Below the pieces are notes generated by a model. That model saw nothing but the letters and a program-made list of their open reading frames with translations. It was not told where the DNA came from and made no database searches. A stretch of DNA of 30,376 bases from a virus: the IMG/VR virus record IMGVR_UViG_3300025889_000621, positions 1 to 30,376 of that record; one strand, written 5' to 3'. The translations under genes and the position numbers were made by a program. Positions 1-30,376 of this stretch are shown here, in pieces; position 1 is the stretch's first letter; the number at the start of each line of letters is the position of its first letter.

Positions 1-69
1 AATATGTACATTATTAGTTAAGTTACCTAATAATGCCTTCGTCGTTTCTATTTCCTGATCTTCGTTCAA
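1..69 (-). CDS. 5' end of a gene running off the left edge (unknown)
   Basis: A frame opens with TTG at 69-67, overlapping the TGA of the upstream hydrolase gene (TTGA), and stays open for 23 codons to the edge of the window. An AAGGA Shine-Dalgarno-like run lies at a sensible distance upstream, which is why I accept a TTG start. The visible peptide begins with an acidic stretch (NEDQEIETTKALL) and resembles nothing I recognise. The translational coupling to the previous gene is typical of this genome. It could also be chance open frame, because only 69 bases are visible. Confidence 0.4.
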   Translation of the reverse strand, partial: MNEDQEIETTKALLGNLTNNVHI

Positions 70-614
70 ATGTCTTCCTTTAACTTATAAAATATATGTT
101 TACCAATTTTGGCTGTTCTTGTTTTACGCCATTTGGGATTAACATAGTTTGCATGATAAAATAAAGCACCATTAGTAATATCATCAATCACTTCATAATT
201 TACATAAGCAAATAGAGCAATTTTTCTCATATTATCATATACTTCTTTTTCTTGTGTATTGTATTGATATTTGACTGCTTTATTTTTTAGTTTAGTATCA
301 CACCACCATGTAAATTGACAGGTTTTGCCTAATTTTTCTCTTACAACATGGCAAATATCTTCTGGATATAAATGGCTAGATACTCTATTTAATGTTACAA
401 GAGCAACTGCTAATTGGCCTTCTTCTGATTCTGCTCTTGCTTCATAGTAAATATTTTGTGCCAAACATTCAACTTGTCTTCTTGCATCTTCTGTTAAAGC
501 TGAATAATAAATCTTTTTAGGTTCTATCTTTTCTGCAGATATTGATTTTGTTTCAAATATTGCACCTACTAATAAAATACAGAAAAGTACTAGTATAAAA
601 CATAAGGTTTTCAT
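66..614 (-). CDS. Secreted cell wall hydrolase, SleB/Hydrolase_2 family
   Basis: Peptidoglycan hydrolase of the SleB/CwlJ (Hydrolase_2) type, a family of lytic transglycosylase-like or amidase-annotated enzymes. Residues 1-20 are a hydrophobic N-terminal segment that can act as a signal peptide or signal-anchor, so the enzyme probably reaches the periplasm without a holin. The catalytic core shows the family Glu in YYEAR (E58), the following helix with LNRV (about 75-78), and the CQFTWWCD block (99-106). The C-terminal part with NGALFYHANYVNP also fits the family. It has its own sigma-70-like promoter (640-668) and an AAGGAA ribosome site. The phage has a second wall enzyme of another fold (GH19, 3124-3765), so this one may serve early or entry-related wall opening, or act as a second endolysin. 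The family call is strong; the exact bond cleaved is not known. Confidence 0.88.
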   Translation of the reverse strand: MKTLCFILVLFCILLVGAIFETKSISAEKIEPKKIYYSALTEDARRQVECLAQNIYYEARAESEEGQLAVALVTLNRVSSHLYPEDICHVVREKLGKTCQFTWWCDTKLKNKAVKYQYNTQEKEVYDNMRKIALFAYVNYEVIDDITNGALFYHANYVNPKWRKTRTAKIGKHIFYKLKEDI

Positions 615-639
615 AATAGTTCCTTATTTATTGTTTTAC

Positions 640-668
640 ATTATATCACGTTTCTTATTTAATGTAAA
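640..668 (-). promoter_or_regulatory. Sigma-70-like promoter for the SleB-type hydrolase
   Basis: Read on the minus strand, the -35 box TTTACA (668-663) is separated by exactly 17 bases from the -10 box TATAAT (645-640), with CGTGA just before the -10. Predicted start is near 633, giving a leader of about 19 bases with AAGGAA before the ATG at 614. This is one of six near-identical copies in the window. Confidence 0.85.
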
Positions 669-673
669 CCAAT

Positions 674-1309
674 TTATTCAAAAGAAAGTCGTAAATCCAC
701 TAGTTGTTTAATGAATTCTTTTCTTCTTTTTTTAAAAATTTGTGGACTTTCATTATCCACACCTATTATAATTACTATGTTTGGAACTTTAATATTAAAT
801 AGTTCCTCAAACATGACTGAATACGCAGTTGCTTGTATAAAGTAATTTTGTATCCACTCTTCTTTCTTTAATTTACTTGCTGTTTTAAAATCAATAATAG
901 ATAATTCACCCTCATATTCACCGATACAATCAACTGTACCGGCCAATTGAAGTTTATCCGAGTACATCATATTTTCTAAAGCATGTATATTATCTATTTT
1001 GTCGACAAAAGGTTTTAGGTTATCCCAAAAATCCTGGTCAAACATATCAACTTGTAATGGTTCACCTTTTAAAAATGATTCACACAAGCTATGAATCTTT
1101 GTGCCTCTATTCGCAGCACGGCTTGATATTTTATTTGCTTCTTCTTCACCTACACGAGCACGCCATTTCTTTATGGCCTCTTCATTCATTTTACCTGTTA
1201 CTGTGGTTACAGATGGATATTTATTTCCATTAGGTACTTCATATAACCTGCCTTCATCGGTGGTTATTCTTTTAATCACAGGATAATCATGACGAATAAA
1301 TGTTTTCAC
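674..1309 (-). CDS. PD-(D/E)XK (RecB/Cas4-like) exonuclease
   Basis: DNA nuclease of the PD-(D/E)XK superfamily, like the small exonucleases of marine T4-like phages, probably acting in recombination or host DNA breakdown. The core reads left to right: a G-T-K-I-H box in a helix (about 69-73), the metal-binding Asp in LAGTVDCIGEYEGELSIIDF (about 122-141), the D-F-K motif, with the catalytic Lys in IIDFKTASKLKK, and a following Q-x-x-x-Y helix (QATAYSV), the RecB-family 'QhxxY' signature. The ORF starts at GTG (1309-1307), which overlaps the TAG of the lipoprotein gene (TAGTG), so it is translationally coupled. No ATG nearby fits better. Length (211 aa) fits a single-domain exonuclease. Confident in fold, less in role. 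Confidence 0.82.
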   Translation of the reverse strand: MKTFIRHDYPVIKRITTDEGRLYEVPNGNKYPSVTTVTGKMNEEAIKKWRARVGEEEANKISSRAANRGTKIHSLCESFLKGEPLQVDMFDQDFWDNLKPFVDKIDNIHALENMMYSDKLQLAGTVDCIGEYEGELSIIDFKTASKLKKEEWIQNYFIQATAYSVMFEELFNIKVPNIVIIIGVDNESPQIFKKRRKEFIKQLVDLRLSFE

Positions 1310-1521
1310 TATCTATATTCTTCTTTTAATGTAGGTATTTTTCTACCATCTTCTGTATAGTTATCATCAGTGATTGCTGGTGTTATTGCTTTAATTGAAC
1401 TTTCAAATACACCAATAGGTTCAAAATCATTTTGTTTTTCTTCTTCACAACCTGTTAATAATAACATTAATATACCACCAATTATAGCAAACCAAACTAC
1501 CGTTTTTATATCATTATTCAT
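1309..1521 (-). CDS. Small phage lipoprotein (unknown function)
   Basis: A 70-residue protein with an N-terminal membrane helix (about 7-24) ending in a lipobox LLTGC, so Cys25 should be lipidated by the host and the short acidic tail exposed in the periplasm. I recognise no domain in the mature part. It follows another Cys-containing short exported protein (1526-1651) by 4 bases and overlaps the nuclease start by one base. Possible roles are an outer-membrane spanin-like part, a superinfection-exclusion lipoprotein or a virion release factor; the sequence does not decide. ATG start with AGGA upstream. Confidence 0.7.
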   Translation of the reverse strand: MNNDIKTVVWFAIIGGILMLLLTGCEEEKQNDFEPIGVFESSIKAITPAITDDNYTEDGRKIPTLKEEYR

Positions 1522-1525
1522 AATT

Positions 1526-1651
1526 TTATCCTACATAATAATGGTCATTCCAACCATTTGGTCTTAAAAATTCCTCAACTGGATATCCTTCAATAACCTT
1601 TGTTGCACAACTATTACATAATATACATAATATAAAAATGTACTTATGCAT
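1526..1651 (-). CDS. Very small exported, possibly lipid-modified protein
   Basis: A 41-residue ORF starting at ATG 1651 with an AAGGT ribosome site about 8 bases upstream, fitting exactly between the stop of the CST-type gene and the lipoprotein gene. It has a charged start (MHK), a short hydrophobic run (YIFILCILC) and then NSC, so Cys15 could be a lipobox cysteine, although the -3 residue is unusual. The mature part would be only about 27 residues (KVIEGYPVEEFLRPNG and on). Size and layout resemble the small outer-membrane lipoproteins encoded by phages (Rz1, Bor), but no homology is claimed. It fills an otherwise unexplained gap with a well-placed start, hence moderate confidence. Confidence 0.55.
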   Translation of the reverse strand: MHKYIFILCILCNSCATKVIEGYPVEEFLRPNGWNDHYYVG

Positions 1652-1655
1652 TGTA

Positions 1656-2159
1656 TTACCTTATAAAGTTTAATTTTACCGCTGGATGGTTTTCCATCAT
1701 TTCACTCCACAATTTTCTCCAGCCTCTTATAAAAGTTGCTTTATTATCTGGATAATTATTAAACAGTTCATGTGAAGTACTTTCTATTGTATCCTCAAAC
1801 CATGAATCAAATCCATATAAATCAATATCAGTATAACCTTCCCTCATTAATATTTTACAGGCAACATGACCACTTGTGTCATAATTCTTACCTGGTACTA
1901 CTATTTCTTTTAAAAATTGTTTAAAAAATTTTCTTTGTTTTACTTGGTCTGTTTTCATCCAAGCATGTCTACTAAAATAAGTGGGCACGGTAATTAAATC
2001 TGGTTCCTTTGCCCACCTACTTACAACTTCATCATCTAAAACAACTGTCCAATCTACATTAGTCCAAGGTACATTACACCCTGCCACGATATCATAGTGT
2101 ATCTTATTATCAAAATATTTTGTCCTAGAAGGACCATTACCTAATATGGCTGCTTTCAT
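1656..2159 (-). CDS. CST/DUF115-like glycosyltransferase-type protein (copy 1)
   Basis: A Rossmann-like protein whose first strand and loop, AAILGNGPS (3-11), match the nucleotide-sugar loop of Campylobacter CST-type sialyltransferases and MptE/DUF115 proteins. Further shared landmarks are a D-x-V-x-x-W segment (DDEVVSRW), the S-G-H-x-A helix (TSGHVAC), the strand IDLYGFDSWFE and a final W-x-x-x-W helix (GWRKLW). The protein at 16579-17115 has the same series of landmarks, so the two are paralogues. The likely role is sugar transfer to a phage or host envelope glycan, but at 167 aa it is a minimal version and the donor is unknown. Its ATG overlaps the stop of the preceding gene (ATGA). Confidence 0.6.
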   Translation of the reverse strand: MKAAILGNGPSRTKYFDNKIHYDIVAGCNVPWTNVDWTVVLDDEVVSRWAKEPDLITVPTYFSRHAWMKTDQVKQRKFFKQFLKEIVVPGKNYDTSGHVACKILMREGYTDIDLYGFDSWFEDTIESTSHELFNNYPDNKATFIRGWRKLWSEMMENHPAVKLNFIR

Positions 2160-2362
2160 TGAAAGTATTTTTTAAGTACCTCAAGTTGATCATGATATTC
2201 TGCAATTATTTTGAGTTCTTTCTCAATTCCTTCAAGTATATCACTATGTTCACCAATACCAGCTGGTTTATTAAGATATACCTCAACATTGGTAACATGT
2301 TTTGCTATATGCCCTTCCGCGTGTTTAATAAGAGCATCAATCATTGATTCACGACTAATCAT
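2156..2362 (-). CDS. Conserved small phage protein, unknown
   Basis: A 68-residue, mostly helical, charged protein without signal or membrane segment. The pattern HAEGHIAKHVTNVEVYLN followed by GIGEHSDILE and a helix with EYHDQLEVLKKYF resembles a small protein I associate with marine T4-like phages, but no function is known to me. Its ATG (2362) overlaps the stop of the DUF465-like gene (ATGA) and its own stop overlaps the start of the CST-like gene (ATGA), so three genes are translationally coupled. Confidence 0.6.
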   Translation of the reverse strand: MISRESMIDALIKHAEGHIAKHVTNVEVYLNKPAGIGEHSDILEGIEKELKIIAEYHDQLEVLKKYFQ

Positions 2363-2538
2363 TGTTGTTGTTCCTTTGTTAATTTTTCAATATGTTCTTT
2401 AAGAATTAATTTTTGTTTCTTCATCTTTGTTAAATCTGAATCATTAAGAAAATGTGTATATCCTTCCTTAATTTTATGATCTAATTCAATATGTTTAAGT
2501 TTTAACATTTCAATATCTGCTGTCATATCAATCTCCAT
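2359..2538 (-). CDS. DUF465/YdcH-like small helical protein
   Basis: A 59-residue ORF, too short for many gene finders, from ATG 2538 to TGA 2359. The sequence follows the DUF465 (YdcH) helical-hairpin pattern: a first helix LKLKHIELDHKI, a short turn carrying FLNDSDLTKM, then a Lys-rich second helix KKQKLILKEHIEKL. DUF465 proteins are small cytoplasmic two-helix proteins of unknown function, common in Proteobacteria and found in phages. It follows the outer-membrane-protein gene after 11 bases and is coupled to the next gene by an ATGA overlap. Upstream AAGGAAAATT is a good ribosome site. Assignment rests on pattern recognition. Confidence 0.62.
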   Translation of the reverse strand: MEIDMTADIEMLKLKHIELDHKIKEGYTHFLNDSDLTKMKKQKLILKEHIEKLTKEQQQ

Positions 2539-2549
2539 AGTAATTTTCC

Positions 2550-3131
2550 TTAAAATTTAATTGTATAACCTATACCATATTCCTGTGTATCCTTATCTCT
2601 ATGTTTTTCAGCATAATTAAATGATATAGAAGTATCATCAGTTAATTTATACCCTAAACCTGCTTTATATGTAATATCTTGTTGTCCTTCTTCACCCCAT
2701 GCATCTCTAAAACGAACTCCTGTTTTAATAGACCAATCAGAGTTTAATTTATATTTTACACCTGGCTCAATACCCCAGTATGAATAATGTTCAGTTGGAT
2801 CATATTTTTCACCTATACTAAATCGTGTATAAGTTGATAAATCATCTGTTAATTTATATGATGGAATTGCTGCAACTTCAACTCGTTGATCGGATGAACC
2901 TGCATCTTTCTTTTTAAGTCTAGTATAAATTTCTGTAGCAAACCAATCATTCCATTTTTTACCAAACTTAATGCTTCCTTTATAACCATCAGAACCATCT
3001 TTATTGTCTTCAAATGTACCACCGAATCCAATATAGTAATCTTTCTTTTCTTTTGCTTTTTGTTCATGATTATCAGCCATGACATTTAATGGGGTTGCAA
3101 CTAAAGTTGCCAATACGATTTGCTTAAGCAT
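2550..3131 (-). CDS. Phage-encoded outer-membrane beta-barrel protein
   Basis: A 193-residue protein with a Sec signal peptide (about 1-19, cleavage after VMA) followed by alternating amphipathic strands rich in Tyr, Trp and Gly (YYIGFGGTF, IKFGKKWNDWFATEIYTRL, AGLGYKLTDDTSISFNYAEK) and a final strand ending in IGYTIKF. The C-terminal Phe is the signal recognised by the BAM complex for outer-membrane insertion. Size suggests an 8- to 10-strand barrel like OmpA/OmpW or Lom/Ail. The start overlaps the end of the GH19 endolysin gene by 8 bases, so it is made with the lysis proteins. Such proteins may block a receptor against superinfection or change outer-membrane permeability; which one is not shown. 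Barrel call is strong, role open. Confidence 0.75.
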   Translation of the reverse strand: MLKQIVLATLVATPLNVMADNHEQKAKEKKDYYIGFGGTFEDNKDGSDGYKGSIKFGKKWNDWFATEIYTRLKKKDAGSSDQRVEVAAIPSYKLTDDLSTYTRFSIGEKYDPTEHYSYWGIEPGVKYKLNSDWSIKTGVRFRDAWGEEGQQDITYKAGLGYKLTDDTSISFNYAEKHRDKDTQEYGIGYTIKF

Positions 3132-3765
3132 CTAATATCTCTATTGCCTGATCATAATGTTTTACTCTATCTTCCATTCCAATATAACCACCATTTATTT
3201 TTTTAGTCATTTTTCTTAAATCCTTAGCATCTGCTTCATCATTGAGATTGTTTTTAGTCCAATACCAAATTGCAGATAATAAAGCCGTTGGTATATGGTC
3301 ACATAAAAGATCAGGATCATTCATTACAGTATCTGGATCGTCAAAGAAATCATTTGCAAATCTTTGATAATTATCCTTGCCTGTTAATTGAATTGGTCCT
3401 CTTCCTCTATATTTCCATCCTTCACCAGATTCAGTATCACCATTACCCATTCTATTTGCATAGATAACATTGGCAATTTTCTCTGGTTGTCTATGATAAT
3501 CCTCCGCTTCTCGGCCGGCATTCTTAAAGTATTTTGGGAATACTGTATTAAGAGCATCAGCCGAGTAGTTGAGGTTTTCCTTTAAGGTTGTAAATCCATT
3601 AGATTCATGTCCACATTGAGCAATAAAAGCAGCAACTCTTAATGGGGTATCAATTTCGAACTTTGGAAAGTATTTGCACATTGCTTCATACCATTCCTCT
3701 ACTTTATCATTCCGTGTTGGGAGTAATTTCTGTAATTTGTCAAGTGTCAAAAATTCTAATGTCAT
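3124..3765 (-). CDS. GH19 endolysin (chitinase-like lysozyme)
   Basis: Glycoside hydrolase family 19 enzyme that cleaves the peptidoglycan glycan backbone at the end of infection. The catalytic region is clear: HES with Glu54 (CGHESNGF) and the second acid in LKENLNYSADAL (Glu63), then the substrate-cleft block YRGRGPIQLTGKDNY (about 119-133) and the late TALLSAIWYWTKNNLN helix. There is no signal peptide or membrane helix, so release to the periplasm needs a holin; two small membrane proteins lie directly upstream. At 213 aa it is a single-domain enzyme without a separate wall-binding module. ATG with an AAGGAA site. Confidence 0.92.
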   Translation of the reverse strand: MTLEFLTLDKLQKLLPTRNDKVEEWYEAMCKYFPKFEIDTPLRVAAFIAQCGHESNGFTTLKENLNYSADALNTVFPKYFKNAGREAEDYHRQPEKIANVIYANRMGNGDTESGEGWKYRGRGPIQLTGKDNYQRFANDFFDDPDTVMNDPDLLCDHIPTALLSAIWYWTKNNLNDEADAKDLRKMTKKINGGYIGMEDRVKHYDQAIEILDA

Positions 3766-3774
3766 AACAATTCC

Positions 3775-3951
3775 TTATTTGTTTTCAGCTTTCCATAAAG
3801 TCCAAGCACCCCATACAACAGCTACCCAAGCAGCGATGTTTAGCATAGGATGTGCTAATAAAGAAAAGACGCCTACTACTAATAGAACGATACCGTCCCA
3901 TGATGTTCTTTCAGCTAATCTTTCCTTTACCCATAAAATTAATTCATCCAT
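3775..3951 (-). CDS. Small two-helix membrane protein, holin candidate
   Basis: A 58-residue ORF from ATG 3951 to TAA 3775. It begins with an amphipathic segment (MDELILWVKERLAER), then two hydrophobic segments joined by a short turn: IVLLVVGVFSLLA (about 21-33) and a Trp-rich second one (MLNIAAWVAVVWGAWTLW, about 37-54), with a charged KAENK end. Size and layout match small phage holins. It lies 9 bases after a second small membrane protein (3961-4194) and 9 bases before the GH19 endolysin gene, the usual place for a holin. Which of the two membrane proteins forms the hole, or whether one is an antiholin, cannot be told. Confidence 0.6.
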   Translation of the reverse strand: MDELILWVKERLAERTSWDGIVLLVVGVFSLLAHPMLNIAAWVAVVWGAWTLWKAENK

Positions 3952-3960
3952 AATAACTCC

Positions 3961-4194
3961 TTATTTTTTGTTCCAAATGCACCATAGGATCCATACAGAT
4001 ACTAGGCCTACAACACCTTCAGAGCCTAGAGCCTTAACAACACTTACAACAGAACCAATGACATCGGTTGCTGGTAAGAATGCTACGACTGACCCCTTAA
4101 ATAGAACTTCTAATACAATTAACATTGCCATTAAAGAAACAGCAACATCAGCTATACCAGCTGCCCATTTTTTAACTAGTGCTAAAACGTCCAT
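3961..4194 (-). CDS. Small membrane protein, holin or antiholin candidate
   Basis: A 77-residue protein with two to three hydrophobic stretches: ADVAVSLMAMLIVLEVLF (about 15-32), a middle weakly hydrophobic part with VVAFLPATDVIGSVVSVV, and a C-terminal helix GLVSVWILWCIW followed by NKK. It lies between phoH and the second small membrane protein, in the late lysis-side operon. Length and topology fit a holin of class I or II, but there is no family signature I can name. ATG 4194 has GGAG just upstream (AAGGAGAAAACTT). Confidence 0.55.
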   Translation of the reverse strand: MDVLALVKKWAAGIADVAVSLMAMLIVLEVLFKGSVVAFLPATDVIGSVVSVVKALGSEGVVGLVSVWILWCIWNKK

Positions 4195-4205
4195 AAGTTT
4201 TCTCC

Positions 4206-4973
4206 TTATTTAAATAATTTATTTTCCACTATATCTTCGTATCGTAATTTAGCCATAATATAATCTTTCACCAAACTGGATCTAACAATATCATCCACAG
4301 TAAATTCAATACGTTCAAATGATTTCATATGTTGAGCAATATCAAAGAACTTTAGAATTCCAGATTTATCCGACACCTTCCTTAAATCTGTTTGTCTATA
4401 GTCTCCACAAAATATAATCTTTGATCGGTAACCAACACGAGTCATAACTGTGTCAATTTCCTCATAGTTCATATTTTGTATTTCATCAACAAGTATAATT
4501 GCATCATCAAATGACATCCCACGGATAAAACTAGTGGAAATAAAACTGATGTAACCTTGCTCTTCGAGCCTATCCCAAGCATCCTTCCTATCAAAAAGTG
4601 TTTCACAAATTTGTCTGTAAGGTTGCGCGTAGATTTCCATCTTCTCTGTTACATCACCGGGAAGATGACCAATGTCGCGAGATTGTACTGCCGACCTCAC
4701 TACAATGATTCTTTTAAAGAAAGTTTTTTTATCTAAAACTTCCTCAATTGCTTTATATAAAGCACAAAATGTTTTGCCTGTCCCTGCCACCCCATGCAGA
4801 GCTATAAAGTAACTTCCTATTTTATATGCATCAAAAAAAGTTTTTTGATTATCTGTTAATGGCTCAAACTTGTTGAGCATATCTGCTTTAATAGTTAATG
4901 AATTACTTTTTTTTATTATTTCTTTTGTGGAATCTTCTGAGACCACAATAGTAGGTCTTGCTCTTCGAGCCAT
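4206..4973 (-). CDS. phoH: PhoH-like P-loop ATPase
   Basis: PhoH-family ATPase, common in marine phages. Walker A is GVAGTGKT (61-68), Walker B is IILVDEIQNM (about 159-168), and the later GDYRQTDLRK segment is the family's sensor-like motif. At 255 aa it is the single-domain PhoH form, related to the helicase-like part of PhoH2 but without a PIN domain. The biochemical role in phages is unsettled (RNA or phosphate-stress related roles have been proposed). It sits in an operon between the cysteine-less FmdB-like gene and the holin candidates, downstream of a T4-type late promoter (5253-5260). Confidence 0.92.
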   Translation of the reverse strand: MARRARPTIVVSEDSTKEIIKKSNSLTIKADMLNKFEPLTDNQKTFFDAYKIGSYFIALHGVAGTGKTFCALYKAIEEVLDKKTFFKRIIVVRSAVQSRDIGHLPGDVTEKMEIYAQPYRQICETLFDRKDAWDRLEEQGYISFISTSFIRGMSFDDAIILVDEIQNMNYEEIDTVMTRVGYRSKIIFCGDYRQTDLRKVSDKSGILKFFDIAQHMKSFERIEFTVDDIVRSSLVKDYIMAKLRYEDIVENKLFK

Positions 4974-4981
4974 AGTTTCCT

Positions 4982-5224
4982 TTAAATATTAGATGTTTTA
5001 TTAAGCTGTGAACCTGGAGTTCTAGCATGAATCTTTTGCAATACTTCTTTAAATCCATTATCATGTTTTTTAACTCCTAACCTTGTAGGATCAATGAGCG
5101 GATTTGTACTAAGTACTGATCTGATATGGGGATTATCTTGAAGATACTTTTCTTTATCAGCAATGCTCATAAATTTTTCAAAAACTTCATTTGTATTAGT
5201 ATCTTTAAAATCATATAGAGGCAT
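4982..5224 (-). CDS. FmdB-like small protein lacking zinc ligands
   Basis: An 80-residue protein that starts MPLYDFKDTNTNEVFEKFMS, the opening pattern of FmdB-type zinc-ribbon regulators (MPxYDF/Yxxxxxxxxxxx). The segment DKEKYLQDNPHI also fits the T4-like marine phage version. FmdB proteins carry two CxxC pairs; this protein has no cysteine at all, so it cannot bind zinc in that way. It could be a degenerate virion or assembly-linked derivative. It is the first gene after a TATAAATA late box and 8 bases before phoH, with AAGGA upstream of the ATG. Function unknown. Confidence 0.6.
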   Translation of the reverse strand: MPLYDFKDTNTNEVFEKFMSIADKEKYLQDNPHIRSVLSTNPLIDPTRLGVKKHDNGFKEVLQKIHARTPGSQLNKTSNI

Positions 5225-5241
5225 AACATGTCCTTTTATTG

Positions 5242-5754
5242 TTATGATTGTTTATTTATAAGTAAATAATCACCTGATATCGATATTCTTACATCTTGAT
5301 TCATATGTTTAGTTACCTTATGTTTTATATAACTAGGAAATATAATAAGTCTACTTTCCTTTGGTTCCATTATATACTTCGGTGCACGTTCATCATTTTC
5401 GTTAAAGTATAATACTAATTTACCTGAATTTTCAGGTACTTTAACATAATATACCCATGAAAAGTCTACATGGCCATGTTGATGCAAATCCGTAGATTCT
5501 AAATAGTGATGAATTTGTGACCAATATGAATGTAATGATAGATCATGGTCCTTTCCATAATTTATGATATATTCAATTAATTTTTGAGATTCTGATCCTC
5601 TTCGAACATTTAATATTGTATCTTCAAATTGTGTAGACGTAACATCGTCAGTTTTTCTTTTGGGGTTAAGTAGAATTTCATCCGCTAATTTTTCATTATC
5701 AATACCAGGTACATCAATTATACCTGCATTCACTGTAAATAAAGATTCAATCAT
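5242..5754 (-). CDS. 2OG-Fe(II) oxygenase-like protein
   Basis: A double-stranded beta-helix protein of the 2-oxoglutarate/Fe(II) dioxygenase type found repeatedly in marine T4-like phages. The metal triad is visible: His95-x-Asp97 in HQHGHVDFSWVYYV and a distal His145 in FPSYIKHKV, with Arg156 in DVRISISGDY placed to hold 2-oxoglutarate. The strand pair IIFPSYIKH and RISISGDYLL is typical of the small 170- to 200-residue phage versions. The substrate is unknown; protein, nucleic acid and small-molecule targets are all possible. Its ATG overlaps the stop of the upstream gene (ATGA). The fold is confident. Confidence 0.82.
   Translation of the reverse strand: MIESLFTVNAGIIDVPGIDNEKLADEILLNPKRKTDDVTSTQFEDTILNVRRGSESQKLIEYIINYGKDHDLSLHSYWSQIHHYLESTDLHQHGHVDFSWVYYVKVPENSGKLVLYFNENDERAPKYIMEPKESRLIIFPSYIKHKVTKHMNQDVRISISGDYLLINKQS
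5253..5260 (-). promoter_or_regulatory. T4-type late promoter box TATAAATA
   Basis: Minus-strand TATAAATA (5260-5253) is the exact consensus of T4 late promoters read by RNA polymerase with gp55. Start would fall near 5246, leaving a leader of about 22 bases with AAGGA before the ATG at 5224. It would drive the FmdB-like gene, phoH, the two holin candidates, the GH19 endolysin and the outer-membrane protein, which fits late lysis functions. It lies inside the end of the 2OG-oxygenase gene. Confidence 0.6.
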
Positions 5755-6530
5755 TTAAATAACCTTGCAAATATACACTTTGATTGTGCCTTATCTGAAA
5801 TAAATCTTCTATCAATTTCTATATTAGTAAGTTCGTTTAATTTTTTTTGTTCTTTTGTAGCTACCATTGACTCCATTGGATAGTGTTGTTGTGGTACAAG
5901 CATATAATGTGCAATAGGTGTACCTGCTGGTATAAGAATCTCATCATTTAATGCAAACCATTTTAATTGTACATTTATTTGTGCCACACCATATTCCTGT
6001 GAATAGAATCCAGGCAGTGTTGTAAAATATGTTTCGTCAGCATAAGGTACAGGGCCTTCATGCAAATAATAACCTTTTGGTACAATAACCCGCCATGGTG
6101 TTTCTATTTTAATTACACAACTAAGTGCATTACCCCAATCATTATAAAAATCCGATAATTGTTCTTTTGTATTAAACGATATACCATGTGATATTTTAGT
6201 TGTAGGTGATTGCCATTCAAATGTTTGTTTATCACCATTTGTTTTAATTACAATATCTTGCCACGTTTTAAGAATCCAGCCATGTCTTATTAAATTAAAT
6301 ATACCCGGACATTTTGCTGTTGATTTAAATGGATGAGATTTTTTAATATCTTCAATAAGTTGATTCTGAGCTTTACTCCACCATTTAGGTTTATAATCAG
6401 AAGCCTTAATAATAGGTTGTAACTCTTGTACGGCAGAATCTAAAGTAAAAAATTGTACTTTAGGTTTACTCTTGAATAAATTGTGGAATATCACGTTTTT
6501 TCCATGAAAACATTCTAATTTTTTCACCAT
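5751..6530 (-). CDS. DUF6065-like conserved phage protein
   Basis: A 259-residue soluble protein with no signal or membrane helix. Recognisable stretches are PKWWSKA early on, the CPGIFNLIRHGWIL block, the WRVIVPKGYYLHEGPVPYA strand, and the final IPAGTPIAHYMLVPQ. I associate these with the DUF6065-type proteins of marine phages and bacteria (cupin-like beta-rich proteins of unknown function), from memory only. It is coupled to the 2OG oxygenase (ATGA overlap), suggesting a joint modification job. The ATG at 6530 makes a 65-base overlap with the upstream gene; a GTG at 6494 with GGA upstream is an alternative start that would shorten the protein by 12 residues. Confidence 0.6.
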   Translation of the reverse strand: MVKKLECFHGKNVIFHNLFKSKPKVQFFTLDSAVQELQPIIKASDYKPKWWSKAQNQLIEDIKKSHPFKSTAKCPGIFNLIRHGWILKTWQDIVIKTNGDKQTFEWQSPTTKISHGISFNTKEQLSDFYNDWGNALSCVIKIETPWRVIVPKGYYLHEGPVPYADETYFTTLPGFYSQEYGVAQINVQLKWFALNDEILIPAGTPIAHYMLVPQQHYPMESMVATKEQKKLNELTNIEIDRRFISDKAQSKCIFARLFK

Positions 6531-7002
6531 TATAATAATTATGGTATGATTGAATTGCGTTACCCATTACTTTATATTGATCCGGCATAGCTGGAGTAGG
6601 TTCCGTAAAGGGCAAATCAGGTATATTATGAGGTACAGTTTTAAGCGCTTCTGTAATCTCTGTACATTTGTGCGTTTTTTCATAACGATATGTATATTCT
6701 CTTAATAGTTCAAGTAATAGATTATGCAACCAAACATAATTTGCTTTTGATGCTCTAGCCCAGATTGCTGATGGGTGATTTACATGAGTAGCATGATATA
6801 ATATTCGTTCTCTAGAATCTGGTAAAGTCCAACGTTTAGCTTTTCTACCAGTTTTGGTATGACCTATCATTTCATGCCCATCAAGTACTCTGTGAGCAGT
6901 AGATAACAATTGACATGTTTCCACAATCATTTTAACACAATGTTTATCAACATGATACTGTGCACAAATTTTTGGGTTTTCGTGTAAATAAAATATATTC
7001 AT
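6466..7002 (-). CDS. Conserved marine T4-like phage protein, His-rich, unknown function
   Basis: A 178-residue soluble protein. The N-terminal motif NIFYLHENPKICAQYHVDKH and the following MIVETCQLLSTAHRVLDG are a pattern I know from cyanophages and related phages without function. Several His/Cys residues (His19, His21, Cys22 and later HVNHPSAIW) could bind a metal or form an active site. The HNYYNGEK segment near the end fits as well. It has its own early-type promoter (7077-7105) with an unusually long AT-rich leader of about 68 bases. Being transcribed early suggests a host-takeover or DNA-metabolism role, which is inference only. Confidence 0.62.
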   Translation of the reverse strand: MNIFYLHENPKICAQYHVDKHCVKMIVETCQLLSTAHRVLDGHEMIGHTKTGRKAKRWTLPDSRERILYHATHVNHPSAIWARASKANYVWLHNLLLELLREYTYRYEKTHKCTEITEALKTVPHNIPDLPFTEPTPAMPDQYKVMGNAIQSYHNYYNGEKIRMFSWKKRDIPQFIQE

Positions 7003-7076
7003 ATTACCAAACTATCATAGTATAATAAAATAACCAAAATAATACTAATAGATAAATTACAACAAATAACAATATT

Positions 7077-7105
7077 ATTATATCAAATATTGATATTAAT
7101 GTAAA
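7077..7105 (-). promoter_or_regulatory. Sigma-70-like promoter for the 6466-7002 gene
   Basis: Minus strand: -35 TTTACA (7105-7100), spacer exactly 17, -10 TATAAT (7082-7077), start expected near 7070. The leader to the ATG at 7002 is about 68 bases and almost pure A/T, longer than at the sister promoters. It contains ATG ATA GTT TGG TAA immediately before the start codon, a four-codon upstream frame whose stop is one base from the real ATG. Confidence 0.8.
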
Positions 7106-7118
7106 AATATTTTTAATT

Positions 7119-7532
7119 TTATGTAGTAGGTTCTTCAACTGGTATAAATCCAGCATCTGATACTAATTTCTTAGTAATCTTTTTATATAATTTACTTAAT
7201 TTTTGTTCCTTTACAGAAAGCAATAGTTTTGCTTCCTCAGGATGTACATTCTCAAGTAAATTAATGAATAATGATTCTCTTCTTATTGGTTGTAAATCTT
7301 CTCTACAAAAAATATAAAGTTTTTTCATTTCCATTAGTAAATTTGCTGGAGTCATACCAAGTGGTGCTGCATCAGGTTTAAATGGTGGTTCACCTTCAGG
7401 TAAAATAAATTTCCTTTCAGGTATAAACGCATGTTCAAATAATATTCTTAATGCTGCGTTACTTTTATATTGTTCTATTAATTGAGGATCGTCATTAATC
7501 TCAGTTAATATTTCTGTAATATATTTTGCCAT
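7119..7532 (-). CDS. DUF6433-like conserved T4-like phage protein
   Basis: A 137-residue protein with the block FEHAFIPERKFILPEGEPPFKPDAAPLGMTP split over about 32-61, then LYIFCREDLQPIRRESLFINLLENVHPEEAKLLL. This is the pattern of the small DUF6433 family of marine T4-like phages, always near the RNase H gene as far as I recall. It has no known activity. Conservation of the FxLPEGxPPFKPD loop hints at a binding surface for another phage protein. The ATG overlaps the stop of the RNase H gene by one base (TAATG). Confidence 0.7.
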   Translation of the reverse strand: MAKYITEILTEINDDPQLIEQYKSNAALRILFEHAFIPERKFILPEGEPPFKPDAAPLGMTPANLLMEMKKLYIFCREDLQPIRRESLFINLLENVHPEEAKLLLSVKEQKLSKLYKKITKKLVSDAGFIPVEEPTT

Positions 7533-8428
7533 TAGAATTCCTCTATATCATCGAGTAATAATCGACATTTATATTTAATCAAATAGTCCATCACTTTCAT
7601 TTTATCACCTAATGGTTTAGTTGTTTCATAGGTTTCAATAATTGTATTATGAACTGCCTTAGGAATATAATCAAAATTAACCAACATGATATTGCGTTGG
7701 TAATTTCTTTTTTCCTCTTCAGTACGACAAGCATCAATTCCTTGTTCTATAAATTCCATAATTCGTTTTTTAGAAAAAGGTTTTTGTCGTTCTTGGTTAA
7801 TGAATACATCATCTTTACTAAGGATATTAGGTACACCATCACCACTATCACCCTTAACAATATGTGTTGTAATGTATTCATCAATTTCTTTTTGGCTGGC
7901 CTCTACATATTTCTTTTGCATTGGTGACCATTGCCTTACATTCTTATTCTTTTGTAATTGTATAAAGTCTTTGTCTGACGATACAATTAATATCTTTTGT
8001 GGTTCTGCAAATAAACCTTCTTGTATTAATTCATGTTCCTGTGAATATTTAACCAAAGTAGCAATGATATCATCTGCCTCTGCTTTATCCACATGAAGTA
8101 CTTTATATGGAAAATGTTGTTTAAGGTCCTCCCTTATTTCAGATAATGTATTAAAGATAAATTTCCAATCAAGATCAGACTTATCTCTATTCACTTTACG
8201 CATTGCCTTATAGTTAGGAAATGCATCTTTACGCCAATATTCTCTACCATCACATGCAATAATCACATCACCATATTCATTACCATATTTCTTTTTATAT
8301 GATTTAATTGTAGAGAGTGTTGCATGTCTAATTAAGTCTATATTTTGTTCCTCAGTATTTCTTTTAATATCATTTTGGAATGGTAATATATTACTTAATG
8401 CAATTTGTGAGTAGTCTAATATAATCAC
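7532..8428 (-). CDS. rnh: T4 RNase H-type 5'-3' exonuclease (FEN/PIN-like)
   Basis: Flap/5' nuclease that removes RNA primers from Okazaki fragments, as T4 RNase H does. The acidic metal-binding residues appear in order: Asp5 (MIILDYSQ), Asp60 in IIACDGREYWRKD, the E-A-D-D cluster 118-121 in DKAEADDIIATLV, Asp152/Asp154 in VSSDKDFIQLQ, and the H3TH-region GDSGDGVPN (193-201). Length 298 aa matches T4 RNase H (305). It starts at GTG, whose GTGA overlaps the stop of the upstream gene, so translation is coupled. It follows dsbA and one unknown gene, similar to the dsbA-rnh neighbourhood in T4. Confidence 0.92.
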   Translation of the reverse strand: MIILDYSQIALSNILPFQNDIKRNTEEQNIDLIRHATLSTIKSYKKKYGNEYGDVIIACDGREYWRKDAFPNYKAMRKVNRDKSDLDWKFIFNTLSEIREDLKQHFPYKVLHVDKAEADDIIATLVKYSQEHELIQEGLFAEPQKILIVSSDKDFIQLQKNKNVRQWSPMQKKYVEASQKEIDEYITTHIVKGDSGDGVPNILSKDDVFINQERQKPFSKKRIMEFIEQGIDACRTEEEKRNYQRNIMLVNFDYIPKAVHNTIIETYETTKPLGDKMKVMDYLIKYKCRLLLDDIEEF

Positions 8429-9528
8429 TCAAATGCTCCTAGTATAATACAATCATCACTAACTCTACCATTCACGGCACTTGGTTTAGTTTTTAGATCA
8501 TTATATTGTTTATTCATTTCACGTTTACCAATTTTAAGTCCTTTGAAAAAGACCTCTGGTTTCCTTAACATTTTTACATCTGAGTTGGATACAGAATAAT
8601 TAATAATGGTTGTACCTTTTACCGAGAGTGCACCATGGTCACCCTCATATCTAAATAATTTTCTTGTTTTAGTATTATAGATATAAACCACATCTGCACC
8701 TACAATTGTAGCAGGATCAACTGATCTGAGATCGAATTCATCATCTTTTACTTTATATTTTAATTTTTTAACAATAATTGCTGGTGGTTTAGCACGGCGT
8801 ATTCTTGGTTTTTTGGCTGTGACCGTATGTTGTTTACAATCATTAACAATACTTTCCAGAAATTGTATGAATCTTTTGAGTTCTGATTTAGTAAAGAATG
8901 AATAGCCTTCAGCCAATTGTTCACATTTGCCTTCAAGTGCTTCACGAGCCTCGTTTAATGGTGCCTCGTAGTATTTTGCAATGTGTTTTGCAACTGCTCC
9001 ACTTACAGATTTTTGTAAGAGGAATGATTTAGTGGAGAAGGTAGACGCCTTGGTATTGAGAAAGCCATCAATGGCATAATCAATATCCTCACTTATAGCC
9101 CTAGCGGCATCGATGATTCTTTGTTCAATCGATATAACGGGAGCATTCCGCTTGGGTTTGGCATCATCAGTAGCATCTACCTTCGTAACCTGGGAATATT
9201 TGTTGAATAATTCTTTTGCTTTAATGTCAATGGATTGTTTATGGTCCTCACGAAGAAACCCACCATTATTAAGTATTGATACAAGTTTACCTGCTGATGT
9301 AAGTTCATAAGTAGGTGCCTTTGATAGAGTTGACACAAGAGTTTTATCTTGTTTTTTAATATAGTCAATGAATCTTTTTGCAAGAGTTTTATCATCAACA
9401 TAAGCATTATAATAGCACAGTGCTACCATTAGCTCAGACTTGTAATTATCTGCAGTCACTCTTGGCTCTGACCCACCAGATAACTTGGCGGCAATTGCCT
9501 TATATTTTTCTGTCTTTGATTTAGCCAT
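8425..9528 (-). CDS. Conserved T4-like phage protein, unknown function
   Basis: A 367-residue, strongly basic and mostly helical protein. N-terminal third (MAKSKTEKYKAIAAKLSGG to about 110) is helical; a linker with DAKPKRNAP follows; the middle is helical (EDIDYAIDGFL to about 235); a very basic stretch KKPRIRRAKPPAI leads into a C-terminal beta-rich part with VVYIYNTKTRKLFRYEG (about 285-301) and DCIILGAFE at the end. I recognise it as a protein shared by marine T4-like phages but know no function. The basic linker suggests nucleic-acid contact. It is read from its own early-type promoter and is coupled to rnh (GTGA), so a replication role is reasonable. Start has GGGAG upstream. Confidence 0.6.
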   Translation of the reverse strand: MAKSKTEKYKAIAAKLSGGSEPRVTADNYKSELMVALCYYNAYVDDKTLAKRFIDYIKKQDKTLVSTLSKAPTYELTSAGKLVSILNNGGFLREDHKQSIDIKAKELFNKYSQVTKVDATDDAKPKRNAPVISIEQRIIDAARAISEDIDYAIDGFLNTKASTFSTKSFLLQKSVSGAVAKHIAKYYEAPLNEAREALEGKCEQLAEGYSFFTKSELKRFIQFLESIVNDCKQHTVTAKKPRIRRAKPPAIIVKKLKYKVKDDEFDLRSVDPATIVGADVVYIYNTKTRKLFRYEGDHGALSVKGTTIINYSVSNSDVKMLRKPEVFFKGLKIGKREMNKQYNDLKTKPSAVNGRVSDDCIILGAFE

Positions 9529-9555
9529 AATTATTTGCTCCCTAATAATATAGAC

Positions 9556-9584
9556 ATTATAACACGATTATTAATTAATGTAAA
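9556..9584 (-). promoter_or_regulatory. Sigma-70-like promoter for the 8425-9528 gene and rnh
   Basis: Minus strand: TTTACA (9584-9579), 17-base spacer with CGTGT at its end, TATAAT (9561-9556). Start near 9549, leader about 21 bases with GGGAG. It begins just after the dsbA stop codon and so can reload transcription of the unknown gene, rnh and the DUF6433-like gene. Confidence 0.85.
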
Positions 9585-9591
9585 TTGATTT

Positions 9592-9837
9592 TTAAGAAAC
9601 AACCGTTTTATATAGTATTTCAAACTCATCATTTGAAGCTACTTCGTCCTGGAAGTTTTGTTTATGGTATGTTTTGATCATTTTAGTAAGAGTCTTTTTA
9701 TTAATTTTAAAATTAGTATTAAGATCTTCTACAATATTTTTAATAAGATCACGTTCAGCATCTATTCTAACTAGTGAATTTGATGCTTCTTTAATTGCGT
9801 TGTTGATTGTTTTTTTGTCTTGTTCAAGTAGTTGCAT
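9592..9837 (-). CDS. dsbA: DsbA-like double-stranded DNA-binding protein (T4 DsbA family)
   Basis: A small helical protein resembling T4 DsbA, the dsDNA-binding protein that binds near late promoters. The pattern is NAIKEASNSLVRIDAERDLIKNI, then FKINKKTLTKMIKTYHKQNF and a C-terminal acidic EFEILYKTVVS, matching the DsbA arrangement of a helical N-half, a K-x-L-x-x-x-x-x-x-Y-H-K helix and a D/E-F/V-E-x-L-Y-x-x-V end. I chose the ATG at 9837 (81 aa) because AGGA lies 7 bases upstream; a TTG six codons earlier would give 87 aa but has no ribosome site. T4 DsbA has 89 residues. It has a dedicated promoter and lies upstream of rnh, as in T4. It is not the thiol oxidase of the same name. Confidence 0.72.
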   Translation of the reverse strand: MQLLEQDKKTINNAIKEASNSLVRIDAERDLIKNIVEDLNTNFKINKKTLTKMIKTYHKQNFQDEVASNDEFEILYKTVVS

Positions 9838-9866
9838 AATATTTCCTGTTTTCAATTTATGTGTAC

Positions 9867-9895
9867 ATTATATCACGTAAATGAATTAATGTAAA
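9867..9895 (-). promoter_or_regulatory. Sigma-70-like promoter for dsbA
   Basis: Minus strand: TTTACA (9895-9890), 17-base spacer ending CGTGA, TATAAT (9872-9867). Start near 9860, leader about 23 bases to the ATG at 9837 with AGGA. It lies in the 60-base gap between the HNH gene and dsbA, so dsbA does not depend on reading through the HNH gene. Confidence 0.85.
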
Positions 9896-9898
9896 CAA

Positions 9899-10363
9899 CT
9901 ATTTCAAATGTTTTTGAACTGTATGATAATTGACACTATTTTCTTGTGTCGATACCCATCTTAAATTACTAAGTCTATAATTTGATGGATCGTTGTCAAT
10001 ATGATCTATAATATAACTTTTCTGTAATTCCCGTTTAACAATTATAGATGTTTTTAACCATATTTTATATGGTATGTTTTTTGGTCTTGGAAATTTAAGA
10101 AAAACTTCACCTAAAACTCTATGTATTCTAATAGTAATAGGTTTACCATTTTCCATTAATCTAGTATGAGGGTATTGTAAAGCCTTTGGTGCTTTATATT
10201 GCTGAAGTTTCATTTCTTTTAGTTTACCACTTTTATTGCTATAAATCTTACCGGGGATATCACGACCGCGGGGAAGACTAACAAAATAACCATTAATTAT
10301 TCTACCTTGGTATATTACTGGTTTTAAATCTTGGTGTATTACTGGTTTTAAATTTTTTCTCAT
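9899..10363 (-). CDS. HNH homing-type endonuclease, free-standing
   Basis: A 154-residue HNH endonuclease of the HNH_3/NUMOD type. The core reads IRIHRVLGEVFL (His81), then YIIDHIDNDPSNYRLSNLRWVS (Asp120-His121, Asn129, Asn133) and TQENSVN, the usual ββα-metal site with its asparagines. The N-terminus contains a short internal repeat, NLKPVIHQ followed by DLKPVIYQ (positions 4-19), which may be a small in-frame duplication. It lies between the SH3-like gene and dsbA and is likely a mobile intronless endonuclease inserted between conserved genes; dsbA has its own promoter. I found no flanking group I intron. Such genes nick related phages lacking the insert and spread by repair. Confidence 0.88.
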   Translation of the reverse strand: MRKNLKPVIHQDLKPVIYQGRIINGYFVSLPRGRDIPGKIYSNKSGKLKEMKLQQYKAPKALQYPHTRLMENGKPITIRIHRVLGEVFLKFPRPKNIPYKIWLKTSIIVKRELQKSYIIDHIDNDPSNYRLSNLRWVSTQENSVNYHTVQKHLK

Positions 10364-10388
10364 AATATATTTCTCTAGTTATATATCC

Positions 10389-10688
10389 TTAAAATTTAGA
10401 TGGGAAGGTTATTGATTTGATTGAATCGAACCTGAAAGATCTCCAGGCTACTTTTTCTATGTCAAAGACTCGCAATGCTTCATCGGAAAAGGTTTTAGTA
10501 GAGCTGGTATCTCCTCCTTTCGGTAATTGTTCTCCGGGAATTCTGGAAGTTGAGAGTGTGCACTGCATTGTTCTCTCAGATCCGTCCCTTTTGGTAAAAG
10601 TAATGCCGACTTCATTCCTTTGTAGGGCCTCTTTAAGTTGTGATTTAAAAGTGTCCGTAGTAAAATCAATATTCTCATATTGTTCCAT
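10389..10688 (-). CDS. SH3-like barrel (DUF2693-type) small phage protein
   Basis: A 99-residue protein. After an acidic helical start, the core is VGITFTKRDGSERTMQCTLSTSRIP, then FDIEKVAWRSFRFDSIKSITF, a pattern typical of the DUF2693/SH3-barrel phage proteins (a strand with FTKxDGxxRxMxCTL and a final WRSFRxDSI). I chose the ATG at 10688 because GGAG sits 6 bases upstream; ATGs at 10700 and non-ATG codons further up have no such site. The family may bind nucleic acid and acts in regulation in some phages, but function here is unknown. A strong two-part hairpin lies 19 bases upstream of the start, so translation may be controlled. Confidence 0.68.
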   Translation of the reverse strand: MEQYENIDFTTDTFKSQLKEALQRNEVGITFTKRDGSERTMQCTLSTSRIPGEQLPKGGDTSSTKTFSDEALRVFDIEKVAWRSFRFDSIKSITFPSKF

Positions 10689-10812
10689 AAAATACTCCAT
10701 AATAAATGCCAATCGTATTCCTGCAAGCACTGCAGGTCGGAAAGATTGGCTTATTCCTCCTGCGCTCGTTTTGAGGTTCCTTACCTAAACCGCCAGTTCG
10801 TCTAAGGCTCAT
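10675..10812 (-). CDS. Possible 45-residue Arg-rich ORF (uncertain)
   Basis: An open frame from ATG 10812 to TGA 10675 encodes a basic peptide with the segment GKEPQNERRRNKPIFP and a single C-x-x-C (CSAC, about 27-30). It overlaps the start of the SH3-like gene by 14 bases. No good ribosome site precedes its ATG. A 16-codon ORF (10852-10802, MDREDWNRDKRYANEP) sits before it in the neighbouring frame and ends at CCU UAG A; a +1 slip there would join both into a 58-residue protein. Rare codons (AGG AGG, CGC, CCG) and the overlapping hairpin argue for an RNA function instead. Listed so the stretch is not treated as empty. Confidence 0.3.
   Translation of the reverse strand: MSLRRTGGLGKEPQNERRRNKPIFPTCSACRNTIGIYYGVFYGTI
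10708..10750 (-). promoter_or_regulatory. Two-part hairpin in the leader of the SH3-like gene
   Basis: On the minus strand GCCAATC (10750-10744) pairs with GATTGGC (10714-10708), and inside it CCTGCA (10736-10731) pairs with TGCAGG (10725-10720) around a GTGCT loop; the two stems are separated by an asymmetric internal loop of 7 and 5 bases. All 13 pairs are Watson-Crick. It ends 10 bases before the GGAG ribosome site of the SH3-like gene and has no U-tract, so it is not a simple terminator. It is much more GC-rich than its surroundings. A cis-acting RNA controlling translation is the best reading. Confidence 0.5.
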
Positions 10813-10862
10813 TTGCGTATCGTTTGTCTCGATTCCAGTCCTCTCTGTCCATAGGACTTATG

Positions 10863-11162
10863 CTACCTATGTTTAGCATTTAATTTTGCAAATTGCTCAT
10901 CCGATGTTAGATAAACTTCATCTGTTGTCAGATTTTGATCATCAAAGATCCAACCATTTGCCTCTAATTCAGCACGGTTACGTGGATCCGCGGTATACTT
11001 ATCTAAGAATAATAATTGTCTTAGAATTTCTTTTAATGGTTGTCCATTCATACCAAGACGGAAACCATAAATGTCTTTATGATAGTCGGATAATGTAGTT
11101 ACTAATTGATCGTAACTATATTGTTTATAAAACTTCAATGATTCTTTTGCACTAAAACTCAT
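10863..11162 (-). CDS. Conserved small phage protein (YHKDIYGFR motif), unknown
   Basis: A 99-residue soluble protein. The segment LVTTLSDYHKDIYGFRLG (about 20-37) resembles a motif I have seen in several marine and T4-like phage proteins of unknown function. The remainder is helical (EILRQLLFLDKY) and ends in a short basic tail (KLNAKHR). It is the first gene after an early-type promoter (11193-11221), with an AGAG-type ribosome site. In T4 the gene before dsbA is the late co-activator gp33 (112 aa); position and size are similar, but I see no gp33 signature and do not assign it. Confidence 0.55.
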   Translation of the reverse strand: MSFSAKESLKFYKQYSYDQLVTTLSDYHKDIYGFRLGMNGQPLKEILRQLLFLDKYTADPRNRAELEANGWIFDDQNLTTDEVYLTSDEQFAKLNAKHR

Positions 11163-11192
11163 AATATATCTCTTATTTCACCAATTAAATAC

Positions 11193-11221
11193 ATTATACC
11201 ATAAAACGTATTTAATGTAAA
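11193..11221 (-). promoter_or_regulatory. Sigma-70-like promoter for the 10863-11162 gene
   Basis: Minus strand: TTTACA (11221-11216), 17-base spacer, TATAAT (11198-11193). Start near 11186, leader about 24 bases. The spacer end (ATGG) departs from the CGTGA seen in most sister copies. A perfect 8-bp inverted repeat abuts the -35 box. Confidence 0.85.
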
Positions 11222-11242
11222 CACTTTTCGTTAAAAAAGTGT
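11221..11242 (-). terminator. Inverted repeat abutting the -35 box; weak terminator or operator
   Basis: ACACTTTT (11242-11235) pairs perfectly with AAAAGTGT (11228-11221) around TTAACG. It follows the stop of the membrane-cassette gene at 11270 and touches the -35 box of the next promoter. The stem is AT-rich and the following T-run is short, so termination would be weak. A protein-binding operator is an equal possibility. Confidence 0.4.
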
Positions 11243-11269
11243 AAAATAAACGAAAAAACTGCGATTTAT

Positions 11270-11686
11270 TTAATTAGATGAGGCATTCATCCCAGCTAAT
11301 GGGTTATCAAGGGCCTTTTTAATCTTCATATCTACTTCTTTACGTAGTTCCCTTAAATCTTTATCCATATCACGCTGAGCTTCCTTTGTGGATCTCTCAA
11401 CAGTCTCAACTACATCTTCAAGTTTTCGAATATCATCTTTCAAATCATTCTTAATATCTCTTGTATAGTCTACTGCTTTTTCAGAGTTTTGTTGGATTAC
11501 TTCTAGACGTTTGTCAAAATCAGATAGATCAGGAGCGACATAGGTTTGGATTTGTTGTTTCATATCCATATAATCTTGCCAAAATAAAGCAGCTCCCCAT
11601 ACAATACCAGCAGCAGTTGATAATGCTGTAAGTACCATAAAGATTTTACCTCCTTTAAATTTAAGACCCCCTACATCTATCTCCAT
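11270..11686 (-). CDS. Membrane-anchored coiled-coil protein
   Basis: A 138-residue protein with one hydrophobic segment near the N-terminus (IFMVLTALSTAAGIVWGAALFW, about 15-36) followed by a long, highly charged helix (about 55-128) with heptad-like spacing (KNDLKDDIRKLEDVVETVE, KDLRELRKEVDMKIKKAL). A type II-like topology with the coiled coil on one face of the inner membrane is expected. It is the last gene of the membrane cassette. The layout resembles inner-membrane spanins and bacterial septum or Tol-like factors, but no signature is present. ATG with AAGG upstream. Confidence 0.6.
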   Translation of the reverse strand: MEIDVGGLKFKGGKIFMVLTALSTAAGIVWGAALFWQDYMDMKQQIQTYVAPDLSDFDKRLEVIQQNSEKAVDYTRDIKNDLKDDIRKLEDVVETVERSTKEAQRDMDKDLRELRKEVDMKIKKALDNPLAGMNASSN

Positions 11687-11687
11687 T

Positions 11688-11834
11688 TTATCTTCCTTGA
11701 CCTCTATATTTCTTGAATGTTGCTTTTCTATGTTTATTCATAGTTTGCATCTTAGGTTTTTTACCACCTTGTGATGTTCTTTTATGAACAGGTACATGAG
11801 GTGACCTGATTAAATTCATTTTTACTTTAGCCAT
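11688..11834 (-). CDS. Very small basic conserved phage protein
   Basis: A 48-residue ORF from ATG 11834 to TAA 11688. Extremely basic: RSPHVPVHKRTSQGGKK in the middle and NKHRKATFKKYRGQGR at the end. I recognise the SPHVPxHKRTSQGGK pattern as a small protein recurring in marine T4-like phages, without function. The charge suggests binding to nucleic acid or to an acidic partner; the adjacent 549-residue protein is strikingly acidic. ATG preceded by AAGGAAAAC. It lies one base before the next gene's ATG region. Confidence 0.58.
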   Translation of the reverse strand: MAKVKMNLIRSPHVPVHKRTSQGGKKPKMQTMNKHRKATFKKYRGQGR

Positions 11835-11860
11835 AATGTTTTCCTTTTCAAATCAAAATA

Positions 11861-12184
11861 TTATTTATCACTTGCTTTTTTACCTACTCCTAGTGCTTGA
11901 GCACCAAAAAATGCTGCTACAATTGCTGCAACTGATACAAAGTATGTTGCTGCCATATCACCTAGTATTTTTGCTGCAGCATCTAGTGATAATAATACTG
12001 CTAATACTACCGCGAATGGGTAGAGTAACATACCAAATAATGCAAACCATGCCATTTTTCTTTGTGCATCACGCATTGCATCTGCATCTTCTAATTCTTT
12101 TCTTTTAAATTCCATGTACATTTGATGTTCGTCTGGTGAAACTTTACCATCACCATTTGTATCTGCTGGATGAAATTCAGCCAT
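11861..12184 (-). CDS. Membrane protein with an N-terminal EF-hand loop
   Basis: A 107-residue protein with a canonical 12-residue calcium loop at the N-terminus, DTNGDGKVSPDE (8-19), with acidic/oxygen ligands at loop positions 1, 3, 5, 9 and 12. A charged helix (MEFKRKELEDADAMRDAQRK) follows, then two membrane segments: AWFALFGMLLYPFAVVLAVL (about 45-64) and TYFVSVAAIVAAFFGAQAL (about 80-98). Only a single EF loop is present, as in dockerin-like or excalibur-type uses. Topology places the EF-hand and helix on one side. It sits in the membrane cassette with the large acidic protein. The calcium ligand pattern is clear; the job is unknown (holin-like or envelope assembly). Confidence 0.65.
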   Translation of the reverse strand: MAEFHPADTNGDGKVSPDEHQMYMEFKRKELEDADAMRDAQRKMAWFALFGMLLYPFAVVLAVLLSLDAAAKILGDMAATYFVSVAAIVAAFFGAQALGVGKKASDK

Positions 12185-12186
12185 AA

Positions 12187-13836
12187 TTATTCCCCCGTTT
12201 TATATTGAGACTCAACCATTTGATTATGTAAATAGTCGTGTGCCCGACTAAATGCTACACCATATAGATCCTCAATATTATTATTTATATAAATCGTTTC
12301 CAGTGAATAAAATTGTGCATCTCTAAGATTAATAACATCTCGTAAATCAACACCTAATGTTGCAATTACTCTCATTTGGTTTTCTTGAGTAAGTTTGGAT
12401 ACAACATCACTCACTGCTTTATCTGCTGCCTGAGTTGCAATAATTGTTTTCATTGTTACTTTGTCTTCTGACTTTTCTTCTGACTTATTTGATTTTTCTT
12501 CTGATTTACTTTCTGATTTTGCTTGTTGTGTTGGTGAAGTTTCAGGACCAGCTTCAACTTCTGCTTCCATTTCAGGGCCAGCATCAACCTCTGCTTCCAT
12601 TTCAGGGCCAGCATCAACCTCTGCTTCCATTTCAGGGCCACCAGCATCACCCATATCCATTTCCATTTCAGGTTCAGCACCACCCATATCCATTTCTATT
12701 TCAGGACCACCGGCATCGTTCATATCAATATCTGGCATTTCTTCTACTCCACCATCCATTTCTACCATAGCAACATCACCCATATCACCACTATCAAACC
12801 CACCAAGATCCATAGAAAAATCACTTAATGAATCCATAGCCATAGGTGAATCAACTGTAACTTCCATAGACATATTTTCAAAACCAAAATCATCAATTGT
12901 GGATACATCGGTTGCTGGATTACCAAGATATGTTTCAATAATTGATTCTTGATATTCTGTTAATACAGTTTCTACTGAGTTGGTTACAATTGATTCAATT
13001 GTTTGTATTATTGTCACTGTTTGATCATATTGTGTTTGAAAATAAGCATCACTGAATCCTGGTCCATAATATCCACTATAATAGCCAGCATCCATACCAT
13101 ATAATTCCATAGATGCTGTATTAAAAAAGTAACCAGAAACATCTTGTGTCCATGAATAATTTTGAGAACCGGTCCAGTTAATATCTGTATAATTATGAGT
13201 ATATGAATTCACAAGAGAACCATTATCATATAATCTTACAGTAATTTTAAATTGATCTTTACAATCGTCAGATGTTTGAGAACATAATGGTACAGATGCA
13301 TTTGAACTATGAGAATATACGGTTGCACCATATAAAATCATATCAATATCATTTGTTGTATCTACTGAAAAGTTATATGTTAATGAACCACCACCGAGTT
13401 GTTGACCACCAGTTGAAAAATCAGCACCATCCAAACCATAGGTTGATCCTGGAATAGATATATTTGTTGAACTTGTTGTAGTGTTGCTATCATCTACATA
13501 GTTTGATGATGTAATGGTTTCGGTTGTGGTAGATGATACTATGGAAGAAGTAGTTGATTGAACATCTTCTGTAATGGTTGATGTAATAAGAGTGGTGGTT
13601 ATTTCTTCTTCAAATCCATCCGCTCTTAATACATATTCAACACTTGTTACCTCTTCGGTTGTTGATATATCTGTAACTGTGCCACCTTCAGGACCCGTAC
13701 CACCTACTTCATAAGCAAAAACTTTAGGTGCAAACATAAAAAGCAAAAATAGTGCTATCAAAAAATACATAACTATGCCAAATATAAAGTTATTGATTAT
13801 ATTTAATTTTTTTTGTATTTTTTCTAACTCATCCAT
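12187..13836 (-). CDS. Large membrane-anchored, Ser/Thr-rich and acidic-repeat protein
   Basis: A 549-residue protein with one N-terminal membrane helix (about 13-40, FIFGIVMYFLIALFLLFMF), then a Ser/Thr-rich region (about 50-130), a beta-rich domain with TYNFSVDTTNDIDMILYGATVYS and two cysteines (CSQTSDDC), a Met/Asp-rich acidic region (about 315-430), a 10-residue tandem repeat GPEMEAEVDA, a Lys/Ser/Glu linker, and a conserved-looking helical C-terminus (NQMRVIATLGVDLRDVINLRDAQFYSLETIYI). The bulk should be in the periplasm. I start it at ATG 13836, which overlaps the upstream stop; an in-frame TTG just before it is less likely. I recognise no named family. Possible roles: envelope scaffold, adhesin or virion-release complex. 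Confidence 0.6.
   Translation of the reverse strand: MDELEKIQKKLNIINNFIFGIVMYFLIALFLLFMFAPKVFAYEVGGTGPEGGTVTDISTTEEVTSVEYVLRADGFEEEITTTLITSTITEDVQSTTSSIVSSTTTETITSSNYVDDSNTTTSSTNISIPGSTYGLDGADFSTGGQQLGGGSLTYNFSVDTTNDIDMILYGATVYSHSSNASVPLCSQTSDDCKDQFKITVRLYDNGSLVNSYTHNYTDINWTGSQNYSWTQDVSGYFFNTASMELYGMDAGYYSGYYGPGFSDAYFQTQYDQTVTIIQTIESIVTNSVETVLTEYQESIIETYLGNPATDVSTIDDFGFENMSMEVTVDSPMAMDSLSDFSMDLGGFDSGDMGDVAMVEMDGGVEEMPDIDMNDAGGPEIEMDMGGAEPEMEMDMGDAGGPEMEAEVDAGPEMEAEVDAGPEMEAEVEAGPETSPTQQAKSESKSEEKSNKSEEKSEDKVTMKTIIATQAADKAVSDVVSKLTQENQMRVIATLGVDLRDVINLRDAQFYSLETIYINNNIEDLYGVAFSRAHDYLHNQMVESQYKTGE
12541..12660. repeat. 30-base tandem repeat coding for GPEMEAEVDA
   Basis: Two perfect 30-base copies (12571-12600 and 12601-12630) are flanked by a diverged copy (12541-12570) and a partial fourth. 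The repeat is in frame, so the number of copies can change without breaking the protein. It lies in the acidic region of the large membrane-anchored protein. Confidence 0.9.
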
Positions 13837-14470
13837 CAATGTCGCCTAAATCAGCTTCATCAGTCAATGGAAATGTTTCTACTTTAGGAATGTGCTTAGG
13901 TATTCTAGCACCCATTGGTAAAGAACTATTTGTTGTTACTGGTGATTTTGTAAGTTCATTTTCTTTAGGTTTTACAATAACAACCTTATCAGCTGGTTTC
14001 CATTTTGAGTTTTGAGGAACTTGATCATAATTTACTTTCCATAGTTCAAGTGCTTCTTTACCAATTTTACCTTCAATTGGACATGGAGTTCCTGCCATCA
14101 TCATAGCATCAAAAACTCTACCATCTTGGCAAAGTGCTGATACTGCTGCTACTTTCATTCCCATTTGGAAAAGTGAACGTGATAGTTTTATTCTTTCGCA
14201 ATTTTCGTCATCAATAGATGCTCCCATTGCTATACCTAAAACTTGTGATTGGACGCCTGCACCTATACCGGCTTTACACATATCATTTTGATTAATCATG
14301 ATATTTGGTGCCATGGCAGTAGATGGTGTTCTATCTACGGTTGTTGTACCTGTGACTGTGCCAGATACGGTTGATGATATGGTGTTCGTCTCAGCCAAAG
14401 CATGTTTACCAAACATGACCAATAAGCCAAGCAAAACACCCAATACAAAATACTGGAAGTGTTCTCTCAT
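13829..14470 (-). CDS. Exported phage protein, unknown function
   Basis: A 213-residue protein with an N-terminal signal peptide or anchor (QYFVLGVLLGLLVMFG, then KHALAE, likely cleaved after ALA near residue 26). A Thr/Ser-rich stretch (TISSTVSGTVTGTTTVDR) leads into a conserved-looking core with four cysteines: DMCKAGIGAGVQSQVLGIAM, DENCERIKLSRSLFQMG, ALCQDGRVFDAMMM and GTPCP, which could form two disulfides in the periplasm. A Pro/Lys-rich tail follows. Its end overlaps the start of the 549-residue gene by 8 bases. The Ser/Thr-rich segment resembles that of the next protein, suggesting they work together. No family recognised with certainty. Confidence 0.58.
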   Translation of the reverse strand: MREHFQYFVLGVLLGLLVMFGKHALAETNTISSTVSGTVTGTTTVDRTPSTAMAPNIMINQNDMCKAGIGAGVQSQVLGIAMGASIDDENCERIKLSRSLFQMGMKVAAVSALCQDGRVFDAMMMAGTPCPIEGKIGKEALELWKVNYDQVPQNSKWKPADKVVIVKPKENELTKSPVTTNSSLPMGARIPKHIPKVETFPLTDEADLGDIDG

Positions 14471-14493
14471 TATTCTCTCTCTCGGGTTAAAAA

Positions 14494-15840
14494 TTAATTT
14501 TTATTTTCGCGTTTCTTTTCTTCCTCTCTTAATTCGCTTAAATATCTACCTAAAAGTGGATCAATATTATTTGGTTTCATAAATATTTTTTTGGCAACAT
14601 TTGCACGAATTTTTGATCTCTTCACATCAACTTTTTTATCTTCCTTTTGCTTTTCCATTTTAAAGCTATAGCCTGAGACTATAGGTGTTTCTTTAGCCTC
14701 AGGTTGTTGCTTTTTTACAGGAGGTTCCTTAGTTGGTCCTTTAAGAATCTCCTTTTGCATGGGTCCCAAGTTACTTACAGGTCTTGGTGCAAGAGGTTTG
14801 GCATGTTTCCATGACCAATTAGCTGCGATCAACATTAATACAGCCAATGGATCAAATACTGTAACTAATAATATAATCACCCATCGAACTGCTTTTTCTA
14901 GTATTGTTTGATCAGTTTCATCGTAAATTAATTCAGCAATATATTTAATTGGACCAACTTCAGCTTCCAATTTACGATATTCCTTTTCAAACACTAGTTT
15001 ATCTTCACGGACCAAATCAATTGCTTTTTGTTCCGATTCGATATTCTTTTCAAGTTCCTTAATTCTTTTATCTGCATTTGCTGCTTTATTTGTTGAACCT
15101 GCGCGTGCAGTATCAATACGTTTGTTTAAAGTTTTAAGTTCCTTTGCATATTTTTTATCAATTGCAACTAATTTTTTATCACGATCAGTCCGTGCAACAC
15201 TTGATTCATTTTGTTCAGTTTGTTTAGCCTTGAGTACTTCTTTGTTATATTTTTCTTCGCCACCCCAATCTTCTAGTAATGGTTTGGCTGCTTCAATTTC
15301 TTTATCACGTCTTTGTTGAGCATTGGCAATTCTTTTATCTGCCTCTGATCGAACTATATCTTTTTCACTTTTAATTTGATTTCTTAAATCTTTAAGAGCA
15401 ACTTGATCTTGTTCTAATAATATTGAACCTGTACCTGTACTACCAGTACTTAATAATCTATCAATTTCCTCTTGCCATCTTTTAACTTTAACTTCTGATC
15501 TAAGTATCTTTTCATCAATAACTTCTATTTGTGCCATATTCTCACTGCTCATTGCAGTTTGTTCAATATGTGCTTTTGATAGAAATCCAAAAATACCCAT
15601 TGATGTAATTACCATTAATACAATTACAGCAAATGTAAGATATGATTTTAATAAAAATGGTACTGGACCCCAATTTCTATATAACCAACTTGCAACAACA
15701 AGTTTTGAAACTTCAAGAATAGTACCCATAATAATAATAGGTACTACTGCGGCCGCGAAGATTGCTGCTAATCCTACTAGAGAATAAAATGCAGCAACAG
15801 CCGATAAACATAATGCAGTTGCAAACATTAAGATTGTCAT
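14494..15840 (-). CDS. Large polytopic membrane protein with long coiled coil
   Basis: A 448-residue protein with three N-terminal membrane segments (about 1-22, 24-46 and 66-90), a long charged coiled coil (about 100-300, with many Lys/Glu/Gln and segments such as KDLRNQIKSEKDIVRSEAD), and a further membrane segment (WVIILLVTVFDPLAVLMLIAAN, about 318-339), then a basic cytoplasmic tail rich in Pro and Lys. The VFDPLAVLMLIAAN helix resembles DUF4407-type and cyanophage membrane proteins, from memory. The coiled coil should project between the membrane segments, probably in the periplasm. It is the first gene of the membrane cassette and is coupled to the pyruvyl-transferase-like gene (ATGA). 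Confidence 0.62.
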   Translation of the reverse strand: MTILMFATALCLSAVAAFYSLVGLAAIFAAAVVPIIIMGTILEVSKLVVASWLYRNWGPVPFLLKSYLTFAVIVLMVITSMGIFGFLSKAHIEQTAMSSENMAQIEVIDEKILRSEVKVKRWQEEIDRLLSTGSTGTGSILLEQDQVALKDLRNQIKSEKDIVRSEADKRIANAQQRRDKEIEAAKPLLEDWGGEEKYNKEVLKAKQTEQNESSVARTDRDKKLVAIDKKYAKELKTLNKRIDTARAGSTNKAANADKRIKELEKNIESEQKAIDLVREDKLVFEKEYRKLEAEVGPIKYIAELIYDETDQTILEKAVRWVIILLVTVFDPLAVLMLIAANWSWKHAKPLAPRPVSNLGPMQKEILKGPTKEPPVKKQQPEAKETPIVSGYSFKMEKQKEDKKVDVKRSKIRANVAKKIFMKPNNIDPLLGRYLSELREEEKKRENKN

Positions 15841-16616
15841 AACTGAGCTCCTAATTCTTTACTTTTGGTATCACAATAATCAAATAATTCATTAAATTGA
15901 CTATCGTATTTACCAGTTAGTATATCATCTTGTGACATACCAGTATCTAAACCAAATTGTCTAAGTAATCCTTCATTTTTCCACGAATTGCCTTTAACAA
16001 CTACAAATTTACACCGCGCTTTAATCGCAGCATACATTTCATGATGTCTACCAGTAATCAATAGATTAGAATGTCGTAACCTATTTACGACTTCATTCCA
16101 ATCTTGTTCAAAGATATTAATGCGAGGGTAGTCAATATATTTTTTATTTGAATTAAAATACTGGCCTCTATATATTTCAATGTGTGGATATTTTTGAAAT
16201 TCAACGGGATGTATTAAACATCGATCAGGATATACTTCAGATTTTATATTATATTTATATAATTCTGTACATGAGAATGGTTCTCTTACCGTAATTCTAC
16301 TACATTTACTAAGAACTGGATGATTAGGCATATCTTGCCATACAGTGTTTAGTAATTGGACTTCACATCCTGCTTCGACTGCTCTATTAAGTGCGTCAAG
16401 GAATTTAATACCTATGGTTGAGGAATGGTGCATAGTACCTTCACCATTTAGTATTACTTTTGTGTATTGTTGAAATCTGGCAGATAATGCCAATTGAGCT
16501 TCACGTGTTTTAAAACTATGTTTAAAGTTAAAAGATTCTACTACCTTTTTACAACCATAATGGTAGTCAGATGTGTCATTAAGCAGGAGTGTGGAAGATA
16601 AATTTTGTTGGTCCAT
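15837..16616 (-). CDS. Polysaccharide pyruvyl transferase-like protein
   Basis: A GT-B-like protein of the polysaccharide pyruvyl transferase (PF04230-type) family, which adds pyruvate ketals to envelope polysaccharides. N-terminal LLLNDTSDYHYGCKKV (about 10-25), then VILNGEGTMHH (about 54-64, the family GEGT/GEG loop), the strand RITVREPFSCTELYKY, the C-terminal ITGRHHEMYAAIKARC (family R-x-H signature) and VVVKGNSWKNEGLL. Length (259 aa) is short against the usual 300-plus. The start at ATG 16616 lies inside the preceding CST-type gene by 38 bases, so the two are co-made. It could act on host or virion glycan, with phosphoenolpyruvate or another donor. Confidence 0.72.
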   Translation of the reverse strand: MDQQNLSSTLLLNDTSDYHYGCKKVVESFNFKHSFKTREAQLALSARFQQYTKVILNGEGTMHHSSTIGIKFLDALNRAVEAGCEVQLLNTVWQDMPNHPVLSKCSRITVREPFSCTELYKYNIKSEVYPDRCLIHPVEFQKYPHIEIYRGQYFNSNKKYIDYPRINIFEQDWNEVVNRLRHSNLLITGRHHEMYAAIKARCKFVVVKGNSWKNEGLLRQFGLDTGMSQDDILTGKYDSQFNELFDYCDTKSKELGAQL

Positions 16617-17115
16617 ATTCTTTTTCTATTTTATTCCATGCTCTTCTCCATCTTTCAGCACAAGATTTCATTAATTTCGTATTGTGTTTTGATGGGTGTA
16701 CAACAATTTCATCTGTATATGATCGAGTATGTGGTTCAAATAAAGAATCACATCCCCAGATATGGATTTCTTCGGGTTCAAATTTTAAAATACCCCAAAT
16801 TGCTGCATAATGACCAGATGAATATTCAAGTGGGGTAATATCTTTAAATCTTACTTGTATATCGTATATTTCTAAATAACCAGGATTGCTATTAATCCAA
16901 GTTTCAACATGTTTATTTACAACAACAGGAACATTAACTTGTACTTTACCTTCTTTTATTTTTTCACAGATATGAATATCAGATAATAATGTTACATTTG
17001 CTTCTTTACATTTAGTAGCATTTGTACCTATGACATAATCATCTTGGTCTATCTTCTTAAAATCAGTCCAACTATTACCGTTACCAACAATATGTATTCT
17101 ATATTTCTTCATCAT
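16579..17115 (-). CDS. CST/DUF115-like glycosyltransferase-type protein (copy 2)
   Basis: A 178-residue Rossmann-like protein with IHIVGNGNSWTDF (7-19) in place of the GNGPS loop, NATK after the second strand, LLSDIHICEKI, SSGHYAAIWGIL (about 109-120), IHIWGCDSLFE (about 127-137), and a C-terminal helix ERWRRAWNKIEKEYG. These match in order the features of the shorter protein at 1656-2159, so it is a diverged paralogue. The likely role is nucleotide-sugar binding and sugar transfer for an envelope or virion glycan together with the adjacent pyruvyl-transferase-like protein. It starts at ATG ATG, inside the end of the GIY-YIG gene. Confidence 0.6.
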   Translation of the reverse strand: MMKKYRIHIVGNGNSWTDFKKIDQDDYVIGTNATKCKEANVTLLSDIHICEKIKEGKVQVNVPVVVNKHVETWINSNPGYLEIYDIQVRFKDITPLEYSSGHYAAIWGILKFEPEEIHIWGCDSLFEPHTRSYTDEIVVHPSKHNTKLMKSCAERWRRAWNKIEKEYGPTKFIFHTPA

Positions 17116-17515
17116 CTATTTTTAAATGCTTAGAGTGAATCCGCGCTCCGACAAATTCATTATAATATTCATCTTTTAGTAATACATGATTAATCATTTG
17201 ATGGTAAAGTTCCCAATAAGAACATTCACCTTTTGTTTTACATAATTGAAGAATTTCTCTTTTGTAATTATCATTACCTTTTTCTTCAACTAACAATTGA
17301 ACTTCTTTGCTTGATCCATAATAATTACGCCAATCAGATTCTACTCTTGTACGAATTCTTCTCTTACGAGTTTTATTCTTTGGCAGAATCTTTGGCTTCC
17401 AAAAGAATTTTTTGCCTATATATTTTTTACCAGTATCAAGTTCTGTTATTTCATAAACAAACCCTTGATATTCTTCTGGTGTGTTATCATATTCTTTATT
17501 ATTGTATAACCACAT
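17099..17515 (-). CDS. GIY-YIG-like endonuclease-type protein
   Basis: A 138-residue protein starting with a GIY-YIG-like N-terminus: GFVYEITELDTGKKYIGKKFFW (about 18-39), where the first Tyr and the Y-I-G motif match the family, followed by a basic region KTRKRRIRTRVESDW and NYYGSS, then a Glu in GECSYWELYHQM that can serve as the metal-binding acid. The family includes homing endonucleases and phage DNA-repair proteins; this short version has no extra DNA-binding domain. It lies between the zinc-ribbon gene and the glycan genes. A mobile-element origin is possible but it looks like a stable resident because its ends are coupled to its neighbours. Confidence 0.68.
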   Translation of the reverse strand: MWLYNNKEYDNTPEEYQGFVYEITELDTGKKYIGKKFFWKPKILPKNKTRKRRIRTRVESDWRNYYGSSKEVQLLVEEKGNDNYKREILQLCKTKGECSYWELYHQMINHVLLKDEYYNEFVGARIHSKHLKIDDEEI

Positions 17516-17517
17516 TA

Positions 17518-17664
17518 TTATTCTTCATAATCATCTTCTTCTTCATAGATATCTCCACCACATACCGGACAATAAACAATATCATTAATGGAAACATCAT
17601 TGGTTTTAATAGAAACCTTTCCAGTAGAATCACATTGGTCGCAGTGGAAGTATTTAATAGCCAT
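17518..17664 (-). CDS. Small zinc-ribbon protein
   Basis: A 48-residue protein with two C-x-x-C pairs, CDQC (about 8-11) and CPVC (about 32-35), spaced as in a zinc ribbon, and an acidic tail (DIYEEEDDYEE). I chose ATG 17664, five bases after the nrdB stop, because the longer frame would overlap nrdB by 45 bases and has no matching start. A zinc-binding helper to NrdB or NrdA, or an RNA-polymerase-binding small protein, is possible; its place directly after nrdB suggests co-expression. Function not established. Confidence 0.65.
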   Translation of the reverse strand: MAIKYFHCDQCDSTGKVSIKTNDVSINDIVYCPVCGGDIYEEEDDYEE

Positions 17665-17669
17665 ATTAT

Positions 17670-18674
17670 TTATGCCGCCTGAGCTTCGGTAGCTGTACCC
17701 CAGACATCTTCCCAAGAACCTTTTAATGCACCTTTAGCATAATCAGTAACTCTATTTTCAAAGAAGTTACCATGCACAGGAGCATTAATCATTTCTTCTA
17801 CCCATGGTAAAGGATTCTTTTTAACTTTAAAGATACCTTTCATACCAAGAGAGATAAGACGTCTGTCTGCGATATAACGAATGTATTTCTTAACATCAAT
17901 TGAATTTAAATCTCTCATATCTCCTTTAGAAAATGCAAGATCGATAAATTTATCTTCTAATTCTACCATCTTTTCAGCAATAGAATAGATCTTTTCTTTA
18001 AGTTCATCATTCCAAATTTCTTTATTTTCTTCAATATAAGTTCTAAATAACTTAATCATTGATTCAGCATGCATTGTTTCATCAACAATTGACCATGTAA
18101 CAATTTGACCCATGCCTTTCATCATACCATGGCGAGGAAAATTAAGAAGCATAATAAAGCTACTAAAAAGCTGCATACCTTCGGTGAAAGCTGAGAATAC
18201 AGCGATATGTGCTGCAGTCGATGCTTTGTCACCATTTTTTGAACTGATCGTGATAACATAATCGTGTTTGTCCTTCATTTCTTCATATTCTAGGAATTCA
18301 TTATATGTAGATTCTGGCATACCAAGAGTTTCAATTAAGTGAGAGTATGCTGCAATATGTAATGCCTCACGTGCAGCAAAGCCTGTTAACATCATTCTAA
18401 TTTCTGGTTGAGGGAAATATGGTAAATAGTTTTTAACATAACCACCAGCAACATCAATATCTCCTTGAGTAAAGAATCTAAAAATGTTTGTAAGGAAATG
18501 TTTTTCTTCTGCTGTTAATTTCTTTTTCCAATCTTTTACATCTTCTGCCATTGGTACTTCTGTATGTAACCAATGTGATTGTTCATGTTTTAACCATGCA
18601 TCAAATGCCCATGGATAGTTAAAAGGTTTGTAATATGTTCTATCATCTGTTAGTGTTAACTTCTTATCCACCAT
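17670..18674 (-). CDS. nrdB: Ribonucleotide reductase class I small subunit (NrdB)
   Basis: Diiron radical subunit of ribonucleotide reductase, making the tyrosyl radical used by NrdA to reduce ribonucleotides for phage DNA. The iron ligands are in order: an Asp in FRFFTQGDIDVAGG (72 or 74), Glu103 and His106 in REALHIAAYSHL, a Glu in FTEGMQLFSSF, and Glu/His in DETMHAESM. Tyr110, four residues after His106 as in E. coli NrdB, is the likely radical Tyr. The C-terminus (DVWGTATEAQAA) differs from E. coli but should carry the NrdA-docking tail. Length 334 aa is slightly short. It follows nrdA with one small ORF between. Confidence 0.94.
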   Translation of the reverse strand: MVDKKLTLTDDRTYYKPFNYPWAFDAWLKHEQSHWLHTEVPMAEDVKDWKKKLTAEEKHFLTNIFRFFTQGDIDVAGGYVKNYLPYFPQPEIRMMLTGFAAREALHIAAYSHLIETLGMPESTYNEFLEYEEMKDKHDYVITISSKNGDKASTAAHIAVFSAFTEGMQLFSSFIMLLNFPRHGMMKGMGQIVTWSIVDETMHAESMIKLFRTYIEENKEIWNDELKEKIYSIAEKMVELEDKFIDLAFSKGDMRDLNSIDVKKYIRYIADRRLISLGMKGIFKVKKNPLPWVEEMINAPVHGNFFENRVTDYAKGALKGSWEDVWGTATEAQAA

Positions 18675-18851
18675 TTATTTGTCCTCTGTCTCGATGTTAA
18701 TAAAGCCTTCTGCTGTATATATATCTTTAAGAAATACTTTTTTGCCGTTTATTCTAATATAAACTATACTATCATCCTTTTTTAAGCATGATACATTCTT
18801 TTGTTTTGCTAAATATTTTTCTAATAATCTTTTTAATAATATTTTTTCCAT
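18675..18851 (-). CDS. Small ORF between nrdA and nrdB
   Basis: A 58-residue protein starting at ATG 18851, two bases after the nrdA stop, with GAGGG five bases upstream; the longer GTG-start frame would overlap nrdA. It begins with a basic helix (MEKILLKRLLEKYLAKQKN), then a beta-like CLKKDDSIVYIRINGKKVFLKD and a short acidic end. In some phages small nrd-linked proteins (thioredoxin, glutaredoxin) are found here, but this one has one Cys only and no CxxC, so it is not a redoxin. Its conserved place suggests a helper to the reductase. Function unknown. Confidence 0.58.
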   Translation of the reverse strand: MEKILLKRLLEKYLAKQKNVSCLKKDDSIVYIRINGKKVFLKDIYTAEGFINIETEDK

Positions 18852-18852
18852 A

Positions 18853-20643
18853 TCATCCCTCACATGCTAAACAAGTATCACCTTCTGTCATTTGCTTAAA
18901 GTCAATTTCTTTAATCACTTCACGTTCAATACGTTTAGCAACTTTATCGGCCTTTGCAATTTTGTCAGAACGACAATAGTACATAGTTTTAAGTTTTTGT
19001 TTCCATGCCATAAAGTGCACAGCATGAATATAACGAATGTCAGTATCAGGTCTAAAGAATACATTTAAACTTTGAGCTTGATCAATAAACTCTTGACGGT
19101 CTGCAGTATGCTGTACAACCCATCGTTGATCAATCTCCATTGCAGTTTTAAATACATCTTTTTCCCAATCATCAAGTTCAGAGAGATGTTGGACACTACC
19201 ATCATTAGCGATAATAGATGACCAAATTTCATCATACTTATCTGGATCTTTTGCTTTTTCACGAATAATTTTATCTAAATATTGATTCTTATGCATATGA
19301 GAACCAGATAATGTATCTTGTCTGTAAGCATTAGCTCTAAATGGTTCAATACTTGGTGAAGTGTTACCCATAATAATAGAACTAGATGCATTCGGAGCAA
19401 TAGACATTACATGAGAGAATCTTACTCCCGCGGTCTTCCCGTCAGGGCATGGACCACGTTCCTCAGCCAAGTGTTTATTCGCTGAATCCAAGCGGCGCCT
19501 GATAGTTGTGAATATTTCTTTGTTAAGACCTGTAGCCATTGCGGATTCCCAGGGGATATTTTTTCGCTGAAGGAGAGCATGCCAGCCAAGAGCACCAACA
19601 CCAATGCTCCGCTCCATAGAAGCAGAGTATTTAGCGCGAGAAATGGTATCAGGAGCATTGTCAATAAAATATTGCAAGACATTGTCCAACATTTCTGCCA
19701 CATCCTTAAGAAACATTGTGTTATTTTTCCATTCATCGTAATACTCCAAATTAATAGAAGACAGACAGCATACCGCTGTTCTTTTTTCATTAGTCGGCAA
19801 AATGATTTCAGAACATAGGTTTGATTGGTGGATTTTTAAGCCCTTGTCTTTCAACCACTGCGGCATGCGTCTGTTTGACTCGTCAATAAAGTGTAAATAT
19901 GGTTCGCCTGTTTGCATACGCATCTCTAAGATACGTTGCCATAATTCTTTTGCTGATATCACTTCAGCAACTTCTCCTGAATGAGGATCTTTTAATTCCC
20001 ATGAATCATCAAAGTCTGAATCTTTCATACAGTTCTCTATGATTTCCATGAATGAATCGGGTATATTAATTCCATGATGTAGGTTTAAGCAACGCATATT
20101 TTGGTCGCCTGTTGGTCTTCTCATTTCTAAGAACATTAATATGTCCGGATGAGATATATCCAAATAAGCAGCGTAAGAACCCCTACGAGTCCTACCTTGA
20201 CGATAAGCCAATGAAGAAGCATCATACATTTTGAGATGAGGCATAACACCAGTAGACTTATCATCGGCAGAGCGTATACCAAAACCTATGCCAACACCAC
20301 CGCCAAGCATAGATAACCAATTAGTTTCACTTAAGTTCTCCACGAGACCTTCGGCGGTATCGTCTATAAAATTTAAAAAACATGATATTGGTAAACCTCG
20401 TTTAGATCTACCGAAAGATAAGATTGGTGTTGAATAACTTAACCAATGCTTACTTGAATATTCATATAACCGTTGTGCGTGTTCTGGATTTGACCCAAAC
20501 ATATTTGAAACATAGGCAAATCTTTGTTGAGGGCTTTCCTCATTATCCATCATATATGATTCTTTTAGTCTTGTAAGACCAAGAGCATCAAATAGAGAAT
20601 CACGAGAATAGTCAACCTTGATGCCATGAACTACATCATCCAT
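18853..20643 (-). CDS. nrdA: Ribonucleotide reductase class I large subunit (NrdA), no ATP cone
   Basis: Catalytic subunit that reduces ribonucleotides to deoxyribonucleotides. The active site is complete: Cys88 in ISCFLNF and the partner Cys in VCCLSSINL (292 or 293) form the reducing pair; the radical site is N275-x-C277-x-E279 in SNLCSEIILPT; the C-terminal CLACEG provides the mobile CxxC (591, 594). The family glycine-rich GGGVGIGFG (114-122) is present. At 596 aa it is much shorter than E. coli NrdA (761 aa) because it begins at the catalytic domain and lacks the N-terminal ATP-cone. The enzyme should therefore escape dATP shut-off, as reported for other phage reductases. It heads the nrd operon. 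Confidence 0.95.
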   Translation of the reverse strand: MDDVVHGIKVDYSRDSLFDALGLTRLKESYMMDNEESPQQRFAYVSNMFGSNPEHAQRLYEYSSKHWLSYSTPILSFGRSKRGLPISCFLNFIDDTAEGLVENLSETNWLSMLGGGVGIGFGIRSADDKSTGVMPHLKMYDASSLAYRQGRTRRGSYAAYLDISHPDILMFLEMRRPTGDQNMRCLNLHHGINIPDSFMEIIENCMKDSDFDDSWELKDPHSGEVAEVISAKELWQRILEMRMQTGEPYLHFIDESNRRMPQWLKDKGLKIHQSNLCSEIILPTNEKRTAVCCLSSINLEYYDEWKNNTMFLKDVAEMLDNVLQYFIDNAPDTISRAKYSASMERSIGVGALGWHALLQRKNIPWESAMATGLNKEIFTTIRRRLDSANKHLAEERGPCPDGKTAGVRFSHVMSIAPNASSSIIMGNTSPSIEPFRANAYRQDTLSGSHMHKNQYLDKIIREKAKDPDKYDEIWSSIIANDGSVQHLSELDDWEKDVFKTAMEIDQRWVVQHTADRQEFIDQAQSLNVFFRPDTDIRYIHAVHFMAWKQKLKTMYYCRSDKIAKADKVAKRIEREVIKEIDFKQMTEGDTCLACEG

Positions 20644-20657
20644 ACCGACTCCATTTA

Positions 20658-21080
20658 TTATGTTTTTTCTTTGACCAATTTTCGGAGAGAACTAGATGAA
20701 AATCTATGATCCCTCTTATTAAAATGTAACTGGATACCACGTTTTTTACATATGTCCTTGCCTGTGAAATCTTTCTCTCTATATTCCTCGCCAAGAACTC
20801 TAACATCAATGTGAAACATTTCCAATATATCCTCTAAATCTCTTTCAGTTTGATACACGATAATTTCATCTACATATTTCACTGCTGACAATTGTACATA
20901 TCTTTCAACCACAGTTTGTACGGGAGAGTTTTTGTCAGTTCTATCTAATGATGGATCAATTTGTAAACCACAAATTAGATAATCACAATTTTCTTTAGCT
21001 TCACGTAACATTGTAATATGTCCTGAATGGAGTAGATCAAATGTGGAGGCCGTGAAGCCAATAATTTTATTGCCTTTCAT
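20658..21080 (-). CDS. Cytidylyltransferase-like nucleotidyltransferase
   Basis: A nucleotidyltransferase of the HxGH type (TagD/GCT-like), which transfers a nucleotidyl group to a phosphorylated alcohol or sugar. The motifs are GFTASTFDLLHSGHITML (8-25; His18-x-x-His21), the RYVQLSAVKYVDEIIVY region (about 62-78), and the last R-x-S-S-S-x-L-R helix (HRFSSSSLRKLV). At 140 aa it is near the 130-residue GCT size. It lies between thyX and nrdA, and could feed CDP-activated or UDP-like precursors to the glycan genes at 15837-17115, or act in NAD metabolism (NadM/NMNAT-like); both are conjecture. Start ATG 21080 is fixed by the conserved N-terminal strand. Confidence 0.75.
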   Translation of the reverse strand: MKGNKIIGFTASTFDLLHSGHITMLREAKENCDYLICGLQIDPSLDRTDKNSPVQTVVERYVQLSAVKYVDEIIVYQTERDLEDILEMFHIDVRVLGEEYREKDFTGKDICKKRGIQLHFNKRDHRFSSSSLRKLVKEKT

Positions 21081-21105
21081 ATTTATACACCAGTATCAAT
21101 AATTT

Positions 21106-21789
21106 CTAATTATTTTGTAAAAAATTTCCTGCCATTGGAAATATTTCTGCTATGGCACATGCTATTTCTCTAGCCACTTCCATATGTTCTTTTTGTGTGC
21201 CATTGCCAGATCTCACTTCAATAAAGTGTACCCAGGATCTTAATGTACCATTCACATACATTCTAGAAACTGTATTACCTTCTGGTAGTATTGCTCTGGC
21301 TTGTTCTTTTGCAATATTATTATCAATAGCCCATTGGTAAGTTACCTTGGCCAAATCAATAACATATTGTTGTCTCTTATTCCATTCTTTAATAAGATCT
21401 TTATCTTTTGTTTCAACGGAATTTTGTCTATTTTCTATATCTTGTAATCTTGTTTCTCGTACAACAAAGTCTAGATCTTTAGTAGGATCTGCATATCTTT
21501 GTGAAAATTCTTGGAATGAAAATGACCTATGTCTTAATATTTGTCTGGCAATATCTCTTGTTGTTTCTATTTCCAAACATGCTGATGCCATTTCTAATGG
21601 ACTCCAATGCTTATGTTTAATTAAATACTTAATTAATTTTTCAGATGTTTCTTTATTATATTGGTTTGATGGGTTTGATACTCTTGCACAGAATGCTATT
21701 AGATCTTGTATTGATTCTAGTCCTTCACTTATAATATTTTCATGTGGTTTAGAATAACTAATTAATCTTACCTTCAACATTTTCTCCAT
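21106..21789 (-). CDS. thyX: FAD-dependent thymidylate synthase ThyX
   Basis: ThyX makes dTMP from dUMP with methylene-tetrahydrofolate, FAD and NADPH, supplying thymidine for phage DNA. The ThyX signature R-H-R-x-x-S-x-x-x-x-S-x-R is present as RHRSFSFQEFSQR (86-98). Supporting features are HWSPLEMASACLEIET (61-76) and the C-terminal RSWVHFIEVRSGNGTQKEHMEVA. Length 227 aa is typical. The ATG at 21789 lies before the stop of the primase gene; a second in-frame ATG at 21780 is a possible start closer to the usual ThyX N-terminus (LKVRLISYSKP). It is in a row with primase, nucleotidyltransferase and nrdAB. Confidence 0.94.
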   Translation of the reverse strand: MEKMLKVRLISYSKPHENIISEGLESIQDLIAFCARVSNPSNQYNKETSEKLIKYLIKHKHWSPLEMASACLEIETTRDIARQILRHRSFSFQEFSQRYADPTKDLDFVVRETRLQDIENRQNSVETKDKDLIKEWNKRQQYVIDLAKVTYQWAIDNNIAKEQARAILPEGNTVSRMYVNGTLRSWVHFIEVRSGNGTQKEHMEVAREIACAIAEIFPMAGNFLQNN

Positions 21790-22784
21790 TCTGTGAGTTT
21801 CAATTTTGCTTCAATCCCCATATAGGTATTTGTATTTATTATATTCAAAATTTGATCAGAAGTTTTACCTGCCAATATCATTTCATTAATATCTTTTTCT
21901 TTAATATTATCTGGCCACATACACACTGAATAATCTTCCTCAATATATTTTTCAATATAATTTACGATTTCCTTTGACCTACGTTCGTTATCCATCACCA
22001 ATGTTGCATTGGCTTTTAGAGAATTAATAGCAGGTGTGTCCATACCAGCACCGCTAACAGCAATGGTATTAGGTAGAAACAAAGAATCGATAGGCCCTTC
22101 AACAATGTAAATCCTTTTGTTGTAATCCACTCTATCAAGACCATATATTTTTTCTTTGGTTTCATCGAGTTTAATTGTAAGGTATTTTGGTTCTTCTTTA
22201 CCAAATGCTCTTCCTTGTAATGCAAAAGGTTTACCCTCATAAAAATATGGGATTATTAACCTTGGTATATCATTATCCACATTTGGAAAATGAAATTTTA
22301 AGTTATTAACAAATGTTTTAAATTTTGGAGCAAAATAAAGTAAATGCCATTTATTAGATGGTATACCTCTTTTTGACACATATTTAATTGCAGGGTGATT
22401 GAATGGAAGATCTTCCAAACATATTGAACCAGCTTTTTGTAAATCAGTGCTTATTGGTATTTGTACATTATCTATTTCAGTAATATCTACATGATCATGG
22501 TATTTGGACGCTCCTTCCTTATACCTTTCCAATACATATTCATTATATAAATGTGAATCCAGATGTTTAATAAGTGTGCCTACATTAGAACTAAAGCCAC
22601 AATTAAAACATTTGGATACTAGACGCGCTTTATATTCATACACATAAGCACGTGCCTTTAATTTATCTTTCTTGGAATCACCGCAGATAGGACAACTGAA
22701 GTTCCAATAGTTATCCTTTTTCTTTTTAAAATTTCTTAGTTTATAACTCAGCCGACCAAGATATTTTGAGTCAATAAAAATCAT
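21774..22784 (-). CDS. gp61: DNA primase, T4 gp61-like
   Basis: Primase that makes RNA primers on the lagging strand with the phage helicase. Domains in order: N-terminal zinc site CPICGDSKK...SKCFNCGFSS (Cys31, Cys34, Cys59, Cys62), a central region with LIIPYFYEGKPFALQGRAF (about 176-194), then TOPRIM with Glu229 in IYIVEGPIDSLFL and Asp265 in ATLVMDNERRS. Length 336 aa is close to T4 gp61 (342). The start MIFIDSKYLGRLS is the conserved start of the marine T4-like version. The -10 box of the promoter lies only 6 bases before the ATG, so the mRNA is expected to start at the start codon and be leaderless. Confidence 0.93.
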   Translation of the reverse strand: MIFIDSKYLGRLSYKLRNFKKKKDNYWNFSCPICGDSKKDKLKARAYVYEYKARLVSKCFNCGFSSNVGTLIKHLDSHLYNEYVLERYKEGASKYHDHVDITEIDNVQIPISTDLQKAGSICLEDLPFNHPAIKYVSKRGIPSNKWHLLYFAPKFKTFVNNLKFHFPNVDNDIPRLIIPYFYEGKPFALQGRAFGKEEPKYLTIKLDETKEKIYGLDRVDYNKRIYIVEGPIDSLFLPNTIAVSGAGMDTPAINSLKANATLVMDNERRSKEIVNYIEKYIEEDYSVCMWPDNIKEKDINEMILAGKTSDQILNIINTNTYMGIEAKLKLTEWRKC

Positions 22785-22790
22785 AATGTA

Positions 22791-22819
22791 ATTATATCAT
22801 GTATTGAATTAAATGTAAA
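22791..22819 (-). promoter_or_regulatory. Sigma-70-like promoter giving a leaderless primase mRNA
   Basis: Minus strand: TTTACA (22819-22814), 17-base spacer ending ATGA, TATAAT (22796-22791). Exactly six bases (TACATT) separate the -10 from the ATG at 22784-22782, so the usual start site is the A of the start codon. It should also serve thyX, the nucleotidyltransferase and nrdAB downstream, since I see no other promoter of this type before them. Confidence 0.82.
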
Positions 22820-22889
22820 TTTAATTTTTATAAAAAAAATCATTGTACATTAATTATTAGAAGTGATATTATATCTGTATGGAGTTTGT

Positions 22890-23315
22890 CTATATATGTA
22901 TTAAGTAATTAATAAGATAACCACATATTACTGCAGCACCAATAACAAAGTACTTCCATTGTTCAAGTGATGAAAGTCTGATAGCTAGTTGATCAATCTT
23001 AGCTTCAACACCCTTTTGTATTTCATTGTGTTGTTGTGTGGTATTCTTAGCTTGTTCTTTTAACTTTTTCTCAATATTATCATCTAATGCATCCATGCGT
23101 TTAAGCAAGTCACGTTGGAACTCATTAATTTTATCATGGATATCACGGATATCTTCTACATTTCGATCCGTATCCTTTTCCATGTTATTCATTCTTTCTT
23201 CGTGTACGGCAAGTAGTTTACCAATGTTATTATTAACCTCGGTAAGTTTCTCGATCGAATCGTCTAGTTTTTCAACTATTCTTTCTAACGCTTTGATATC
23301 TGCTTCTGTTGCCAT
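22890..23315 (-). CDS. Tail-anchored coiled-coil protein
   Basis: A 141-residue protein made of a long charged coiled coil (about 1-115, with segments like ALERIVEKLDDSIEKLTEV and DLLKRMDALDDNIEKKLKE) and a single C-terminal membrane helix (KYFVIGAAVICGYLINYLI, about 121-139). Such a tail anchor with a cytoplasmic helix bundle resembles phage proteins placed near tail fibres or holins, with a DUF1515/DUF5320-like look but no sure match. It lies at the end of the fibre cassette and before the replication block. ATG with upstream region without a strong ribosome site. Function unknown. Confidence 0.55.
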   Translation of the reverse strand: MATEADIKALERIVEKLDDSIEKLTEVNNNIGKLLAVHEERMNNMEKDTDRNVEDIRDIHDKINEFQRDLLKRMDALDDNIEKKLKEQAKNTTQQHNEIQKGVEAKIDQLAIRLSSLEQWKYFVIGAAVICGYLINYLIHI

Positions 23316-23324
23316 TTATGATAC

Positions 23325-23552
23325 TTATGATACCTTTATTTTTTTTAATTCTTCAATAGTAGTGATATTATCAACCTGGTTAGTAATGTCTCTTAATCTC
23401 TGTTTCTCAGCCATAATAGCAGATGTATCGTCGCCGGCTTCTTGAGCTCTCATATATAATATATCTTGTTCTTCTAGAAGTGGTTTACGCTCTTGACGTA
23501 AACGATCTTTAGTAATATCTTTAGCTTTATCTATATTAATTTTTATTTTCAT
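23325..23552 (-). CDS. Small fibre-cassette accessory protein
   Basis: A 75-residue helical protein. The stretch KDRLRQERKPLLEEQDILYMRAQEAGDDTSAI followed by KQRLRDITNQVDNITTIEELKKI matches the tail part of many phage fibre-assembly proteins and small proteins in marine T4-like fibre cassettes, where a short arginine-rich helix is followed by an A/D linker and a second helix ending in a T-x-x-E-L end. It lies three bases before the 23555-23791 gene, in the fibre cassette. It could be a chaperone for fibre assembly; I cannot name the family. Confidence 0.55.
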   Translation of the reverse strand: MKIKINIDKAKDITKDRLRQERKPLLEEQDILYMRAQEAGDDTSAIMAEKQRLRDITNQVDNITTIEELKKIKVS

Positions 23553-23554
23553 TT

Positions 23555-23791
23555 TTATCTATTTTCTAAAAACCATGCGTCTGCACCAATACCTTGTCCG
23601 TCAGGTGTGCCAATATTAGCATCTAATTCCCATGCGTTTCTAAATGTTCTATCACTTGGAATTTCATTATCTTCTACTATCCAGTAATTAACACCAGCAG
23701 GAACATCTTTACGAGCAACTTCGTTTATATCTAATTCACCTGTAGGAATTAATACTGCTAGTCCTTCTTCTGTTTGATATATTATTCTCAT
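23555..23791 (-). CDS. Small fibre-cassette protein with IPSDRTFRNAW motif
   Basis: A 78-residue protein with MRIIYQTEEGLAVLIPTG at the start, DVPAGVNYWIVEDNEIPSDRTFRNAWEL in the middle and a short Gly-rich end. The IPSDRTFRNAW motif recurs in small proteins of phage tail-fibre regions and is likely a structural or chaperone feature. Function is not known. It lies between the tagged fibre protein and the 75-residue accessory protein, with nine-base and two-base gaps. Confidence 0.6.
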   Translation of the reverse strand: MRIIYQTEEGLAVLIPTGELDINEVARKDVPAGVNYWIVEDNEIPSDRTFRNAWELDANIGTPDGQGIGADAWFLENR

Positions 23792-23799
23792 ATTATTCC

Positions 23800-24297
23800 T
23801 TATCTAATTATTGCTAAATCAAAAACTTCTGGGTCAAAAAGACCACCTCCATCTCCAAGACCTCTGACTTCTACATAAGATGTTGCTCTTAAATCACTTC
23901 TTGATTGAACAAATAATCTTGATGTGGTTGTTGTGGTTATGTGATTTGCATGACCAATAACACTATAATTAGCATCAGGCATAGCAGTAGAAAAATTAAC
24001 TCTATAGTATCCAGTTCCTAAATCTGTAATACTACTTACATTACCACTTGCTCTAATAGCAACTGTGCCTGTTCCATTAAAGTTTACCCATGCTCTACAA
24101 GCATACATCGGAGCAGATCCAGTAACATTAAATAATGATTTAACGTCTGAATCAGCATAAGTTGATATTCCTGTTAAAGAAGAACCATCAATAGCAGGTA
24201 AAGCACCAGATAATTTTGAAGAAGAAATTCCTGATGCAAGTTTAGCATCAGTAATTGCTCCATTTTCTATTACTTCAGATGTTATTTTTGTTGCCAT
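23800..24297 (-). CDS. Tail-fibre-type virion protein (tag plus beta-sandwich)
   Basis: A 165-residue protein with the N-terminal tag MATKITSEVIENGAIT followed by DAKLASGISSSKLSG, then a spacer ending near residue 60, and a beta-rich domain (about 65-165) with AWVNFNGTGTVAIRASGN, DLGTGYYRVNFSTAMPDANYSVIGH and EVFDLAIIR. The beta-part resembles fibre-tip domains of phages (AWxxFNGTG...YRVNF pattern). The 25525-25989 protein starts with the same tag, which probably mounts both on the same baseplate or fibre site. This is a candidate receptor-binding or fibre protein. A TATTTATT-complement late-like box (GAATAAATA) sits upstream. Confidence 0.68.
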   Translation of the reverse strand: MATKITSEVIENGAITDAKLASGISSSKLSGALPAIDGSSLTGISTYADSDVKSLFNVTGSAPMYACRAWVNFNGTGTVAIRASGNVSSITDLGTGYYRVNFSTAMPDANYSVIGHANHITTTTTSRLFVQSRSDLRATSYVEVRGLGDGGGLFDPEVFDLAIIR

Positions 24298-24325
24298 TTA
24301 TTCTACCTAGTAACTACTAATTATA

Positions 24326-24333
24326 TATTTATT
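24326..24333 (-). promoter_or_regulatory. Late-promoter-like AATAAATA
   Basis: Minus-strand AATAAATA (24333-24326) differs from the T4 late consensus TATAAATA at the first base. It lies in the 50-base gap before the fibre gene at 24297, with about 22 bases between the expected start and the ATG. Weak evidence. Confidence 0.3.
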
Positions 24334-24347
24334 CTTTTAGATTCTTA

Positions 24348-24776
24348 TTATTCAGGTTTAGTTGGCCATATTATATTAAATGGGAAACCTTCTTGAGATG
24401 TTATATCTCGTAATTCTTGTCTGTAGGTTGCCCATGCTGTTTGATCTACTGGTGCATCTGCTACTTGTGTCCAATCTGATGAAGACAATTTATCATTTCT
24501 GACACTTCTGCATAATGCAGATGCTTCTTGCTCTGGTAGTTGCACCACACTATAGTTTTGGATCCACACACCATCCACTTCTATTGGTGTATCTAATACA
24601 GCTTTTTCAGTTAATTCATTATAGCTAGGTATATCTGCCACTGTCAATGGATATACATTATATTCTGCTAAAATTTTTGTTGGAATCTCTCTTGGAAAAG
24701 ATACATTAGGGTTATCCTGATGAAGTTGTTCAATTGAGTAAGTCTCTGGATCTCCATTTGTAAGTTTAATAAACAT
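24348..24776 (-). CDS. Tail-fibre assembly chaperone-type protein
   Basis: A 142-residue protein whose C-terminal half carries the classic phage fibre-assembly pattern: RSVRNDKLSSSDWTQVADAP, then WATYRQELRDITSQEGFPFNIIWP. The N-terminal half (FIKLTNGDPETYSIEQLHQDNP...FPREIP) is the typical opening of such proteins (a short fibre-binding domain). They fold or attach distal tail fibres. It sits between the putative adhesin and the tagged fibre protein, its expected partners. Strong by motif; specific fibre unknown. Confidence 0.78.
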   Translation of the reverse strand: MFIKLTNGDPETYSIEQLHQDNPNVSFPREIPTKILAEYNVYPLTVADIPSYNELTEKAVLDTPIEVDGVWIQNYSVVQLPEQEASALCRSVRNDKLSSSDWTQVADAPVDQTAWATYRQELRDITSQEGFPFNIIWPTKPE

Positions 24777-24784
24777 AGTCTTTC

Positions 24785-25525
24785 CTATCTTGGGTTAATT
24801 TCCAATGCAATTGATGCCGCTGAATATGCAGTATTATCTACAAAAGCTTCTACTACTTCCATTTGTGGTGGAGAAATTGTTGTTCCACCTGGTATATCTT
24901 TAACATAACCTATTGCCATAGCTCCATCATTAGTACCTGCACTTTGTCCATTAGAAAATGAAGGTCTAAAAAAAGCGCCTGTATTTGTATAGATTCGTGC
25001 ACCTCCACCTTCATCATGTGCCATAAACATGACATGAGATGTCCATGTATTATTCTTGGTTGTTGTAATTGATGGAGGTGTAATTAATACTCCATTTGTT
25101 TTAGTTGCAGTTTCAAAGTTTAATATAGGAGTAGTGTTGTCTACATTACGAAGGAGATGTGCCCATGCTATATGAGCTCCTGCATTTCCACCAGTAAGAT
25201 AATTTACATCTACACCTGTGTCTGGTGTTGGGCCCATAGCTTTCCAAAACACAGCCAAATTGCTAGCCTTTGTATCATTTGCATATATTTCTGTGACTTT
25301 AGTCCATCCAGATGAAGCGAGGGTTATTGTTAGGTCTGTTGTGTAGGAAACACCTACATATAATATCATAACATCTTTTGGTTTTGGAAATCCAGAAAAA
25401 GGAACATTAAATGTTCCAGTGCCAGTTCCATTTACCATAACACGAAATGGTGCTGGTGAACCGGTATAAACAAAGTCTACTTCCGGGTTAACTACTCGTC
25501 TTAACTTATGTGCTACTATACTCAT
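24785..25525 (-). CDS. Putative tail-fibre or adhesin virion protein
   Basis: A 246-residue, beta-rich protein with low Lys and high Thr/Gly/Asn, as in fibre-tip proteins. Blocks: FRVMVNGTGTGTFNVPFSGF, VMILYVGVSYTTDLTITLAS, VFWKAMGPTPDTGVDV, and HIAWAHLLRNVDNTTP. A single-domain jelly-roll (lectin-like) fold is likely. Its TAA overlap with the tagged fibre protein (25525) and its place before the chaperone make it a probable fibre partner. No catalytic signs. I cannot give a family name. Confidence 0.6.
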   Translation of the reverse strand: MSIVAHKLRRVVNPEVDFVYTGSPAPFRVMVNGTGTGTFNVPFSGFPKPKDVMILYVGVSYTTDLTITLASSGWTKVTEIYANDTKASNLAVFWKAMGPTPDTGVDVNYLTGGNAGAHIAWAHLLRNVDNTTPILNFETATKTNGVLITPPSITTTKNNTWTSHVMFMAHDEGGGARIYTNTGAFFRPSFSNGQSAGTNDGAMAIGYVKDIPGGTTISPPQMEVVEAFVDNTAYSAASIALEINPR

Positions 25526-25989
25526 TAGGTATTACTAAACTTAGTATCTCCAACAAAAGCACCATAAACTGTTGTGCCTACTTTCCATAACTCAATTACT
25601 GTATATCCTATATATGTTAGGTCTGGAGCAATGTCACCAATCCACTCGTCTGCTAACGATGTCCATGTAATGGTATAAGCAGAAGGATCCTCAATCATTA
25701 ATGTTACACTTTCACCTGAATTTAATCCATCTGTTGGTGTTGAGTTTCCAGACAATGCCCATGTTTGTATACTACCATTGGTTGCCGCAATTTGTGGTGT
25801 TGTTCCTGTAACTGCGTATACTGTTTCAAGGTATATATTATCTTGCCAAGAACCATCACCGCGTAAAAAGTTTGAAGAAGAAGGACTGCCTGTTGTTGAT
25901 AACTTTGATATAGGAATAGCTCCATCAGCAATTTGCGCTGTGGTAATTGCGTTAGATTGGATTACATCAGATGATATTTTCGTTGTCAT
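25525..25989 (-). CDS. Tail-fibre-type virion protein with shared N-terminal tag
   Basis: A 154-residue protein starting MTTKISSDVIQSNAIT and then TAQIADGAIPISKLS, which lines up with the first 30 residues of the 23800-24297 protein. The middle contains FLRGDGSWQDN, a motif often seen in fibre proteins at the trimer neck, and the C-terminal domain has YTITWTSLADEW, TVIELWKVGTTVYGAFVGDTKFSNT. It is likely a short fibre or fibre adaptor. Its stop overlaps the start of the 24785-25525 gene by one base. Confidence 0.66.
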   Translation of the reverse strand: MTTKISSDVIQSNAITTAQIADGAIPISKLSTTGSPSSSNFLRGDGSWQDNIYLETVYAVTGTTPQIAATNGSIQTWALSGNSTPTDGLNSGESVTLMIEDPSAYTITWTSLADEWIGDIAPDLTYIGYTVIELWKVGTTVYGAFVGDTKFSNT

Positions 25990-26010
25990 TAATTATTTCC
26001 TTTGTTGTCA

Positions 26011-26406
26011 TTACTTCTTCTCTGGCTCGTAATAATCTTTATACTTTAATATAATAACACGTTGTTGTGCTATATAGTTTCTAATAAGTGCCATGTCTGA
26101 GGCAAGTATTTCATAACCATCATCCGTGATTGCAAATAATACTAAATCTTTTTTCTCTTTTTCTAATTTGGCAAATACTTCAGTTACATTTTCTGGTGTA
26201 ACAATAATCCATTCCATTGGATCAATAGTCAATGGTTTAGGAGTATCTATATTTAATTTAACACGTTCCTGTTCTACAGTTTTTACTTCGATTGGTTTAA
26301 CATTATCCCAACCTAAGAATGAACAACCACTACTTAATAACAGGATTGTAATTAGGGTTGGCCAATGAAGGACATTCCCTATTTGCTTCACTTGATTTTT
26401 TAGCAT
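26011..26406 (-). CDS. Outer-membrane spanin-like lipoprotein (Rz1 role)
   Basis: A 131-residue protein with a membrane segment ending in a lipobox (WPTLITILLLSSGC, Cys28 lipidated), then a periplasmic domain with PIEVKTVEQERVKLNI, PMEWIIVTPENV, and a C-terminal helix DMALIRNYIAQQRVIILKYKDYY. The gene begins inside the end of the putative inner spanin gene (77-base overlap in another frame), the hallmark of Rz/Rz1 pairs. The conserved soluble part is known to me from T4-like marine phages without a name. The pair should join inner and outer membranes at lysis. Longer than typical Rz1. Confidence 0.7.
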   Translation of the reverse strand: MLKNQVKQIGNVLHWPTLITILLLSSGCSFLGWDNVKPIEVKTVEQERVKLNIDTPKPLTIDPMEWIIVTPENVTEVFAKLEKEKKDLVLFAITDDGYEILASDMALIRNYIAQQRVIILKYKDYYEPEKK

Positions 26407-26818
26407 TTATTTCGCTCTCAGTTAATGGGGAACCTGATGCAATCTCTAAACAACGGACCACACTATGAGTTCCCCTATTAATTAATTTTTCAACAAGTTT
26501 AGGTTTGGCAGTAGCAGTGGCACCAAAATCGCGTTTTTCACCTTTTGCATTAGTGGTAAATTTATCATTTAACGCTTTAAGTTCTGCTTGTTGTCTATCA
26601 CTTTCAACTTTCAATGTATCATTAATAGCTCTTATTTCCTCTATATCTTGGTATGCTTTATCAATTACTGCTTGCTGATCAGCAACTGCGGTTTCTAATT
26701 TCTGGTTGTTTGCTTCAGACGTGGCCAAATCCGCCTTAAGGTTTGCAACCCACCACATACCGACACAAAGAGTTAAAATAATTGCACCTATAATGAATAA
26801 TTTAATTGTTCCAAACAT
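26330..26818 (-). CDS. Inner-membrane spanin-like protein (Rz role)
   Basis: A 162-residue protein with an N-terminal membrane anchor (LFIIGAIILTLCVGMWWVA, about 7-25) and a long periplasmic coiled coil (about 27-95, LKADLATSEANNQKLETAVADQ and so on), then a Thr/Lys-rich part with two Cys (CLEIASG and ECPSL). This is the layout of the i-spanin Rz. The C-terminal coding part contains the start of the lipoprotein gene in another frame. It should pair with that lipoprotein to fuse the two membranes in the last step of lysis. The overlap arrangement and topologies make the call good even without sequence identity. Confidence 0.72.
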   Translation of the reverse strand: MFGTIKLFIIGAIILTLCVGMWWVANLKADLATSEANNQKLETAVADQQAVIDKAYQDIEEIRAINDTLKVESDRQQAELKALNDKFTTNAKGEKRDFGATATAKPKLVEKLINRGTHSVVRCLEIASGSPLTESEINAKKSSEANRECPSLANPNYNPVIK

Positions 26819-27309
26819 TATCTTTTGAATAAACCTTTTAATTTGTATTTATTAATATCTTTTTGTTTTATTGCTGGGCGATCAGTTGCTATACCGGCAC
26901 CAGTTGCATTTGCCGGGGCATCTTCTTCTATATCTTTAAAATATTTTTCAACAATAATTTGTTCTTCTGCTAATATTAAATCCATTTCATATAAACTATT
27001 AAACCTTTGTTCCATTAATGCAGTTTCCTTATTATTACTTTCATAGTACTCTTTAATAAGAAATAATGCAGTTACTAGACTTTTAAGTTTACTTTCACCA
27101 CCAGGTAACCTATTGATAATTTTTTTCATATTAAATACAAGTTTATGCAAATATGTATATGCATTATGTTCACGAGATGTTTGAGGTTTTTTGAGAGACT
27201 TGCCTGTTTTGTCGATAAGACCAAGTTTGAATGCTTCGGTATCTTCAAAGTTTTTGACTAACATTGAAAGTATGCGATATGCAATAATATTATCTACAAA
27301 TCTTGACAT
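26818..27309 (-). CDS. Conserved T4-like marine phage protein, unknown
   Basis: A 163-residue, mostly helical protein. Opening VDNIIAYRILSMLVKNFEDTEAFKLGLIDKTGK and central YTYLHKLVFNMKKIINRLPGGESKLKSLVTALFLIKEYYES match a protein of cyanophages and pelagiphages known only as hypothetical; the positions are roughly 5-100. An Ala-rich linker (EEDAPANATGAGIA) leads to a basic tail (KDINKYKLKGLFKR). Its place between virion and spanin genes suggests a structural or assembly role (inference). One-base overlaps with both neighbours (ATG/TAA). Confidence 0.6.
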   Translation of the reverse strand: MSRFVDNIIAYRILSMLVKNFEDTEAFKLGLIDKTGKSLKKPQTSREHNAYTYLHKLVFNMKKIINRLPGGESKLKSLVTALFLIKEYYESNNKETALMEQRFNSLYEMDLILAEEQIIVEKYFKDIEEDAPANATGAGIATDRPAIKQKDINKYKLKGLFKR

Positions 27310-27686
27310 TAAAGGTTCCTTAAAATAGACATAATAAATGAATCTAATTCTATATTAGAAGTTTTAATGTTATATTGTTGCAACTCATCTGGCATATGAC
27401 CCAAAAATACTAAGAATGTAACTAAATAGCTCCAATGTTCTTTTGGTATTTTAAAAAACAACATATTTGTTGCTTTGTCACCAAACAAATTATATAATAT
27501 AATAAGATGATTTAAGATTAAGTTTTCTTTTAAATCTAAACTTTCGTGATATCTACTAAATAACTTCTTTAAATAGATAAAATGTTTTAAATCGTCATTA
27601 AACTCTTCAATACTACAACATTGCAAATTATCGTAATGATTCATTGCATATGTTAAAAAATTATCTTCAGTCAATAAATGGTGCAT
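27309..27686 (-). CDS. Conserved helical phage protein, unknown
   Basis: A 125-residue all-helical soluble protein rich in Leu, His and Tyr (DDLKHFIYLKKLFSRYHESLDLKENLILNHLIILYNLFG in two stretches, then HWSYLVTFLVFLGHMPDELQQ). It shows the pattern of T4-like phage proteins that sit next to the previous gene, without known function. It follows the terminator at 27699-27725 and has no clear promoter of its own in the few bases before the ATG. Could be an assembly protein. Confidence 0.52.
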   Translation of the reverse strand: MHHLLTEDNFLTYAMNHYDNLQCCSIEEFNDDLKHFIYLKKLFSRYHESLDLKENLILNHLIILYNLFGDKATNMLFFKIPKEHWSYLVTFLVFLGHMPDELQQYNIKTSNIELDSFIMSILRNL

Positions 27687-27698
27687 ATTATATTCATA

Positions 27699-27725
27699 AA
27701 AAGAGGGAGATTACCTCCCTCTTTT
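27699..27725 (-). terminator. Strong rho-independent terminator (near-symmetrical)
   Basis: An 11-base perfect inverted repeat, AAAAGAGGGAG (minus 27725-27715) and CTCCCTCTTTT (27709-27699), loop of five (GTAAT). On the minus strand the stem is followed by a run of T (CTTTTTATG). It sits directly after the stop codon of the Ig-like virion gene. On the plus strand it also ends in T residues, so it may work in both directions. It separates the virion block from the 27686 gene. Confidence 0.85.
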
Positions 27726-27728
27726 ATA

Positions 27729-28547
27729 TTATGGATTAACAGTTAACAATACTTCATTAGATGTTACAGATGCAGCACCTTGTGAAGAAACAATAACACG
27801 GTATGAGTAACCATCTAGACCTGTAGATGGATCAACAGTGAATGATGTACCTGTTGCACCAACTTCATTTACCCAAGTTGCAGTACCACCATCATTTTGC
27901 CATTGATATGTAGGTGTTGCACCATTATCAACAGAAGCAGCTACAACAAATGTTGCTGGATCTGGATCAGTAACTGTTTGTGGTAATGGTTGTGTATCAA
28001 TAGTAATTGTTGGATCAACAACGATAGCATCATCGTTTGCATCACCAGATACAACATCACCTGTACCCATTGCTACGATACATTCTGCTTTATGACGTGT
28101 ATTTGTATTTGCATCTACATAAGTAGAATATGTCCACCAACCTGCGTGTGTTAAACCTTTTGCTTTATTGTCTGGTGTTTGAGCTTCTTCAGCAGAAACA
28201 AATACAACATCTGAACGTTCAAGTTCAATTGTATCATCTGTTGAATCACCAAGAACAGTAAGAACAATCTCTGTACCAGCAGCAGCATCGTTTGCATTAG
28301 CAGCTAATTGAATTGTGTCAAAATCAACACGAATTACATAGTATACTGTACCACTTACAAGTGGAGTAATTGGTGTACCACTTGTGGTATAGATAACAGC
28401 ATCACCTGTTTCATAACTATGCCCTTTAATATTAATTGAGTCGGAGCCTAAAACCACAACCGCAGCATCGGTTGCGTCGACTACAACTTGTTTTGTCAGA
28501 AACTTAGGCTTACTTGCCTGAGCATCTGTATTTGACCAAAGTGCCAT
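27729..28547 (-). CDS. Virion structural protein with C-terminal Ig-like domain
   Basis: A 272-residue virion protein. The N-terminal part (MALWSNTDAQASKPKFL and on) follows the opening of a head/neck-associated structural protein of marine T4-like phages. A beta-rich middle includes VYYVIRVDFDTIQLA, then GWWTYSTYVDANTNTRHKAECIVAM, the core motif of that family (W-x-x-x-x-x-Y-x-D...R-H-K-x-E-x-x-V-A-M). From about 185 to 272 there is a bacterial Ig-like domain (TYQWQNDGGTATW, SFTVDPSTGLDGYSYRVIVSS), which phages use as surface decoration. Ends with a terminator right after the stop. The exact virion part is not proven. Confidence 0.72.
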   Translation of the reverse strand: MALWSNTDAQASKPKFLTKQVVVDATDAAVVVLGSDSINIKGHSYETGDAVIYTTSGTPITPLVSGTVYYVIRVDFDTIQLAANANDAAAGTEIVLTVLGDSTDDTIELERSDVVFVSAEEAQTPDNKAKGLTHAGWWTYSTYVDANTNTRHKAECIVAMGTGDVVSGDANDDAIVVDPTITIDTQPLPQTVTDPDPATFVVAASVDNGATPTYQWQNDGGTATWVNEVGATGTSFTVDPSTGLDGYSYRVIVSSQGAASVTSNEVLLTVNP

Positions 28548-28556
28548 ATATTTCTC

Positions 28557-30376
28557 CTAGTTTTTTCTATTATAGTAGTCACGAGCACCAGATTTAGAAC
28601 CGGATGGACGACCACGACTTCGTTTTACTGGTTTCACTGCCGGTTCTTTCTTGACAGGTTTACCAAATAATCTATTTTTTAGTATTTCTTTTTCACTACC
28701 ATCACTTCCAAATTCTGCATCATGTTCATCATCTTTTTGTGCAGCACCACCGTATCTAGTACCTTTATGTACGTAGCGACCGCCTTGCATTTCGGATGTA
28801 AATGCTTTAAATGTTTTCTTTTCAGTTTCAAATAATGCATCATCAGATGATTCTACTTCTTCTTTTTCAAGCGCAGCTAATGCCATACCCTGTTTTAATC
28901 TTTTAAGTTCAGCAGGATTTTTTGCTGCTTGTTTCATTGTATGTTGTGTTATTTTATCACCAAGTTGATTTAATTTATTATTAATCCAGTCACCAACACC
29001 TTCTTTTTTAGGTACACAGTTAGGAACTTTCTTACCATTTTTCATTTTCATTCCTACCATTTCATGACTATCCCAACATGGATCATCACCTTTCATCTTT
29101 TTATTTGCACCTTCATTGCAATTTGACTCATCTTTTTTACCACGATGACCTTTACGAAGTTTTTCAAAATCATCTTTTTCAATTTTACCATCATCATCAA
29201 CATCTAAAACTTTTTGGTTGGGATGCTTTACTGTTTCTGTTTTATCCCAACCTTCAGTCTTTTTTGATTTTTTACCAATTTTATTAATTGCTTTATTAAT
29301 ATGACCTATGCGTTTGAAATACTTATCTGAAGGTTCTAAATCTTCTGGATCACCATCTGGCCCATCAATTGGTTGCCTCTGTTTATGGACTGTATTTGCA
29401 GCTTTTTTAACATATTTAACCAATTTACCTTTTGATAATTCATTTAATTGAAAAAATTCAACTTCTTCTTTTGCCAATTTGTGTAAGGCTCTATTGATAT
29501 TTTTATTATCTTTTTTAATACCTTTTTGAATTTCTGCTTTAGATGGTGTTTTAGTACCGTGTCCACCACCTGCATGATAACTATATTTTCTATTTGCATC
29601 AGAAAAATTATCTTTAGCATCAAGTTTTGCTGTTAATGTTTCATCATCAGCATCATGTGGTACTGTACCTATTTTTTTCTTTAAATAATTTTTTAGAGTA
29701 CCTTTAGATAATTCATCTAGTTGGGTCCATTCTTCTAAAAATTCTTCATATGACCAATCAAGTTCTTCGCAATAGTATTCTTCATTTGCAATTCTTAATG
29801 CTTTTTCAACATCAGGGTGATTAGATAAACCTTTGCGTTTTTTCTCAATTGATTTAACTGCATGAGTCATGTTGCCGGCATGTTTCTTGGCTAAACCAAC
29901 TGCATACTTAACAGCATTTTTCATATCAGCTTCTTTTAAGAAATCCTCAAAACTTAACATAGTTGTTTCCTCCTTCATGGAATCTTTTTCTCGTTGTTGT
30001 TTCTTAGCTAATGCTTCACGTTCGGATGCATGTTTAGCTACCATTTGTGCTTTTTTACTTTGTTTTGCTGCGTTATCAAGATCAGTTGCTTCTTTAATAC
30101 CTAATGTATTTGATAAATTACCGGTATGCATTGCATATTTACCTTTAGGATTTTTCTTATATAAACTATTCATATGTGCTTTGGCTTTAAAAAGACTATC
30201 ATGTTTACCAAGTACTTTTTTAGCGTTTGTATCCGATACATAAACATGACTTGATGATTCATTTGGACCATAACCCTTAGGTGTAACATCTCTTACTTTT
30301 GGAAGAGGATGTTTTTTATCCCATTCTCTTGCCTTTTTAAGTAATTCTGGATTCAAAGGTTTAAATCCGGATGAAG
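28557..30376 (-). CDS. Lysine-rich modular head-interior-type protein, 5' end missing
   Basis: The frame stays open up to the right edge, so the gene starts outside the window; the TTG at 30356 is probably not the true start. More than 600 residues are visible, extremely Lys/Asp/Glu-rich and low in aromatic residues. Two copies of a module LSKGTLKNYLKKK and LSKGKLVKYVKKA lie at about 29674-29722 and 29400-29450, each preceded by L(D/N)E; such modules recur in internal head or prohead-core type proteins of marine T4-like phages. A single EF-hand-like loop DVDDDGKIEKDD lies in the second half, and MVGMKMKNGKKVPNCVPK follows. The basic tail ends KKEPAVKPVKRSRGRPSGS, like a DNA-binding AT-hook (RGRP). 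Likely DNA-contacting virion protein; role inferred. Confidence 0.62.
   Translation of the reverse strand, partial: SSGFKPLNPELLKKAREWDKKHPLPKVRDVTPKGYGPNESSSHVYVSDTNAKKVLGKHDSLFKAKAHMNSLYKKNPKGKYAMHTGNLSNTLGIKEATDLDNAAKQSKKAQMVAKHASEREALAKKQQREKDSMKEETTMLSFEDFLKEADMKNAVKYAVGLAKKHAGNMTHAVKSIEKKRKGLSNHPDVEKALRIANEEYYCEELDWSYEEFLEEWTQLDELSKGTLKNYLKKKIGTVPHDADDETLTAKLDAKDNFSDANRKYSYHAGGGHGTKTPSKAEIQKGIKKDNKNINRALHKLAKEEVEFFQLNELSKGKLVKYVKKAANTVHKQRQPIDGPDGDPEDLEPSDKYFKRIGHINKAINKIGKKSKKTEGWDKTETVKHPNQKVLDVDDDGKIEKDDFEKLRKGHRGKKDESNCNEGANKKMKGDDPCWDSHEMVGMKMKNGKKVPNCVPKKEGVGDWINNKLNQLGDKITQHTMKQAAKNPAELKRLKQGMALAALEKEEVESSDDALFETEKKTFKAFTSEMQGGRYVHKGTRYGGAAQKDDEHDAEFGSDGSEKEILKNRLFGKPVKKEPAVKPVKRSRGRPSGSKSGARDYYNRKN

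Follow-up and report, generated by a model that had tools for sequence, protein, structure and literature searches.

Hairpins located between the genes of phage and bacterial operons serve as mRNA stabilizers, as processing sites, or as insulators. In Listeria phage PSA, +1 shifts occur in structural genes and give two known products, and in the tail shaft gene the shift takes place at a Pro codon before the stop codon (PMC5009743). The +1 shift in prfB requires the sequence CUU UGA together with a Shine-Dalgarno (SD)-like element three bases upstream (PMC12421855). Both types of system bear on a stretch of viral DNA in which, from the letters alone, a structured leader or a +1 frameshift had been proposed between two small genes. 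Our analysis indicates that the stretch is probably a noncoding intercistronic spacer in the leader of the second gene, WYL_2.

The WYL_2 junction and its insert

The whole stretch of DNA analyzed, IMGVR_UViG_3300025889_000621 (30,376 nt), is referred to as the window, and all noted features are on its minus strand. Those that define the junction are as follows.

10389–10688, minus strand: WYL_2 (Sm-like SH3 beta-barrel) gene, 99 amino acids (Pfam PF10902, PHROG 1086)
10695–10698, minus strand: GGAG, SD of WYL_2 (from the sequence)
10703–10877, minus strand: lineage-specific GC-rich insert, common only to the window and one other contig (L014)
10708–10750, minus strand: two-part hairpin (7 and 6 perfect pairs), ending 9 nt 5' of the WYL_2 SD
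10863–11162, minus strand: 99-amino-acid gene without a known family (the 10863 gene), its C terminus altered by a 152-bp deletion
11190–11221, minus strand: promoter-like repeat, TTTACATTAA-N13-TATAATGTA, before the 10863 gene

The gene described earlier as SH3-like was identified as WYL_2 (Sm-like SH3) through the Pfam profile PF10902 (E value of 1.6e-13; 51.2 bits, above the gathering cutoff of 26.7) and also matched PHROG 1086 (E value of 1.3e-21), while a literature search for WYL_2 in phages gave no returns. The features placed at 10675 to 10862 in the sequence-only reading were all present, except that position 10675 falls within WYL_2, which starts at 10688.

The insert was found in just two contigs, the window and IMGVR_UViG_3300020056_000915 (L014), which are 98.9% identical over 177 bases. 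Its left end is sharp at 10877, and its right end lies at about 10703 to 10690, just 5' of the WYL_2 ribosome site. The 10863 gene is present in eleven viral contigs, several of which have the same WYL_2 neighbor, and the insert is absent from relatives that keep both flanking genes. Searches for DNA relatives of the insert, both among phages and in other parts of the records of the related contigs, gave matches at chance level only. The region was confirmed to be unusually GC rich, at 45.7% versus 32.7% across the window, with only 1% of windows equally GC rich.

Codon scores were +0.19 ± 0.18 for in-frame genes and −0.47 ± 0.18 for off-frame sequence; the insert scored between −0.48 and −0.97 across all six frames, like out-of-frame sequence. 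No protein-family or tblastn relatives were found beyond L014 either, in keeping with the view that the region probably contains no gene. WYL_2, which is also GC rich, itself has a low score (−0.12), and thus a newly acquired gene could escape the codon test. A search of the region for tRNA and tmRNA found none, and an Rfam search with the insert returned chance-level matches only.

At the L014 junction, a different element of 81 nt is followed by the insert, whereas the window carries the insert only. Alignment of the two showed that 152 bp are missing in the window, with a shared TGC at the joint (window positions 10863 to 10880); the missing sequence extends from within the 3' end of the upstream gene through the entire 81-nt element. 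As the relatives have both this element and a conserved tail on the 10863 protein (...DPHxxGPGFGEE...), it is the window that carries the deletion. The conserved tail is lost in the window, where the protein ends in AKHR, encoded by the beginning of the insert, whose first 15 bases form the present end of the gene. L014 additionally has, at about 1060 to 1300, a small open reading frame (ORF) with its own promoter-like repeat before the 10863 homologue; this ORF is missing in the window, marking the region as a hotspot of gene gain and loss. An HNH_3 homing-type endonuclease gene (9899–10363, minus strand) is inserted between WYL_2 and the next gene and is absent there in L014.

Judging from these sequence comparisons, the insert is an acquisition of one phage lineage, within a variable accessory region. 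It is possible, though we doubt it, that the insert is a functionless decayed fragment of a foreign gene, or the product of a recombination event, with the hairpin a leftover. Its GC content of 46%, its lack of relatives and its restriction to two contigs fit such an origin, as does a setting that includes the HNH gene, the extra ORF, and the 152-bp deletion; however, searches turned up no parent sequence, and a hairpin of this stability is exceptional for this genome.

An 81-nt element in related contigs

The 81-nt element, which is unrelated to the window's insert, occurs at the same junction in ten related contigs, directly after the stop codon of the upstream gene. Copies among the ten contigs include the following.

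L014, 1751–1831: 81-nt element
L017, 671–751: 81-nt element
L009, 2947–3027: 81-nt element
L042, 2889–2970: 81-nt element

In nine of the ten contigs, the tenth being L014, a T-rich spacer (TTTTTATTATTAACTTGAGGTATATT type) separates the element from the WYL_2 ATG. This A/T-rich spacer spans about 30 bases in the relatives, in which GAGG is kept shortly 5' of the same ATG. The sequence of the element, GUUCUGCGCCACUUAAUA...UCCGCGGGUYAGACUCGACGGAGUYG-UGCAGAAC, is predicted to fold into a three-way junction, and four variants fold alike, with folding z-scores of −3 to −4. The predicted fold includes an outer stem (GUUCUGC.../...GCAGAAC), a small hairpin (CGGA/UCCG, or GGA/UCC in one variant) with a loop of variable length, and a further 9-bp hairpin (UCCGCGGGU-YAG-ACUCG-A-CGGA). 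Variants of the element are 86 to 96% identical, compared with 81 to 96% for the first 225 bases of the neighboring gene, and the element is better conserved than this coding gene in most pairs (96% versus 81% in one pair, and 88% versus 96% in another). Every base pair of the two main stems is the same in all variants; thus, covariation neither supports nor contradicts the fold.

Comparison with Rfam gave matches at chance level only, and the element was found only at this junction; searches of the rest of the window and of other phages gave no copies. Candidate copies in L102 and L108 to L114 were rejected as chance matches, and a wider profile search that included the upstream gene revealed no new relatives. 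This unclassified element, adjacent to a gene for an Sm-like protein, may represent a new family of small phage RNAs; it merits more attention than the insert itself and is the more useful outcome of the analysis. A broader reading, in which unrelated structured RNAs occupy a regulatory slot at the WYL_2 junction and the Sm-like protein might bind the leader of its own message, appears unlikely. If it were true, the slot would be occupied by the 81-nt element in most relatives and by the insert with its 13-bp two-part hairpin in this lineage.

Short ORFs within the insert

Two short ORFs in adjoining frames were present as the sequence-only reading had described them.

10802–10852, minus strand: 16-codon ORF ending in CCU UAG, judged not coding (codon score, ORF-pair counts)
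10675–10812, minus strand: +1-frame ORF of 45 codons, containing a single CxxC and regarded as probably noncoding (codon score, substitutions)

The CCU UAG lies at 10807 to 10802, with 42 open +1 codons behind it. It had been suggested that a programmed +1 frameshift at this site fuses the two ORFs, giving an Arg-rich protein of 58 residues that contains CxxC, a reading that we regard as very unlikely and close to negligible. Although the stop codon and both ORFs are kept in L014, which matches across all 58 residues, the DNA of L014 is nearly identical and so little was free to change; beyond L014, searches of Pfam, PHROGs, phage records, viral contigs, and 84,980 genomes gave no homologues of the fusion. 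For the alternative that one indel elsewhere would restore an ordinary gene, there is no intact homologue to compare with. Comparable +1 ORF pairs number 69 across both strands of the window, and a 58-residue +1 fusion arose in 2% of shuffles of the region. No codon signature was detected, and a good ribosome site is missing for either ORF. Listeria phage PSA is known to shift +1 at a Pro codon immediately preceding a stop codon (PMC5009743), but an AGGGGG-like element of the prfB type (PMC12421855) is absent just upstream. The sequence 5' of CCU UAG, CGATACGCAAATGAG, is without an SD-like stimulator, and pseudoknot-free folding predicted weak local pairing only around the site.

Conservation of amino acids across both frames in divergent relatives, with the stop codon kept, would favor recoding; the single other copy is 98.9% identical, and both substitutions in the insert between the window and L014 change residues of the 45-codon ORF (T>P and Y>H). 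The same two substitutions also change amino acids in the frame of the 16-codon ORF and are silent in that of WYL_2. With two sites, this pattern is only a hint against the 45-codon frame.

The 45-codon ORF could alternatively be a small gene in its own right (MSLRRTGGLGKEPQNERRRNKPIFPTCSACRNTIGIYYGVFYGTI), with its stop codon overlapping the WYL_2 start. This is distinctly improbable. The frame is open, overlaps of this kind are frequent in coupled phage genes, and when the region was shuffled, an ORF of this length arose in only 3% of cases; however, its codon score of −0.40 is like that of off-frame sequence and below that of 99.7% of in-frame windows, it has no SD and no homologues, and both substitutions in the insert are nonsynonymous. 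The usual zinc site has four ligands, which a single CxxC cannot supply.

The silence of both substitutions in the WYL_2 frame, which is open back to 10784, raises the question of whether translation of WYL_2 begins within the insert, e.g., at the GTG at 10730 (MLAGIRLAFIMEYF-MEQYE...), giving the protein an N-terminal extension. Two silent changes of two is a weak signal, as both would be at third positions by chance in about 1 of 9 cases, and the earlier starts are without a ribosome site. Furthermore, in the relatives the protein starts, without the extension, at a conserved ATGGAG preceded by a purine-rich ribosome site, and we consider an extension highly improbable. As an ordinary lineage-specific intergenic insert, this sequence cautions against inferring recoding from short overlapping ORFs.

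The intercistronic hairpin and comparison with known systems

The two-part hairpin was exactly as first described, reading GCCAATC-[7]-CCTGCA-[5]-TGCAGG-[5]-GATTGGC from 10750 to 10708. With an energy of −17 to −18.6 kcal/mol, it ranks first in stability among 6067 45-nt windows of the minus strand. Alone it has a z-score of −3.9, and when the region was dinucleotide shuffled, an equally stable fold was obtained in only 1% of cases. The hairpin was chosen for its stability, and the same energy was reached somewhere in two of four shuffles of the whole 30-kb window. Folding of the whole leader (149 to 203 nt) is unexceptional (z-scores of −0.7 and −1.6). Of the structured leader proposed earlier, the stable hairpin 9 nt 5' of the WYL_2 SD is real. 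The several smaller inverted repeats that had been noted are somewhat enriched, at 10 versus 4.6 ± 2.6. Neither of the two substitutions in the insert falls in a hairpin stem, which says little about stem conservation because the two copies are nearly identical.

The hairpin is followed by AUUUAUUAUGG; as there is no U-run, and no intrinsic terminator was called, it is not a standard intrinsic terminator. The WYL_2 SD (GGAG, 10698–10695) is left open. Structured leaders are not general among WYL_2 genes in other phages (mean z-score of about −0.1 across about 60 loci), and thus a general WYL_2-leader system is unsupported. At this junction, since the hairpin is real and relatives carry a different structured element at the same place, a structured intercistronic region is plausible, and the idea of a structured leader is a possible one.

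The promoter-like repeat is present in five minus-strand copies (637–668, 7074–7105, 9553–9584, 9864–9895, and 11190–11221), located before accessory genes, compared with 0.1 expected in the window by chance, and it occurs in L014 too. After the copy at 11190–11221, no further promoter-like site occurs until 9895, past both WYL_2 and the HNH gene. The copy before the 10863 gene, together with the four others, suggests that a single transcript from the 11221–11190 site probably spans the 10863 gene, the insert, and WYL_2. Transcription from this putative promoter would run through both codirectional small genes, and in the mRNA the insert would form the leader of WYL_2. The 43-nt hairpin would end 9 nt before the WYL_2 ribosome site, leaving it open. 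It may act as an intercistronic insulator, separating WYL_2 translation from the upstream gene, or as a stabilizer that shields the message from exonucleases, and may thereby replace the structured element that other members of the phage group have at the same junction.

We therefore favor, with a probability of roughly 55%, a noncoding insert of one lineage, the hairpin of which would insulate or stabilize the WYL_2 message but may equally be neutral. This explanation is supported by the stability of the hairpin, by the position of the insert between conserved genes and its absence from relatives that keep both, by the WYL_2 start and SD-like purine motif kept right after the insert, and by codon scores like those of out-of-frame sequence in all its frames.

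As in prfB, the first ORF of the pair is short and has a pyrimidine run at its stop codon, but the site is CCU UAG rather than CUU UGA and has no SD-like element three bases upstream. The window also resembles phage PSA in that the stop codon comes immediately after a Pro codon; however, it has two tiny ORFs with no stimulator and no codon signature, and the single other copy is near-identical. The hairpin of the insert differs from the intercistronic hairpins of phage and bacterial operons in that it is without a U-run, is found in one lineage only, and is without evidence of processing, whereas it has in common with them a stable stem-loop between codirectional genes, near the unpaired ribosome site of the second gene.
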